This document shows positions 1 to 64,000 of a stretch of 64,000 nucleotides of DNA, piece after piece (position 1 is the first letter of the stretch; the number at the start of each line of letters is the position of its first letter). Origin of the DNA: Sulfurovum sp. GTDB lineage: Bacteria; Campylobacterota; Campylobacteria; Campylobacterales; Sulfurovaceae. The position numbers and the translations under genes are program-made. The DNA lies in contig JALWTA010000038.1 in assembly GCA_027082955.1 (NCBI GenBank), forward strand, positions 1-64,000, read 5' to 3'. Under the pieces are notes generated by a model. That model had not been told where the DNA came from, did no database searches, and worked only from the letters and a program-made list of their open reading frames with translations.

Positions 1-120
1 ATACTCACAAACATCGCTCAGATTGAAAATATTGTCAAGGAGAATAAAGATATACTTCAAATTATCGCGCTACTCAGAGCCTACACGCAAAAAGAGCTTG
101 GGTTTATGTGCGAAAGTTGA
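1..120 (+). CDS. C-terminal end of an unidentified protein (partial)
   Basis: Frame 1 is open from the window edge to a TGA at 118-120. It gives 39 residues ending in 'LGFMCES'. The segment is hydrophilic with alternating Lys and Glu and no motif that I recognise. The stop lies 53 bases before the murJ start and a separate promoter follows, so it is probably the last part of an upstream gene. It could also be a chance open frame. Confidence 0.5.
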   Translation: MLTNIAQIENIVKENKDILQIIALLRAYTQKELGFMCES

Positions 121-137
121 GTTTTTTTTCAATATTA

Positions 138-150
138 CGCTAAAATACTT
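138..150 (+). promoter_or_regulatory. Probable promoter -10 region for murJ
   Basis: A TAAAAT box lies in an AT-rich stretch after a run of eight T, about 25 bases before the murJ start. No good -35 box is visible. That is normal for sigma-70 promoters in this phylum, which rely on the -10 box and upstream AT-rich periodicity. Confidence 0.4.
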
Positions 151-173
151 TCACTTCAACACTAAAGAATGCA

Positions 174-1580
174 ATGCGGTTACAGTCGGTCTTTACAAAT
201 AGCTTTGGTATATTGCTCTCTCGAATCACAGGATTGATCCGTGATATGTTCATGGCATCGGCATTGGGAGCTTCAATATGGTCCGATATGTTTTTTATTG
301 CATTCAAACTACCCAATCTCTTTAGAACGATCTTTGCAGAAGGAGCTTTTACACAGGCATTTTTACCCTCTTTTATTGCAAGCAAAAATAAAAGTGTTTT
401 TGCAACTTCGATCTTTTTACGCTTCTTGCTTTTCATGGTTGTTATTTCAATCGTCGTTACAATTTTCCCGCAGCCTGTTACCAAACTGGTTGCCTGGGGC
501 TGGAATTGGGATATCATTCAAGAAACTGCACCACTAACAGCCATCAACTTCTGGTATTTTGACTTTGTCTTTATCATCACTTTTCTAGGTACACTGTTAC
601 AGTACAAAGAACATTTCGTGACAACCGCTATGTCCAATATACTCATCAATTTTACCATGATATGTACATTATGGCTCTATATCGAGCAGGATCCAAAGAG
701 CGTTGCATATGCATTAAGTATTTCTGTACTCATCGGAGGATTCCTGCAGGTAGCTGCGCACGTACTGGTACTTCGACACTTTCGACTCGACAGTCTTTTT
801 TGGGGCGGTATCAAATACAGAAAGACAAAAGACATTGCTTCCGACACCAAACAGTTTAAAAAACTTTTTCTTTCCGGGATCATCGGCAGTTCAACCCTGC
901 AAATCACTTCTTTCAGCAACACACTGCTTGCAACCTTTCTTGTACCCGGTTCCGTCTCCTTCCTCTTCTATGCCAATAGAGTCTTCAATCTTCCAATGGC
1001 ACTGATCGCTATATCGGTCTCTACCGTACTCTTTCCCTCTGTCTCCAGAGCACTCAACAACGGTAACCACGAAAAAGCTTATGAAAATGTCACACAGGCA
1101 TTTTGGATCCTCGCTTTTCTGCTGGGAGGTGCAACGATTGGAGGGATATTCTTTGCAAAACCTATTATTTGGCTCCTGTTTGAACATGGCAAGTTCTCCT
1201 CTCTTGAAACACTCCATACAGCAAATGTACTACAAATGTATCTGATAGGACTACTGCCGTTTGGTCTGGCTAAACTCTTTTCCCTGTTTCTCTACGCATC
1301 CCACAAGCACCAAAAAGCTGCACATATTGCTCTTTACTCTCTCATAGCTTCTCTGTCTTTTTCTTTGCTCTTGATCTATCCAATGGGGGCTTCAGGACTG
1401 GCATTAGCCAGCAGTATCGGGGGGTGGGTATTGCTTGCTTTGACACTGAAAGAAGTGGGAAAAGAGAAATTTATCACTATTATCCTACACAAACGAACTG
1501 TCTATTTCTTAAGTACCATGCTCTTTCTCAGTATTTTGTTTTACAATATAAATCTTTGGATTCAAACCTTGATCCAATAA
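174..1580 (+). CDS. murJ: Lipid II flippase MurJ (MviN family)
   Basis: 468 residues, almost entirely hydrophobic helices as expected for the 14-helix MVF fold that moves lipid II across the inner membrane for peptidoglycan synthesis. The N-terminal family signature is clear (SRITGLIRDM, FKLPNLFRTIFAEGAF). The motif FANRVFNLP-like 'YANRVFNLPMALIAISV' follows in the middle of the protein. The length is slightly below the usual 480-530. The ATG at 174 is preferred because the next upstream ATG (169) is out of frame. It is transcribed alone; the following hisH has its own extended -10. Confidence 0.96.
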   Translation: MRLQSVFTNSFGILLSRITGLIRDMFMASALGASIWSDMFFIAFKLPNLFRTIFAEGAFTQAFLPSFIASKNKSVFATSIFLRFLLFMVVISIVVTIFPQPVTKLVAWGWNWDIIQETAPLTAINFWYFDFVFIITFLGTLLQYKEHFVTTAMSNILINFTMICTLWLYIEQDPKSVAYALSISVLIGGFLQVAAHVLVLRHFRLDSLFWGGIKYRKTKDIASDTKQFKKLFLSGIIGSSTLQITSFSNTLLATFLVPGSVSFLFYANRVFNLPMALIAISVSTVLFPSVSRALNNGNHEKAYENVTQAFWILAFLLGGATIGGIFFAKPIIWLLFEHGKFSSLETLHTANVLQMYLIGLLPFGLAKLFSLFLYASHKHQKAAHIALYSLIASLSFSLLLIYPMGASGLALASSIGGWVLLALTLKEVGKEKFITIILHKRTVYFLSTMLFLSILFYNINLWIQTLIQ

Positions 1581-1597
1581 GCCCTTTCAATTTAATT

Positions 1598-1606
1598 TGC
1601 TATAAT
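1598..1606 (+). promoter_or_regulatory. Extended -10 promoter for the hisH-pssA cluster
   Basis: TGCTATAAT matches the extended -10 consensus (TGN-TATAAT) exactly. It lies about 120 bases before hisH and is the best promoter candidate for hisH-hisA-prmA-ftsH-pssA. No -35 is recognisable. Confidence 0.6.
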
Positions 1607-1724
1607 CCCCCTATATAAACTAAACCACAATTGAGCGATGAATCATGAACCATGTAAAGCATGCCATTACCCTATTTCTCTATCATCAGATGTACAGTTT
1701 TCATGCAAATGAAAGGAACCGTGT

Positions 1725-2378
1725 ATGATAGGAATCGTCGACTACAACATGGGCAACCTCGCCTCCGTCATCAATGCGTTCAAAAAGGTCGGTGCCGATG
1801 CCGTACTTGAGAGCGATCCGGAAAACCTGGCACAATATGACCGTCTTATCCTGCCCGGTGTAGGTGCATTCGGCGACGCTATGGCACATTTGAAGAGCAA
1901 CGGCATGGATGAAGCAGTCAAAGCCTTTGGGGCAAGCGGCAAACCTCTGCTTGGCATCTGCCTTGGTATGCAGCTTCTCTTTGAAAGTTCCGAAGAGTTC
2001 GGTGAGCACAAAGGGCTTGGTCTGATCCCTGGCAAAGTCGTGGCGTTTGATGAGAGCAAGTTCGATCATCCGCTGAAAGTACCGCATATGGGATGGAACG
2101 AACTTTTTGTGCAAAGCACAAAAAGGATTGATGATGGAGGATGGAAGATGGAGGATGGGAGATCTGTGCTTTTTGATGGGCTTCCGAATGAATTTTATCT
2201 TTACTTTGTCCACTCCTACCATGCAGTCTGTGACGATACCTACGCCATAGGAAAGACCTACTACGGATACGAATTTGTCTCAGCAGTACAGAACAAAAAT
2301 ATCTTCGGCATCCAGCCCCACCCTGAAAAGAGCCATGAGAATGGACTGAAGATTATAGAAAATTTCACCAAGTTATAG
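1725..2378 (+). CDS. hisH: Imidazole glycerol phosphate synthase, glutaminase subunit HisH
   Basis: Class I glutamine amidotransferase that feeds ammonia to HisF in histidine synthesis. The nucleophile elbow GICLGMQLLFE carries the catalytic Cys, and IQPHPEKS near the C-terminus carries the His and Glu. The N-terminus IGIVDYNMGNL is typical. At 217 residues it is longer than the usual ~200. The extra residues (around QSTKRIDDGGWKMEDGR, residues ~128-145) are encoded by a hairpin plus 7-bp repeat (2103-2160) that has entered the gene in frame. hisF is not in the window. SD is gaaaggaa; the start is ATG. Confidence 0.96.
   Translation: MIGIVDYNMGNLASVINAFKKVGADAVLESDPENLAQYDRLILPGVGAFGDAMAHLKSNGMDEAVKAFGASGKPLLGICLGMQLLFESSEEFGEHKGLGLIPGKVVAFDESKFDHPLKVPHMGWNELFVQSTKRIDDGGWKMEDGRSVLFDGLPNEFYLYFVHSYHAVCDDTYAIGKTYYGYEFVSAVQNKNIFGIQPHPEKSHENGLKIIENFTKL
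2103..2160 (+). repeat. Hairpin plus heptamer array inside hisH
   Basis: A perfect 10-bp hairpin (CTTTTTGTGC, loop AAA, 2103-2125) is followed directly by five 7-bp units (GATTGAT, GATGGAG, GATGGAA, GATGGAG, GATGGGA; 2126-2160). The block lies in frame within the hisH coding sequence. It matches the hairpin-then-heptamer layout of the other copies in the window. Confidence 0.75.
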
Positions 2379-2386
2379 GAACAAAA

Positions 2387-2488
2387 ATGCAAATATACCT
2401 AATAAAAGCATCGCCACGCGATGCATACCAATATCATCAATCATCAATCATCAATCATCAATCCATTTTTGACGGAGCTCAAAAATGA
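2387..2488 (+). other. Small open frame overlapping the hisA start (possible coupling ORF)
   Basis: An ATG at 2387, eight bases after the hisH stop and behind 'ATAGGA', opens 33 codons. These run through the intergenic hairpin and heptamer array and end at a TGA that overlaps the hisA ATG as ATGA. Such overlaps often couple translation. The first residues (MQIYLIKASPR) look like a normal protein start, so a remnant of a longer gene is also possible. I have no evidence that it is translated. Confidence 0.25.
2408..2460 (+). repeat. REP-like hairpin, GGTAT foot and heptamer array (hisH-hisA gap)
   Basis: Hairpin GCATCGC-CAC-GCGATGC (2408-2424), then ATACC (the foot, GGTAT on the other strand), then four perfect copies of ATCATCA (2433-2460). 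It is the clearest GGTAT-type copy of the composite repeat, comparable with those at 17.3, 43.6, 44.5 and 48.7 kb. Confidence 0.85.
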
Positions 2489-3198
2489 CAATTCTTCCCG
2501 CAATCGACCTCAAAGACGGCAAAGCCGTCAGACTCTCCAAAGGTTTGATGGATTCAGCCAAGATCTACAGTGACGAACCGTGGCAGGTTGCCAAACGTTT
2601 TGAGGAACTGGGCAGCCAATGGGTACATCTGGTCGACCTCAACGGCGCCTTTGCCGGAAAACCGGAGAATCTTGAGCAGATCAAAAAGATTCGCCAACAC
2701 TGCAATCTCAAACTCGAACTTGGCGGCGGTATCCGCGATGAGGAGACCATCAAAATGTATCTTGATCTCGGTATTGACCGGCTGATCCTCGGCTCCGTTG
2801 CGGTAAGAGACCCGGAATTTGTCAAAGCGATGGCATCAAAGTACCCCATCGTTGTCGGTATCGATGCGATCGACGGTATGGTGGCAGTCGAGGGGTGGGC
2901 AGAAACATCAGACATGAAAGCGACCGACCTTGCCAAGGAGTTTGCAGCCTGCGGTGTGGAGGCAATCATCTGTACCGATGTGGGGCGTGATGGTATGATG
3001 ACTGGCGTCAACATCGACTTTACCCTCTCTATCAAAGAGGCTTCCGGGATTGAAACCATCGCCAGCGGTGGGCTGAAAGATATGAATGATATCAGAGCAC
3101 TGATCGATGCGGGTATCGACGGTACCATTGTCGGCAAGGCTTTTTACGAAGGCACGCTCGATCTTCAAGAGGCATTTGAGGCAGTCCATGCAAAATAG
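2485..3198 (+). CDS. hisA: Phosphoribosylformimino-5-aminoimidazole carboxamide ribotide isomerase HisA
   Basis: 237 residues, a TIM barrel that isomerises ProFAR to PRFAR, the substrate of HisH-HisF. Catalytic Asp residues are present in AIDLKDG (start) and in [14 protein letters not shown] (middle). The phosphate-binding loops LGGGIR and IASGGLKD are intact. HisA is preferred over the paralogue HisF because of the DGKAVRL start. It follows hisH after a repeat-filled gap of ~105 bases and overlaps prmA by 11 bases. Confidence 0.97.
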
Positions 3199-4027
3199 AT
3201 ACTATGAACTGACCGTCACACTCGATGCGCAGTATGTCGACCTGATCGCTGATTTTATTATGAACCTCTATGATGACGGTATCGAATTTGGCAAAGAGAA
3301 GCTGATCCTCCGCAGCGAAAATGATTTAACTTACGTTAAAGATGCCCTGCTATCGTTGGGCAGTGAGATAGAACCTCCTATCAAAATGGAGATTACACTG
3401 GAAGAGAAAGAGAATGTGGACTGGATCAAAACCTATCAGGAGTCCATCCAGCCCATTGAAGCAGGGAAGTTTTATATCTTCCCAAGCTGGCATGCACCCA
3501 AAGAGGATCTGATCAATATCAAGATCGACCCGGCACTGGCATTCGGTTCCGGACACCATGCCACCACATTCTCCTGTCTTCAGGCACTCAGTGACGTCGT
3601 CAAGCCTGGTGACAGTGTTATCGATGTAGGATGCGGTTCAGGCATTTTGGGGCTTGCATGTACCAAACTGGGCGCAACTGTAGCGCTTTGCGATACCGAC
3701 CCGGTCTCGGTAACAAGCTGTGAGCAGAACTTTGCACTCAACGAGGCCTCCTATAAAGCGCTTTGGGAAGGTTCTGTGGACAAAGCAGATAGCACTTATG
3801 ATGTGGTCATTGCCAATATCATCGCCGATGTGCTTAGAATGATCGCAGCCGATCTCAAAAAAGTACTCAAACTCGGCGGAACCCTGATACTTTCAGGTAT
3901 TTTGGATAAAAAAGAGACAGCGGTAGCAGAAGCTTTCAGTGATCTGTCACTTCAAAGACGTATCCACAAAGATGAGTGGGTCACTTTAGTTTACACAAAG
4001 GACAGCAATGGCGAACAACCAGAATAA
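3188..4027 (+). CDS. prmA: Ribosomal protein L11 methyltransferase PrmA
   Basis: SAM-dependent methyltransferase for ribosomal protein L11. The SAM motif [14 protein letters not shown] and the NPPY-like '[10 protein letters not shown]' of PrmA are present, with '[18 protein letters not shown]' just before. The ORF track starts at 3107 inside hisA; the ATG at 3188 ([10 protein letters not shown]) gives a normal N-terminus and a 279-residue product. It overlaps hisA at its start and ftsH at its end (20 bases), so the genes are almost certainly co-translated. Confidence 0.93.
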
Positions 4028-6050
4028 CCAAAACCAGAATAACAACAATAACAACAACTTTTTCAACGACAACCCTCTGCTGGCATTTGCCATCTTCTCT
4101 ATTGTCATCATCCTGATCTTCAAGTCGTTTGTCGGAGACGGTGGAGGCAGTCTGAGCACCCTGATGAATACACAGAATGTCTCCCTGACAAAACAGGTGA
4201 AGTACTCTGACATCAAAGCCAAGATCAAAGAGGGAACGGTTAAAAGTGTCAAACTCACCCCTTCAAGTGTTGAAGCAATCAGCGAAGAGGGCGGACGCAA
4301 AATACGCTATGTGGCACAAAACGTACCCACCTATGACGAGACACTCATTCCGCTGCTGGAGAAGAAAAATATCCCTTACGAAGGTATTGTAGGCAACAGT
4401 TTTATCTCTGAGCTTATCAGTATGCTCCTGCCAATCCTCATCTTCTTTGCCATCTGGATATTTCTGGCAAAAAAGATGTCCAAAGGAATGGGTGGAGGCA
4501 TCCTTGGAGCAGGCAAAGCAGACAAGCTGATCAACTCTGAAAAACCAGATACCAAGTTTGACGATGTACAGGGGGTCGAAGAGGCAAAAGATGAGGTCAA
4601 AGAGATCGTTGACTTCCTCAAGTTCCCCGAACGCTACATCGAACTGGGTGCAAAGATCCCCAAAGGGGTACTACTTGTGGGCCCTCCGGGGACTGGTAAA
4701 ACCCTCCTTGCCAAAGCGGTTGCAGGAGAAGCGTCTGTGCCGTTCTTCTCTGTCAGCGGATCAAGCTTCATTGAGATGTTCGTCGGTGTGGGTGCAAGCC
4801 GTGTACGTGACCTCTTTGCACAGGCAAAAAAAGAGGCACCTGCTATCATCTTCATCGATGAGATCGATGCGATTGGTAAATCAAGAGCTTCAGGTGGACA
4901 GCTCGGGGGCAACGATGAGCGCGAGCAGACACTCAACCAGCTGCTTGCAGAAATGGACGGGTTCGGTACTGACACACCGGTCATCGTCCTTGCAGCAACC
5001 AACCGTCCCGAAACACTCGATGCTGCGCTGCTGCGTGCCGGACGTTTTGACCGTCAGGTACTTGTCGACAAGCCTGACTACGAGGGTCGTCTTGCCATTC
5101 TCAAAGTCCACTCCAAAGATGTCAAACTTGCCCCAAGTGTAGACCTTGAAGTGGTTGCCAAACAGACTGCCGGACTGGCGGGTGCCGATCTTGCCAATAT
5201 CATCAACGAAGCGGCACTTCTGGCAGGACGACAAAACAAAAAACAGATCGAACAGGAAGATCTACTTGAAGCCATAGAGCGCTCCTTTGTCGGACTGGAG
5301 AAGAAAAACCGCAAGATCAACGAAAAAGAGAAAAAGATCGTTGCCTACCATGAAAGCGGACATGCCCTGATGGCTGAACTTACCGAAGGTGCCACACGGG
5401 TTACAAAAGTCTCCATCATCCCAAGAGGACTTGGTGCACTGGGCTATACCCTGCACCTGCCTGAAGATGAGGAGCGTTTCCTCAAACAAAAGCATGAACT
5501 CGTTGCCGAAGTGGATGTACTCCTTGGTGGACGTGCTGCCGAAGAGGTATTTATCGGTGAGATCAGTACCGGGGCAGGCAACGACCTTGACCGTGCTACA
5601 GCGATCCTGAAAGACATGATCTCTGTCTACGGTATGACTGATGTTGCAGGGCTGATGGTACTCTCACGCAGCCAAAACTCTTTCCTTGGCGGTGGGGCGG
5701 TCAGTACAGACTACAGCGAGAAGATGGCTGAAGAGATGGATGCCTACATCAAACGCACGCTCAATGAGCGCTACGCCTATGTCAAAGAGACGCTGACTGC
5801 CTACAAAGGCGCCATCGAGGGTATGGCAAAAGAGCTGCTCGATGCAGAGGTGATCGAGGGTACCACTGTAAGAAAGATCATTGAAAACTTCGAACAAGAA
5901 CATGGTATGCCAAGCCGTCTGGCGCATAAAGAGGCGATTGCCAAAAACAAAGAAGCCAAAGAGGCAAAGGATGTCTCTCAAAAGCAAACCGAAGAGGAAA
6001 CACCTGCTTCACCATCACAGTCTGATGAACGAGGGGATCAGGAGGCATAG
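4008..6050 (+). CDS. ftsH: ATP-dependent zinc metalloprotease FtsH
   Basis: 680 residues, inner-membrane AAA+ protease for membrane quality control. An Asn/Gln-rich cytoplasmic tail (residues 2-22) precedes membrane helix 1 (~24-42). A periplasmic domain follows, then helix 2 (~133-152). The AAA domain has Walker A GPPGTGKT (~225-232) and Walker B IIFIDEID. The zinc site HESGH is at ~448-452, with the third ligand in AGNDLDRA. The C-terminus is charged (KEAKEAKD). The Asn-rich start is an oddity compared with most FtsH proteins. It ends flush against pssA. Confidence 0.98.
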
Positions 6051-6770
6051 ATGCGCACCTCCCCCAAACTCATCTACCTGCTGCCGAATCTTTTTACAGC
6101 AGGCAGCATCTTCGTCGGTGTCATCAGCATCGTTGAAGCCAGTCAGGGACATTTTGTCAACAGTGCCTGGCTTATTCTCCTTGCACTCCTCTTTGACGGA
6201 CTTGACGGACGGGTTGCACGCCTGACAAACACTACCAGCCAGTTTGGTGTCGAGTTTGATTCCCTTGCAGACATTATCTCCTTTGGAATTGCTCCGGCGA
6301 TGCTGCTCTACTTCTTTGCAGGGCATGACTTTGGACGCTTTGGTATCCTTGTCTCCGCACTCTATGTGATCTTCGGTGCGATCCGTCTGGCACGCTTTAA
6401 CATCTCCACTGCCAAAAGTGACCCTAACGTTTTCATAGGGCTTCCCATTCCTACTGCTGCCATTTTTACGGCGATGTGGATATTGCTGCTGCAAAAGTAT
6501 GAACTTGAAGCATACCGCATTATACTGCTCTTTCTTGTACTCGGTATTGCCCTGCTGATGGTCAGTAACTTCCGTTACCCCTCTTTTAAAAAAATACAGC
6601 TTGACAAACCATTGGTTTTTAAAACTATGATCGTGTTGGTACTGTGTGCCTCACTGCTCTACCTCTTCGCTGCCGAAGGCTTTGCGCTGATCATATTTGC
6701 CTATGTGGTCTATGGACCACTGCGTGCACTGCATACGATGACAACAAGGAAGATACATTTTAAACGATAA
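6051..6770 (+). CDS. pssA: CDP-diacylglycerol--serine O-phosphatidyltransferase PssA
   Basis: 239 residues with the CDP-alcohol phosphotransferase signature DG-xx-AR-x8-G-xxx-D-xxx-D (DGLDGRVARLTNTT, then GVEFDSLAD). It has about seven hydrophobic helices. It makes phosphatidylserine, the precursor of phosphatidylethanolamine. The start codon follows the ftsH stop with no gap, and the strong SD AGGAGG lies inside the end of ftsH. The PssA call over PgsA rests on the N-terminal LLPNLFTAGSIFVGV. Confidence 0.93.
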   Translation: MRTSPKLIYLLPNLFTAGSIFVGVISIVEASQGHFVNSAWLILLALLFDGLDGRVARLTNTTSQFGVEFDSLADIISFGIAPAMLLYFFAGHDFGRFGILVSALYVIFGAIRLARFNISTAKSDPNVFIGLPIPTAAIFTAMWILLLQKYELEAYRIILLFLVLGIALLMVSNFRYPSFKKIQLDKPLVFKTMIVLVLCASLLYLFAAEGFALIIFAYVVYGPLRALHTMTTRKIHFKR

Positions 6771-6779
6771 TTTTTTTCC

Positions 6780-6808
6780 TTGCTATTTTTGTTAAATTTG
6801 GTTATACT
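6780..6808 (+). promoter_or_regulatory. Promoter of the leuL-leuA transcript
   Basis: TTGCTA (6780-6785) and TATACT (6803-6808) are separated by 17 bases and lie 24 bases before the leader peptide start. This is a good sigma-70 promoter by this phylum's standards. Confidence 0.6.
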
Positions 6809-6832
6809 GCTAAAAAATCACAGGAGAAACCC

Positions 6833-6904
6833 ATGAAAACTTTCATACAGCAACATACTATTTTCACACAAAACGCTTCTCTCCTGCTACTACTATCTCT
6901 TTAA
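6833..6904 (+). CDS. leuL: Candidate leu operon leader peptide
   Basis: A 23-codon ORF with a strong SD (AGGAGA, 7 bases before ATG) ends in SLLLLLSL, with five Leu codons in a row (CTC CTG CTA CTA CTA) and a sixth before the stop. It lies 124 bases before leuA and is followed by a hairpin with a T-run. This is the classic layout of ribosome-mediated attenuation: stalling at Leu codons when Leu-tRNA is scarce. It is too short for the ORF track. Conservation in relatives has not been checked. Confidence 0.75.
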   Translation: MKTFIQQHTIFTQNASLLLLLSL

Positions 6905-6941
6905 TCACTCTTTGATATACCCCTGTTTAAATCTTTTAGTT

Positions 6942-6980
6942 TCTAATTAACCCCTTTTTAGGTAAAATTAGACAATTTTT
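6942..6980 (+). terminator. Candidate attenuator terminator before leuA
   Basis: TCTAATT (6942-6948) pairs with AATTAGA (6966-6972), with an inner ACC/GGT pairing. It is followed by CAATTTTT. It lies 37 bases downstream of the leuL stop and ~50 bases upstream of leuA, where an attenuator would be. The alternative antiterminator pairing could not be modelled by eye. Confidence 0.6.
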
Positions 6981-7028
6981 ACCGTTTGCAACAAGACAGA
7001 CGGTTTGCACAGATCATAAGGCAAAACA

Positions 7029-8579
7029 ATGAACACAGAAACCATTAAAATTTTTGACACAACATTGAGAGACGGTGAGCAGAGCCCCGGTGCTTCAATG
7101 AACACTGAAGAGAAGATACAGATCGCAGCACAGCTTGAGCGGTTGGGTGTGGACATTATCGAGGCAGGGTTCGCTGCAGCAAGTCCTGGAGACTTTGATG
7201 CCATCGACAAGATCGCACAGCGTGTGACTGGCTCAACAGTCTGTTCACTTGCACGTGCAATTGACGCCGATATCAAGGCTGCGGGAGAAGCGATTGCCAA
7301 GGCAAAGCATCAGCGCATTCATACCTTTATCGCCACCAGTCCGATCCATATGGAGCACAAACTCAAAATGACTCCGGACGAGGTGATCAGACGTGCTGTG
7401 CATGCAGTCGAGTATGCCAGAGAGTTTGTAGAGGATGTGGAGTTCAGTTGCGAAGATGCGGGACGTTCTGACATCGGTTTTCTCAAAGAGATCAGCGATG
7501 CAGTCATTGAAGCAGGCGCTACGACTATCAACCTTCCCGATACCGTCGGCTTCAGACTTCCTTTTGAGATCGGTGCCATGGTCAAGGAGATGAGCGAGTA
7601 CACCAAAGGCAGAGCGATCATCTCTGTCCACAACCACAACGACCTTGGACTTGGGGTGGCAAACTCCCTTGAAGCAGTGATGAATGGTGCCAGACAGGTA
7701 GAGTGTACCATCAACGGACTTGGTGAAAGAGCGGGTAATGCCGCACTTGAGGAGATCGTCATGGCATTGAAGGTAAGAAACGATGTCTTTGGCGGGCTTG
7801 ATACCAATATCAACACCAAAGAGATCTACCCTACCAGCCGTCTTATCGCTACCATTACAGGCATTGAGCCGCAGCCCAACAAGGCGATTGTCGGTAAAAA
7901 TGCCTTTGCACACGAGAGCGGTATCCATCAAGATGGTGTGCTTAAAAACAAAGAGACCTACGAGATCATCCGTCCACAGGATATTGGGCTTGATTTGAGT
8001 GATACTTTGGTGCTGGGCAAACACTCCGGACGTGCTGCATTTAAAGACAAGCTCCACAAGCTTGGCTTTGATTTGGATAATGAGGCACTCAACCGTGCTT
8101 TTGAGCGTTTCAAGATCCTTGCCGACCGCAAAAAAGATATCTATGATGATGATATCCGTGCGCTTGTCACCAACGAAATGACCAAAGCGACACAGGTTTA
8201 TGAGATCGTCTCACTCCAGTTGATGGATTGCTCTGAGGGAGTACCCAGTGCCGCAGTCAAAATACGCACCCAAGAAGGAGAGGTGATGGATGCAAGCATC
8301 GGCGGCGGTACAATTGATGCAGTCTTTAAAGCGATCGACCGTATTACCGGATATACCGGAAGGCTTGATGAGTATCGTGTCAAATCGGTCTCAGAAGGAA
8401 AAGATGCTTTGGCAAATGTGACCGTCAAAGTCAGTTTCAACGATGAACCATCCGTCATCGGACACGGTTTGCATCTGGATACCATGCTCGCCAGTGCCAG
8501 AGCCTACATCGGTGCGCTTAACAGCTATTTGAGTATGGAAGGAAAATTGAAAGAGAGACCGCATAAAGTTATTTTATAA
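7029..8579 (+). CDS. leuA: 2-isopropylmalate synthase LeuA
   Basis: 516 residues, first committed enzyme of leucine synthesis (2-ketoisovalerate plus acetyl-CoA). The HMGL-like barrel shows [12 protein letters not shown] at the N-terminus and the metal-binding HNHNDLGLG at ~203. The C-terminal LeuA dimer domain, which binds leucine for feedback inhibition, occupies roughly residues 390-516. The start ATG follows AAGG. No leuB/C/D gene follows, so the attenuator appears to serve a single-gene unit here. Confidence 0.98.
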
Positions 8580-8582
8580 CCT

Positions 8583-8677
8583 GTAGGGTGCGTAAACACG
8601 CACCTTTTACATTCATTAGATAAGAAGAACATTGTTTTTTGGAGAATGGTTTGAAGGTGCGTGATTACGCACCCTAC
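8583..8677. repeat. Pair of REP-like hairpins (GTAG foot) between leuA and serS
   Basis: GTAG then GGTGCGT-AAAC-ACGCACC (8583-8604) is followed 51 bases on by the inverted form GGTGCGT-GATT-ACGCACC-CTAC (8656-8677). The GTAG tetranucleotide at the hairpin foot and the inverted pair are typical of REP elements. The first hairpin is followed by TTTTAC and may also terminate leuA. Loosely heptameric CCAAT units follow at 8695-8722. A third copy of the same hairpin is at 62147-62168. Confidence 0.8.
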
Positions 8678-8732
8678 GCGACAATACCCATCCCCAATAC
8701 ACCAATGACCAATATACCAATAACAAGAAATA

Positions 8733-10037
<1,305 letters not shown>

Positions 10038-10079
10038 TTAAATATTCGGGTGAAAATCGACCCGAATATTATCTTACCG

Positions 10080-10811
10080 TTATTGTGCAGCAGCAGTTGA
10101 AGGAAGCGTGATCCATGCTGCTGCGCCTTGTCGAATTTTATCTACATGGACACCAATCGCGACTGCTTTTCCTTCAAGGTCTTTGTCATATACAATATCA
10201 AAGTATGAAAGTCCTTTATCTTCTGGAGATTCGCTGCTATTATTGTCATTAGGGAATTGTACATGTGCTACTTTAATTCTTCCAAGCAGACACTTTTCAT
10301 TTCCAATCACATAATGAAGTTGATCAGTTGTTTCCACATTATACGCAATATCCTGTCCAAACTCCAGTGCACTCCCTGTTTTGGTGATCTTCCAATCACC
10401 TAAATAACTACTTCCCTGACGAGGTGCGGTAGGGAGCACAATCAACGTATCATTCGCTGCGATGTTCAATGCAGCAAGATTCTCATTGGGATCAACAAAA
10501 GAAAGAGGGGCAGTGGTACGTATCTGGCCGCTGCTTCCTTCATAGTAGCATGATCGTGCAGCACCGTTAACTAAAGCAACTTTTATTGGCAAGTTCGAAA
10601 GCGGCTGCCCATTCTCATCAAGCGTGTGTACTGCGATATGAATAATATCTGTTCCCTTTCCAGTATCGGTAGCAATAGACGGTGTAACTATTGACATACT
10701 CCATGTTGTTTGAGACGGTGGTACATTCCCTGTACTGCTTGAGGTATTACATCCTGTAACAATCAATGCCACACATGCAGCATACAAACTGTATATGATT
10801 TTTCTTTTCAT
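10080..10811 (-). CDS. Lipoprotein of unknown function
   Basis: 243 residues. A signal peptide ends in the lipobox IVTG-C (Cys at residue 21), so it should be lipid-anchored. The next ~20 residues are Ser/Thr/Pro-rich linker. The body is predicted beta-rich; a segment near residues 60-85 (LDENGQPLSNLPIKVAL) resembles Ig-like/Big domains. Two cysteines (after AARS and in NEKCLL) might form a disulfide. It follows the beta-barrel gene by 21 bases and probably forms a two-gene unit with it. I do not recognise the family. Confidence 0.7.
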   Translation of the reverse strand: MKRKIIYSLYAACVALIVTGCNTSSSTGNVPPSQTTWSMSIVTPSIATDTGKGTDIIHIAVHTLDENGQPLSNLPIKVALVNGAARSCYYEGSSGQIRTTAPLSFVDPNENLAALNIAANDTLIVLPTAPRQGSSYLGDWKITKTGSALEFGQDIAYNVETTDQLHYVIGNEKCLLGRIKVAHVQFPNDNNSSESPEDKGLSYFDIVYDKDLEGKAVAIGVHVDKIRQGAAAWITLPSTAAAQ

Positions 10812-10832
10812 TCTCTATATTCCTTCAAACTG

Positions 10833-11360
10833 TTAAAAAAGATAGTTAAAACCAAATACTACACTGCTAAGATGATCAACTTCATTTATTTGTGTCAAAG
10901 AGTATCTGTATCCAAGATCAAGATCAATTTGAGGGGTGATACCGATAACAATTCCTGCCTGTCCTCCATACATCACACCAGAAACATCTATTGCAGTACT
11001 TTGATAATTGGCATAACCGACATTAAGCCCTATAAAAGGACGGACACTTACTTCAGACCCACTGTTATAGAAAAAATAATCGATCATTGCAAGCCCCTTG
11101 TTCACCTTTTGGTCATCACTGGAACTGTTATAGTAATCATATACGAATGTTGTCCGCCAGTCATCTGTTTGGGCACCAAGACGTATACCAAATTCTGCGG
11201 TATTTCCTTTTTTATTCAGTTCACTGTATGTATCTCCCTGTACTTCCGCTGCACCAACTTCAAGCCCTAAAAACTTTTTGTCTCCCGGTGCGGAATCTGC
11301 ATATAGTGTATTTCCCAAAGCCAAACCTGCCAAAAGTGCTACAACTGTCTTTTTCATCAT
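10833..11360 (-). CDS. Small outer-membrane beta-barrel protein
   Basis: 175 residues. A cleavable signal peptide (cut after ..NTLYA) is followed by alternating aromatic and small residues in about eight strands. It ends in SSVVFGFNYLF, with the C-terminal Phe recognised by the BAM complex. Size and pattern fit the OmpA-like or OmpW-like eight-strand porin domain. The repeated LGLEVG, FGIRLG and DLGYRY segments support this. Function is unknown. It is cotranscribed with the downstream lipoprotein. Confidence 0.75.
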   Translation of the reverse strand: MMKKTVVALLAGLALGNTLYADSAPGDKKFLGLEVGAAEVQGDTYSELNKKGNTAEFGIRLGAQTDDWRTTFVYDYYNSSSDDQKVNKGLAMIDYFFYNSGSEVSVRPFIGLNVGYANYQSTAIDVSGVMYGGQAGIVIGITPQIDLDLGYRYSLTQINEVDHLSSVVFGFNYLF

Positions 11361-11417
11361 TTTTTACTCCTATCCTTACAATTATTTGGAATTTCGCATA
11401 AATATGCACGTCTTACT

Positions 11418-11423
11418 AGTATA
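11418..11423 (-). promoter_or_regulatory. -10 box of the barrel/lipoprotein unit
   Basis: TATACT on the minus strand (AGTATA on +) lies about 58 bases upstream of the barrel gene start, in an AT-rich segment. It is preceded by TGTT. No -35 is recognised. Confidence 0.45.
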
Positions 11424-11539
11424 ACACGCATTTATATTTTTTAATCTTAATTAAGGATAAAAACATGGAGAAAAAATGATAAAGCGTTTAGATATCGTTT
11501 TGAATGTCAATTTTTTTAATGAAGTCATCAATGTAGGGA

Positions 11540-11616
11540 TGGTGTCAAGAGGGAGACTTGAACTCCCGACCTCCGGCTTATGAGACCAGCGCTCTAACCA
11601 GCTGAGCTACCTTGAC
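11540..11616 (-). tRNA. tRNA with CAT anticodon (elongator Met, or Ile2)
   Basis: A full cloverleaf is visible on the minus strand. The acceptor stem is GTCAAGG/TCTTGAC. The D arm is GCTCAGCTGGTTAGAGC. The anticodon stem-loop is CTGGT-CTCATAA-GCCGG, and the T arm is GGGAG-TTCAAGT-CTCCC. The discriminator is A and CCA is encoded. CAT reads Met, or Ile (AUA) if the C is modified to lysidine by TilS; these cannot be separated safely by eye. It is not the initiator, since the first acceptor pair is G-C. Confidence 0.93.
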
Positions 11617-11674
11617 GTTGTCTTTGGAGGTCGAGATTTTAGTGCATTATTTCTTAAAGCACGGTTAAAAAACC

Positions 11675-11920
11675 TTAACCAAGTGCTTTTTCGATCGCTT
11701 TTTGGTCAAATCCGCAGATCCAGCGACTGCCAATGAGGACTACCGGTACTCCCCTGCAGCCGTGCCGTTCACAATCCTGTGCTGCTTTGGCATCTTTGGT
11801 AATATCGATTGTTTTAAATTTGTATCCATTCTTTTTAAAGTACTCTTTGGCAACCGTACACCATTTGCAGCTTGGTGAGGTAAAGAGAACGATCTTTTTC
11901 GGTTTCTTTTCTGCCATCAT
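11675..11920 (-). CDS. Glutaredoxin-like thiol-disulfide protein
   Basis: 81 residues with a single thioredoxin fold. The redox motif SPSCKWC lies near residue 16-21, and the cis-Pro motif GVPVV near residue 58 follows. Two extra Cys (DCERHGC) lie between them and another (WICGF) is near the end. Size fits glutaredoxin/NrdH. The partner is unknown. There are two ATGs in tandem; the second (MAEKK) has the better spacing from AAGGAG. Confidence 0.85.
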   Translation of the reverse strand: MMAEKKPKKIVLFTSPSCKWCTVAKEYFKKNGYKFKTIDITKDAKAAQDCERHGCRGVPVVLIGSRWICGFDQKAIEKALG

Positions 11921-12005
11921 TTGCTCCTTCTTGCAATTTATGCTGCAATTATAGCATATAGAGAGACTTCATTTCAAAATATTTGTATAAAAATTTGAAG
12001 ATTTA

Positions 12006-12024
12006 TTTAGTCATTTAGACTAAA
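12006..12024 (+). promoter_or_regulatory. Inverted repeat upstream of the groESL promoter
   Basis: TTTAGTC-N5-GACTAAA is a perfect 7-bp inverted repeat ending five bases before the -35 box. It fits an operator. It matches neither CIRCE (TTAGCACTC-N9-GAGTGCTAA) nor the HspR-type HAIR element, so the binding protein is unknown. Confidence 0.45.
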
Positions 12025-12029
12025 GGTTA

Positions 12030-12058
12030 TTGACATTTAGCAAAAAATAGTGTAAAAT
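12030..12058 (+). promoter_or_regulatory. Strong sigma-70 promoter of groESL
   Basis: A perfect -35 TTGACA (12030-12035), a 17-base spacer and TAAAAT (12053-12058). It is the most consensus-like promoter in the window and lies 35 bases before the groES start. This suits the most heavily expressed chaperone operon. Confidence 0.8.
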
Positions 12059-12093
12059 CACGCTACAAAATTAAACAGACGGAGGAATATAAG

Positions 12094-12354
12094 ATGAACT
12101 TTAAACCACTTGGTGACAGACTTCTTGTAGAGAGAGTTGAAGAGGTGAACACTACAGCTAGTGGTATCATCATTCCGGACAATGCGAAGGAAAAACCTTC
12201 AAGAGGAAAAGTATTGGCAATCGGAAGCGATGTGGAAGATGTCAATGTAGATGATGTCGTTGTCTTTGGAAAATACTCTGGCACAGAACTGGTCTTGGAG
12301 GACAAAGAGTATCTTGTACTTGAAGTCTCCGATGTACTGGGTGTAATCGCTTAA
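12094..12354 (+). CDS. groES: Co-chaperonin GroES
   Basis: 86 residues, 10-kDa co-chaperonin that caps the GroEL ring. It starts [16 protein letters not shown]. The mobile loop region ([20 protein letters not shown]) and the roof turn are present. The SD is GGAGG, 9 bases before ATG. It is short, lacking the metal-binding C-terminal tail seen in Helicobacter pylori GroES. groEL follows after 40 bases. Confidence 0.98.
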
Positions 12355-12391
12355 TTACTATTTTCATAATATATAACAAAAAAGGAGTTGA

Positions 12392-14030
<1,639 letters not shown>

Positions 14031-14032
<2 letters not shown>

Positions 14033-14167
14033 GAACCGTAAATAAACGACAATAGTTTGTCGTTTATAGGTTCGAAACCGTAGCCGTTGTGCGACGAAGG
14101 AGTACCGGCGAAGGCTGGGAGAACCGTAAATAAATGACAATAGTTTGTCATTTATAGGTTCGAAACC
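14031..14167. repeat. Two direct copies of a 49-bp hairpin repeat after groEL
   Basis: Copies at 14031-14079 and 14119-14167 begin GAGAACCGTAAATAA and end GGTTCGAAACC. Each folds as an 11-bp stem with loop TAGT, plus an outer GAACC/GGTTC pairing. The copies differ at paired positions: C47-G62 in copy 1 is T135-A150 in copy 2, so the pair is preserved. The 39-base spacer contains GCGACGAAGGAGTACC, also found in diverged form in the element at 53.0 kb. The repeats may terminate groEL and the converging EAL gene. Confidence 0.8.
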
Positions 14168-14172
14168 CCGCC

Positions 14173-15951
14173 CTACCTTCTTATCATCTCCTGAAATTCA
14201 TATGCCGGAAGCGGTTTACTGAAATAATACCCCTGCATATAGTCACAGCCGTATGAACCTATAAGATCAACCATCTCCTTGCTCTCAATCCCTTCAACAA
14301 CAATTTTCATTCCTAAATTATGTCCAAGTTCGATCATCGCACGTATAATTCGTTGATCTTCTTCATTTTCAAGGATATAGTCAATCAGTGTTTTATCGAT
14401 TTTAAGAACATCCGCAGGGAATTTTTTGAGATAGGCAAATGAGGTATATCCTGTTCCAAAGTCATCCAGCGCGAGAGAAACACCTAACTTCTTCAGCTCT
14501 TCTATCTGTCTGTCAGCCTGTCCCTCATTTTGCATTGCCACCCCTTCCGTGATCTCAAACTTGATCAGCTCCGGTGCCACCTGATGTTCAATAAGCTGTC
14601 TTGAAACATTTTCAACAAAACCTTCTGTCTCTATTTCAAGCAGAGACATATTGATAGAAACTTCAATTGGCTTAAACTTAAAGACTTCCCAGCGTTTTTG
14701 CTGTTTTAAGACCTCTGAAAGCACATATCGTCCCAATTCAATAATAAATCCAGACTGTTCGAGCATAGGGATAAAGACATCTGGCGGAATATATCCATAC
14801 TCACTGTGTCGCCATCGTATCAGTGCTTCTGCTGCTACCACCTCTTGATCTTTAGTTCTGACAATCGGCTGATAGTGTATCTCAAATTCGTCTTTGTCAA
14901 TTGCCTCATGAATTGCATTGAAGAGCGTTAATTCATTATATTTCTTTTCCAGTTCACTTCTTTCATACACATGTACATGACCAATCCCTTCTTTCTGGGC
15001 TTCAGCTAAAGCTTTATAGGCATGGTCTAGCAACTGAAGGGTAGATCCGCTATCTGGATAAATGCTGATTCCTGCAGAAGCAGTCAGGTGAAAACGTACA
15101 TTGTTGATTTTGTAAAAAGTACGCAACTCTTTTTGTACTTGGCGACAAAAATAGACCACTTCATCTGCCGTTTCTACAATAGGAACAGATATAAGAAAAT
15201 CATTGCTTGCCAAATGATAGGCATAGTAGGAGGAGGACTTAGCCATTTGATCCAGATAATGGGCAAAACGTACAATGATCTGATCAACCTGCGCATGTCC
15301 AAGGATAGAACGAATCTGTGTAAAATTGTCAAGGCTGATCAGCACCAATGCCATTTTCTTATTATGGAGGTGGATTTTCGCGAAAAGCTTATTGAGATCC
15401 TCTTTGGCTTGAAGCTGATTGGGAAGCTTTGTCAATATGTGACGATGTTCCAATTCTCTGCATTCATACTCTTTGGTAAGGTCCCTGACAGTTATTACAT
15501 AACAAAACTGCTCCTTTCCTGTACCCAAAGAAGATCGATCAACATACAAATTGACAGGCAAACTATGTTCATATGTTTCAACAATAAAACTTGAATGCGG
15601 GAATGCCTGCATATTGTCTCTCTTAGTCTGTGGCAGTTCCTGCAAAAATGTATCAAGCGCAACCCAAGCATTCTTTATACGAATTTTCGGCATTGGTTCA
15701 AGAGGTCTATGCAGATATTCTGGAGGAAGTTTCAATAAAGCAACTGCACTTTTATTGGCATATAGAATATCATTATTTTCAGAAAGTGCGAATACAGCAT
15801 CCTCCGAAACATCAAATGCTTTTTTGAACATAGTAATACGGCGCTCTGCCATCTGATTACGCCGTATTCGGAACATCCAAAACAGCAATACTGCTGCAGC
15901 GAACAGGATCAAGATGCCGATAATACTATATATCTCGGTAGAAGTTCCCAT
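14173..15951 (-). CDS. Membrane-anchored PAS-GGDEF-EAL protein (probable c-di-GMP phosphodiesterase)
   Basis: 592 residues. One membrane helix (~10-28) is followed by a PAS-like domain (~40-160), a degenerate GGDEF domain (~175-330) and an EAL domain (~340-590). The GGDEF position reads ASNDF, so cyclase activity is unlikely. The EAL domain keeps EALIRW, INMS, EITEG, LDDFGTGY, LKIDK, VVEGIES and MQGYYFSKPLP, so it should hydrolyse c-di-GMP. The GGDEF remnant may bind GTP or act as a structural hinge. It is convergent with groEL. No dedicated partner gene is visible. Confidence 0.9.
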   Translation of the reverse strand: MGTSTEIYSIIGILILFAAAVLLFWMFRIRRNQMAERRITMFKKAFDVSEDAVFALSENNDILYANKSAVALLKLPPEYLHRPLEPMPKIRIKNAWVALDTFLQELPQTKRDNMQAFPHSSFIVETYEHSLPVNLYVDRSSLGTGKEQFCYVITVRDLTKEYECRELEHRHILTKLPNQLQAKEDLNKLFAKIHLHNKKMALVLISLDNFTQIRSILGHAQVDQIIVRFAHYLDQMAKSSSYYAYHLASNDFLISVPIVETADEVVYFCRQVQKELRTFYKINNVRFHLTASAGISIYPDSGSTLQLLDHAYKALAEAQKEGIGHVHVYERSELEKKYNELTLFNAIHEAIDKDEFEIHYQPIVRTKDQEVVAAEALIRWRHSEYGYIPPDVFIPMLEQSGFIIELGRYVLSEVLKQQKRWEVFKFKPIEVSINMSLLEIETEGFVENVSRQLIEHQVAPELIKFEITEGVAMQNEGQADRQIEELKKLGVSLALDDFGTGYTSFAYLKKFPADVLKIDKTLIDYILENEEDQRIIRAMIELGHNLGMKIVVEGIESKEMVDLIGSYGCDYMQGYYFSKPLPAYEFQEMIRR

Positions 15952-16019
15952 ACTCTGCCTTTTCTATCTTAGGAAATATCCGTACCGGTCTCTTCGGGCT
16001 GGATTGTAATGATGCTATA

Positions 16020-17270
16020 TCATATCTCTTTTTTACTTAAGCAAACCGCTTCAAGCTTGACAGAAGCATCCTCAAGGAGAAATTTCATCTGCGGTTCAAT
16101 CTGCGACAGAGAAACTGGTTTCTTCTTATACGAGACCTGTGCCCATCCTTCTTTACACTGCAGCCTCGGATCACTCAATTTCATCTTCTCATACAGATAC
16201 GCCACCTGCTGCTCTTTTTGGCGCAGTACCAGTGCCATACTCTGTTCAAAACGGCTTTTCAACGGTTGAAGCTGCATCATATACTGTCCAAACTTATAGT
16301 ACAGGGTACGTCTGTACTCCTCCTGCATCCTGCCAAATGCCTGTTCAATCTCTTGCAGTTTTCGGGTAGGTGCCTGCTGTCGAAGCAGTGACTCCATATG
16401 ATGAAGCTGCTGCATCCTGCGCAAAAGTTGCCCCTCAACTGCACGAACGAACCCCTCAGCAGTTTCATCTAAGAGATAAAGCAATTCATTTTTATCCGGC
16501 AGTACCATCTCTATGGCTGCACTCGGTGTCGGTGCACGCAAGTCTGCCACATAGTCACTGATGAGCACATCCACCTCATGTCCTACGGCACTCACTACCG
16601 GTGTGTGCATGGCAAAGATCGCATCGGCAACCACCTCTTCGTTAAATGCCCAAAGATCCTCTGTCGAACCACCTCCGCGCCCGACGATGATCACATCTGC
16701 ACCAAGAGTATCTGCATACTTCAATGCCGAAGCAATACTTCTGCCCGCTTGTTCTCCCTGCACCAGCGTATCGACGACAGTGACCTCTACCAACGGCCAG
16801 CGCTTCTCGATGATCTTGAGCATATCATGCAGTGCAGCACTCTCTTTGGCAGTGACCAGTACTAGATGGTGAATCTCTTTGGGAATCGTTTTTTTACGTT
16901 GTGCATCAAAATAGCCTTTGTTTTTAAGCTTCTCTTTGAGCTGTTCAAAAGCAAGTGCCAGCGCACCCTGTCCGTAGGGCTCTATCTTGACTGTCTGAAA
17001 CTGATACTCCCCTCTTGGTGTATAGACACTTACAGACCCCTCCACAACAATATGCATCCCCTTTTCGATGCGAAACTTCATTCGTGCTACAGAAGAGCGC
17101 CACATCACACACTTGATCGCACTCTTGTCATCTTTGATAGTAAAGTAGAGATGTCCTGAGGTATGGTAGGTTACCGAAGCCACTTCGCCCTCTACGAGGA
17201 TATGCATGAAAGTAGCCTCAAGGAGGGATTTAATTTTGGTGTTGAGGGAGCTTACGCTCATCATCTGCAT
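16020..17270 (-). CDS. xseA: Exodeoxyribonuclease VII large subunit
   Basis: 416 residues. An N-terminal OB-fold (~10-105; HTSGHLYFTIKDDKSAIKCVMW) is followed by the catalytic domain with the GRGGGSTEDLWAFNEE signature (~205-220) and VSAVGHEVD. A C-terminal coiled coil (~260-370) ends the protein. With XseB it degrades single-stranded DNA. The start at 17270 (MQMMSVSS) is preferred to 17282 because GGAG lies six bases before it. xseB is not seen nearby. Confidence 0.94.
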   Translation of the reverse strand: MQMMSVSSLNTKIKSLLEATFMHILVEGEVASVTYHTSGHLYFTIKDDKSAIKCVMWRSSVARMKFRIEKGMHIVVEGSVSVYTPRGEYQFQTVKIEPYGQGALALAFEQLKEKLKNKGYFDAQRKKTIPKEIHHLVLVTAKESAALHDMLKIIEKRWPLVEVTVVDTLVQGEQAGRSIASALKYADTLGADVIIVGRGGGSTEDLWAFNEEVVADAIFAMHTPVVSAVGHEVDVLISDYVADLRAPTPSAAIEMVLPDKNELLYLLDETAEGFVRAVEGQLLRRMQQLHHMESLLRQQAPTRKLQEIEQAFGRMQEEYRRTLYYKFGQYMMQLQPLKSRFEQSMALVLRQKEQQVAYLYEKMKLSDPRLQCKEGWAQVSYKKKPVSLSQIEPQMKFLLEDASVKLEAVCLSKKEI

Positions 17271-17291
17271 GGCATACTCCATACAGATGAA

Positions 17292-17347
17292 GTGAAGAGT
17301 GAAGAGTGAAGAGTGAAGAGTTGAGGTATGCTTTCCTCACGGAAAGC
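17292..17347 (-). repeat. REP-like hairpin, GGTAT foot and heptamer array (upstream of xseA)
   Basis: On + the order is four perfect GTGAAGA units (17292-17319), then GGTAT (17325-17329) and the hairpin GCTTTCC-TCAC-GGAAAGC (17330-17347) followed by TTTTATTTT. It stands back to back with the next element, the two hairpins being 16 bases apart. It fills the ubiE-xseA gap. Confidence 0.85.
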
Positions 17348-17363
17348 TTTTATTTTAGTCAAA

Positions 17364-17423
17364 GCATTGCGAAGCAATACAAACCGACATTCTTCATTCC
17401 TCATTCCTCATTCCTCATTCAAC
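17364..17423 (+). repeat. Hairpin plus heptamer array overlapping the ubiE stop
   Basis: Hairpin GCATTGC-GAA-GCAATAC (17364-17380, one mismatch), then AAACCGAC, then five units ATTCTTC, ATTCCTC (x3), ATTCAAC (17389-17423). The ubiE stop codon (17419-17421 on the minus strand) lies inside the last unit. Confidence 0.8.
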
Positions 17424-18156
17424 GCTTTTGGGCTACCAAAAGCGTACTGATTCCCATCGAAAACGATTTGGTATATTTCATCTCAAACCCTGTCTCTTCA
17501 AGTTCTTGGCTTAGCATCTCAGTGGTCAAAAACTCTTCAATAGAATCGGGCAAATATTTATAGGCTTCATAGTTTTTGGAGATGAGTCCTCCGACACGAG
17601 GAAGTACCTGTTTCATCCCAAAATCAACAACCTTGTCCAGCATACCTTTGCGTTCCTGTTTGGTAAACTCAAGAATCACTACGATACCGCCGGGTTTCAG
17701 GGCACGATGGAACTCCTGCAGTGCCTCCACTCTATCAACCACATTTCGGATACCGTAACTGATCGAGATCACATCACTGCTGGCATCTGCTATAGGAAGC
17801 TCCTGCGCTTTGCCTTCGATAAACTCGGCAAAGTCAACCTTTTTGCGTGCCACTTCCAGCATCCCTACTGAAGGATCTATGCCAACATACTTTTCAATCT
17901 GCACACCGTTCTTTTTCGCCTGTTCACGCCAGTAGATCAGCAGGTCTCCTGTACCTGTCGCCACATCTGTTACCTGTGCAAGCTGCTTTTTATTCAGTAT
18001 CTCAAAGGCTTTGTCACACCCCTTTTTTCGCCACTGAATATCGATCCCCATACTCAGTACTCTATTGGCAAGGTCATACGTATCAGCGATGTTATCAAAC
18101 ATCTCTACGATTTTTGCCTGTTTTTCCTCTTTGTCGGTAAGTTTTTCAATGCCCAA
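17419..18156 (-). CDS. ubiE: Demethylmenaquinone methyltransferase UbiE/MenG
   Basis: 245 residues, SAM-dependent C-methyltransferase for the last step of menaquinone synthesis. It shows family signatures FDNIADTYDLANRVLSMGID, the SAM loop DVATGTGDLL, and GIRNVVDRVEALQEFHRALKPGG. It overlaps ribD by 11 bases. Its stop codon is supplied by a 7-bp tandem repeat; the protein still ends in the normal SMGISTLLVAQK, so the repeat has only replaced the last residue or stop. Confidence 0.95.
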   Translation of the reverse strand: MGIEKLTDKEEKQAKIVEMFDNIADTYDLANRVLSMGIDIQWRKKGCDKAFEILNKKQLAQVTDVATGTGDLLIYWREQAKKNGVQIEKYVGIDPSVGMLEVARKKVDFAEFIEGKAQELPIADASSDVISISYGIRNVVDRVEALQEFHRALKPGGIVVILEFTKQERKGMLDKVVDFGMKQVLPRVGGLISKNYEAYKYLPDSIEEFLTTEMLSQELEETGFEMKYTKSFSMGISTLLVAQKR

Positions 18157-19150
18157 TGTCTCTACTCCAAATCATAATATCTCTGCCCATACGCGCCTGA
18201 TGCAGGAATGCCAAATTCATCTCGATATTATAGGATAAATCGTTGGTAGAGAGCTTAGGTGTCTGATAGATCAGCAGCCAATCGATACGATCTGCCAATG
18301 CTTTTAACATCCCCTCGCCTCCTTCAACCAGCACAAAAGAGGGCTGCTTTAGAAAATCAAGCTGATTGGTGATTGTTACCTCTCTTTTGGGTACACTAAA
18401 GAGCGGTATGGTATCATCAAAGGTTTGTTCATGGCTGTAGATTGCAATATCGGGTGCATTCTCTCCTGTAAAGCGGCAGTCGAGTGTGGGACGGTCTGTA
18501 CGTACCGTATTACCTCCTATAAGCAGCCGATCACATACCCCACGTAACCGATGGACATGCTGTAAAGACTCCTGTGAGCTCAGATACCCGCCGCCAATGC
18601 GTCCATTGGTAGTCTGTGCGAGTTTAAAGAGCACAAAAGCACGCTGCTGCCAGATCAAAAAAGGCTCTATTAGATCTTTGCAGGCATCTTCAAGCACCCC
18701 AACTGTCACTTTGATGCCCTGTTTTGCAACGATCTGTGCTCCGTTATCATGCCCTTTGATAGGATCTGTGGTACCGATAATCACTTCTTTCAATCCAAGC
18801 TGTGACAGCAGCGATGCACAAGAGGGAGTCTTGCCGCTGTGTGCACAGGGCTCAAGTGTTACATAGATGCTGCATTTTGAGAAAAAACCTTTGGGTAGAC
18901 TCAGAAGGAATGCATGTGCCCTCTGCGCATCAAACCTGTCAAAATCGATAGTCGTTTGGGAGAGTATTTCATAAGTAGAAAGAAGTGCCAGTACCTCGGC
19001 ATGGGAAGTACCGGCTTTTTGGTGAGCTGCTACAGCAAGGATGGCACCCTTTTGTACCACGACAGCACCCACAGCAGGATTAGGGTAGGTTAAAAGCTGG
19101 TATTTCCATGCTTCATCAAGGGCAAGCTGCATATAGAATGTATCATCCAT
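18146..19150 (-). CDS. ribD: Riboflavin biosynthesis deaminase/reductase RibD
   Basis: 334 residues, two enzymes in one. The N-terminal CDA-like deaminase has the zinc motifs SHAEV and LEPCAHSGKTPSC. The C-terminal reductase domain starts near residue 150 (FKLAQTTNGRIG, LLIGGNTVRTDRPTLDCR). It converts the pyrimidine from GTP cyclohydrolase II. A stretch between the two zinc motifs (STYEILSQTTIDFDRFDAQRAH) is longer than usual. The ATG at 19150 is preferred to the upstream GTG of the ORF track. Confidence 0.93.
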   Translation of the reverse strand: MDDTFYMQLALDEAWKYQLLTYPNPAVGAVVVQKGAILAVAAHQKAGTSHAEVLALLSTYEILSQTTIDFDRFDAQRAHAFLLSLPKGFFSKCSIYVTLEPCAHSGKTPSCASLLSQLGLKEVIIGTTDPIKGHDNGAQIVAKQGIKVTVGVLEDACKDLIEPFLIWQQRAFVLFKLAQTTNGRIGGGYLSSQESLQHVHRLRGVCDRLLIGGNTVRTDRPTLDCRFTGENAPDIAIYSHEQTFDDTIPLFSVPKREVTITNQLDFLKQPSFVLVEGGEGMLKALADRIDWLLIYQTPKLSTNDLSYNIEMNLAFLHQARMGRDIMIWSRDIGH

Positions 19151-19164
19151 GCCCTTGCCCACTT

Positions 19165-19593
19165 TTAAAACTCGAAATAGGTCTTGACGGTACCCAATTC
19201 GTTATACTTGAAGGTCTTATCGCCCTCTTTGGTCTCAACAACGATTCCCTCATCATCCGCTGCTTTGAGTGTACCTTTGAGTTTCTCTCCGCCAAGCACC
19301 TTCACCTTGACCTTTTCACCGACAGACTGTTTGAAGTGCGCAGGTTTTGTCAGTTTGCGTTCAATCCCGGGGGAACTGACTTCAAGGCGGTACTGCCCGT
19401 GCATCGGAGGATTGACATCGAGAAAGGGTGAGAGTTCGTTGGAAATTTCTGCACACAGATCAAGTGTTACGCCACCCTCTTTGGTAATGGAGATACGGTA
19501 AATCTTTTCATCAAACTCTGTAACGGTTTCAATATCATACAATCTGGCACCATTGGCTTCTACAATCTTGGCGATCTGCTCCTCAAGATTCAT
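19165..19593 (-). CDS. rimP: Ribosome maturation factor RimP
   Basis: 142 residues, needed for assembly of the 30S subunit. Family motifs are visible: the start MNLEEQIAKIVEANGARLYDIE, the SPGIERKL signature and the C-terminal SH3-like domain. The ORF track adds 41 residues that run back through rbfA; the ATG at 19593 overlaps the rbfA stop by 11 bases, as expected in this cluster. Confidence 0.93.
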   Translation of the reverse strand: MNLEEQIAKIVEANGARLYDIETVTEFDEKIYRISITKEGGVTLDLCAEISNELSPFLDVNPPMHGQYRLEVSSPGIERKLTKPAHFKQSVGEKVKVKVLGGEKLKGTLKAADDEGIVVETKEGDKTFKYNELGTVKTYFEF

Positions 19594-19963
19594 CGTTCTC
19601 TCCCTCATCCCTTTTTCGTTGTGCGATCTGTTTGAAGAGTTCTTCCATGCGGCTCTGTTTCTCAAGCTGTTCGTCAAATTCAAATGTAAAGCGTGGTGCT
19701 TTGAACCACCCTTCACTCTGTTTACAGTGGTTTTGGATATATCCGGCTACAAGCCTAAGCTGTCTGAGTGCTTCACGCTGTTGGGCTTCACTGAGCACTG
19801 ACTTGTCCAGATAGACCTTCGCATCGCTTCTGCCTCTTGAACAGACAACATCTGTCACCTGAAGTGCATTGATGCGGCTGTCATCCAGGGTAGCAAGCGC
19901 TTCGGGGATGATCTCTTTGAGTACCGACTCTGTACGCTTGCGCTTGATCTCTTCGGGTGTCAT
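19583..19963 (-). CDS. rbfA: Ribosome-binding factor A
   Basis: 126 residues, single KH-like domain that binds the 30S subunit during maturation and cold growth. It has the RTESVLKEIIPEAL helix, a VTDVVCSRGRSDAKVYL strand region, and a charged tail. It sits one base after infB and overlaps rimP, the standard infB-rbfA-rimP order of the phylum. Confidence 0.92.
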   Translation of the reverse strand: MTPEEIKRKRTESVLKEIIPEALATLDDSRINALQVTDVVCSRGRSDAKVYLDKSVLSEAQQREALRQLRLVAGYIQNHCKQSEGWFKAPRFTFEFDEQLEKQSRMEELFKQIAQRKRDEGENDES

Positions 19964-19964
19964 C

Positions 19965-22637
19965 TTAGAGTTTTACCTGCTCTTCGACATCTTTGAAGGT
20001 TTCAATCACATCACCCTCTTTAATGTCATTGAAGTTCTCAAGCATGATACCACATTCATATCCGTTTTTGACCTCTCTGGCATCTTCATTAAAGCGTTTA
20101 AGTGAAGCAATAGAGCTCTCATAGACAACCACACCGTCACGGATAAGCCTTGCTTTGGAGTTACGGGTGATAGAGCCTTCCGTTACCTTACATCCGGCAA
20201 TCGTACCGACTTTGCCGACTACAAATGTCTCACGTACTTCAGCCTGACCTGTGACCTCTTCTTTGATGACCGGACTCATCAGACCGCCAAGGAGTGCCTT
20301 GACATCATCAAGCAGATCATAGATCACATTATAGGTATTGATCTCTATGCCAAGCTCTTTGGCTTTTTTCTTCACAGCACCAGTCGGTCTGACATTGAAA
20401 CCAAGCACTACAGCATGTTCACTCGCATCTGCCAGGGTAACATCACTCTCAGTCACGCCACCCACACCTTCATGAATGATGTTTACTTTGACCTCTTCAT
20501 TTCTCAGCTTTTCAAGGCTGCCTTTGATCGCTTCAAGTGATCCTTGAACATCTGCTTTAATAATTACAGGCAGTGCTTTTAGCTGACCTTCCGCAATGAG
20601 TGCAGAGAGATCTTCAAGAGAGGCTTTGGTACTCTTGGAGAGCTGTTTGGCTCTTTCGTACTCTGCGCGTTTTTCTGCAAGTTCACGCACCTCTTTCTCT
20701 GAGTCCATCGCGACCATCACTTCACCCGCACCAGGCACATCATTGAGTCCGACAACAGCGACTGGAGCACTTGGCGGTGCAGACTTGACATTCTTGCCAT
20801 TGTCATCCTTGATGACTCTGACACGCCCGTAGGTCTGCCCGACAATCACATTGTCACCCACATTGAGTGTACCGTTTTTGATAATTACATTCGCTACTGG
20901 TCCAAATCCTTTTTCCAAAGAGCTCTCTACAACGATCGCTTTGGCTTTACGGTTCGGATTTGCCTGCAGTTCCATCACCTCTGCCTGAAGCAGAATCGTC
21001 TCAAGCAGATCGTCAATCCCCTGACCGGTATGTGCCGAAACAGGGATGAACTCATACTCCCCGCCCCAGTCTGTCGCCATGACATCGATCTCGGCAAGCT
21101 GTGCTTTCACATTGTCAGGGTTGGCGTTAGGCTTGTCCATTTTGTTGATCGCAATGATCATCGGTACACCCGCTGCTTTGGTATGGGCGATCGCCTCTTT
21201 GGTTTGTGGCATCACACCGTCATCAGCCGCTACGACGATGATGACGATATCGGTCGCCTGTGCACCACGTGCACGCATCTCGGTAAAGGCTTCGTGGCCC
21301 GGAGTATCGACAAATGTGATCTTCTTGCCGTTTTTTTCTACCTGATAGGCTCCGACATGCTGCGTAATACCGCCTGCTTCTTTGTCTGCCACTTTTGCAG
21401 AGCGTATCTTGTCAAGCAGTGACGTCTTACCATGGTCAACGTGCCCCATAATGGTAATAACCGGCGGACGTTCTTCAAGATACTCATCCTCAATCGCATC
21501 GTATGCCGCGACATAATCCAGTTCATCCAGCGGGTTCATTGTGGTCACTTCCACTTCGAACTCTTCGGCAAGGATCTCAATCTCATCTTTACTCAGGAAG
21601 TCATTTTTGGTTACCATCATACCAAGAGCAAAGAGTACTTTGATCACATCACCGGCAGTCTTCCCGACCTTTTCAGCAAATTCGTATACCCTTACATTTT
21701 CAGGGATCTCTACAGAGGTGATCTGTTCTTTGTTTTCTTCTTTATGGTACTTCTTACGCTTACCACCACGTTTAAGTGAACGTTTCTGCTGCGGACGGAA
21801 CGGCTGTCTGCCTTTTGCAGGCCCTCCTGCAGCAAGCTCACGTTTTTTCGCTTCCTCTTTACGCTTCTGCTCCTGACGCATCATCTCCTCATAGATATTC
21901 TTATCGGAGAAGTCCAGCAGTACCACTTCCTCTTCACCAAAACCGCTGTCGATGTCACCGCTCATGCTGTCATGATTGAAAATATCGATCTTCTTGCCAG
22001 TATCCTTCGCTTGAGCCGGTCCTTTTTTCGCTTTTTTCTTGGAAGGTGCGGGGGTAGAGATATCTGTCATAGAGATCTTGGTTGCTGCACGGGACGGAGC
22101 TGGTTTTGCCTTTCTGACAATCTTGATACCCGTACGGGAAAGTGTTCTGCGCTTTGGTTTTTCTTCGCTATCGGCTTTTACCGTCGGGGTATCTGCTTCG
22201 GCTGTTTTGCTTACAACAGAGATTCCCCTTCGTTTTTTCACTTCCGGTTTTGGTGCAGCTTCCTGTACTTCTTCTGATACGGTTTCTGGTGTAGATGTTT
22301 TTGCTGCATTCTCTACTGCAGTTTCAAGCGTCTTTTCAGGCTGTACCGTTTCGTTTTTCACTTCTGTTTTTTCTGCTTTTGGAGTTTCATCCGCATGCGT
22401 TGCGGTCTCTTCCTTGGCTTTTTTGACAACTGTCACTTTCTTTTTCGCACCGGGTTTTTTAAACCCTTTTGGTAGGGTGCCGCTAATAGCATAGTCCACG
22501 AGAATACCGGCATTTTCAAGACTGATCGTACTGTTTGCCGCTTTTACGTCAAAGCCGAGATCCTTTGCCTTTTCCAGCAGTTCGCTGTTCGAAAGTCCCG
22601 CTTCTTCTGCTACTTCTTGGATTTTTACTTTATCCAT
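19965..22637 (-). CDS. infB: Translation initiation factor IF-2
   Basis: 890 residues. The N-terminal IF2_N domain (~1-52) is followed by a long low-complexity Lys/Glu/Ala/Pro linker (~60-300). A second IF2_N-like domain comes before the GTPase (G1 GHVDHGKT near 397, G3 DTPGHEAF, G4 NKMD). Domains II, C1 and C2 complete the C-terminus. It places fMet-tRNA on the 30S subunit. The start overlaps ylxR by 8 bases. Confidence 0.98.
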
Positions 22638-22872
22638 TATTGATTAACTCCTTTAAAAGCTTAGAAAAACGTTCTTCATCTTGCTTGAAACGCTTCACTA
22701 AGCCCTTGATCTTTTTTTTGTTCTGAACACAATCACTGCATACATAAAAACTTCTTCCCGTACCATTATACGCAATGATTTCGTTACCTGCCTGCTTGAG
22801 TCGGATCAGAGTATGTTGAGGATGTCTGCTTCGGCATGCGATGCACATGCGTATAGGCTGTGATTTTTTCAT
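22630..22872 (-). CDS. ylxR: YlxR/DUF448 family nucleic-acid-binding protein
   Basis: 80 residues with the family motifs RMCIACR near the start and [10 protein letters not shown] in the middle. Four cysteines are arranged as two CxxC pairs. The family binds RNA and, in Bacillus, modulates RNase P. The ORF track begins with a TTG at 22887 that lies inside a TATAAT box; the ATG at 22872 ([10 protein letters not shown]) is the better start. It precedes infB as in most bacteria. Confidence 0.85.
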
Positions 22873-22896
22873 CGGTATTATACCCAAAAAGAGATT

Positions 22897-22914
22897 AAGG
22901 GCATCTCAGCCCTT
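22897..22914 (-). terminator. Hairpin overlapping the thrB stop
   Basis: On the minus strand AAGGGC-TGAGAT-GCCCTT overlaps the thrB stop codon and is followed by AATCTCTTTTTGGG. It may be a weak terminator or processing site. A TATAAT just downstream (22876-22881) could restart transcription for ylxR-infB. Confidence 0.45.
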
Positions 22915-23787
22915 GGTAATGACCCCGTTATTATCCAAAGAGAGGGTAAATACCCGAAACTGAGGAAAACGTGACTGCAGTGCCTGATGAATCTTCTCTG
23001 CATCTTTCTCATACACAAGATTGAAAAAGGTAGAGCCTGATCCCGAGAGTGTACTCATGATCGCACCGTTTCTCAAGGCGACTTTCTGTACTTCGAACAG
23101 TTCTGGCATCATCTTCATTCTTCGCGCCTGATGCAGTTTGTCTTTGGATGCGATCCTCAGCAAATCCCATGACTCGCTCATAAAGAGTGCCGTCATATAT
23201 GCTGCACGGGAAAGCGAATATACTGTCTCTTCCTTCCTGTAAACCTTTGGAAGTACGGTACGGGATTTCGCTGTAGAAATGGTCCGGTTAGGTACTACGA
23301 CAACAGCTTTTAGATAGTCTGGAAGCCTGCGTTTTTTACTATATACCCTGTCCCCTTCGACACAGGCGACATTGAAACCGCCCATCACAGCAGGAGTGAT
23401 GTTGTCCGGGTGGTGTTCGTAGCGCAGTGCCTGATTGAGTATTTCACGTTTGTTGTAACGCACGCCTGCAGCGGTATAGGCGGCACTGAGTGCTGCGACG
23501 ATCACAGCAGAAGAGCTTCCCAATCCTCTTGAAATAGGGATACGGTTATAGAATTCGAAACGAAAGTTCTCCGTTCTGCCGGCAAGACGTTTATAGTTCT
23601 CATTGAAAATATTCAAGAACAGAGTGTTTTTCTTGATCTTAGGATTGTCTGAACCTTCTCCGTGCGTCGACAGACTTAAAAACTTGGAAGGCTTGATAAT
23701 AATCTCATTTCTCAAATCGACAGCAAGCCCCAGTGTATCAAAACCAGGACCGAGATTTGCCGAAGTGGCCGGTACGCTTACAAACAT
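22906..23787 (-). CDS. thrB: Homoserine kinase
   Basis: 293 residues, GHMP kinase that phosphorylates homoserine in threonine synthesis. The N-terminus [19 protein letters not shown] and the ATP loop [17 protein letters not shown] (~89-105) are diagnostic. The third GHMP motif is near ..[12 protein letters not shown]. It sits between tsaB and ylxR as in Helicobacter and Campylobacter. Confidence 0.97.
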
Positions 23788-23802
23788 AGATAACTTCTTC
23801 CG

Positions 23803-24270
23803 CTAAACAGCCGGCAGATGATACTCCGGAAACGACTCTTCATCTATTTCAAGATCATGAATACTTTTAGGCAATACAAAAGATGTATTGACCGGCTGCT
23901 CAATTTTTTTCGTAATTATAGTCTCTTTTTCCTTGATAAAATAGAGATTGCCGACTGCTTTGATCGGGGCGCCTCCATTCAGGGCAAAAGCACTGCATCC
24001 TTTGCATTGGATTCCATGTACGATCTCTATGGTTTTCAGCATCACATAGGTCAGTTTGATCGCCATGTATGATCCCGGACCCCGTGTATATACAATACGT
24101 GATACATCATAACGCTCAAGCAGGGAGGAGAGCAACGGCAACAGGGCTTCAGAGACTTTACTGCTGCTTTCTACACACTCTAGCAGTATGCCGTCTTCAT
24201 AGACCCCTATCTGCATCGGAGAGGCAATGGAGAGGACCAGCAGCGTAATATCAGGCGAAACTTTTTGCAA
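23803..24270 (-). CDS. tsaB: Short TsaB-like protein (tRNA t6A synthesis partner)
   Basis: 155 residues in the ASKHA/TsaB family: VLSIASPMQIGVYEDG at the N-terminus replaces the usual 'AIDTS' strand, and YTRGPGSYMAIKLTY matches the conserved 'GPGSFTGLR' region. TsaB is a non-catalytic partner of TsaD in making t6A37. It is shorter than the ~230 residues of E. coli. No ATG fits; a TTG at 24270 (overlapping the lpxC end by 20 bases) gives a proper N-terminus. Assignment leans on position between lpxC and thrB. Confidence 0.75.
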   Translation of the reverse strand: MQKVSPDITLLVLSIASPMQIGVYEDGILLECVESSSKVSEALLPLLSSLLERYDVSRIVYTRGPGSYMAIKLTYVMLKTIEIVHGIQCKGCSAFALNGGAPIKAVGNLYFIKEKETIITKKIEQPVNTSFVLPKSIHDLEIDEESFPEYHLPAV

Positions 24271-25135
24271 ATGCTCTGCTCTGTAGAGAAGTAACAGCGA
24301 CCAATTCAAAACTGCTGCTGTCAGCAAGCAGTTTTGATGTCAGCTTGTAATTAAGATGATGACTTCCTGCAAATGCTTCATAATGTCCAAGGATATTGTA
24401 TCCGGTGACCATCATATCACCCATCGCATCCAATACTTTGTGGCGGGCGAACTCATTATCAAAACGCAATCCTTCCGGATTGAGTATTCTGTGCTCATCC
24501 AAGCCTATGGCATTCTGAAGACTGGCACCAAGTGCAAGGTTCTGGCTCTGTAAATACTGGATATCTTTTGCAAAACCAAATGTTCGGGCTCTTGCAATCT
24601 CATCAATGAAACTGTGTGTACCAAACTCAAAACGATGTGACTGCTCACCGATCACCGGATGGTCAAACTTGATTCTAAAATCAAACAAAGCATTTTTGGC
24701 AGGCAGCAGACGGACAAATTTTTCACCGTCTGTTACTTCTACAGGTTTTTTGATACGGATAATACGCTTTGCCGCATCCTGTTCTTCTATCCCCGCTTCA
24801 TCCAGCAGGAGACAAAAAGAGATGGCAGAACCATCCATAATAGGCATTTCATTGCCGTCTACGATCACGCGAAGGTTATCTATCCCGTAGGCATAGAGCG
24901 CAGAGAGAAAATGCTCAATCGTAGAGATAAAACCTTTTTCATTTCCAATCACTGTCGCCATACGTGTATCGATCACTGCTGCAGGAGAAAGGGGGATGCT
25001 TAACGCAATATCTTCACGGTAAAAAACAATACCCGAATCGGTTCCAAGCGGTTCAAGACGAAGCCTGATCGGTTCACCTTTATGCAGACCTACACCAACG
25101 ACTTCAACGGGTTTTTTGATCGTTCTTTGCTGCAC
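24251..25135 (-). CDS. lpxC: UDP-3-O-acyl-N-acetylglucosamine deacetylase LpxC
   Basis: 294 residues, zinc deacetylase and first committed step of lipid A synthesis. Zinc ligands are in STIEHFLSALYAYG and FARHKVLDAMGD; SFIDEIARARTFGF is also present. The ORF track starts at 25174, but a TATAAT at 25179-25184 puts the transcript start about there, so the GTG at 25135 (VQQRTIKKPVEVVGVGLHKG), behind AGGGGG, is the likely start. The M23 peptidase gene lies upstream. Confidence 0.95.
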   Translation of the reverse strand: MQQRTIKKPVEVVGVGLHKGEPIRLRLEPLGTDSGIVFYREDIALSIPLSPAAVIDTRMATVIGNEKGFISTIEHFLSALYAYGIDNLRVIVDGNEMPIMDGSAISFCLLLDEAGIEEQDAAKRIIRIKKPVEVTDGEKFVRLLPAKNALFDFRIKFDHPVIGEQSHRFEFGTHSFIDEIARARTFGFAKDIQYLQSQNLALGASLQNAIGLDEHRILNPEGLRFDNEFARHKVLDAMGDMMVTGYNILGHYEAFAGSHHLNYKLTSKLLADSSSFELVAVTSLQSRAFAKSFA

Positions 25136-25178
25136 ACCGTCCCCCTTTCTTTCCTCAATTTGTACATCATACATCTAC

Positions 25179-25184
25179 ATTATA
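25179..25184 (-). promoter_or_regulatory. -10 box of the lpxC-rimP operon
   Basis: TATAAT on the minus strand (ATTATA on +), 44 bases upstream of the lpxC GTG. It lies in a 100-base AT-rich gap after the M23 gene and probably starts a transcript running through lpxC-tsaB-thrB. Confidence 0.55.
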
Positions 25185-25277
25185 CTATAAAATATAAAAA
25201 AATACAATGATACACTATTGTGCAATTTTACCTTTTTTTTATAAAATTCTTTTGCTCAAACCAAATACGCTCTACAT

Positions 25278-26702
25278 TCACGATTTTGACATTTTGTTTT
25301 TTTGTGAACTCTTCTGCTGCGGCGCGATAATACGGTCAGCTTCCTTGAATACATTATCAATAAATTTCCTGATCCAGTGCTTATCAAACCACTCGATAGG
25401 GCGTACCTCTATCCCTTGTACCAGTATACCGAAATGCAAGTGGTCTCCAAGTGCAAGACCGGTCATGCCTGTTTTGGCGATCACCTCTCCTGCATGTACC
25501 TTGTCTCCCTCTTTGACCAAAAGTTTTGAACAGTGCCCATACAGTGTGTAAAGCCCAAGTCCGTGATCAATCAGAGGCATATTCCCATAAATGCCGTTCT
25601 CCTCAGCAAAGACGACCCTGCCTGCGTTGGATGCTACGATATCTGCCATTCTCGTACTGGCCAAATCATAACCTACATGATAAGATTCGGATACGATATT
25701 ATTTTTATCTTTATAGTAATAGTATCGATGGTCTCCGAAACTGGCGACCTTTTTCCCGTTTTTCAGCGGATAGAAACGCTTGACATGCCATGCATCTATC
25801 ATCTCGTCAGAGACGTGTCGACTCAGCTTATGGATCAGTGCTTCATTTTTTAGACGCATCGTCTCATTAATAGCCTTGAGCTTCTCCAGCCTGTCCTTGA
25901 TCTGTGCGTATTCAGGATCACTTGAAGCAAGATCGGTTATTTTTCCATCAATGAATTTGTCGGTAGCTCGGATTTTCGTTGTACGATAGTGCGGATTTTT
26001 ATGATAAAACGGAATATGCACTTCACGCCTGTTACCGGCTTTATCGGTAGCTACAATCTTTGCATCGAAAGTATCCTCTGTGAATGGCCATGCGATCAAA
26101 GCTGCATAATAACCCTCTTTTTTATACGGTTCTGCAGCAAAGGTATGGGTATTGGCCTGAATATAGAGTTTGTCAAGATGATTGTCCTCCGCCTGAAAAA
26201 CCACCAACGCTGATCCGCCTTGACTGATCATGCGTGAATTGGCGATCACATTCACATTGGGACGCGTGTAATCAATAGTAAGACCAATCTTCCTGGCAGT
26301 CGTATTTCCACCAAAAAAGTGCCAGAGGCTCTTATCTGTTACAGCAATATTCAGCGTATACGATTTACTTTTGGGATTAAGCCCTTTTCCTGTCGGATAG
26401 GTCACCGACAATGTTTTCATTTTCGGATCTCCCTCCATAATACCATTCCCAACTACGACCGTGTTCTTCCCGTCACTGAGCGTCACTTTGTAGCTGTGCA
26501 GACCACTATTGTCTTTAAGAGTGATCTTGAGTGGATCTTTTCTGTTCCAGAACAGATGCTCTGGGCTCTCTATTGTCGGAGCAATGCGTTCAAACTCCGG
26601 TGCAGTATAAATATATCCAGCACCTGCTGCCGCAATAATGAACAACAAAAGAAACACCATGCTGCCCTTGCCTTTTCGTCTGACTCTTATTCGTCTTGCC
26701 AT
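25278..26702 (-). CDS. Membrane-anchored M23 (LytM) family peptidase
   Basis: 474 residues. A basic N-terminus (RRIRVRRKGKG) and one membrane helix (~15-33) anchor it in the inner membrane. Beta-rich repeats follow (~40-230). The C-terminal LytM domain has zinc motifs HVGYDLAS and GDHLHFG, with 'YTLYGHCSKLLV' between, so it should be an active peptidoglycan endopeptidase. The tail is charged. The adjacency to lpxC is as in Campylobacter jejuni. It overlaps the DHH gene by 16 bases. Confidence 0.9.
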   Translation of the reverse strand: MARRIRVRRKGKGSMVFLLLFIIAAAGAGYIYTAPEFERIAPTIESPEHLFWNRKDPLKITLKDNSGLHSYKVTLSDGKNTVVVGNGIMEGDPKMKTLSVTYPTGKGLNPKSKSYTLNIAVTDKSLWHFFGGNTTARKIGLTIDYTRPNVNVIANSRMISQGGSALVVFQAEDNHLDKLYIQANTHTFAAEPYKKEGYYAALIAWPFTEDTFDAKIVATDKAGNRREVHIPFYHKNPHYRTTKIRATDKFIDGKITDLASSDPEYAQIKDRLEKLKAINETMRLKNEALIHKLSRHVSDEMIDAWHVKRFYPLKNGKKVASFGDHRYYYYKDKNNIVSESYHVGYDLASTRMADIVASNAGRVVFAEENGIYGNMPLIDHGLGLYTLYGHCSKLLVKEGDKVHAGEVIAKTGMTGLALGDHLHFGILVQGIEVRPIEWFDKHWIRKFIDNVFKEADRIIAPQQKSSQKNKMSKS

Positions 26703-27676
26703 GCATTCTCCTCACTGGCGATGTGCTCCAAAATTGTATCGATAATTTCTTGCATTTGTGCTTTTGGTACAATGAAACCGGCTGCAGCTTTATGTCCCCC
26801 GCCGCCAAACACAGATGCAAGCTGCGATACATCTTTGCCTTTACTGCGTAACGAACCTTTCACTCCGCCGTCTCTAAGGGCGATCAGCAAAACGGCAACT
26901 TCAACTGTTGCCAAAGAACGCCCATAATCGACGATCCCTTCCATATCGGGCATTGTCGCCCCCGTTGCCTGCTGATCAGCTACAGTGATCGTCATGATCG
27001 CCACACGTCCTTCCCGGTAAAGTTCCAGCGAATGCAACGCCCGTTCAAGAATACGCAAAGAAGCAAGAGATTGACGCTGCGTAAAATGAAATGCCACTTC
27101 GGAAGGATCGATCCCATAGGCGATCAGTTCACTGGCAACAGCAAAGACCTCCTGATTCACGGCAGATGTTGTAAAATGTCGGGTATCTGAAAAGAGTGCC
27201 GCATAAAAACAGAGTGCACTTTCGTAACTGATAGATGTGATCTGTTCAAAAAGCCTGTATGCTACCTGAGATGCCGAGGCATATCCGTCAATCACAACAT
27301 TGACCGTTCCATAATGCTGATTACTGTGATGATGGTCGATATTGAGAATTTGTCTGTCTGACAATGGCATACCGAAACGATCCGGACTTCCTCCATCACA
27401 AGTGATTACAAGACTGTGCTCAAAATCGCTCTGTTTTTTGATTTTTTGATAATGTGGGAGGAAATCAAGATAGCGCGGGATATCTTTAGAAACATTCACA
27501 ATCTCCACAGGCACAGAAAGCATCTCTTTCAAAAGAGCAAAGATTCCCAATCCTGTTCCGATAGTATCAGCATCCGGGTTGATATGGGTCAGAATCGAAA
27601 CAGATGTGGTAGATGCCAGTAATGCCCTGGCATCGGAAACCATTTCAGGTGATATGCCATGCTCAGCTGCGGTCAC
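26687..27676 (-). CDS. DHH/DHHA1 family phosphoesterase (NrnA-like)
   Basis: 329 residues. The DHH domain has the metal motifs SILTHINPDADTIGTG, a DGG strand and NIDHHHSN. The DHHA1 domain ends with the GGGGHKAAAGF substrate loop. Members degrade nanoRNAs, pAp or cyclic dinucleotides; which applies here cannot be read from the sequence. It sits between nadC (ATGA overlap) and the M23 gene. Confidence 0.88.
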   Translation of the reverse strand: MTAAEHGISPEMVSDARALLASTTSVSILTHINPDADTIGTGLGIFALLKEMLSVPVEIVNVSKDIPRYLDFLPHYQKIKKQSDFEHSLVITCDGGSPDRFGMPLSDRQILNIDHHHSNQHYGTVNVVIDGYASASQVAYRLFEQITSISYESALCFYAALFSDTRHFTTSAVNQEVFAVASELIAYGIDPSEVAFHFTQRQSLASLRILERALHSLELYREGRVAIMTITVADQQATGATMPDMEGIVDYGRSLATVEVAVLLIALRDGGVKGSLRSKGKDVSQLASVFGGGGHKAAAGFIVPKAQMQEIIDTILEHIASEENAWQDE

Positions 27677-28494
27677 GCTTCAACCCTCATGGAAAGGTCA
27701 ATCCAGTTTGCTTGATGGATGATCGCACCCGAACTGATCGCATCGACACCCGTTGCTGCGATCTCTACAATTGTCTCCAGTGTTACGTTGCCACTCGCTT
27801 CAAGCAAGATATGCGGGTAATAGGCATTGCGGTATGCTACGACCTCCTTGGTCTCTTCAAGAGACATATTGTCGCACATAACGATGTCTGCACCCGCTTT
27901 CATCGCCCTTTGTGCCATCTCAAGTGTTTCACATTCTATCTCCACTTTGGCAGTAAAGGGAATCTTTTGGCGCACTTCTGCCATAAAGGCATCAAGATCA
28001 TCGATGGTTTTAAGATGGGTATCTTTGAGCATCAGACAGTCATCCAGACCCATGCGATGGTTCAGCCCACCACCACAGCGTACAGCATACTTCTCAAACT
28101 CCCGAAGCAGCGGTCTGGTCTTGCGGGTATCAAGCAGCTTGACCCCCATACCCTCTATCGCCTTGACATACTGTGCCGTCAGCGTGGCAATAGAGCTGGC
28201 ATGCAGTGCCATATCAAGGATGGAACGCTCCAAGGATAGGAGTGTTTTGGAATCTCCACTGACATAGAAAAGCTTTTCACCAGTATGAAATGTACTGCCG
28301 TCTTTGACATCCCACATTAACGCAATTCCATACATTTGTGCCAGTAATTCAATATATTCCCGCCCGCCAAAGACACCGTCACTTTTGGCAACTACATAGG
28401 CTCGGATATCCACCGATTCGCTGATACGGGAAAAGAGATCGCCTCTACCTACATCTTCGGCTACTAGTGCTTCGATAAATCTTTGTTTTAACAT
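27673..28494 (-). CDS. nadC: Quinolinate phosphoribosyltransferase NadC
   Basis: 273 residues, converts quinolinate and PRPP to nicotinate mononucleotide. Diagnostic motifs are LDTRKTRPLLREFEKYAV, GGGLNHRMGLDD and the EASGNVTLETI / GVDAISSGAI phosphate site. It lies 22 bases after nadA, giving a nadA-nadC unit for de novo NAD synthesis. Confidence 0.97.
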   Translation of the reverse strand: MLKQRFIEALVAEDVGRGDLFSRISESVDIRAYVVAKSDGVFGGREYIELLAQMYGIALMWDVKDGSTFHTGEKLFYVSGDSKTLLSLERSILDMALHASSIATLTAQYVKAIEGMGVKLLDTRKTRPLLREFEKYAVRCGGGLNHRMGLDDCLMLKDTHLKTIDDLDAFMAEVRQKIPFTAKVEIECETLEMAQRAMKAGADIVMCDNMSLEETKEVVAYRNAYYPHILLEASGNVTLETIVEIAATGVDAISSGAIIHQANWIDLSMRVEA

Positions 28495-28516
28495 CTTTTC
28501 TGCTTTTTTAGGGATT

Positions 28517-29512
28517 TTATTTGATTGCTAACATTCTTTCAAGTGCCAGATTGGCATACTTGACGGTATGTTCATCAACATGGATCTCATTGATCGGATT
28601 GCCATCTTCTATGGACTTGAGCGTCCTGTACAAGTCTTCAAGTGTCGTCTCATTCATCGTCGGGCATTCTGGTTTAGTCGATGAGAGGACATAGGTATTC
28701 TTCTGGCGCATACGGTTAACCAAATTGTACTCCGTACCAATGGCAACCTTTTGCTCAGGATCAAGTTCATTGACATACTTGATCAATTGAGAAGTAGAAC
28801 CGACAAAATCAGCTGCCTGCACTACCTTTGGATCACACTCAGGGTGGACTGCAATCTTGATCCCCGGATATTTATTACGGTAAAACTCAATATCATCTAC
28901 CGTAAAAAGCTGATGGACGGAGCAAAACCCGTTGAAACAGATCACATCCGCCTCTTTGGGGTCACACTCACCCTCTCCTATCACACAGGACTTCAATCCC
29001 ATCCTAATGGCAAAGTTCTGTCCCAGACACCGATCGGGCACAAAAAGGATCTTCTTGCCGGTCTCAAGACCCTTTTCAATGATTTTGAACGCATTGGAGG
29101 AAGTACAGACATATCCACCCATCTCTCCAACCTTTGCTTTTACTGTCGCATCGGAATTGATATAGGTAATAGGCAGAATATCCTCTTTGGCGATGCCATG
29201 CTTGACCATATAATCCACACTGTCATCAAAGTAACTTCCATCGATCATCCGCGCCATGGCACAACAGGCGATCTTGGGCATCAAAACACGTTTTTCCGGT
29301 GCGATCACCTTCACACTTTGCCCCATAAAGCCTACACCACAAAAAACCACCCACGGGTTATCATCTGCTTTACACTTACGTGCCAACTCCAGACTATCAC
29401 CCGTAATATCTGCCATTTCAAACACTTCATCACGCTGATAGTAGTGTGCAACAAGTGTGACATCCAACTCTCTTTTCAGTCTCTCTATTTCCGCTTTATA
29501 GTCAATACTCAT
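28517..29512 (-). CDS. nadA: Quinolinate synthase NadA
   Basis: 331 residues, [4Fe-4S] enzyme condensing iminoaspartate with DHAP. Conserved motifs are VAHYYQRDEVFEMADITGDSL, the MPKIACCAMARM region with cluster cysteine, CVHQLF-like 'GFCSVHQLFTVDD' and HPECDPKV, and a third Cys in TKPECPTM. Length is normal. nadB is not in the window. The operon nadA-nadC-DHH-M23 reads leftward from the plsY divergence. Confidence 0.97.
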   Translation of the reverse strand: MSIDYKAEIERLKRELDVTLVAHYYQRDEVFEMADITGDSLELARKCKADDNPWVVFCGVGFMGQSVKVIAPEKRVLMPKIACCAMARMIDGSYFDDSVDYMVKHGIAKEDILPITYINSDATVKAKVGEMGGYVCTSSNAFKIIEKGLETGKKILFVPDRCLGQNFAIRMGLKSCVIGEGECDPKEADVICFNGFCSVHQLFTVDDIEFYRNKYPGIKIAVHPECDPKVVQAADFVGSTSQLIKYVNELDPEQKVAIGTEYNLVNRMRQKNTYVLSSTKPECPTMNETTLEDLYRTLKSIEDGNPINEIHVDEHTVKYANLALERMLAIK

Positions 29513-29615
29513 GTACCATCCTTCTATAATCTGGCTATTTTAGCAAAATTCGGATAAAATTGCATACTTTGCTTCTCTACTTATAGAGAGCCTATCTTAA
29601 AATCGTGGAACAATT

Positions 29616-30227
29616 ATGGACTTTTTCAATCAAAACATCATGCTCTACCTTGCAGCCTACCTGATCGCGGGCATTCCTTTCGGTTACCTGCTTGCCAAGC
29701 AGTTCGCCGGTGTAGACATCAAACAAGCCGGCAGCGGTAATATCGGGGCGACAAACGTACTTCGTGTCGTCAAAGAAAAAGACCCAAAACTTGCCAAAAA
29801 GCTTGGAGCGGCAACGCTCTTTCTTGATGCCGTCAAAGGGATGATCATTCTTTTTGTCGCCATGGCACTCGATGCCCCGGAAAGTGTGCTTTGGACTATC
29901 GCAGTACTGGCAGTTGTCGGACACTGTTTCTCTGCCTTTCTCGGCTTCGAGGGAGGCAAAGGAGTAGCTACCGGATTTGGTGTACTGCTTGTACTCCTTC
30001 CTGTTCCCTCTCTCATCGCCATTGCTGTATGGTTCGTAGCAGGAAAACTGCTAAAGATCTCCTCTCTCTCATCACTCATCGGTCTTGCAGCTCTCCTGAC
30101 AGCATCCTATCTGCTCTACCCAAACATGGCACATGCACCCATCTGGATCATTGCCATCATTATTTTCTATAAACATATCCCCAATATTGTCCGCCTGATC
30201 AACAAAGAAGAGACAAAAGTAGTCTGA
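29616..30227 (+). CDS. plsY: Acyl-phosphate:glycerol-3-phosphate acyltransferase PlsY
   Basis: 203 residues, polytopic inner-membrane enzyme that makes lysophosphatidate. The three PlsY motifs are visible: AGSGNIGATNVLR-type (near 38-50), EGGKGVATGFGVLL (near 110) and the C-terminal HIPNIVRLINKEE. It uses acyl-phosphate made by PlsX, encoded 29 kb away in this window. It overlaps folB by one base (TGATG). Confidence 0.97.
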   Translation: MDFFNQNIMLYLAAYLIAGIPFGYLLAKQFAGVDIKQAGSGNIGATNVLRVVKEKDPKLAKKLGAATLFLDAVKGMIILFVAMALDAPESVLWTIAVLAVVGHCFSAFLGFEGGKGVATGFGVLLVLLPVPSLIAIAVWFVAGKLLKISSLSSLIGLAALLTASYLLYPNMAHAPIWIIAIIIFYKHIPNIVRLINKEETKVV

Positions 30228-30556
30228 TGATGACAATCCATATTGAATCATTAACCTTTGAAGCGATCATAGGACTGCTTGATTTTGAACGGGATCGCCC
30301 ACAACGCGTTATTGTCGATTTGGAAGCCTCCTACATCTATAAAGACGAGCAGTTTATCGATTATGCTATACTGTCCGAACGCATTGTTGAACTAATACAG
30401 AATGCACGTTACACACTTCTTGAAGAGGCACTGCTGGCACTTGAAAAGATGATTCTCACATCCTACCCGCAGATCAGTATGCTTTCACTCAAGATCAGCA
30501 AACCGGATATTCTACACAATTGCCGCGTTGCACTCAGTGCACAATGGCACTACTAA
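30227..30556 (+). CDS. folB: Dihydroneopterin aldolase FolB-like
   Basis: 109 residues, matches the FolB family: IHIESLTFEAIIGLLDFERDRPQRVIVDLE, an invariant Glu in LLEEALLALEKMI, and KISKPDIL near the end. It acts in folate synthesis. Its start overlaps the plsY stop; a second ATG follows immediately. The family also includes FolX, but the folate pathway role is the simplest reading. Confidence 0.88.
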   Translation: MMTIHIESLTFEAIIGLLDFERDRPQRVIVDLEASYIYKDEQFIDYAILSERIVELIQNARYTLLEEALLALEKMILTSYPQISMLSLKISKPDILHNCRVALSAQWHY

Positions 30557-30609
30557 AACTACCTCCATATCCCTAAATTTAAAAAAACTTTCAGAAACCC
30601 CTTTTTTTA

Positions 30610-30634
30610 TGTTATAATTTAAAAATCATTTAAT
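30610..30634 (+). promoter_or_regulatory. hsrA promoter with candidate autoregulatory direct repeat
   Basis: An extended -10 TGTTATAAT (30610-30618) overlaps a direct repeat TTTAAA-N5-TTTAAT (30618-30634). Helicobacter HP1043/HsrA binds TTTAAG-N5-TTTAAG near the -10 of its own gene, to my knowledge. The match is 5 of 6 in each half with the right spacing, so autoregulation is plausible. Confidence 0.5.
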
Positions 30635-30655
30635 TATTAAAGAAAGGTTGATAGC

Positions 30656-31333
30656 ATGAGAGTACTGGTGATAGAACACGATACTGAACAAGCTGCCGCA
30701 CTTTCACGTCTTCTCAGTGAACACAATTATCAGAATGATATGGTAGAAAATCTTGTTGACGCCAAATACTATCTTGATATACGCAACTATGATCTTGTTC
30801 TGTTCGACTGGCATGCAAAGGCACCGGAGAATGCCCTTGGCATGATTGGTGATATCAAAAAAAACGCCCACAAAACATCTGTTATTATCCTTTCCGAACG
30901 TCTGGACAAAAACAGTGAGATCGAAGCACTGCGTGCAGGAGCCGATGATTTTATCCGAAAGCCGCTTGACGAAGAGATCCTGCTGGTACGTATTGAGGCG
31001 AAACTGCGTTTTGGTGCTTCCAATATCATTGAGATAGAAGAGCTTGTTATCAACCCGGAAGAAGAGAAGATTATCTATCAGGGCAACGAAATCGAACTGA
31101 AAGGAAAGCCTTTTGAGGTTTTGACACACCTTGCCATGCATAAAGACCAAATTGTTTCAAAAGAACAACTGCTCGATGCCATTTGGGAAGAACCGGAACT
31201 GGTCACCCCTAATGTAATTGAAGTTGCGATCAACCAGATTAGGCAGAAGATGGATAAACCACTGGATATCACCACGATAGAAACTGTCAGACGTCGGGGG
31301 TATCGATTCTGTTTTCCCAAAAAGATAGGGTAA
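30656..31333 (+). CDS. hsrA: Orphan OmpR-type response regulator (HsrA/CosR family)
   Basis: 225 residues: receiver (~1-120) and winged-helix DNA-binding domain (~125-222). The C-terminal half (KGKPFEVLTHLAMHKDQIVS, VTPNVIEVAINQIRQKMD, ETVRRRGYRFC) is that of Helicobacter HsrA and Campylobacter CosR, essential regulators without a kinase. The receiver keeps Asp51 (VLFDWHAK), acidic residues near Asp9 and a Lys in IRKP, unlike Helicobacter HsrA, so phosphorylation may still be possible. No histidine kinase gene is nearby. Confidence 0.93.
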   Translation: MRVLVIEHDTEQAAALSRLLSEHNYQNDMVENLVDAKYYLDIRNYDLVLFDWHAKAPENALGMIGDIKKNAHKTSVIILSERLDKNSEIEALRAGADDFIRKPLDEEILLVRIEAKLRFGASNIIEIEELVINPEEEKIIYQGNEIELKGKPFEVLTHLAMHKDQIVSKEQLLDAIWEEPELVTPNVIEVAINQIRQKMDKPLDITTIETVRRRGYRFCFPKKIG

Positions 31334-31339
31334 AACCTC

Positions 31340-31395
31340 TGTGTCATCCCTGCTTTAGACGTATTTACCCACCCTTTTTTTATGACACTTTTTTT
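31340..31395 (+). terminator. Possible terminator after hsrA
   Basis: GTGTCAT (31340-31346) can pair with ATGACAC (31381-31387), followed by eight T. The 34-base loop is long for an intrinsic terminator, so this is tentative. Confidence 0.35.
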
Positions 31396-31475
31396 TCGTA
31401 CTGTTTAAATTGTGCATAAGGTTTGATAGGTTATAACTCCCTATACCCAAAACTAAGCAAAACAAGGAAAAGAAA

Positions 31476-31727
31476 TTGGCATTAATGATCACTGATGAAT
31501 GTATTGCATGCGACGCATGCCGGGAAGAGTGCCCGAACGAAGCTATTGAGGAGAATGATCCGATTTACATCATAGATCCAGACAGATGTACAGAATGTGT
31601 TGGACATTTTGATGAACCACAATGTATTGCTGTCTGTCCAGTCGACTGTATTGTTTCCGATCCTGACAATGTCGAAAACATCGACGAACTCAAATTCAAG
31701 TTCGAAAAGCTTCAGGAAGAAGAGTAA
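31476..31727 (+). CDS. 2x[4Fe-4S] ferredoxin
   Basis: 83 residues with two cluster motifs: CIACDACREECP and CTECVGHFDEPQCIAVCP, the longer second motif being the Allochromatium type. Start is TTG at 31476, 8 bases after AAGGA; it gives the conserved MALMITDEC. It likely carries electrons for pyruvate or 2-oxoglutarate oxidoreductases. A paralogue is at 60489. ppx follows after 5 bases. Confidence 0.94.
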   Translation: MALMITDECIACDACREECPNEAIEENDPIYIIDPDRCTECVGHFDEPQCIAVCPVDCIVSDPDNVENIDELKFKFEKLQEEE

Positions 31728-31732
31728 CGCCA

Positions 31733-33259
31733 ATGGCAAAACGAACCGCGATCATCGATATCGGTTCGAATTCTGCCAGACTTGTCATTTTTGAAAAAAC
31801 TAGCCGTTACGGCTTTCACCTTATCTGCGAACAGAAATCAAAAGTCCGCATTGGTGAAGGCGCTTACGATAAAAACGGCTACCTCCAACCTATCGGCATT
31901 AAACGTGCATTTTTCGCTCTTCAGTCTTTTTTGCATACCATTGAGAAATATCAGGCACGGAAAACACTATGCGTAGCTACTTCAGCACTGCGTGATGCAC
32001 CTAACGGTACACTCTTTGTCCAATGGATCAAAAAAGAGCTTGGTCTCAATATTAGAATTATCGATGGCAAAAAGGAGGCATGGCTGGGAGCAGTTTCTGC
32101 CAAGAACCTTCTCCCAGTTACACAAGCTGTCACGATTGATATTGGCGGCGGTTCATCTGATATGGCACTGATAGAAAATGGCCGCATTATGGATACCTAC
32201 TCACTGGATTTGGGGACTGTACGGCTCAAGGAGCTCTTTTTTGACAAAGAATCCTCCAGAGAGTCAGCACGCAAGAAAGCTGCAGCATACATACGTAATG
32301 CACTTACGGCACTTCCAGCCCACTTTCGCAGCAATATCGCTATTGGCATAGGTGGAACAGCAAGAACACTAAGCAAAGGCATCATGAAACGTACAGGATA
32401 TCCGCTTGACAAACTGCATGCCTTCTCCTATGACGTAGAAACACACAAAGACTATTTTTATGATATCACTACTTCCAGTGCCAAAGGTCTCAAAAAGTTC
32501 TCGTTAAAAAAGAACCGATACGATACCATTCGTGAAGGAACACTGATCTGGACAGAGATACTACAGACAATCGGTGCAAATACAGTTATGACCAGTGCTG
32601 TCGGGGTTAGGGAAGGTGTTTTCCTCTCACATATGCTCAAGCAGGACAACTTGAGGTTTCCTAAAGATATCAATCCAAGTATCACGTGTCTGCTTGACCG
32701 TTTCAAGCCTTATGTCAATATTGAATCGAAAAAAAAGAACAAACTCAAAATTGCCACAGACCTCTACCATACTATGCAGATAGAGATCAATGATGATATG
32801 CGTTATCTCATGCAGTTGCAATCTGCGCTAAAACTTTCCAATATTGGGAAGACACTTACTGTCTACAAATCTCACCAGCATGCATTTTATATTGCTATGC
32901 AAGAACTCAACTATGGCTTTACCCACAAAGAGATCATTCTCATTGCACTTCTGCTGAGGATGCATGGCAAAGAGTTGTTGCACAAACCACTTTTTCAGAG
33001 TTTTGAATCGATGCTCCCACCCAAAGAAGAACTGCTTTGGCTCAGTTTTATCTACTCACTGACGGTATTGATCCATGAAGCATCCAACAGTGCCAAAATT
33101 CATTTCAGCTATACAGACAAAACACTAAAGATCACATCGAACAAACCGCTCTATCTGGCAAAAGAGAAGATCAAATCTCTGGAAAAACCGATCCCATTTG
33201 CAGTCATTATAGAGGATCAAGAGAAACTACCCAAGTGCAAAGCACTGGGCATTGAATAA
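31733..33259 (+). CDS. ppx: Ppx/GppA phosphatase family protein
   Basis: 508 residues. The ASKHA phosphatase half (~1-300) has AIIDIGSNSARLVIFE, ATSALRDAPN, TIDIGGGSSDMAL and GIGGTARTL. The remaining ~200 residues are the all-helical HD-like domain. It should hydrolyse polyphosphate and/or pppGpp, linking it to the stringent response. Polyphosphate and pppGpp hydrolysis cannot be told apart by eye. It starts 5 bases after the ferredoxin; its stop abuts a long heptamer array. Confidence 0.92.
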   Translation: MAKRTAIIDIGSNSARLVIFEKTSRYGFHLICEQKSKVRIGEGAYDKNGYLQPIGIKRAFFALQSFLHTIEKYQARKTLCVATSALRDAPNGTLFVQWIKKELGLNIRIIDGKKEAWLGAVSAKNLLPVTQAVTIDIGGGSSDMALIENGRIMDTYSLDLGTVRLKELFFDKESSRESARKKAAAYIRNALTALPAHFRSNIAIGIGGTARTLSKGIMKRTGYPLDKLHAFSYDVETHKDYFYDITTSSAKGLKKFSLKKNRYDTIREGTLIWTEILQTIGANTVMTSAVGVREGVFLSHMLKQDNLRFPKDINPSITCLLDRFKPYVNIESKKKNKLKIATDLYHTMQIEINDDMRYLMQLQSALKLSNIGKTLTVYKSHQHAFYIAMQELNYGFTHKEIILIALLLRMHGKELLHKPLFQSFESMLPPKEELLWLSFIYSLTVLIHEASNSAKIHFSYTDKTLKITSNKPLYLAKEKIKSLEKPIPFAVIIEDQEKLPKCKALGIE

Positions 33260-33260
33260 G

Positions 33261-33366
33261 ATTTCTAATTTCTAATTTCTAATTTCTAATTTCTAATTTC
33301 TAATTTCTAATTTCTAATTTCTAATTTCTAATTTCTAATTTTGACACACGCAACACGTGTTGTCAA
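33261..33366 (-). repeat. Eleven-copy heptamer array plus hairpin between ppx and bamA
   Basis: Eleven perfect copies of ATTTCTA (33261-33337) and a partial one are followed by a hairpin TTGACACACG-CAACA-CGTGTTGTCAA (33341-33366, one bulged base). It is the longest and most uniform array in the window and fills the convergent ppx-bamA gap. Perfect copies suggest recent expansion. Confidence 0.9.
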
Positions 33367-33369
33367 GCC

Positions 33370-35685
33370 TTAAAATTTCGTTCCCATAGAAAATTCAAAG
33401 TGGGAAACCTGATCCCCCGGTTTATCATCAAGCGGATATCCAAATACAAGGTTGATCGGACCAAATCCAGACTGCCACTCTACAACAACACCTGCAGAGG
33501 AACGTTTAATATCCGGCTGATCATAATATCGTCTTACACCATTTTGGTCAGTGTAGGGTTCTGGATCCATCCCAACAATACCATAGTCATAGAAGAATGC
33601 CAAGCGCATCTTTGCTGCCTTTGAAAGCGGAATACTCGCTTCGACACTGACTGAAGTACGGTAGGTACCTCCAATACGCTCTCCTGTAGGCAGAACAGGG
33701 GCAAGTGTATAGGGCTGGAACCCTCTGACACTTCCGATACCTCCCATGAAAAGACGTTCCGCGATCGGGAGTTTCTCATCTTCACTGCGTCGCTTAATAT
33801 AGGTTCCTCTTGCTTTTAAACGCAAGATCAAATCATAATCAATCAAATCTTCCATACCATAGAACGCACCAAACTTCGCATTGATCTTATTGAATGTACC
33901 GTAACCTGCAGGATAGGTTGTTGCATTATAGTCATTACCATCAAGCTGGGCAAACTCGGCGTTCAAAGCTGCAATATACCCTTCTCTTGGCAGATAGTAG
34001 TCATCGGTATTATCAAATGATATCCCCGCAAAGCCAGAAAGTTTTTTATACTGATCATTATAAAGCCGTCTTTGGATATCGTTCAGTCCATTACTATTTT
34101 TGTTATAGGTCGATTTGTTGTCAACATAACCAATACCGACAGATGCATACCAATGCTTCAAAAACTGTCGTCCAATATTCAATGAACCGCCTAGGGTATC
34201 TTCCGTATAGTCTATATATTCATAGTTTCTTTTATAAAGGCTCAATCCAAGACTGTACATACTGTCCCAGATTTTAGGATTGATGAATGAGAGGTTGTAG
34301 CTTTTGGAAACTTTTGAAATATCAAATCCCAAACTGCCTGTAATCCCCGTACCAAAAAGGTTCTTATCCGAAACACTTGCATTGACCATCAACCCTTCAT
34401 AGCTTCCGTATCCGCCACCCAGCGAGATCGTACCGGTAGAAGCCTCTTTGACCTTTACCAAAAGATCGATCTGATCATCTGAAACCCGTCGACTCTGTAT
34501 ATCGACACTCTCAAAAAATCCTGTACGTCCCAAGGCATGCTTGCTCTCTTTGAGATCTGTTGCATTAAATATATCACCTGGTGCCAGGTAGATATAACGG
34601 CGGATAACCCTGTCTCTGGTTGTATCGTTACCTGAAATCAAAACATCATGGATCTTCACTTTCTTACCAGGCTGGATCACATATTGCAGGCTGACTACTT
34701 TGGATTTAGGATCTTTGTGCATCTGCGGCAGTACTTTTGCATAGGCATACCCCAAGTCTCCGATCTTGCTTTTGATCATATTGATATCTTTACGCATTTT
34801 CTTAATATTGAACACGCGTCCTTTGCTGAGTTTCAGCTCACTGAGTATCTCTTCTGTATTCAGTCCTTTTACATTGTGAGAAACGGAAATATTACCGACA
34901 CGATATTGCGGTCCCTCTTTGATATCATAATCGATCTGTGCCGTGTAGTTACTGTAATCCACTTTCATCAACGGGCTGCTGACCTCTGCATCCAAATAAC
35001 CATGCTCCATATAGGTCTCTTTGATGCGATAAGCATCATATTGAAGCTGATCAACCTTGACCTCCCCGTCATTCATAAATGGTATCCAGCCAAGGAAATC
35101 TTCTTCCTTATTGGCAAGGCTGTGTTCGAGATCACTTTTACTCAATGCTTTGGCTCCCCGGAAGTTGATCTTCTTTATTTTGATCTTCTCCCCTTTGTTC
35201 ACATCAAATTCAATCGCAACAGCACTCTTCCCGACAGGTGTCTCTTTTACTTCCACTACTGAATCATAATTACCGTCTCTCTGCAATTTGGCGATCAATG
35301 CTTTTTTCGCTTTCTCAATATGTTCAGGATCGTAAAGGTCACCTTTTTTCAAGCCGATCTCTTTACGTATTTTATCTCCTTCGTCTGCAGATCCGACACC
35401 CTTTATCTCGATACTTGCTATCGCTTTTTTTTCTTTAAAGTGATAAATCAGCGTCCCGCCGTCACGGTCGACCCAAACATCATTAAAGTACCCTTGATTG
35501 AAAAAATTAACGATCGATTGGTTTATTTTTGCGATATCCATCTCTTCACCGACACGCAGTCCTGCTACTTCCAATGCAACTGATTTGGAGAGATGATGCA
35601 ATCCGTCAAACTTGATCTGCGTGATTTTCTGTGCCAGCAGCAAAGAGCCTACAAGCATCCAGGAGAGTACGATTTTTCTTACCAT
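33370..35685 (-). CDS. bamA: Outer membrane assembly factor BamA
   Basis: 771 residues. A signal peptide (~1-18, ending LLLA) is followed by five POTRA domains (~20-420; e.g. QKITQIKFDGLHHLS, KIKKINFRGAKALSKSDLE) and a 16-strand barrel. The barrel has VRGFQPYTLAPV-type lid-loop motif (GSVRGFQPY) and ends in SHFEFSMGTKF with the C-terminal Phe. It inserts outer-membrane proteins. It is a single-gene unit, divergent from tyrA. Confidence 0.97.
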   Translation of the reverse strand: MVRKIVLSWMLVGSLLLAQKITQIKFDGLHHLSKSVALEVAGLRVGEEMDIAKINQSIVNFFNQGYFNDVWVDRDGGTLIYHFKEKKAIASIEIKGVGSADEGDKIRKEIGLKKGDLYDPEHIEKAKKALIAKLQRDGNYDSVVEVKETPVGKSAVAIEFDVNKGEKIKIKKINFRGAKALSKSDLEHSLANKEEDFLGWIPFMNDGEVKVDQLQYDAYRIKETYMEHGYLDAEVSSPLMKVDYSNYTAQIDYDIKEGPQYRVGNISVSHNVKGLNTEEILSELKLSKGRVFNIKKMRKDINMIKSKIGDLGYAYAKVLPQMHKDPKSKVVSLQYVIQPGKKVKIHDVLISGNDTTRDRVIRRYIYLAPGDIFNATDLKESKHALGRTGFFESVDIQSRRVSDDQIDLLVKVKEASTGTISLGGGYGSYEGLMVNASVSDKNLFGTGITGSLGFDISKVSKSYNLSFINPKIWDSMYSLGLSLYKRNYEYIDYTEDTLGGSLNIGRQFLKHWYASVGIGYVDNKSTYNKNSNGLNDIQRRLYNDQYKKLSGFAGISFDNTDDYYLPREGYIAALNAEFAQLDGNDYNATTYPAGYGTFNKINAKFGAFYGMEDLIDYDLILRLKARGTYIKRRSEDEKLPIAERLFMGGIGSVRGFQPYTLAPVLPTGERIGGTYRTSVSVEASIPLSKAAKMRLAFFYDYGIVGMDPEPYTDQNGVRRYYDQPDIKRSSAGVVVEWQSGFGPINLVFGYPLDDKPGDQVSHFEFSMGTKF

Positions 35686-35752
35686 AGAGAGTCACCTTAA
35701 AAATAATTTGCATTAATTTTATCGTCTTTTCAATAAGAGACGTATGAAAAAA

Positions 35753-35761
35753 TGCTATAAT
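35753..35761 (+). promoter_or_regulatory. Extended -10 promoter for tyrA
   Basis: TGCTATAAT is a perfect extended -10, 59 bases before the tyrA ATG. A short inverted repeat CGTCT...AGACG lies just upstream (about 35722-35741) and could be an operator, but this is uncertain. Confidence 0.6.
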
Positions 35762-35820
35762 CCCACAAACGCCCCGAGAGCGTGTTTTGAGGGGGAACTC
35801 ACGTGTACAAAAGGAAGCGC

Positions 35821-36660
35821 ATGAAAGCAAAGACAATCGGTATTGTGGGACTTGGACTGATGGGAGGCTCTCTTTCACTTGCACTTCAAAAAACAGAAGT
35901 AAAACACCGTTTCATCGGACTTGATCACAACCAGAAACACTGCACAGAAGCACTGAAGCTCGGACTGGTTGACGAGATAGTCGATTCCCTCGATGCCATC
36001 AGTAACTGTGACATTATCATCCTGACTATTCCCGTAGATGGCATCATCTCCGTAGCACAGCAGCTTCGTCCCCAAAACCCAGACTGTACTGTCATTGATC
36101 TAGGCAGCACCAAAGCAAAAATCTCCGCGAATATTCCCAAAGAAACCAGACACTTTTTTGTCACAGCACACCCCATGACAGGAACGGAAAAGTTTGGTCC
36201 CTCCGCTGCACTTCCTGACCTTTACGAAGGCAAAGTGGTTGTACTGTGTGACATGGAAAAGAGTGGTGAGATACAGCAGACCAGAGCCAAAAAACTCTTT
36301 ACCTCTATCGGTATGAAACTGGTCTTCATGGATGCCAAAGCACATGACCGTCATGCCGCCTTCATCTCGCACATGCCTCATGCACTCAGCTATGCCCTTG
36401 CCAATGCTGTCATGCGTCAGGAAGACCCCCAAAGCATTGTAGCCCTTGCAGGCGGCGGGTTCAAAGACATGAGCCGTATCGCCAAGTCAAGTCCAAATAT
36501 GTGGGAGGATATCTTCCGACAGAACAAAACCAACCTCATCGATGCGATAGAAGCGTTTGAAAAAGAGCTCAAAGCCTGTCGCCAAATGGTTGAAGATGAA
36601 GCCTGGGGAGAACTTAATAGCTGGATGCAGGAGGCAAATGCCCTTCATGATATTTTATAG
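35821..36660 (+). CDS. tyrA: Prephenate dehydrogenase TyrA
   Basis: 279 residues. The Rossmann motif IGIVGLGLMGGSLSLAL is at the N-terminus; the helical C-terminal domain contains THPMTGTEKFGPSAA-like 'AHPMTGTEKFGPSAALPDLY', HDRHAAFISHMPHALS and GGGFKDMSRIAKSSPNMW. It oxidises prephenate to 4-hydroxyphenylpyruvate. There is no chorismate mutase or ACT domain. The ATG at 35821 follows AAGGA; the ORF track's GTG lies upstream. It overlaps the converging DUF389 gene by 6 bases. Confidence 0.95.
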   Translation: MKAKTIGIVGLGLMGGSLSLALQKTEVKHRFIGLDHNQKHCTEALKLGLVDEIVDSLDAISNCDIIILTIPVDGIISVAQQLRPQNPDCTVIDLGSTKAKISANIPKETRHFFVTAHPMTGTEKFGPSAALPDLYEGKVVVLCDMEKSGEIQQTRAKKLFTSIGMKLVFMDAKAHDRHAAFISHMPHALSYALANAVMRQEDPQSIVALAGGGFKDMSRIAKSSPNMWEDIFRQNKTNLIDAIEAFEKELKACRQMVEDEAWGELNSWMQEANALHDIL

Positions 36661-38544
36661 CCTATACCGATAACTCACAACCACCGACGCTTTTTTGTGA
36701 ATACTCTGAAGTATAGCCTCTTTCAAACGTCGTTTCTCTTCAGGCGAAAGTATGCCTGTACTGACCACTTCACACGCGATAGTCTCTTTCTCTCCCTGAT
36801 GCAGCACTTTTACGTTGTTGAGCGTGACATCATGTCCGCCTACATTGAAAGTATGGTGTGTGAGGGTGCTCTGTATTGCAATATCTTCCTGCATCTGTCT
36901 GAATGCACTGTAAAGCGGCATGAAGACAAGTGCAACGATCATAAGCCACACCATCACCCCCTTTCTTGCAAGATGGAGGGGAGAGAACCCAAGTACCGTA
37001 AAAGTCAGTGCCGCTGCAAGCACAATACCCACAAGGTTGGTCACAAAGAGCAAAAAGGCGCTGTAGAACATATGCCACTGCCCCCATCCCAGACCAATGC
37101 CCGAAACTGCGATCGGCGGCACCAACGCCACGGCAATTGCCACGCCGGCAAGCGAACTAGCAATCTTCTCATTGCTCTTTACATACGCAGCAGCCACTCC
37201 TGAAACAATCGCAATAAAGAGATCCAGTATCGTCGGGCTCAAACGTCCTGCCATTTCCGGTGTAAGGCGTTCTATAGGGGTCAACAGTGAGGTCAGTGCC
37301 GCTGTCAGTATCACAGCAAGTACACCTATGGCTATCGTTTTGGCACCGCTGCCAAGCAAAGCACCATCCTGACGCAGCACTCCCATACTAAGCGAAATGA
37401 TCGGCTGCATCAGAGGAGCCAAGAGCATTGCACCGATGATGACCGATGAGGAGTTGACAAAAAGCCCGAAAGTTGCGATCAGTGTCGAGAGGATCAAGAG
37501 TGTCAAAAAAGTACTACTCAGCCTGCTCTCTTCCCTGAGGTTGGTAAAGAGTGCGGCATACTGTTCACGGCTTGCATGCGAAAAGAGAGGAATCCCTTCG
37601 CCAAGGAACCCTATGCGCTCCTCATCAGATGGCAGATGATCGACCTTGATCGACTCTTTGGTATTTTTCTCTCTGCTGTTTTGCTCCCAAAACGCTTCAC
37701 CCACACTAAGTCGGAGTACTGCCTGTTTGGTCTCAAGACTGGCAGGGCTCTCTCCTGCTTCCTGAGAGTCGATCACAATCGGCAGAGGGGTTTGGGGTTC
37801 AATATCGATCAAAGAACTCCTGATAAACCCAACCGAAGCAGGCAGTCTGCTTGGTGTCAAGTGCGACACAAGAGATTTAAAAAGATACCCGACATACTGA
37901 AGCATCGACTGGGGAGAGAGAATCACCACCGTAGACTTTCCGTCCATCACACTCAGCTCTGAAGCGATCAGCTTGGAGGCGAAAGTGCGGTTATTGTACT
38001 CAATACCGACCACACCGCAAGCAGAAAGCTTCATCTCATTGCCGTTGGCAACGGTGATCTTCATCTTAGTATGCTTTAGTTGTTTGACACGGGAAAGTGT
38101 TTTCCAAAAATGTCCCAACCGCTCTCTCCAGCTCTTTTGACCGATGCTGTTCTCAAACTGATCAAGCGGCGGTGCTTCACCTATGACCGATTCTTGAAGT
38201 ACGATCTGTCCGTTACAGTAAAGCAGATCTATCCGCTCTTCTGTAGGTTCCAGTGCCAGCTTTACAGCATCTTCAAGCTTGGAGGGCAGTGCGAACGTTC
38301 TTCTGAGGTTTTTCTGTTCATCCATCGGGATGATTCCCAGCGTGATATCTTTTTCCAATACTATCGGAATCACACGTTTTATTGCTTCAAGCGAACCACT
38401 GACGATCAGATGGGTTAGATTTTCTGGGTGCTGTGTCAAAAAAGTATCGATTGGCACGATCTGCACCTCATCAGGCAGAAGTGTCAATGCTTTGACCTCT
38501 TCTACCAACGTTTCCAGTCCGGTCTCATACAGGTAAAAAATCAT
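36655..38544 (-). CDS. DUF389 membrane protein with N-terminal lipid-kinase-like domain
   Basis: 629 residues. Residues ~1-250 resemble a diacylglycerol/sphingosine-kinase fold (LGIIPMDEQKNLRRTFALP, LLYCNGQIVL, CGVVGIEYNNRTFASKLI), but the ATP loop GGDGT is replaced (IVSGSLEAIK), so kinase activity is doubtful. Residues ~330-560 form the DUF389 (TIGR00341) domain with about six helices, including SSVIIGAMLLAPLMQPI and AVALVPPIAVSGIG. A ~65-residue soluble tail ends the protein. Function is unknown. Confidence 0.82.
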   Translation of the reverse strand: MIFYLYETGLETLVEEVKALTLLPDEVQIVPIDTFLTQHPENLTHLIVSGSLEAIKRVIPIVLEKDITLGIIPMDEQKNLRRTFALPSKLEDAVKLALEPTEERIDLLYCNGQIVLQESVIGEAPPLDQFENSIGQKSWRERLGHFWKTLSRVKQLKHTKMKITVANGNEMKLSACGVVGIEYNNRTFASKLIASELSVMDGKSTVVILSPQSMLQYVGYLFKSLVSHLTPSRLPASVGFIRSSLIDIEPQTPLPIVIDSQEAGESPASLETKQAVLRLSVGEAFWEQNSREKNTKESIKVDHLPSDEERIGFLGEGIPLFSHASREQYAALFTNLREESRLSSTFLTLLILSTLIATFGLFVNSSSVIIGAMLLAPLMQPIISLSMGVLRQDGALLGSGAKTIAIGVLAVILTAALTSLLTPIERLTPEMAGRLSPTILDLFIAIVSGVAAAYVKSNEKIASSLAGVAIAVALVPPIAVSGIGLGWGQWHMFYSAFLLFVTNLVGIVLAAALTFTVLGFSPLHLARKGVMVWLMIVALVFMPLYSAFRQMQEDIAIQSTLTHHTFNVGGHDVTLNNVKVLHQGEKETIACEVVSTGILSPEEKRRLKEAILQSIHKKASVVVSYRYRL

Positions 38545-38561
38545 GGGGTATTATAACGAGA

Positions 38562-40094
38562 CTATCTAAAACGTGCTACCATCTCCTTGAGCTCTTTTTT
38601 GTCAATCTTGACACGCTTGTCACCACGTTTTTTGGCATAGAGTTTACGTACCATCGCTTCGACTTCAGGGTCTTCACTCATATGTCCATAAAGTATCTTC
38701 AACGCTTCAGATTCGTTGAATGGGCGCGATGCACGTTTAAAGCGTAGCTTCAAGCCAAGATACATGCTTGCCATCCCTGCCCCAAAAGCAAGTACCAACA
38801 TCCACCAGCTGCTTTGAAGCGATGCGCCGGACACAGCAGGGGCTTCTTGCGGATTGTCTGCTTTTGGCGGGGTGATATTGCTGTGTACCGTACCACTTTC
38901 ATTGTTAGAAGAAACATTTGACGATACTGATGCAGCAGTATGTTTGGAGGCTTCTACATGCACACTGTATCCGGGTATGGTCAATGTTTTTGACGATTTG
39001 CTTTGTGGATCATACGCTTTCAATGTCTGTTCAGGGATTGTAAAATCACTGTCGGCAATAAAGACAAACTTCTTGATATAGGTACTTTTGATCTTGTCTC
39101 CAATCACCTCCGTTGTCACTTTTGCATCATCACTGTAAACAGTCACCCCGTCAATCTCATAGTTTGGCATCTCGTAATCTTCCAGACTGCCGTCTCCTTC
39201 GATGGTTATAGTCAGGTTGACAGGTTTATTGGCTTTGGTGACATTTTTGTCCAAAGTACTGTCAACATAGAAATGTCCTATCAAGTCAGCATCCTGTGGT
39301 GCAGGATCAACCTTAATATCGAGCGCATTGGAGACAATCGGCTTCCAGATCGTACCAAAGAAGCGTCCGAAAATATCACGGCGGCTGGTATCTGCCAGCC
39401 CAATCTTCGCCGTTGCCGGTGTGATGTGGTAGTTACCTGGTTTCTCTGGTATCAACACATAACGAAGTTCGGTGATCTGATGATCCCCTTTCATATAACG
39501 CTTGGGATCATTGATCTCTTTGACCAAAAAGCCTTTGAACTCCGGACGCTGATACTGTGGGTTGTCCGAAAGCCTAATATTGTTTCGTAATGCAAAATAG
39601 ACCGTAACTACCAACGGTTCACCGACTATGACATGCGTTTTGTTTGCACTCATTTTCAGGCTGTATGCACCGCTCTCTAGGCTTTTGGGTGCCGTTGACT
39701 TGACCACTTTCAATGTAAGCGGCTTGGTGTGGTACACTTTGCCGTCGATCGTCACACTGTAAGAGGGGATTTGCATCGACTTGGTCGGTACAAAGGTCAG
39801 TATCAGGTCAGTCGTATGGGTAATACTGCTGTTGCCGTTGATCACCTGCATGGAGGTGTGCTGTGTCTGGCTTCTGCCAAGCACCGGTACACCGTCTATC
39901 TGGGTGATGTTTGGAAACTGCGCACGGTCGCCTTCTGCAATGATGCGAAGCTGTGCTGTATTGCCCTCCACTACCTCTTTTTGTGAAAGTACCGCTTCGA
40001 CACTGTCAGCATAAACCAACCCTGTGAAAAGTGTCACAAATACCCACAACGGCAATAGTACTCTGTATTTTACTTTTAAGGTTTTATGTTTCAT
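38562..40094 (-). CDS. batD: BatD-like periplasmic/membrane protein of the bat operon
   Basis: 510 residues. A signal peptide (cut near LVYA) is followed by beta-sandwich repeats (~30-380; VEAVLSQKEVVEGNTAQL, SANKTHVIVGEPLVVTVYF). A membrane helix (~425-445) precedes a basic cytoplasmic tail. The layout fits BatD, thought to work with BatA-C in oxygen or envelope stress tolerance. It is the last gene of moxR-DUF58-DUF4381-batA-batB-batC-batD. Confidence 0.88.
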   Translation of the reverse strand: MKHKTLKVKYRVLLPLWVFVTLFTGLVYADSVEAVLSQKEVVEGNTAQLRIIAEGDRAQFPNITQIDGVPVLGRSQTQHTSMQVINGNSSITHTTDLILTFVPTKSMQIPSYSVTIDGKVYHTKPLTLKVVKSTAPKSLESGAYSLKMSANKTHVIVGEPLVVTVYFALRNNIRLSDNPQYQRPEFKGFLVKEINDPKRYMKGDHQITELRYVLIPEKPGNYHITPATAKIGLADTSRRDIFGRFFGTIWKPIVSNALDIKVDPAPQDADLIGHFYVDSTLDKNVTKANKPVNLTITIEGDGSLEDYEMPNYEIDGVTVYSDDAKVTTEVIGDKIKSTYIKKFVFIADSDFTIPEQTLKAYDPQSKSSKTLTIPGYSVHVEASKHTAASVSSNVSSNNESGTVHSNITPPKADNPQEAPAVSGASLQSSWWMLVLAFGAGMASMYLGLKLRFKRASRPFNESEALKILYGHMSEDPEVEAMVRKLYAKKRGDKRVKIDKKELKEMVARFR

Positions 40095-40134
40095 ATTCTA
40101 TTCCTTATGATTCATTAATAATACTACGAAATTA

Positions 40135-40186
40135 GGAACCGACGGCTTTAGCCTCGCTTTACTTCGGGACTAAAGTCTCCGATTCC
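40135..40186. repeat. Long imperfect palindrome between batC and batD
   Basis: The 17-base arms (from GGAACCGACGGCTTTAG to CTAAAGTCTCCGATTCC) pair with a few mismatches around an 18-base loop. The right half recurs in diverged form at 48678-48702 next to a hairpin-heptamer element. It is a second dispersed repeat family, without heptamers. Confidence 0.65.
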
Positions 40187-40232
40187 AAAATATTTGTACA
40201 TTGATACCGATCCGACATCTTATCCAATCGCA

Positions 40233-41165
40233 TTACCACGGTTTGATATCCTTCCGTTCTTTAGGCTTTCCGCCGCCCATCTGGTACATCATTGTCGGTG
40301 TCTTCTTCTGTCCCATCTTCTTCAACAGACGTTTGAGTTCAGCCTGTTTAAGCTTCTCCTCTTTACTCATTTTCTGTTTTTTGGGGGTACCTGAAGCGGC
40401 AGACTGGTTACCCTTCTTATTTTCGGGTTTCTCTTTTTTCTGCCCGCTTTTGGACTTGTCACCTTTCTTCTTTTGATCCTCTTTTTTCTTGTTGCCCTGT
40501 TTTTTCTGATCTCTCTTTTTATCCTGATCTTTTTTCTTGTCGTTTTGTTTGTTCTGCTTGTTCTGTTTCTGCTGGTTTTTGTTGCCGTTTTTTTTCTGAT
40601 CTTTGTTTTGTTTGTTCTTTTGACCACTCTTTTTGTTCTGGTTGTTCTTCTTTTGGTCTTTATTCTGTTTCTTTTGCTGATCGTTTTTCTTCTGGTTTTT
40701 GTTTTGTTTGTTCTGCTTGTTCTGTTTCTGCTGCTGTTTCTTTTTCTGTTGTTGCTGTTGCTTCTTCCGCTTTGCAAGTTCAAGGTTGAAACGGGTATCT
40801 TTGTCCTCCCGAATCTTCAGCGCTTTTTCATACGCATCAATGGCTTTGTCAAGCTTGTTCTGCATAAAGTAGCTGTTGCCCACATTGTGCAGACGCTGTG
40901 CCTCATCAACGCCTTTGCCTTTGGCTTGTTCATACGCTTTGAGTGCCGCATCATAGTTTTTGGACTTATAGTAGGCATTACCCGCATCATACGCTTTCTG
41001 CGGTACATTCTTCTCTAGTGTGTTAAAAAGAGCTGCACTCTTGCTGTAGGCTTTTGCCTTGTACGCCTCATTTGCCTCTTTAATCGTCTTAAAATCGGTC
41101 AACCCCGCATAAAGAGGCATCCAGACTAAAAGCAGCATCAATATTTTCTTTAAAACGCTTCTCAT
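40233..41165 (-). CDS. batC: BatC-like TPR protein with long Lys/Gln/Asn-rich tail
   Basis: 310 residues. A signal peptide or anchor (~1-20) is followed by about three TPR repeats (~25-130; YDAGNAYYKSKNYDAALKAYE, HNVGNSYFMQNKLDKAIDAYE). Then come ~140 residues made almost only of Lys, Gln, Asn and Asp, many as QKQNKQNK-like repeats. The end is more normal (KLKQAELKRLLKKMG). BatC in other bacteria also has TPR plus low complexity. The coding strand of the tail is almost pure purine. It overlaps batB by ATGA. Confidence 0.88.
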   Translation of the reverse strand: MRSVLKKILMLLLVWMPLYAGLTDFKTIKEANEAYKAKAYSKSAALFNTLEKNVPQKAYDAGNAYYKSKNYDAALKAYEQAKGKGVDEAQRLHNVGNSYFMQNKLDKAIDAYEKALKIREDKDTRFNLELAKRKKQQQQQKKKQQQKQNKQNKQNKNQKKNDQQKKQNKDQKKNNQNKKSGQKNKQNKDQKKNGNKNQQKQNKQNKQNDKKKDQDKKRDQKKQGNKKKEDQKKKGDKSKSGQKKEKPENKKGNQSAASGTPKKQKMSKEEKLKQAELKRLLKKMGQKKTPTMMYQMGGGKPKERKDIKPW

Positions 41166-42154
41166 GACTTTGCTCCTTTGCGTGTACGCTGTTCAAAACG
41201 CGGGAATGAACTAAACCCGATCAGTAGCAGAAAAAGTCCCACGATCAACGGCACATAGAAATACTCGGTACGCTGTTTGATCACCACTTTCCCCTGTGAG
41301 CGCATTTTGTACTTGGCATGGATCAGATCTGCCAGTTTTTTCATATCATCTTTTCCGTTACCTGCGATCACATAGACACCGCCGTTGTCTTTGGCAAGCA
41401 GCCCAAGTGCATCATTACGCTGTGTAATGGCAATGGTACCGTCTTTCATTGTCAGCGGTTTTCCATCATTGTCAAGTACAGGGGCACCTTTTTTCGTACC
41501 TACCAGTACCGCGTAGAGGTCAATGTTGTTTGCCTTGAGAATATCTGCAAATCCGGCGATCGCCTCTTCATCCCCGCCATCGGTAAAGAGGACAAGGATT
41601 TTGGGTTTCTTCTTCTCCAGTACTCCGGCAGCCAGATTGCCAAGTGCGCTGAAATCGGTCGAACCCATATTGATATAGCTCTCATCCACCCCTTGAAGCA
41701 GCATTTTCAGTGTCTCTTTGTCGGAGGTAAAGGGTGCGACAATGAATGAAGAGTAGGCAAACGCCGCCACACCGATCTCATCACTTGGCATGCCATCAAA
41801 GAACTGCATCATCTTCTTTTTGGCAAACGCAAGACGGTTGGGGTAGACATCTTTGCTGCGCATCGATCCGGAGATATCCAGCGCGGTCAACACCGTCAGC
41901 CCCTGCACATCGACACGCTTCTCTCCCTCGTTGACAACCGGACGCGCCATAGCAACGATCATAAAAAAGATTGCACTAAAGAGGATAATATTCCGCAGCC
42001 GCTGCGGTATACTCTCATTGCCTGCACTCAGCCGCTCAAGTACTTTCGCATCAAAAATACGAGAAAGCCGCTCTTTATTGGTAGAAACCAACACAGCAAA
42101 GAGCACAAACGGCACAATCATCACCCAAAAGAGGTAAGGGTAAACAAACTCCAT
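41162..42154 (-). CDS. batB: BatB-like von Willebrand factor A membrane protein
   Basis: 330 residues. Two membrane helices at the N-terminus (~5-22 and ~55-75) and one at the C-terminus (~300-318) flank a vWA domain with an intact MIDAS (ALDISGSMRSKD, SYINMGSTD, LFTDGGDEE). The ORF track starts at 42214, but those 20 residues are translated repeat; the ATG at 42154 (MEFVYPYLFW) matches the family and has GGAGGT six bases before it. That SD lies in the stem of a hairpin. Confidence 0.92.
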   Translation of the reverse strand: MEFVYPYLFWVMIVPFVLFAVLVSTNKERLSRIFDAKVLERLSAGNESIPQRLRNIILFSAIFFMIVAMARPVVNEGEKRVDVQGLTVLTALDISGSMRSKDVYPNRLAFAKKKMMQFFDGMPSDEIGVAAFAYSSFIVAPFTSDKETLKMLLQGVDESYINMGSTDFSALGNLAAGVLEKKKPKILVLFTDGGDEEAIAGFADILKANNIDLYAVLVGTKKGAPVLDNDGKPLTMKDGTIAITQRNDALGLLAKDNGGVYVIAGNGKDDMKKLADLIHAKYKMRSQGKVVIKQRTEYFYVPLIVGLFLLLIGFSSFPRFEQRTRKGAKS

Positions 42155-42159
42155 CAATG

Positions 42160-42192
42160 CACCTCCCTTTGGAGGTGGGTGAATAGTGAATA
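42160..42192 (+). repeat. Hairpin plus short heptamer array in the batA-batB gap, masking the batB SD
   Basis: CACCTCC-CTTT-GGAGGTG (42160-42177) is a 7-bp stem with a 4-base loop, followed by two GTGAATA units (42179-42192). On the minus strand the stem contains the GGAGGT that serves batB, so the hairpin could limit batB translation. Confidence 0.7.
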
Positions 42193-42225
42193 GTGCGCCC
42201 GAACAAAGTGACAAGTGCCCTTGGG

Positions 42226-42293
42226 GTAAATAGTGAATAGTTTTGGTTTGCGTTGCTTTGCAACACTTCTATAATTTTTAATTTTTAATTTTT
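42226..42293 (+). repeat. Further heptamer arrays and hairpin in the batA-batB gap
   Basis: GTAAATA and GTGAATA units (42226-42239) are followed by the hairpin GTTGC-TTT-GCAAC (42252-42264) and three perfect AATTTTT units (42273-42293). With the neighbouring copy at 42160, two or three elements are stacked in ~135 bases. Confidence 0.75.
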
Positions 42294-42304
42294 CCTTTTT
42301 CATT

Positions 42305-43222
42305 TTATATGCCTCTCTGATTTCTAAAATAGATAAAGAGCAGCAGACTCAACACGGCAAGAAAGAGCGGATAGACATACAAGTAGGTATGCTCTACCAC
42401 TTTCTTGTCATTAAGCTTGGTCGCTTCCATCTTGTCTATTTCATCATAGACCCGCTGCAGCGCGTGAGCATTGTCCGCTCCAAAGGCTTCGCCGTGTCCG
42501 GCTTTTGCCAAGGCACTCAGATAGGCTGCATCATAGTCTCTTGGTCCGCCTATACCGATGGCATAAAGCTTGATATCACGTTTTTCGATCATGCTTTTGA
42601 CATCCTGAAACGGCACTTTGCTCATATTGTCCATCCCGTCAGTAAGCAAAATCACGATCTTGCTCTTTGCCTTGCTTTTACTGAGCATATTGTATGCCTG
42701 TACCAGCGCATCGTTAATAGCAGTCTTTCTTCCGGCAATACCAAGTTTCTGCATTCTTGTGATATTCGTCAGAAATTCCTTTTCAAATGTCAACGGTGAA
42801 GCGATAAACGCCACGTCAGCAAAGGTAACCATCCCGATGCGGTCACTCTTTCGTTTCTGGATAAAATCTTCCACCACCTCTTTGACCACATCAAATTTGC
42901 TTTTAAAGATATCGTTTGGGTCAAACCCCTGCTGGCGCATTGAGCCTGAACTGTCGATCACAAGGACAATATCTCGCCCCTCTTTTTTGGAATTGGTATA
43001 GCTCTTTGTAATGACAGGAGATGCCAGTGCCGTTACCGCCGCAACAATACCGACCCATTTAAGCCAGTGTAGCAGTGTACTTTTCCGGCTCTCACCGGCA
43101 ATCAGTGTCGCCACATGGGGGAAAAAGATTGCACGGCTTCTCTCTTTGCACCATTTTGCACATACCAAAAAGAGTAAAATGACCAAAAATGCCAATGGGT
43201 ATTCAAAACTAAATTGACTCAT
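42305..43222 (-). CDS. batA: BatA-like von Willebrand factor A membrane protein
   Basis: 305 residues. N-terminal helices (~8-25, ~50-70) and a C-terminal helix (~280-300) surround a vWA domain with MIDAS residues VLVIDSSGSMRQQG, GRKTAINDAL and LLTDGMDNMS. The start at 43222 (MSQFSFEYP) is preferred over the GTG-type start of the ORF track. It overlaps the DUF4381 gene by 14 bases. It is a paralogue of the next gene, batB. Confidence 0.92.
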   Translation of the reverse strand: MSQFSFEYPLAFLVILLFLVCAKWCKERSRAIFFPHVATLIAGESRKSTLLHWLKWVGIVAAVTALASPVITKSYTNSKKEGRDIVLVIDSSGSMRQQGFDPNDIFKSKFDVVKEVVEDFIQKRKSDRIGMVTFADVAFIASPLTFEKEFLTNITRMQKLGIAGRKTAINDALVQAYNMLSKSKAKSKIVILLTDGMDNMSKVPFQDVKSMIEKRDIKLYAIGIGGPRDYDAAYLSALAKAGHGEAFGADNAHALQRVYDEIDKMEATKLNDKKVVEHTYLYVYPLFLAVLSLLLFIYFRNQRGI

Positions 43223-43616
43223 CTGCCACCTGCACAAACAGTTTATATTGGTTCAATGTATCCTGATCGACCTCATCGACCTCTTTTTTGTATTTGTACT
43301 TTTCCAGCATTGGTTCAAGCTGGGCAAAAAGCTCTTTTCGCCTCTCATCCGTTGCCAAAAGCCTTGCGTAGTGTGTCGCTTCATAGGCTGCTTTTTTGCT
43401 GTTGCTCCAGTCTATGGACTTGAGTGCCGCAAGATACGCTTTGGCAAGGTTTTTCTTGCGGTTCTCCCACAGCTTTTTGGCAACAAAAAAGAGAATGCCA
43501 AGCCCAAGCAGCACCCCAAAGCCTATCAGCCCCCAGTAGATGTAAAAACTGCTGTCGGGGATCTCTATCAGCGGCTTGATATCACGCAGTTGCGCCGTCA
43601 AATTCTGCTCATTCAT
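43209..43616 (-). CDS. DUF4381-like small membrane protein of the bat operon
   Basis: 135 residues. A short N-terminal segment is followed by one membrane helix (~27-47; WGLIGFGVLLGLGILFFVAKKLW) and a helical cytoplasmic part. Size, topology and position between DUF58 and batA match DUF4381 proteins in bat-type operons. No catalytic motif is visible. Confidence 0.75.
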   Translation of the reverse strand: MNEQNLTAQLRDIKPLIEIPDSSFYIYWGLIGFGVLLGLGILFFVAKKLWENRKKNLAKAYLAALKSIDWSNSKKAAYEATHYARLLATDERRKELFAQLEPMLEKYKYKKEVDEVDQDTLNQYKLFVQVADESI

Positions 43617-43643
43617 ACAAATACTCCTCTTCTTTCAACAAAA

Positions 43644-43700
43644 GCTTTGCACCGCAAAGCATACCGACACTATTCACTCTTCTCTCTTCACTCTTCACTA
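43644..43700 (+). repeat. REP-like hairpin, GGTAT foot and heptamer array at the DUF58 stop
   Basis: GCTTTGC-ACC-GCAAAGC (43644-43660), ATACC (43661-43665), then TTCACTC, TTCTCTC, TTCACTC, TTCACTA (43673-43700). The stop codon of the DUF58 gene (43698-43700) is the end of the last unit. Confidence 0.85.
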
Positions 43701-44528
43701 AACCCTCATTCCTTTCATCAGCTTCACTGCCGCGTCTTCATGCGTATAGATCTTCGCAAAGCGTATCCCCTGCTTTTTGAACTGTTTGTAGAGCTTCTCA
43801 TCGTTTTTCAGCAACGCTTTTTTGTAGCTTTTCAGGGTACCGCTGTCAATGTTGCCTTCAAAACTCTGTTTCGTCTCCATATCGATCAGACGCAGATACC
43901 CAAGATCACTTGGGTCTTCTTCAAACCTGTCACGTATCATGACGGCAAAGACATCATGTTTTTTACTTAAAAGTTTCAAATCAATCTCTCCGACAAAATC
44001 GGAAATAATAAAGAGCAGCGCCTTCTTCTTCAAACGGTTGTTCAGTGTCTCAACCAGTGCTTTAAAATCGGCAGGTTTTCCCAGAGGGTCGAATGCCATC
44101 ACCTCTTCTACCGCTTTGTGCACAGAGAAGAGTTTTTTGCTGGGCTTGCTCAGGTCATACATTTTGTCTGCAAAAAGTATGTGCGAAAACAGGTCAGCAT
44201 TCTTTACCGCTGAAAACCCGATGGTACCTACCACCTCGGCAGCGATATCGCTTTTTTGTTTGACGGTACCAAAATACATCGACCCGCTCAACATCGTCAC
44301 CACAACGACATTGAGTTCACGCTCCTCTTTGTAGACCTTGACGAAGGGCTTGCCAAGCTTTGCCGTTGTCTTCCAGTCTATCTTACGGACATCATCTCCG
44401 TAAATATACTCACGCAGTTCGGCAAATTCGAACCCCTCGCCCTGAAAGAGCGAAGCATTGTTACCAAGCATATCCCCATAGACTTGTTTTCTGGTCTTAA
44501 GGACAATCTTTTTGGCTGCTTTATTCAT
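43698..44528 (-). CDS. DUF58 family protein of the bat operon
   Basis: 276 residues, with the DUF58 signature (GDDVRKIDWKTTAKLGKPFVK) near residues 45-65 followed by a vWA-like fold with a partial MIDAS (VTMLSGSMYFG). It has no membrane helix. DUF58 proteins accompany MoxR ATPases and vWA proteins. Its stop codon lies inside a heptamer repeat. Confidence 0.9.
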   Translation of the reverse strand: MNKAAKKIVLKTRKQVYGDMLGNNASLFQGEGFEFAELREYIYGDDVRKIDWKTTAKLGKPFVKVYKEERELNVVVVTMLSGSMYFGTVKQKSDIAAEVVGTIGFSAVKNADLFSHILFADKMYDLSKPSKKLFSVHKAVEEVMAFDPLGKPADFKALVETLNNRLKKKALLFIISDFVGEIDLKLLSKKHDVFAVMIRDRFEEDPSDLGYLRLIDMETKQSFEGNIDSGTLKSYKKALLKNDEKLYKQFKKQGIRFAKIYTHEDAAVKLMKGMRV

Positions 44529-44548
44529 TCTTTTTATCTCCTAAAAAA

Positions 44549-44590
44549 GCGGAGCCACCGCACCGCATACCCCAATTTTTAATTTTTAAT
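44549..44590 (+). repeat. REP-like hairpin, GGTAT foot and heptamers in the moxR-DUF58 gap
   Basis: GCGGAGC-CACC-GCACCGC (44549-44566, one A-A mismatch), ATACC (44567-44571), then AATTTTT, AATTTTT and a partial unit to 44590. It ends two bases before the moxR stop codon. Confidence 0.78.
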
Positions 44591-44592
44591 TC

Positions 44593-45540
44593 TCACGGAA
44601 TCGGCACTGCCGCAAGAATCTTCTCAATGATCTGATCCTGCATGATCTCTTCGGCAAGCGCTTCGTAGCTGAGAATGATGCGGTGTCTGAGTACCTCTTT
44701 GGCAATGTAGGCGATCTCAATGGGCGATACATAGTCCTGTCCTTTGAGGTATGCTATCGCTCGGCTTGCCTTGTACATATCGATACTCGCACGCGGGCTG
44801 GCACCAAACTCGATGAACGGTGCAAGCTCTTCAAGTCCGTACGCTTTTGGGTCACGGGTGGCAGATACCAGTTCAATGATGTAGCGCTCCACCTCTTCAT
44901 CCATATGGACATCCATCGCCTCTTTGCGGATGCGTTCAATATCCTCTTTGGTTGCCACCTGCTCTATGTCGCCAAAGGCGTTGTTTGCTACACGTCTGGC
45001 GATCTCAAGCTCTTCTTCCTTGGTGTTATAGCCCACAACCACTTTCATCATAAAACGGTCAAGCTGCGCTTCTGGAAGCTCATACGCTCCTTCTTGCTCG
45101 ACAGGGTTCTGTGTCGCCATTACCAAGAACGGCAGATCGATCTTGAAAGTTTCATCTCCAATGGTCACCTGACGCTCCTGCATCACTTCAAGCAGTGCCG
45201 ACTGCACCTTCGCCGGGGCACGGTTGATCTCATCTGCAAGCAGCAGGTTGGTAAAGACAGGACCCTGTTTGATCTTGAAACTGTTGTTGGAAGGATCGTA
45301 TATCTCTGTACCGATGATGTCCGATGGCAGCAGATCCGGGGTGAACTGCACACGTTTAAAGTCAAGCCCGAGACTCTTTGCCAGCGCGTTGACTGTCGTG
45401 GTCTTTGCCAGTCCGGGAACCCCTTCAAGCAGAATATGCCCGCGGCACAGCAGTCCAGCAAGCAGCCCCTCTACCATCTTCTCCTGACCGACAACGACTT
45501 TCGCCATTTCCTGTTTGATATTTTGAATGATTTGACTCAA
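44593..45540 (-). CDS. moxR: MoxR family AAA+ ATPase
   Basis: 315 residues. Walker A EGVPGLAKTT is near 40-48 and Walker B LLLADEINRAPAKVQSALLEVMQE near 100-120. The MoxR hallmark ATQNPVEQEGAYELPEAQLDRF and a C-terminal lid with ASPRASIDMYKASRA are present. It probably acts as a chaperone with the vWA proteins encoded downstream. The start is TTG at 45540, six bases after AGGAGT. It is the first gene of the bat operon. Confidence 0.95.
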   Translation of the reverse strand: MSQIIQNIKQEMAKVVVGQEKMVEGLLAGLLCRGHILLEGVPGLAKTTTVNALAKSLGLDFKRVQFTPDLLPSDIIGTEIYDPSNNSFKIKQGPVFTNLLLADEINRAPAKVQSALLEVMQERQVTIGDETFKIDLPFLVMATQNPVEQEGAYELPEAQLDRFMMKVVVGYNTKEEELEIARRVANNAFGDIEQVATKEDIERIRKEAMDVHMDEEVERYIIELVSATRDPKAYGLEELAPFIEFGASPRASIDMYKASRAIAYLKGQDYVSPIEIAYIAKEVLRHRIILSYEALAEEIMQDQIIEKILAAVPIP

Positions 45541-45571
45541 GTGTAACTCCTGAATAGTATTGATTAATAGG

Positions 45572-45577
45572 AGTATA
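45572..45577 (-). promoter_or_regulatory. -10 box of the moxR-bat operon
   Basis: TATACT on the minus strand, 32 bases upstream of the moxR TTG and behind AT-rich sequence. It starts the operon after mfd, which ends ~30 bases upstream. Confidence 0.5.
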
Positions 45578-45605
45578 CTTGAGTGAGGTAAACTAAAGTT
45601 AAACG

Positions 45606-48600
45606 TTATTGCTTCTGTTTTAAAAAGCCCATCGCAGCAGCGATGATATCATCATCATCTTTGGAGGCAGCCTTGAGCACCACACGCTCTTTGCTCTCGT
45701 CGGCAAACTCGATAAAGACATTCTCACCATAGGAGGAGACTTTGACAATGCCCTGTTCACGGGCGAGTACCTTCATGACCATGACATCGATGAACTGTCG
45801 TGTCACAGTGTCGGGTTTGCCAAATCGGTCAGCGATCTCACTTTCAATCTCATAGACTTCACCGACACGCTCACACTGCGCCAGACGGCGATAGAGTTCG
45901 AGTCGGAGTCTATCCTCTTCGATGAGATCTTCGCTCAGATACGCCTGCACGGCAAGTTTCATATCCACCTGTTGTGTCACTTCTTTGCTCTGACCACTTA
46001 GCTCTCTGATAGCATCTTCAAGCATACGCAAATAAAGGCTGTAGCCAATCTGCTTGATATGACCGCTTTGTGCCTCTCCGATGATATTCCCGCCACCGCG
46101 TATTTCAAGGTCATGAAATGCCAGCACCGCCCCGCTGCCAAGGTCTGAGTGCGACTCAAGGGCAAGCAGTCTGCGTCTGGCATTGTCGCTTAGACGCTCC
46201 TTGTCTGTGACCATAAAGTAGCAGTACCCCTCTTTGCCGCCGCGCCCCACGCGTCCGCGCAGTTGGTGCAAGTCGGCAATCCCAAAACTATCTGCCCCGT
46301 CTACGATCATCGTATTGGCATGAGGCATGTGGATACCTGACTCGACAATCGAAGTAGAGAGCAGGACATCATACTCGCCATCTTCAAATTTGAGCATCTC
46401 ATCTTCGGTCTCTTTGGAGGAGACTTTCGAGTGCAGTACTGCAATGCGAAGCTTGGGCAAAATCTCAAGCAACTGCTTTTTCTTCTCTTCAATGCCGGCA
46501 ATGGAGTTGAATACATAAAAAATCTGCCCGCCGCGTCTAAGCTCACGCAAGATTGCCTCTTTGACCACCTTTTCATCATAGCTCTTGACAAAAGTACGCA
46601 CCCCCTGACGCTCTGTTGGAGGCGTGAGGATCTCAGAGAAACTCTTGACCTGTGAAAGTGCCATATTAAGCGAACGCGGTATCGGGGTGGCAGACATACT
46701 GAGCAGATGCGTATCGATACTCATCTCTTTGAGTGCCTCTTTTTGTTTCACACCAAACTTGTGCTCTTCATCGATCACCACGAGTGCGAGGTTTTTGAAT
46801 TTTGCCTTAAGCAGTGCATGCGTACCCACCACCACATCGATGCTGCCCTCTTCAAGCCCTTGGAGTATCTGGCGCTTCTCTTTGGCAGTGGTAAAGCGGT
46901 CAAGCTTGGCAACCTTGATATCCCACTCATAGAAACGCTCTTTGAGACTCTTGTAGTGCTGAGAACTCAGCAATGTAGTAGGTGCGATCATCATCGCCTG
47001 ATAGCCGTTTTTGACCGCCACAAACATCCCGTTCATCGCCACTTCAGTCTTCCCAAAGCCCACATCGGCACTAAGCAGCCTGTCCATCATACGACCGCTT
47101 TGCATATCATCCAGCATCTCAAAGATCGCACGCTCCTGATCCTCGGTATGCACAAAGCCTGCTTTGGAGAGGAAAAGCTGATGCTCTGCTGCAATTTTTA
47201 TGGCAAACTCCCTCTCCTCACTGCTCCCTGCTCCCTGCTCCCTGCTCCATAACACAATCCCTTTCTTGAGGTGGCGCTGCGCAGAGAGGTTGATGATCTG
47301 CGAGGCGATGGCAAAGAGCTTCTCTTTGACCTTTCCTTTGAGTTTTTTGAAGCTTGCTTTACCCATGCGGTCAAGTACCGGCAGTGCCCCACCCTCTGCC
47401 ACATAGCGGTCGATCACCTCAAGATTGCTTACAGGAATGAGCAGGGTATCTTCGTTTTGATACATGATGGTAACAAACTCCGAGGTCGCCCCCAGCACCT
47501 CACGCTTCTCAATGCCCCTAAATATCCCTACCCCATGGTTCTCATGTACCACATAGTCCCCGGGTTTGAGCTCATCGAGGATGATAGAGGCTTTTTTAAC
47601 CTTTTTGCGTTTCATAGGTTTGTTCAGAGAGAGAATGAGCTTACCTTCTCCCATCAGATTGACAATACCATCCTGATAGACAAAGTGTATATTCTCAAAA
47701 CTGTGCAGCTGTGATCCTCGGACAATGCTCTCGTTACGGGCAAGTATGATGATCTCTTTGTCTTGATGTGCCTCCAAGAGCTTGTTTGGGTCTGCCACTT
47801 CAAGATCACGGTAGCGGGCAGCGTTAGGGATGGTGGACAGCAAAAATGCTTTGCGTGCTACCAAAGGGGTGTCAAGTTCATAAATCTCAGTAAGCTCCTC
47901 ATCGAGGTTCCGACAAAGCACCCCTTTGGCAACATCAAACGCACTTTGTGAAAGTGCTTCAAGGTGCCACACTCCCAATGAGTCGATATCTTTGACAAAG
48001 GTATCGTAAGGACTGCGTTCACAGCGGCTTTTAAGTGCTTCATGCTCTTCACTGCTTAGGGCAAGAAATACAGGTGTAACCGTAAAGCCCTCAAGCTCTT
48101 CTCCCTCACGCTTTTGTGTCGTTTCATCATAATGGTGTATCGACTCCACCTCTTCATCAAAGAGCGAAATACGGTACGGCTTGTCACTCTGCACAGGAAA
48201 GATATCGATAATATCCCCTCTAAACGACACCTCTCCGCGCTGCGCTGCAATATCGGTAAAGTGGTAGCCCCAGCGGTAAAGTTTATCTTTGAGATCGGTA
48301 AGTGGCAGAGTTTCACCAAACTCAATGTTCAGCTCATCATAGCGTTCAGGATTTGGAAAAGGCAGCAGTACTGTATGCAGTGGTGCGATCAACACCTTCT
48401 GCTTGCTACTACGGTAGAACCCAAAGAGGGCGTGAAAAAACGCCTGTATCTCCTCTGCGTAGGGGCGCAAATCCTCCCCTACACTCACACGGATATCAGG
48501 CAGCACAAAGGTATCATACCCAAGCAGCCTTACCACATCACCTACCTGCTTCGCCTCCTTGTCATCGGCACAGATGAGAAGATTGTTTTCAACACCTGCT

Positions 48601-48635
48601 TCGAGATACTCGTAAATATTGCTTTGACTGATCAT
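45606..48635 (-). CDS. mfd: Transcription-repair coupling factor Mfd
   Basis: 1009 residues. An N-terminal UvrB-like region is followed by the RNA-polymerase-interacting domain (DYVVHENHGVGIFRGI near 365-380), the translocase (SADVGFGKTEVAMNG, VVIDEEHKFGVKQKE, SATPIPRSLNMAL) and the C-terminal TRCF domain. It removes stalled RNA polymerase and recruits UvrA. A stretch near residues 465-475 (WSREQGAGSSEERE) is encoded by a heptamer array and interrupts an otherwise conserved junction. It is slightly shorter than the E. coli protein. Confidence 0.97.
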   Translation of the reverse strand: MISQSNIYEYLEAGVENNLLICADDKEAKQVGDVVRLLGYDTFVLPDIRVSVGEDLRPYAEEIQAFFHALFGFYRSSKQKVLIAPLHTVLLPFPNPERYDELNIEFGETLPLTDLKDKLYRWGYHFTDIAAQRGEVSFRGDIIDIFPVQSDKPYRISLFDEEVESIHHYDETTQKREGEELEGFTVTPVFLALSSEEHEALKSRCERSPYDTFVKDIDSLGVWHLEALSQSAFDVAKGVLCRNLDEELTEIYELDTPLVARKAFLLSTIPNAARYRDLEVADPNKLLEAHQDKEIIILARNESIVRGSQLHSFENIHFVYQDGIVNLMGEGKLILSLNKPMKRKKVKKASIILDELKPGDYVVHENHGVGIFRGIEKREVLGATSEFVTIMYQNEDTLLIPVSNLEVIDRYVAEGGALPVLDRMGKASFKKLKGKVKEKLFAIASQIINLSAQRHLKKGIVLWSREQGAGSSEEREFAIKIAAEHQLFLSKAGFVHTEDQERAIFEMLDDMQSGRMMDRLLSADVGFGKTEVAMNGMFVAVKNGYQAMMIAPTTLLSSQHYKSLKERFYEWDIKVAKLDRFTTAKEKRQILQGLEEGSIDVVVGTHALLKAKFKNLALVVIDEEHKFGVKQKEALKEMSIDTHLLSMSATPIPRSLNMALSQVKSFSEILTPPTERQGVRTFVKSYDEKVVKEAILRELRRGGQIFYVFNSIAGIEEKKKQLLEILPKLRIAVLHSKVSSKETEDEMLKFEDGEYDVLLSTSIVESGIHMPHANTMIVDGADSFGIADLHQLRGRVGRGGKEGYCYFMVTDKERLSDNARRRLLALESHSDLGSGAVLAFHDLEIRGGGNIIGEAQSGHIKQIGYSLYLRMLEDAIRELSGQSKEVTQQVDMKLAVQAYLSEDLIEEDRLRLELYRRLAQCERVGEVYEIESEIADRFGKPDTVTRQFIDVMVMKVLAREQGIVKVSSYGENVFIEFADESKERVVLKAASKDDDDIIAAAMGFLKQKQ
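47214..47248 (-). repeat. Heptamer array in frame within mfd
   Basis: CTCCTCA is followed by four perfect CTGCTCC units. On the coding strand this reads GGAGCAG repeats with no stop trinucleotide in any frame, giving the QGAGSSEE segment. No clear hairpin flanks it. Confidence 0.75.
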
Positions 48636-48677
48636 TCTGCTCTTTCCTCTTTTTCTCTATCCCAATATATATGTAAC

Positions 48678-48702
48678 GAGGCTAAAATCTTCGATTCCAA
48701 AA
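48678..48702 (+). repeat. Partial copy of the batC-batD palindrome
   Basis: A 25-base segment (GAGGCTAAAATCT then TCGATTCCAAAA) matches the right half of the palindrome at 40135-40186 with a few changes. It lies directly upstream of the hairpin-heptamer element at 48713. Confidence 0.5.
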
Positions 48703-48712
48703 ACAGATAAAA

Positions 48713-48775
48713 GCTTTTCGAAAGAAAAGCATACCAAATCTCTTCACCCTTAACTCTTAGCTCTTAACTCTCTTA
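48713..48775 (+). repeat. REP-like hairpin, GGTAT foot and heptamers forming the folC 3' end
   Basis: GCTTTTC-GAAA-GAAAAGC (48713-48730, a GNRA-like loop), ATACC (48731-48735), then TCTTCAC, CCTTAAC, TCTTAGC, TCTTAAC, TCTCTTA (48741-48775). On the minus strand the array encodes the last residues of FolC and its TAA stop. Confidence 0.85.
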
Positions 48776-49946
48776 GAAACGCCTCAACTGTATAGAATGA
48801 TCCAAAGACCAGATAATGTTCCTTTGGATCAATGTAGCCTTCAAACATACAATAATCGATCCCTACCTGCTTTAATGCCGCCTCGATCGCTTCGATCGTC
48901 GTAGCCCGCTGTGATACAATGGGGATGATCTCAACCCGTTTGACTTTCGGCTTCAGAATACGCAGCACCGCTTCATAATCCTTGTCATCAAGCGAATTGT
49001 AAATAAGCACCGTCTCAGGCTCCATCGATGCGACAATCGCTTTGGCGGCAAGCGGATTGTGCCCCACATCAATACGGATGTTTTCGGTCAGCGGATAGAA
49101 TCGTCCAAAAAGCTCTAAGGTTTTCAAATCATTGACATCATACGACATACCCAATATATCCAAAGCCTGACATGCTACCATAGCATTGTCAACCAGATAA
49201 GCAGGCCACCCTTTTTGCTGTGCGATTGCTTCTAGCTCTACTGCCTTCTCATCGCTAAACGCTAAACGCTCAGCGCTAAAAAGCTCCGCTTTTTTCTCTT
49301 CGGCAATCCGCTTCGCCACTGCTACCACCTCATCGTAAGGCTGCGGTCCCAGCAGTGCCCTCTTTTGGATACTGCGTATCTTTGTCTCTGCAATCTCTTC
49401 GATGCTCTCTCCCAAAAATGCCTGATGGTCAATCCCTATGGGGGTGATGACACTCTGCTCCTTATCACAAACATTGGTCGCATCAAACTCTCCGCCAAGC
49501 CCCGCTTCAAGCACTATCAGATTGCACTTCTCGTAAACCACCAACGCCAAAAGAGTCGTATATTCAAAATAGGAGAGCGCCTCCGCCATCTCCTCGCCCA
49601 AGATAGGAAAAAGCTTTCGATGTGCTGCTTCCAATACCTCATCAGAGGCATCTTCACCATTCAACCAAATACGCTCATTAAATTTCAAAATGTGAGGAGA
49701 AGAGTAATGACCCACACCAAAACTCCTACCTCCTACCTCCTCACTCCTACTTCCTTGCCGCCAGGCAAGATACGCCATCATCCGCCCCGTAGAGCCCTTG
49801 CCGTTCGTACCGACAATATGTACTCTCTTGGGATGTCTAATGTGGGGTTTGAGGATCGCATAGGCTTGATGTACCCTCGTATGATCGATCTCTTTGTAGT
49901 AGAGCGGTTTTCGGTCAAGAAAACCGCTTAAGCTTTCGGTTTGCAC
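48750..49946 (-). CDS. folC: Dihydrofolate/folylpolyglutamate synthase FolC
   Basis: 398 residues, Mur-ligase-like enzyme that adds glutamate to folates. The P-loop VGTNGKGSTGRMMAYLA is near 44-60, then SSPHILKFNERI and VLEAGLGGEFDATNV. Three repeat pieces lie in the gene: RQGSRSEEVGGRSFG (49722-49769), FSAERLAFSDE (49253-49294) and the C-terminal RELRAKS (48750-48775). None breaks the frame or a core motif. The start is GTG, sharing a base with the lptE stop (TAGTG). Confidence 0.95.
   Translation of the reverse strand: MQTESLSGFLDRKPLYYKEIDHTRVHQAYAILKPHIRHPKRVHIVGTNGKGSTGRMMAYLAWRQGSRSEEVGGRSFGVGHYSSPHILKFNERIWLNGEDASDEVLEAAHRKLFPILGEEMAEALSYFEYTTLLALVVYEKCNLIVLEAGLGGEFDATNVCDKEQSVITPIGIDHQAFLGESIEEIAETKIRSIQKRALLGPQPYDEVVAVAKRIAEEKKAELFSAERLAFSDEKAVELEAIAQQKGWPAYLVDNAMVACQALDILGMSYDVNDLKTLELFGRFYPLTENIRIDVGHNPLAAKAIVASMEPETVLIYNSLDDKDYEAVLRILKPKVKRVEIIPIVSQRATTIEAIEAALKQVGIDYCMFEGYIDPKEHYLVFGSFYTVEAFLRELRAKS
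49253..49294 (-). repeat. Hairpin plus heptamer array in frame within folC
   Basis: Units CGCTAAA, CGCTAAA, CGCTCAG, CGCTAAA (49253-49280) abut the hairpin AAAAAGC-TCC-GCTTTTT (49278-49294). On the coding strand TTTAGCG contains TAG, but the changed third unit keeps it out of frame. Confidence 0.75.
49722..49769 (-). repeat. Hairpin plus heptamer array in frame within folC (N-terminal part)
   Basis: ACTCCTA, CCTCCTA, CCTCCTC, ACTCCTA (49722-49749) and a partial unit are followed by the hairpin CTTGCC-GCCA-GGCAAG (49754-49769). It lies just after the P-loop helix, between TGRMMAYLAW and HYSSPHI. Confidence 0.78.
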
Positions 49947-50491
49947 TATTTGTTCTGTGCCTTTTTCTGTTGCGCTGCACGGGCGCTAACATAGGCGAGG
50001 AACTCGTCCATACCCTTTTCAAGCCCTTTTCTAATTGCTTCAATTCTCAGTGCAGAAGAGGTTAATGCACTGTCTTTGATATCAGATTCATAAATAGTAT
50101 TGATATTCTTATGAATCTCTCCCTCTTTAGTCAGCATTCTAAAGCGCATCCGGGTATAGGCACGATAGCGTGTCACATAACCATTCTGATAACTAAGTGG
50201 TCTAAAATAGGTTCCCGAATAGGTAATATAAATTTGACTCTCTGCCTGATCTTTTGGCACGATATGTCCCTTAAACCGAGTGTATACAATACGGTTCATC
50301 TCATCCTTGACAAACGGTGCATTTTCCGGCTCTGCCCTGTCCACCTCAACCTGAACATAGACAGAATCACTAAAAAGATTCCGTATGACATGGGAAGAGG
50401 GCTGATAGGCACAGGCGGTTAGTAGCAACAGTGCTACTAAAGTGAAGAGTGAAGAGTGAAGAGTGAAGAGTGTTGGTTTGTTTTGGGACAT
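49946..50491 (-). CDS. lptE: LPS-assembly lipoprotein LptE-like
   Basis: 181 residues. A signal peptide ends in the lipobox LLTA-C (Cys at 27). The mature part (SDSVYVQVEVDRAEPENAPFVKDEM, ESQIYITYSG, RAYTRMRFRM) has the alternating strands of LptE, which plugs LptD at the outer membrane. The signal peptide region (TLFTLHSSLFTLVALLLLTA) is almost wholly encoded by a hairpin-heptamer repeat. Position between leuS and folC supports the call. Confidence 0.82.
   Translation of the reverse strand: MSQNKPTLFTLHSSLFTLVALLLLTACAYQPSSHVIRNLFSDSVYVQVEVDRAEPENAPFVKDEMNRIVYTRFKGHIVPKDQAESQIYITYSGTYFRPLSYQNGYVTRYRAYTRMRFRMLTKEGEIHKNINTIYESDIKDSALTSSALRIEAIRKGLEKGMDEFLAYVSARAAQQKKAQNK
50421..50469 (+). repeat. 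Hairpin plus heptamer array encoding the LptE signal peptide
   Basis: AGTAGCA-ACAG-TGCTACT (50421-50438) is a 7-bp stem with 4-base loop, followed after AAA by four perfect GTGAAGA units (50442-50469). The same unit is used at 17292. On the coding (minus) strand the units read CTCTTCA, free of stops, and give FTLHSSLFTL; the hairpin gives VALLLLT. Confidence 0.82.
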
Positions 50492-50512
50492 GCTTTTACC
50501 TTTCTGTTTGAA

Positions 50513-52954
50513 TTATACCGGTTTTACCGCAAGATTTACCAGTTTGTTCGGCACCACAATCTCTTTGACGATCTGCATATTTTGAAGCCATTTTTCCCCT
50601 GCCTCTTTGGCAGCCGCAAGTATCTCATCGTTACTCGCATCAGGGCTGACTTCTATCTCGGTACGCTTCTTGCCGCTGATCATCACAACATACATCACAC
50701 TCTCTTGGACAAACACCTCATCTTTGACTTCGATCTTGCCGTTAAAATTCTCTCGACCAAAGAGCTTCTCGCTCAGCTCTGTAGCCACATGCGGGATGAT
50801 CGGCTCAAGCAGGTTGAGCATAATATACATCCCCTCTGTCCAAACATCTGTGTTGTCCTGTTTATCAAGCGCATTGAGTGCTTCCATACAGGCAGCAATG
50901 AGTGTGTTGAAAGCAAACGTATGTTCATAGACATCGGCAGATTTTTGCAGTGCTTCATAGACTTTGACTCGTGCCAGTTTGCTTTCTTTGCTCAGGCTGC
51001 TCTGGTCAATCTCAGGCAGCGTCTTGCCTGTAACTTTGCCGCTTCTGTCATAAAGCTTTTTGATGAAACGAAACGCACCATCTACCGCAGAATCATTCCA
51101 CTCCAGCTCTTTTTGCGGCGGTGCTGCAAAGAGAATAAACAGACGCGCGGTATCGGCACCATACTTATCTACCAAGGCATCCGGATCGACCGTATTGCCT
51201 TTGGACTTACTCATTTTTGCTCCATCTTTGAGTACCATCCCCTGTGTCAGCAGTCTCTGAAACGGCTCGTCAATGTCGTGATAGCCAAGATCACGCAGCA
51301 CTTTGGTAAAGAAACGTGCATAGAGCAGGTGCAAGATCGCATGCTCGATACCGCCGATATACTGATCGACCCCCAGCCAGTAGTCAGCATCTGCTTTGTC
51401 TATGCCAACCTCTTCCCATTTTTTAGGGTTGGTCGCATAACGGAACTGATACCAGCTTGACTGCACGAAAGTATCAAGTGTATCGGTCTCACGCACGGCA
51501 TCCTTGCCACATTTTGGACACTTGCAGTGTTTCCATGTCGGATGGTTCTCCAGCGGGTTGCCCTCACCGGTGATCTCCACATCATCAGGGAGTGCCACAG
51601 GTAGGTTCTCAAACTTCTCAGGTACCAGACCACACTCGTCACAGTGCACAAACGGAATAGGCGCACCCCAGTAGCGCTGACGGCTGACCCCCCAGTTGCG
51701 CAGTTTGTAGTTGGTTGTACCCTTGCCTTTGCCCTCCTCTTCCATGTAGTTTATGATGGCGATTTTCGCCTCTTCATTCTCTACACAGCTAAACCGGTCA
51801 CTCTCGATGAGTCTGCCGCTTCCGGTATAGGGAAGCTCTTCGCCGCCTTCGATGACACGTTTAATCGGCAGATTGTATTTGGTAGCGAACTCATAGTCAC
51901 GTTCATCATGTGCTGGTACCGCCATGACTGCACCGCCGCCGTAGCTTGCCAGTACAAAATTGGCAGTCCAGACAGGGATCTGTTCGCCTGTAAGTGGATG
52001 AATCACACTGATACCCAGAGAATACCCCTCTTTATCCTGCTTGGCACGTTCTACTTCGCTCATATTGGCAATGGCTTTGATCTTCTCTGCCACCTCAGAT
52101 TCGAGCAGATTGTGTTCGACAAGATACTTGGTAATAGGATGTTCAGGCGCCAATGCCGAATAGGTGACACCGTAGATCGTATCGGGACGGGTGGTAAAGA
52201 CTTCATAGCGGTCAAACTTGCCGTCAAGCTTTGCTTTGCTCTCCTCTGTCAGCTCAAAGTCAAACGCCAATCCCTGAGACTTTCCTATCCAGTTGCGCTG
52301 CATCGTGATCACCTGGGAGGGCCACTTGCCCTCAAGCTGCGCCAGATCTTCCAGCAATTCATCGGCATAACGGATGATGTCAAGATAATAGCCCGGCATC
52401 TCTTTGAGCTCTACAGGATTATCACAACGCCAGCAGCACCCCTCTTCGACCTGCTCGTTGGCAAGTACCGTATGGCAGCTCTCACACCAGTTTACTGTCG
52501 TGCTCTCACGATAGAGCAGCCCCTTTTGGAACATCTCAATGATAAACTTCTGCTCATGCTTGGTGTAGAGCGGATCACAGGTGGCAAACTCACGTGTCTT
52601 GGAAAATGAAAGTCCCAGTGTACCCAGCTCTTTACGCATATAGTCGATGTTGCTGTAGGTCCACTCTTTGGGGTGGCGTCCATGTTTGATCGCCGCATTC
52701 TCAGCCGGCATCCCAAACGCATCCCACCCGATGGGGTGCAGGACGTTGTAGTCTTGTTTTCTGTAGTAGCGTGCCAGTGCATCGCCGATGGCGTAGTTGC
52801 GCACATGCCCCATATGCAGACGACCGCTTGGGAACGGGAACATACTCAAAATATATTTTTTCTTCTGACTCAGGGAGTCACTCGGTTCAAACGCCTGCTC
52901 CGCTTCCCACTGCTGCTGCCACTTGGCTTCAATCTCTTTTGGATTGTAACTCAT
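50513..52954 (-). CDS. leuS: Leucyl-tRNA synthetase
   Basis: 813 residues, class I synthetase. HIGH is present as HMGH in [20 protein letters not shown], and KMSKS in [16 protein letters not shown] zinc-binding insert ([21 protein letters not shown]) and the CP1 editing domain ([12 protein letters not shown]) are intact. The C-terminal domain ends normally. It leads the leuS-lptE-folC unit. Confidence 0.98.
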
Positions 52955-53006
52955 TGCTTCTCACTTATACGATAATAATTGAACCTTCTGAATAATGACC
53001 AACAGA

Positions 53007-53168
53007 GGTTTCACTCGATGGCGACAAAGGAGTGCCCAACCCCTGAAAGGGGCGCCTTTATGGCTTCGCTTTGCTCCGACCATTTCGGTTCCGAAGCTAC
53101 GAAAGACAAGCAGTTGTCTTTCGCTTACGCTTCTCATGTTCACGACTGCCCAAGCTTCGAGTGAAACC
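53007..53168. repeat. 162-bp fold-back element with 12-bp terminal inverted repeats
   Basis: Perfect termini GGTTTCACTCGA and TCGAGTGAAACC enclose several internal hairpins: CCCC-TGAAA-GGGG (53040-53052) and a perfect 10-bp stem CGAAAGACAA-GCAG (53100-53123). An outer GCTTCG/CGAAGC pairing also fits. GCGACAAAGGAGTGCC inside it resembles the spacer of the groEL repeats. It fills most of the 323-base leuS-ypfJ gap; no gene is seen there. It may be a MITE or structured RNA. Confidence 0.75.
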
Positions 53169-53232
53169 GGTGATTTTTCAGAGAATTCAATTTGGTGGAT
53201 TATAGCAAAATAGGAGTTAATTGTAGCACCCC

Positions 53233-53267
53233 TCTTCATCCTTAACCCTTAGCACTTAACACTCAGA
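53233..53267. repeat. Degenerate heptamer array downstream of ypfJ
   Basis: CTCTTCAT is followed by CCTTAAC, CCTTAGC, ACTTAAC, ACTCAGA. The unit resembles that at 48741. No convincing hairpin is adjacent. It ends 10 bases before the metallopeptidase stop. Confidence 0.65.
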
Positions 53268-53277
53268 AGTTCGCATC

Positions 53278-54162
53278 TTACTGAAATGTATTGCACACTC
53301 TCAAATCACCGCTCTCAAATCCACGCTTAAACCACGCCATACGCTGTGCGGAACTGCCATGCGTGAAAGCATCGGGACGTACTGCACGCCCCGCCTCTCT
53401 TAGCAGCGTGTCATCCCCGATCTTGCTTGCGGCATTGAGCGCCTCTTCAAGATCGCCGGGTTCAAGCATATGAAACTGCCGTTGCGCATAATGTCCCCAG
53501 ACACCGGCATAGCAGTCTGCCTGAAGTTCCACCTTGACTTGCAGCGCATTGGCACGCGGACCTCTGCCGCCCCACTGCTGTTTGATCTTCTGTACCTTAT
53601 CGAGTGTGCCGGCAATATCCTGTACGTGGTGTCCTATCTCATGCGCAAGTACATACGCCTGTGCAAAATCTCCCGGCGCATTGTGACGGCGTGCAAGCTC
53701 ATCAAAAAAACCAAGATCAAGATAAACCTTTTTGTCCACAGGGCAGTAAAAAGGCCCCATCTGAGACTGTGCTCCGCCACATCCGCTGTGGGTATGGCCT
53801 CTATAAAGTACCAATACCGGTTCTTTGTAGCGAAGTCCATACTGTGGCAACAGCTGACTCCAGACCTCTTCTGTGCTTCTGAGTACTTTTTTAATGAACA
53901 CTGCCCGCTTGTCATCAACCGCTTTGTTAACCGAATGTGACGCACCGCCGCCCATGCCAATCAGTGCCAAAGGATTGTACCCTGCCATATAGGCAAGCAG
54001 ACCCGCACCAATGATCAGCAGCCCAAATTTAGAACGCAACAGCGGACGGATGAGCGGCCACAACATCATCATGGTTCCCATACTCATTCTGCCGCCGCCA
54101 TAACCTCCCTGACCACGTCTGTCCTCTACATTTTGGCTCTCTTCTTCGTTATCAAGACGCAT
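53278..54162 (-). CDS. ypfJ: YpfJ-type putative neutral zinc metallopeptidase
   Basis: 294 residues. A Gly/Met-rich N-terminus (GGYGGGRMSMGTMMM) precedes membrane helices (~30-70). The peptidase domain has the zinc motif VLAHEIGHHVQ (~170) and the downstream ELQADCYAGVW with the third Glu ligand. CGGAQSQMGPFYCP is also typical. Biological role is unknown in this family. It is a single-gene unit. Confidence 0.9.
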   Translation of the reverse strand: MRLDNEEESQNVEDRRGQGGYGGGRMSMGTMMMLWPLIRPLLRSKFGLLIIGAGLLAYMAGYNPLALIGMGGGASHSVNKAVDDKRAVFIKKVLRSTEEVWSQLLPQYGLRYKEPVLVLYRGHTHSGCGGAQSQMGPFYCPVDKKVYLDLGFFDELARRHNAPGDFAQAYVLAHEIGHHVQDIAGTLDKVQKIKQQWGGRGPRANALQVKVELQADCYAGVWGHYAQRQFHMLEPGDLEEALNAASKIGDDTLLREAGRAVRPDAFTHGSSAQRMAWFKRGFESGDLRVCNTFQ

Positions 54163-54198
54163 CCAGTCTCCTCCTCTGACTTATTGATAAACTACTAC

Positions 54199-54373
54199 GG
54201 ATTATACCCAAATCTCGAAATAGAATTCTTTGAATTTGTGTTATGCTCGTATTTACGGGGTTTGCAGAAAATTTGAGTCGCACCCGTAGGTTCGGCGATG
54301 GTTTTATGTGAAGCCCGTGAATACGATGATGATACAAAGTCATGAATTTCTATTTCGGGATTTGGGTTATACC
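54199..54373. repeat. ~175-bp fold-back element upstream of dnaX
   Basis: The outer arms pair over about 25 bases (left ATACCCAAATCTCGAAATAG; right CTATTTCGGGATTTGGGT). An inner pairing continues further in (CGTATTTACGGG with CCCGTGAATACG), so the whole segment is one long imperfect hairpin. It fills the ypfJ-dnaX gap. It resembles a MITE; no related transposase is in the window. Confidence 0.7.
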
Positions 54374-54427
54374 AATCAAAAGTAAAAATAGACTACAATA
54401 TTGCTACTTTTAAAAAGAGGAGTCCGT

Positions 54428-56389
54428 GTGTCATTAGCGTTAGCAAGAAAGTACCGTCCCGCCACATTTAACGACCTCATCGGGCAGGAAGCAGTCTCTC
54501 AAACCCTCTCGCAGGCACTGGATAACGGCCGACTCTCACACGCCTATCTCTTCTCCGGACTTCGTGGAAGCGGAAAGACCTCTACGGCTCGTATTTTTGC
54601 AAAAGCACTGCTATGTGAACAGGGCACTTCTTCTCACCCCTGTGGTGAGTGTATCCACTGTGTGATGGCTGCGGAAAACCGCCATATGGACATCATTGAG
54701 ATGGATGCGGCAAGCAACCGCGGGATCGATGACATCAAAGACCTCATTGAACACACCAAGTACAAACCAAGCTCTGCACGCTTCAAGATCTTCATTATCG
54801 ACGAAGTGCACATGCTGACAAATCAGGCGTTCAATGCCCTGCTTAAAACCCTTGAAGAGCCACCTGACTTTGTCAAATTTATCCTTGCAACCACTGACCC
54901 GCTCAAACTGCCGGCGACCATCCTCTCTAGAACCCAGCATTTCCGGTTCAAAAAGATTCCCCAGCAGCTGGTACAACGCCACCTTGAGCATATTCTCAAC
55001 CTTGAACAAATCGGGTTTGAAAAAGAGGCGGTTGAGATCATTGCACGTACCGGTGCAGGCAGTCTGAGAGATTCACTGACGCTGCTCGATCAGGCGATCG
55101 TTTATTCTCAAAACTTTGTCGATGTCGCAACAGTCACAGGTATGCTCGGTATCATCGAACCGAGTCTGCTTGAGAAGCTGCTTGAAGATATTGTCAAAAA
55201 AGATACTGCCGCGATCCTCGACTTTATCAGAATAGCTGCCGATTATGAGGCGGAGATGATCCTCGATGAGCTGACACTCTACCTCAAGAGCCTTCTGCTT
55301 GAAGGCAGCAACAGACTTACTCCTATGATCATCGAGCGCTTCTTCCGGATCATCGCCGAGTCAAAAACCCTGCTTTCTCTTGGAAGCGATGGCGAGTTTG
55401 TCCTCTCGCTGACTCTATTTAAAATGATGGAAGCGCTGCAGATCAAAGATATCGACACAATGATCAAAGGACTCGAACAGGAGCTAAAAGGGGTAGAAGT
55501 CAGCGAAATCGTTGTCACTACACCCGCACCGGATCTCTCTGCACCCAAAGAGGTGATCACCATCACCGAAGAGGAGATCGTAGCAACCCTGCCCGCAGAG
55601 AAAAAAGCACCCGATACAACACCTGCCATGCAGGAAGAGAAGCAAGAAGAGCCCCATGCTGTTGCAAAAACAACACCACAAGAGCCAGAGGTATCACCGT
55701 CTCCAACAACACAAGATACACCACAAACCACCTCAATGCTCAACACTCAGCGCTCAGCACTCAACACCACCCCAAACGAAAGCGCAGAGATCCAAAGCAA
55801 ACCAGATAAACCTCAACAAGAAACCCCTTCCTCAACACTCAGCGCTCAGCACTCAACGCTCAACGCCGGAAAATTCAAAGAACTCATCTCCAAGATCTAT
55901 GACCGAGACTACGACCTTGGCAGCTGTTTTGAACGCAACATCAGCTTTGTCAACTTTTCCGACAACCTGTTGACATGGGAGTCCACTGCCGAAGATGCCG
56001 ACAAGCAGATGCTCATCACCCACTGGGGTGTGATCAACATGTTTGTCAAAGAGCTGTTTGGATTTGAGACCAAAATAAAAAATATCGCTAAAAAAAAAGC
56101 CAGTAGGGGTCTGACCTCACAAAAAGTAGCAGAGAGTAATGAGCAGGTAGCAGGTAGCGGGGATCAATCGATAGAGCAGATACCACAGGAAAATGCTGCT
56201 CATAACGATGCAGACAGCGGCTCTATGATCGAAGAGATCGAGATGAAGAGCTCCTGCATCGCTCCTGATGCTGGTGAAACCGAAGCAGCCAAAGAGAAAG
56301 ACCCCTCAGCCCTGCTTGAAGAGCCCATGGTCAAAACTGCTCTGGAGCTTTTTAATCCCAAAAAGGTTAGGATTAAACGAAATACCTAA
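54428..56389 (+). CDS. dnaX: DNA polymerase III subunit gamma/tau
   Basis: 653 residues, clamp-loader ATPase. Walker A GLRGSGKTSTARIFAKALLCE, the zinc module CEQGTSSHPCGECIHC, DEVHMLTNQAFNALLKTLEEPP and the sensor ATTDPLKLPATILSR are present. A Pro/Gln/Glu-rich linker (~370-490) carries two heptamer arrays. A conserved domain (~495-555) ends at an A9 tract coding KKK. The C-terminal motif MVKTALELFNPKKV is intact. The GTG at 54428 follows GAGGAG; the ORF track starts nine codons earlier. Confidence 0.96.
   Translation: MSLALARKYRPATFNDLIGQEAVSQTLSQALDNGRLSHAYLFSGLRGSGKTSTARIFAKALLCEQGTSSHPCGECIHCVMAAENRHMDIIEMDAASNRGIDDIKDLIEHTKYKPSSARFKIFIIDEVHMLTNQAFNALLKTLEEPPDFVKFILATTDPLKLPATILSRTQHFRFKKIPQQLVQRHLEHILNLEQIGFEKEAVEIIARTGAGSLRDSLTLLDQAIVYSQNFVDVATVTGMLGIIEPSLLEKLLEDIVKKDTAAILDFIRIAADYEAEMILDELTLYLKSLLLEGSNRLTPMIIERFFRIIAESKTLLSLGSDGEFVLSLTLFKMMEALQIKDIDTMIKGLEQELKGVEVSEIVVTTPAPDLSAPKEVITITEEEIVATLPAEKKAPDTTPAMQEEKQEEPHAVAKTTPQEPEVSPSPTTQDTPQTTSMLNTQRSALNTTPNESAEIQSKPDKPQQETPSSTLSAQHSTLNAGKFKELISKIYDRDYDLGSCFERNISFVNFSDNLLTWESTAEDADKQMLITHWGVINMFVKELFGFETKIKNIAKKKASRGLTSQKVAESNEQVAGSGDQSIEQIPQENAAHNDADSGSMIEEIEMKSSCIAPDAGETEAAKEKDPSALLEEPMVKTALELFNPKKVRIKRNT
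55732..55766 (+). repeat. Heptamer array 1 in the dnaX linker
   Basis: Five units CTCAATG, CTCAACA, CTCAGCG, CTCAGCA, CTCAACA, in frame and coding MLNTQRSALNT. A 27-base identical core recurs in the second array but is read in another frame. Confidence 0.8.
55831..55865 (+). repeat. Heptamer array 2 in the dnaX linker
   Basis: Five units CTCAACA, CTCAGCG, CTCAGCA, CTCAACG, CTCAACG, coding STLSAQHSTLNA. It is offset from array 1 by 92 bases, so the same DNA is translated in a different frame. Confidence 0.8.
56090..56106 (+). promoter_or_regulatory. Candidate slippage/frameshift site in dnaX
   Basis: Nine A in frame (AAA AAA AAA GCC) are followed by stops in both other frames: -1 reads AGC CAG TAG, +1 reads CCA GTA GGG GTC TGA. 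dnaX makes a shorter gamma form by ribosomal frameshifting in E. coli and by slippage at an A9 run in Thermus. Product here would be ~559 residues. Confidence 0.4.
56142..56162 (+). repeat. Short heptamer array near the dnaX 3' end
   Basis: AGCAGGT, AGCAGGT and AGCGGGG in frame, coding the EQVAGSGD region. It follows the A9 tract and a small GGGGTC/GACCTC inverted repeat. Confidence 0.5.
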
Positions 56390-57195
56390 TCTACCCACGC
56401 TTTGGTTACAATCTTTGGCTTCTCATCATAGATCTTCACCTTTTCTGCATCTATACAGCGACCATTGTCATCTAATTCAAAGACAATCATCTGCAAGATT
56501 GCTTTACAACTGTCAGGAATATCATGGTGACCACCAAGTCCGGTAAGAAAACGGCGCATTGGCACAGCTTTGTCCATACCGATAACCCCATCACGACAAC
56601 CGGTCAGCCCCACATCGGTCACATAGGCGCATCCGTTGCTAACACAAAGGTCATCCGTACCGACATGGGTATGGGTACCAAAAATGGCAGAGACATCTTC
56701 ATGAAGCATATGCAGCAGCACATTCTTTTCAGAACTCGCTTCCGCATGCATATCGATGATGATGTGTTTGATCCCCTGAGCCTTGAGCGAAGCGACCACG
56801 GACGTGATCATAGTAAACGGGTTATCTACCATAGGCATGGTGTAGTGCCCCATCAAATTGAGTACTGCTACTTCATGTCCACAGATTGTTGTTTGGAAAA
56901 TGCCTTTGCCCGGTGAGGCTTCGGGGTAGTTCATGGGTCTAATAAGCGGATGGCTCTCAAAGAGTTCGACGATCTCTTTTTTATCAAAACTGTGGTTGCC
57001 TCCGGTCATCACATCGATGCCGTAGCCAAGCAATTCATCAGCATTTTTGCGGGTCAATCCAAACCCATGGGAGGCATTTTCATAGTTGGCAATAACAAAA
57101 TCAAGAAAGTGTTCCTGACGCAGACGCTTAAGGTGTTTTTTGAGCATCAAGCGCCCGGGTTTACCGACAATATCTCCAATAAACCCGATACGCAT
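56386..57195 (-). CDS. ymdB: YmdB/TIGR00282 family metallophosphoesterase
   Basis: 269 residues, calcineurin-like fold with metal motifs GDIVGKPGR, ANYENASHGFG, TGGNHSFDKKE, DMHAEASSEK and FGTHTHVGTDD. Relatives hydrolyse cyclic nucleotides (2',3'- or 3',5'-cNMP). It ends overlapping the converging dnaX by 4 bases. The start MRIGFIGDIVG is typical. Confidence 0.92.
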   Translation of the reverse strand: MRIGFIGDIVGKPGRLMLKKHLKRLRQEHFLDFVIANYENASHGFGLTRKNADELLGYGIDVMTGGNHSFDKKEIVELFESHPLIRPMNYPEASPGKGIFQTTICGHEVAVLNLMGHYTMPMVDNPFTMITSVVASLKAQGIKHIIIDMHAEASSEKNVLLHMLHEDVSAIFGTHTHVGTDDLCVSNGCAYVTDVGLTGCRDGVIGMDKAVPMRRFLTGLGGHHDIPDSCKAILQMIVFELDDNGRCIDAEKVKIYDEKPKIVTKAWVD

Positions 57196-57210
57196 AAAAA
57201 CTCTTCTGAA

Positions 57211-57247
57211 CGCTACGCGCTTAACGCTAAACGCTCTCTCCGCTAAA
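57211..57247. repeat. Heptamer array at the fabH 3' end
   Basis: CGCTACG, CGCTTAA, CGCTAAA, CGCTCTC and, after two bases, CGCTAAA. The unit is shared with 49253. The fabH stop codon (57227-57229) lies within it and the array codes the last residues (FSGESV). Confidence 0.72.
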
Positions 57248-58243
57248 CGGCAGCAGTGCCGAAGCCCATGTCAAACCGCCGCCGAAGGTATCAAGCAGCA
57301 TCAGTTCACCTTTTTTCAGTTTTCCACTCTCCCAGAGATCATTGATCGCCATAGGGATTGAGGCAGCTGAAGTGTTGCCGTACTTATGCACAGTCAACGC
57401 AACCTGATCTTCACGCATTTTCAATGCATCTCCCACTGCTTTGATAATACGGTAGTTAGCCTGATGGGGAATAAAATGGGGGATCTCTTCTGATCTGATA
57501 TTGTTTTTCTCAAGGATCTCTTTAACGTCTTTTGTCAGTGTCTTGACTGCAAGTTTAAAGGTTTCATTGCCTTTCATCTGCACATACTGCAACCCTTCAT
57601 CAAGCACTTTCTGGCTGACAGGGTTGCGTGAACCCGGTGCAGGTGTCACAAGAAAATCTGCATATGCGCCATCCGCGCTTGCATGGATGTCTACAAATCC
57701 TTCCTCTTTGTTCTTTGTAGCCGATATTACTGCTGCTCCGGCACCATCACCGAACAGGATGCAGGTACTTCTGTCTGTATAATCTACGATAGAAGAGAAC
57801 TTTTCCGCACCAATAACCAAAACGTTTTTTCTCATACCCGATTCAACAAAAGCTTTTGCGACAGAAAGCCCATAGACAAACCCGCTGCAAGCTGCAGAAA
57901 TGTCAAATGCCTGCACATTTTTGATACCGAGTTTGTCAGAGATAATACATGCGGTTGAAGGCATATTGAAATAATCAGGTGTTACGGTAGCACATACGAC
58001 CAGATCGATCTCTTCTTTCTCCAGTCCTGACCGTTTAATAGCCAGTGCTGCCGCTTTCGCACCCATATCGCTTGTAAACTCATTGTCTGCTGCAATATGT
58101 CTCTCTTTGATCCCTGTACGTTTTGTAATCCATTCATCGCTTGTATCTACCATCTTTTCCAGATCTGCATTGGAAAGAATCTTTTGGGGTACATAGGCAC
58201 CAATTGCCCTAAACGCGGCATAAACAGGCTGTGTTACTGACAT
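57227..58243 (-). CDS. fabH: 3-oxoacyl-[ACP] synthase III FabH
   Basis: 338 residues, starts fatty-acid synthesis by condensing acetyl-CoA with malonyl-ACP. Catalytic Cys is in [13 protein letters not shown] (~120), His in [12 protein letters not shown] and Asn in [14 protein letters not shown]. Family proteins usually end soon after '[11 protein letters not shown]', so the last 6-8 residues come from the heptamer array. plsX lies 118 bases upstream. Confidence 0.97.
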
Positions 58244-58342
58244 TGTATTCCTTGGGAGCGGGATATAAACAACAGTTTTGGAACCCGCTAAAATCGAATA
58301 TCATTTTACCATAATATTCTAAGAATTCAGGAGAAAAGGAGA

Positions 58343-58362
58343 AAGCCAAAGCCCTTTGGCTT
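58343..58362 (-). terminator. Hairpin after plsX
   Basis: On the minus strand AAGCCAAA-GGGC-TTTGGCTT (8-bp stem, 4-base loop) overlaps the plsX stop and is followed by TCTCCTTTTCTCCT. It may be an internal terminator or processing site that lowers fabH relative to plsX. Its geometry also matches the repeat hairpins. Confidence 0.5.
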
Positions 58363-59350
58363 AAGCTTTTTTGGTAATAAGTGCTTCTATCTTGTTGTTC
58401 ACACCGGATTCGGTATATTTAATCGCCTGAAAGATAGCGTTTTTGATAGCTTTGGCATTGGAGGAACCGTGAGAGATGATAGCGCATCCGTTAATTCCAA
58501 GCAATGGTGCACCCCCATACTCTGAAGGATCCACCTCTTTTTTCATCGATGCAAAGACCTTTTTCTTCATCATCAATGCACCGATCTTTGCGGGAAGAGA
58601 TTTTCTAATATACTGTTTCATCAAAGTGAAAATAGCAGATTGTACACCCTCAGCTGTTTTCAGCAATATGTTACCGGTAAATCCGTCAGTTACAATAACA
58701 TCAACATCGCCGCCGAAAATGTCGCCACCCTCTACGTTCCCGATAAAACCTTCCAAATCATCAAGCAGTTTAAATGCTTCTTTGGTTAGAGCATTCCCTT
58801 TGCTGTCTTCTTCTCCATTGCTTAAAAGACCTACTCTTGGATGAGCACGTCCCATGACACTCTGCACATAGGCTTCTCCCATGTAACCGAACTCATACAG
58901 GTTCTGCGGAGTGCAGTCTGTTACTGCACCTACGTCCAAAACCAAAGAACGATTTCCTTTAACGGTGGGCATAAAGGTTGCCAATGCCGGTTTGCTGATA
59001 TGAGGCAGCCGGCCAATACGTAGTGTCGCCAGCGTCATAGTAGCACCACTGTGCCCTGCAGAGACAACAGCATCTGCCTCTTTATTGCGAACAAGCTCCA
59101 CCGCTTTATAGATGGAGGAGTCTTTACGCTTGAGTGCATTGGTCGCCTGATCTGCCATTTCAATCACATCAGAGGCATCAACAATCTCAACTTTATTGAT
59201 ATAATATTGGGGTAGCAGAGAAAGAATCTCTTCTCTGTCGCCTACAAGAATAGGCAGGAAAGATTGTTCTTCCAACGCCAACACGACGCCTTCAATAATC
59301 GGCTCGGGACCGTGGTCCCCACCCATTGCATCGATCGCGATTTTGATCAT
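58361..59350 (-). CDS. plsX: Phosphate acyltransferase PlsX
   Basis: 329 residues, makes acyl-phosphate from acyl-ACP for PlsY. Motifs are [19 protein letters not shown] at the start, [18 protein letters not shown] (family 'LDVGAN'), NGEEDSKGN and [15 protein letters not shown]. The start follows rpmF by 5 bases. Confidence 0.97.
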
Positions 59351-59355
59351 TGCAA

Positions 59356-59517
59356 TTACGCTTTTTTCGTTTTGTACTCACCTGTTGTCATGTTCATGTG
59401 GTGAGGCATTCTCCATGTTCCGTCGCTATCTTTTACGGGCATAGGAAGGGTCAGTTTATAATGTGTTCTTCTTTTTGCCGCTCTTGTTTTACTTACACGT
59501 CTCTTAGGTACTGCCAT
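59356..59517 (-). CDS. rpmF: Ribosomal protein L32
   Basis: 53 residues, absent from the ORF track because of its size. The minus strand reads [20 protein letters not shown] with the typical basic N-terminus, then [18 protein letters not shown]. It lacks the Cys pairs of zinc-ribbon L32 forms. It lies between yceD and plsX as in most proteobacteria. Confidence 0.95.
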
Positions 59518-59536
59518 GGTCTATCCTTTGTATGGT

Positions 59537-59911
59537 TTAAAATTCTATCTCAAGTGCTTCTTCACTGCCGTCACAACTGTCACAGTAGTGAAACGCACCT
59601 TCGATGGCATTGATCTCGCTTTGGAGGATATATGTTACATCAATAACGCCATCCAAAAACTCGATTATATCCAAATCATCTTTATCTTCCGATACCTGAT
59701 CACTGAGTGTCAGCTTCAACGGTGTATCAAGCAGATAGTCAAACAATTTTCCGCATCTGTCACACACCAAAGGGAGATTTCCTTCCATATTTGCATCAAG
59801 AAGTACCCGATGATAACCGCTCTTTGCCAAGGTACCTCTCAGGCGTACATCCTGAAGCGAAAGCTCCAGAGGTTTTGCCGTCGTACCTACCTTTTCAAAA
59901 AGAATCTTCAA
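59537..59911 (-). CDS. yceD: YceD/DUF177 family protein
   Basis: 124 residues with the DUF177 features: an acidic C-terminal half, VCDRCGKLFDY in the middle and CDSCDG near the end. The gene is almost always next to rpmF and is linked to 23S rRNA/50S assembly in other organisms. The ORF track starts from a TTG inside ndk; a TTG at 59911 (LKILFEKVG) 11 bases after the ndk stop is more likely, though no strong SD is visible. Confidence 0.82.
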   Translation of the reverse strand: MKILFEKVGTTAKPLELSLQDVRLRGTLAKSGYHRVLLDANMEGNLPLVCDRCGKLFDYLLDTPLKLTLSDQVSEDKDDLDIIEFLDGVIDVTYILQSEINAIEGAFHYCDSCDGSEEALEIEF

Positions 59912-59921
59912 AGAAGACTGC

Positions 59922-60335
59922 TTAGTGAATTTCTCTCTGTGAAAAGAAAAATGCAATCTCTACTGCTGCATTCTCAAGAGAGTCACTTCCATGTACCGCA
60001 TTGGCATCGATACTGTCAGCAAAGTCTGCTCTAATCGTTCCGGCAGCTGCCTCTTTTGGGTCAGTAGCACCCATAAGCTCTCTGTTCTTTGCCATTGCAT
60101 TCTCACCTTCGAGTACAGAAACGACAACTGGTCCAGAGATCATAAAATCTACAAGGTCCTTAAAGAAAGGACGATCTTTATGCACTGCATAAAATGCTTC
60201 TGCATCTACTCTGGAAAGTCTTGTTTTTTTCGTTGCTGCAATTCTCAAACCTGCTTCTTCAAAGCGTGCAAGAATCTGTCCTACAACATTTTTTGCAACT
60301 GCATCGGGCTTGATGATTGATAGTGTTTGTTCCAT
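59922..60335 (-). CDS. ndk: Nucleoside diphosphate kinase
   Basis: 137 residues. It starts [18 protein letters not shown]. The catalytic His is in the motif [13 protein letters not shown], with the phosphate-binding Arg in GTIRADFAD. It equilibrates nucleoside triphosphates. It begins the ndk-yceD-rpmF-plsX-fabH cluster. Confidence 0.98.
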
Positions 60336-60440
60336 AATATTATATTCCTAAAATTGGGGATGGTGTACTTCGTCGGGAAGTATTCGGGCGGAATTGTATC
60401 GAAATGGATATTAAAAATATATTAATTTAAGGAATTTCAA

Positions 60441-60479
60441 GAAAGAAGAAAGAAGGGGTGACCAAAGATCCGGTCACCC
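60441..60479 (-). terminator. Terminator-like hairpin with heptamer tail after the ferredoxin
   Basis: On the minus strand GGGTGACC-N8-GGTCACCC (60456-60479) is followed by CTTCTTT, CTTCTTT, a 7-bp repeat. It sits 10 bases after the ferredoxin stop and should end the metK/ferredoxin transcripts. It also shows the hairpin-then-heptamer layout. Confidence 0.65.
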
Positions 60480-60488
60480 AAATGAAGA

Positions 60489-60764
60489 TTAGTCTTCAAT
60501 GACCGGCTCGCCTTTAGCACCTCTGTTTTCAGAACAAGGCTGTCCCTCAACACAGTCGCTCCACTGAATACATCCTTCTGTAGGACATGCTTCAGCACAT
60601 GCCGGTACTTCAAAATAATCTACACACTCAACACATTTGTCTGCATATACGTAGTAGATCTCCTCACCAGTTGGGTTATCGTCCTCATCAACGATCGCTT
60701 CAACTGGACACTCATCAATACAAGCTGCACAGTTAATGCAGATATCTGTAATCATTACTGCCAT
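60489..60764 (-). CDS. fdxA: 2x[4Fe-4S] ferredoxin (second copy)
   Basis: 91 residues with CINCAACIDECP and a longer second motif CVECVDYFEVPACAEACP. A third region (CIQWSDC, QPCSENRG) near the C-terminus adds cysteines. It resembles the ferredoxin next to ndk in Campylobacter. It is a paralogue of the gene at 31476; the pair differ mainly in the tail. SD is AAGGAG. Confidence 0.93.
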   Translation of the reverse strand: MAVMITDICINCAACIDECPVEAIVDEDDNPTGEEIYYVYADKCVECVDYFEVPACAEACPTEGCIQWSDCVEGQPCSENRGAKGEPVIED

Positions 60765-60826
60765 TTGTTTTCTCCTTTATGTAAGATGGTCAAACTATAA
60801 CAAAACTTATTTAAATTATTCTTTAA

Positions 60827-61984
60827 TTAGATACTTAAATAGTCTCTAATCGCTTTTGTTTTGTCTGTTTTTTCCCATGTAAAATCTTCATCCTCGCGAC
60901 CAAAATGACCATAAGCTGCTGTCTTTCGGTAAATAGGACGCAGCAGATTCAGACTCTCCATGATCCCTTTTGGTGTCAGGTCAAACAGCTCCTTGACACA
61001 TGCCACAATCTTCTCTTCTACCACATGAGCAGTACCGTGTGTATCTACATGAATAGAGACCGGTGCAGCCACACCAATAGCGTAGGCTATTTGGATAGTC
61101 GCCTTTTCACAGGCACCTGCAGCGACAAGGTTCTTGGCAACATAGCGTGCCGCATAGGCAGCCGAGCGGTCGACCTTGGTCGGATCTTTGCCAGAGAATG
61201 CCCCGCCGCCGTGTGGGCAGGACCCCCCATAGGTATCGACAATGATCTTTCGTCCTGTCAGGCCTGCATCACCCTGTGGACCACCAATCACAAAGCGCCC
61301 TGTCGGGTTGATGTGATAGGTGATCTCATCATGCAGCATACCGTAAGCTTCCAGTACAGGATTGATCACCTCTTCTCTGACTGCTTTTTGCACCTGTGTC
61401 AGAGAAACATTATCATGGTGCTGGGTAGAGACAACTACCGTATCGACAGAAACCGGCTTTCCGTCAACATATTTGACCGAAACCTGCACCTTACCATCTG
61501 GTCTTAGAAACGGTACCGTACCGTTTTTACGTACCTCTGCCAGCTTTGAGGTCAGACGGTGTGCCAGTGTAATAGGCAGCGGCATCAGTTCCGGTGTCTC
61601 TTTGCACGCATAACCGAACATCAATCCCTGATCTCCCGCACCGATCTCTCCGCTTGCCTGATCAACCCCCTGATTGATATCGGGTGACTGCTCGCCAATT
61701 CCATTGAGTACACCGGCACTGCGGTAATCAAAACCGTAAGAGGCATCGGTATATCCAATCTCTCTAACCACTTCGCGCGCAATTTCCTGCATCGGTGCAT
61801 ACGCTGTTGTTTTCAATTCTCCTGCAATCACACAAAAACCGTTACTCAGCAACGTCTCACATGCCACTCTGGCATTGGGATCTTCCTTGATGATGTAGTC
61901 CAGAATCGCATCAGATATCTGGTCTGCCATCTTGTCAGGATGTCCTTCGGTTACTGATTCACTGGTAAAAATGTATTCGTTCAT
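60827..61984 (-). CDS. metK: S-adenosylmethionine synthetase
   Basis: 385 residues. Motifs: [21 protein letters not shown] at the start, [12 protein letters not shown], and [23 protein letters not shown] with the phosphate loop. The ATG at 61984 has AAGGAG five bases before; the ORF track's 14 extra residues are translated leader. A 12-bp hairpin lies just upstream of the SD. Confidence 0.98.
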
Positions 61985-61999
61985 CCATACTCCTTCTTC

Positions 62000-62077
62000 T
62001 TGAAGATCGGCAAAGCCAATCTTCAATTCATCTCACTAAAGCTTCGCCTGCAGCTTAGAACACTTCAATAAGAGATG
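62000..62077 (-). promoter_or_regulatory. Structured 5' leader of metK
   Basis: On the minus strand, CATCTC (62072-62077) can pair with GAGATG (62029-62034), enclosing a CTAAGC/GCTTTAG hairpin. A perfect 12-bp stem with loop TTT (62000-62026, TTGAAGATTGGC, one G-T pair) follows, ending 6 bases before the SD. It matches no SAM riboswitch class that I can recall. Confidence 0.4.
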
Positions 62078-62146
62078 TTTAATATTCGTCCACTGTCACT
62101 GAACTTAAATAAATCACCGACAGGAGATTTATTCAAACCCAGTATC

Positions 62147-62202
62147 GGTGCGTGACTACGCACCCTACTGCTTTCCTTTTTAATTTTTAATTTTTAATTT
62201 TT
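62147..62202 (+). repeat. REP-like hairpin (GTAG foot) and heptamer array at the dxs 3' end
   Basis: GGTGCGT-GACT-ACGCACC-CTAC (62147-62168) is the third copy of the hairpin seen at 8583 and 8656. Three AATTTTT units follow (62182-62202). The dxs stop codon (62180-62182) and its last residues KLKIKN come from the array. Confidence 0.88.
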
Positions 62203-64000
62203 CCCTTACACGTTCTGCGAGTTGTTCCGGTAACAGTCCCATGCTCTCTTCCACCAGCCTGGTATTGCCGTGTGTGATAAATGCATCATCATACTCAAAA
62301 GAGGTTAACGATACCGTATGAATACCCGTTTGGGACAAATACTCAAGTATCGCGGAACCTACCCCGCCTTTTTTGGCAGAATCGGAGAAAACGAACCACT
62401 TTGTATATTTTGATGCCAAAGAAGAGAGCATCGCTTCATCCAGCGGTTTGACAAAACGCAGATCGAGCACCGCCGCATCTATCCCGGATTCTGAGAGCAA
62501 AGATGCTGTCTGAAGTGCTCTGCCTACACCATTCCCGTACCCGATAAGCAACAGTTCACTGCTGCCCTCTTGGATGAAATGTGCTTTGCCCAATGTATAC
62601 TCTGGGACATCACAATCTTCTGCCATAAATGCACCGCGCGGATATCGGAATGCACAGGGACGACCGTAGTCTCTCGCAAATGCCATCACCTTTTTCATAC
62701 TCGTCTCATTGTAAGGTGCCAGCAGTGTCATATTGGGAATTGCACGCAGATAAGAGACATCAAACGCTCCCTGATGGGTCTCGCCATCCTCTCCTACAAT
62801 ACCTGCACGGTCAATGGCAAAGGCAACCCCAAGATCCATCAGGCAGATATCATGGATCACTTGGTCGTAGCCCCGTTGCAAGAAAGTTGAATAGATGGCA
62901 CAGAAAGGTTTGAATCCCTCTTTGGCAAGCGGTCCCATGGAGGTCACCGCATGCTGCTCGGCAATCGCTACATCCCAGAAGCGTTCAGGATATTTTTCCA
63001 TCGCCGCATTCAGCCCTGTTCCGCTTGGCATAGCAGCCGTTACACCAACGATCTTATCATCTTCATCCGCCATTGCGACCAGTGTTTCAGAAAATATCTT
63101 CGTTGCTGCTTTGGCACTGCTCTTCTTGTAAGATTCGCCTGTTTTAGGATCAAATGCACCTACTCCATGCCAATGCTCTTTGGTGCCTTCGGCAATCTCA
63201 TACCCTTTGCCTTTGGTCGTCTGTGCATGAATGATGACCGGTTTGCCAAGCCCTTTGGCTACCTCCATTGTTTCTATCAGCGCGGCAATATCATGCCCGT
63301 CTACAGGACCGATATACTCGATACCCATCTCTTCAAAAAGCACCCCGGGAGTGATCAGCTTAAACGACTCTTCAAACCGTTTTGCCATATAGCTGGTGCC
63401 TTCGGGCATCATATCTACAATCTTCTCGACCTTCGTCTTAAACTTCTGATAAAGCGGGCTTGCCATGGTCTGAGAAAGGAGTTTCGAGATAGCACCTATT
63501 GGTTTGGCAATACTCATCTCATTGTCATTGAGGATGATCACGACCGGATATTTACGGTCACCCAGTTCATTGAGTGCTTCATAAACCATCCCTGCACTCA
63601 TACTCCCATCACCGATAAAGGCAACCGGAATACGCTTTTCCCCCTTGAGTGCAATCGCTTTGGCAGCCCCTACAGCCAGTGAAATGGAGGTAGAGCTATG
63701 TCCCGCTACATAATAGTCGTAGGGTGACTCTTTTGGTTTGGTATAGCCGCAAATACCGCCAAACTGACGCAATGAGTCAAAACGATCCCAACGGTCTGTC
63801 AACAGCTTATGGGCATATGCCTGATGTGACACATCGAAGATAAACGGATCTTTGGTCACATCAAAGACTTTGTGCATAGCTACAATCAGATCGGTTGCGC
63901 CCAGTGTCGAACTCAAATGTCCGCCATTCTTGCTCACTGTTGCAAGAATACGATCCCGTATCTGCTGTGCAAGTGTTTCCAGTGTTTCAACCGATGCATC
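62180..64000 (-). CDS. dxs: 1-deoxy-D-xylulose-5-phosphate synthase (5' end beyond window)
   Basis: 606 residues visible; the frame stays open to the window edge (..DASVETLETLAQQIRDRIL), so the start is outside. The ORF track's GTG at 63937 is internal. Motifs: SKNGGHLSSTLGATDLIVAMH, the thiamine site GDGSMSAGMVYEALN, and the transketolase central domain (EQHAVTSMGPLAKEG, RAGIVGEDGETHQG). First enzyme of the MEP isoprenoid pathway. Its last residues are from a heptamer array. Confidence 0.97.
   Translation of the reverse strand, partial: DASVETLETLAQQIRDRILATVSKNGGHLSSTLGATDLIVAMHKVFDVTKDPFIFDVSHQAYAHKLLTDRWDRFDSLRQFGGICGYTKPKESPYDYYVAGHSSTSISLAVGAAKAIALKGEKRIPVAFIGDGSMSAGMVYEALNELGDRKYPVVIILNDNEMSIAKPIGAISKLLSQTMASPLYQKFKTKVEKIVDMMPEGTSYMAKRFEESFKLITPGVLFEEMGIEYIGPVDGHDIAALIETMEVAKGLGKPVIIHAQTTKGKGYEIAEGTKEHWHGVGAFDPKTGESYKKSSAKAATKIFSETLVAMADEDDKIVGVTAAMPSGTGLNAAMEKYPERFWDVAIAEQHAVTSMGPLAKEGFKPFCAIYSTFLQRGYDQVIHDICLMDLGVAFAIDRAGIVGEDGETHQGAFDVSYLRAIPNMTLLAPYNETSMKKVMAFARDYGRPCAFRYPRGAFMAEDCDVPEYTLGKAHFIQEGSSELLLIGYGNGVGRALQTASLLSESGIDAAVLDLRFVKPLDEAMLSSLASKYTKWFVFSDSAKKGGVGSAILEYLSQTGIHTVSLTSFEYDDAFITHGNTRLVEESMGLLPEQLAERVREKLKIKN

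Follow-up and report, generated by a model that had tools for sequence, protein, structure and literature searches.

The window analyzed here, a 64-kb stretch of Sulfurovum DNA, harbors a dnaX gene (Table 1), identified by its match to NCBIfam PRK08451 (E=5e-216) and by Pfam clamp-loader domains. The first-pass annotation had pointed to a run of nine A's in this gene, and the run is indeed found in the dnaX frame, reading AAA AAA AAA GCC. Its codons are the first past the last strand of domain V. As had also been claimed, stops follow in both alternative frames, although the -1 stop does not come at once: an mRNA with one extra A would be read as KKK-S-Q-TAG, with TAG as the third codon, and an mRNA with one A fewer as KKK-P-V-G-V-TGA. 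The estimate of a short form of about 559 residues lacking MVKTALELFNPKKV agrees with this reading.

Table 1. Features of the dnaX locus and of its predicted products (positions are those of the window)
Feature	Position	Strand	Remarks
dnaX (DNA polymerase III gamma/tau)	54428..56389	+	GTG start, 653 aa/codons, TAA end at 56389
Domain V, folded, kept in predicted short product	55832..56089	+	Residues 31-116 of AlphaFold2 model, a single domain
A9 slippery tract, AAA AAA AAA = Lys555-557	56090..56098	+	Read from sequence; A9/A10 kept in relatives
Linker, lost in predicted short product	56099..56302	+	pLDDT ~50 or lower, residues 121 to 180 of modelled fragment
TAG, -1 frame stop (mRNA with one extra A)	56104..56106	+	559-residue product predicted
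TAGGGGTCTGACCTC, stub of palindromic repeat	56104..56118	+	Whole element at same place in L120 and L149
TGA, +1 frame stop (mRNA with one A fewer)	56112..56114	+	561-residue product predicted
C-terminal helix/tail with MVKTALELFNPKKVRIKRNT, lost in predicted short product	56303..56386	+	Helices 188-204 of modelled fragment

The dnaX tract is the only A9 or T9 in the window, where shuffled sequences give 2.2. The 2.1-Mb genome holds 11 such runs against about 72 expected at the shuffle rate of the window, and most of the other ten appear to be intergenic or 5' of genes rather than inside convincing genes. An A9 in a single gene is by itself unremarkable; the conservation of the tract, its length and the double stops in relatives are together far beyond chance.

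Conservation and age of the run

Relatives were drawn from genus, family and order searches plus GTDB contigs, a few entries being contig fragments, and in-frame A9/A10 runs were counted in the last 160 codons of dnaX. The Sulfurovum-like genus of the window harbors A9/A10 just behind domain V in 58 of 66 dnaX genes (57 in frame, plus one with A9 in another phase); sequences within a genus are related, and such counts are not of independent events. Among the other genera of the family, the run was found in two deep sister genera, g2 (11/11) and g9 (5/5), and in g10 (6/12), g5 (3/4) and g6 (1/1), and an in-frame A9 in none of the 26 dnaX genes of g8. Wherever it was measured in the Sulfurovaceae (82/82 cases), the run was 9 or 10 long and never out of phase. 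In g10, g5, g9 and the L035 clade, it lies several codons farther downstream, in a different peptide context. Absence of the tract from close relatives had been put forward as evidence against slippage. The nearest relative (L014, with 92% identity across the C-terminal fragment) has an identical site, and the reading is not refuted by this check.

In a tree built on the N-terminal 372 residues, with the site left out and with a root and deep branches that are not all well supported, A9 sits in most branches of the family, which argues that the site is old, with losses. Within the genus of the window, seven or eight members lack the run, as do most of g3 and g11; this counts against the slippage reading and suggests that the short form would be dispensable or otherwise made there. 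Three Arcobacteraceae of g63 (L276, L280 and L324) harbor A11-A12 in the same part of dnaX, longer than any run seen in the Sulfurovaceae. A look for comparable signatures in the remaining families of the order gave no clear result beyond isolated cases such as L064.

Repeats neighboring the tract

The first-pass annotation had regarded the site as possibly recent, owing to the repeat fragment beside it. An origin of the A9 via the adjoining repeat was rejected, as the repeat has a far narrower distribution than the tract, and only the fragment behind the tract looks recent. Elsewhere in the genome, the first 13 bases of TAGGGGTCTGACCTC are matched exactly just once. In L120 and L149, palindromic repeats occupy the linker immediately after the A9; they are in-frame insertions that could form strong hairpins (z -6.6 and -4.2).

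Two further repeats were observed. A MITE-like element lies between dnaX and the divergent gene upstream (54204-54376); its 66-nt inverted arms are 77% complementary, and about 8 near-full copies with 76-100% identity are present in the genome. The exact 27-nt direct repeat CTCAACACTCAGCGCTCAGCACTCAAC occurs at 55739-55765 and 55831-55857, in the coding linker before domain V, with a weaker copy at 57206, outside dnaX.

Stops in both alternative frames

The early stops seen in the window are conserved in relatives. A -1 stop occurs within 2 codons in 67% of 82 genes (controls, 10-23%), and a +1 stop within 5 codons in 78% of the 82 (control, 29%). Because many sites share GTAGTTAA, the sites were de-replicated by keeping those that differ at more than 5 positions of the next 18 bases. 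In 81% of the 47 left, a stop is reached within 8 codons in both frames, where the null gives 20% (p at most 5e-4). Stops in both frames are a need of transcriptional slippage and not of a ribosomal frameshift in one direction, and they therefore support a site of the Thermus type.

An unlikely but not negligible alternative is that ribosomes, rather than RNA polymerase, slip into the -1 frame on A_AAA_AAA, as in Escherichia coli. This heptamer is in frame at the tract (A_AAA_AAG is not), and the enrichment of -1 stops would suit such a shift; the enrichment of +1 stops would not. Seven A's suffice for the ribosome, and AAG as the last codon is shiftier in E. coli (PMC5009743), yet what is conserved is a run of 9-10 A's in which every codon is AAA. 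Nor are the stimulators of ribosomal shifting in evidence: an upstream Shine-Dalgarno sequence was found at 6 of 84 tracts, with 11.4 expected, and no constant downstream hairpin was detected (family mean z -0.5; window z +1.65). Strong hairpins are confined to a few relatives, where they come from inserted palindromic repeats, and a conserved RNA hairpin as a general feature was rejected, since it was not found across the family. The tract is very probably, as had been proposed, a dnaX slippage site giving a shorter product without the C-terminal motif. Given the double stops, the run of at least nine and the lack of a Shine-Dalgarno sequence or constant stem-loop, it resembles the site of Thermus more than that of E. 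coli. Ribosomal slippage on A_AAA_AAA could add to transcriptional slippage.

Selection on nucleotides

The linker KKK is encoded as AAAAAAAAA in all 53 genes concerned, whereas elsewhere in the same dnaX genes KKK is encoded in this way in 1 of 7 cases. Codon controls were taken from dnaX itself: AAA has a mean share of 0.78 at 33 conserved Lys columns, and by parsimony the three tract codons have undergone 2, 0 and 0 synonymous changes, compared to a mean of 8.8 at 30 other Lys columns. One other column (474) is likewise all AAA with 0 changes, which weakens this contrast. In L016, the first Lys is replaced by Gln, and nine A's are still kept via the next codon (CAA AAA AAA ACC). These codon patterns argue that it is the run that is kept, not the peptide.

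It is thus very improbable that the tract is maintained for a KKK peptide combined with codon preference, with no second product. This peptide is indeed frequent here, and Lys is preferentially encoded by AAA, but these preferences account neither for the codon usage just described nor for the Gln replacement, the runs in other phases and positions, or the double stops. A phase-variable tract, at which DNA replication slippage would toggle the tail, is the least credible explanation, as the run is out of phase in 0 of 82 genomes and dnaX is a core replication gene, familiar as homopolymer phase variation is in Campylobacterota. Campylobacter jejuni is mentioned beside such variation in PMC1088944.

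Protein architecture

An AlphaFold2 model was obtained for the C-terminal 215 residues of the dnaX product (55742-56386). Over most of domain V, pLDDT in this model of the fragment is ~97, and the A9 tract codes for residues 117-119. The linker behind the tract is, according to the model, disordered. The tail, EPM(V/I)..ALELF.PKKVRIK, is conserved throughout Campylobacterales, and a search with its sequence against the PDB gave no match. A fold search returned no hit below E 0.001; the best hits, all above that value, include small replication domains (DnaA domain I with SirA, and DciA), and domain V of E. coli tau was not among the matches listed. We therefore take the domain to be equivalent to E. 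coli domain V from its position in the protein and a general resemblance, without a fold match.

In E. coli tau, it is the final residues (622-643) that bind the polymerase tail, whereas contact with the fingers is made by the globular part (PMC4703070). By analogy, the C-terminal tail lost here would be the part that binds the polymerase alpha subunit. As the end of E. coli tau binds polymerase, the short DnaX would be expected to load clamps yet hold polymerase poorly.

A putative +1 frameshift in g8 and Arcobacteraceae

The dnaX genes of g8 and of many Arcobacteraceae harbor, instead of A9, a single-copy AAGGA(G/A)-NNN-CCC at the same place, with the variants AAG GAG TTA CCC or AAG GAR GAA CCC, mostly followed by TCC, a sense codon. 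Other Arcobacteraceae, without this motif, have A10-A12 runs instead. The sequence AAGGAGTTACCCTCC, with its Shine-Dalgarno-like element and CCC, is a candidate +1 site. Of the 15 g8 genomes bearing the motif AAGGAGTTACCC, 14 have it once and one (G155) twice; a dispersed repeat was rejected, since the motif is nearly always single-copy and lies in dnaX.

Among the dnaX genes with the motif, a +1 stop lies within 3 codons in 27/31 (control, 31%), and in 25 of these it is the third codon itself; a -1 stop lies within 3 codons in 0/31 (control, 44%). When 175 genomes of the family were scanned for the pattern, about 20 g8 genomes showed the motif with a +1 stop at the same offset. In Arcobacteraceae, AAGGARGAACCCTCC occurs once each in 16 of 104 genomes; 15 of these copies are in open reading frames (ORFs) recognized as dnaX, and the sixteenth ORF ends in the same dnaX tail. 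A +1 stop follows within 6 codons in all 16 and within 3 codons in 15. These counts, too, come from related sequences and not from independent events. In both groups, a Shine-Dalgarno-like element stands three bases before CCC and the early stops are confined to the +1 frame. The A site holds no stop codon, CCC being followed by a sense codon. Among the tRNAs read in one g8 genome (G101), tRNA-Pro(UGG) is the sole tRNA-Pro, which fits slippage at CCC. Listeria phage PSA provides a precedent for +1 shifting at CCC_UCC, and in prfB the shift is stimulated by a Shine-Dalgarno sequence (PMC5009743). The motif of g8 and Arcobacteraceae looks like a prfB-like +1 frameshift.

In L219, AAG GAT TTA CCC TCC is followed directly by an in-frame TAA, with the tail resuming in the +1 frame (near 1680-1700). 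Tau itself may need a +1 shift in this single fragmented genome; the motif fits exactly. L247 (near 1850-1870) likewise meets a stop after domain V in the dnaX frame and has its tail in the +1 frame; it shows no convincing CCC site and may reflect a sequence error.

Discussion

Our results suggest, with a probability that we put at about three in four, that the A9 in Sulfurovum dnaX is a selected recoding site at which RNA polymerase slips, yielding a gamma-like short DnaX beside tau. RNA polymerase would slip on the A9, so that some dnaX mRNAs gain or lose one or two A's. Translation of the slipped mRNAs would run into a stop within a few codons, giving a DnaX of about 559-562 residues that retains its ATPase domains together with folded domain V but lacks the linker and the C-terminal tail. 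Unslipped mRNA would give full-length tau (653 residues).

The comparison with g8 and Arcobacteraceae raises a broader possibility, which we consider somewhat favored: in Campylobacterota dnaX, a cut right behind domain V would be selected, and the mechanism would have been exchanged between RNA polymerase slippage on A9/A10, used by most Sulfurovaceae, and a Shine-Dalgarno-driven +1 shift at CCC, used by a sister genus and by Arcobacteraceae, with the roles turned over in one or two genomes (L219, L247), where tau would need the +1 shift. The importance of a short DnaX beyond the few bacteria studied can here be read from evolution. A slippage site that has withstood rapid synonymous change, located at a domain border, and apparently replaced by another recoding device in sister lineages, argues that a clamp-loader subunit without a tail is useful. 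The family also provides a natural series for comparison: A9, A10, the +1 motif and no site.

Several ways of recoding dnaX are known: -1 frameshifting in E. coli, transcriptional slippage in Thermus and proteolysis in Caulobacter (PMC5009743). In the part of the literature covered, we found no report of dnaX recoding in Sulfurovum or Arcobacter, nor of +1 frameshifting in dnaX. As in E. coli, an A-rich site would let one gene also yield a shorter DnaX. In contrast to E. coli, whose gamma lacks all of domains IV and V, the Sulfurovum site has no Shine-Dalgarno sequence or constant stem-loop, its run is longer than a heptamer, and +1 stops are kept.

Two-ORF poly-A dnaX genes are also described in the main text of the GeneTack study (PMC3711429), where the Campylobacterota genera that we queried are absent except for Helicobacter in one reference. 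These genes share recoding at poly-A, mostly 10 A's, with predicted transcriptional realignment; there, according to that text, tau needs the slip, whereas here tau is the in-frame product. The motif of g8 and Arcobacteraceae, as distinct from the A9 of the window, is comparable to prfB (RF2) and PSA (PMC5009743), with which it shares AAGGAG three bases before the shift codon and the CCC_UCC +1 site. It differs in that it has no A-site stop, that the +1 frame nearly always ends translation, and that it lies in dnaX.

The closest counterpart of the A9 is the dnaX of Thermus thermophilus, for which the same layout has been described (PMC1088944, PMC5009743): an in-frame A9 late in the gene, nearby stops in both frames, a longer product that is the unslipped one, and no evident stimulator. 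According to PMC1088944, slippage is very likely the function of a nine-A run whose length is shared by homologs, and slippage that truncates the product is not easily recognized by comparison; the double-stop test is one way to spot it. In Sulfurovum, we likewise found an in-frame run of at least 9 A's, stops in both frames and a run length kept among homologs. Thermus differs in belonging to an unrelated phylum, and slippage here is read from DNA; moreover, the predicted cut here falls precisely at the end of domain V, and runs of both 9 and 10 occur. The Sulfurovum A9 is probably a further case of the Thermus-type slippage site, and its exchange with a probable +1 frameshift sets the whole apart.
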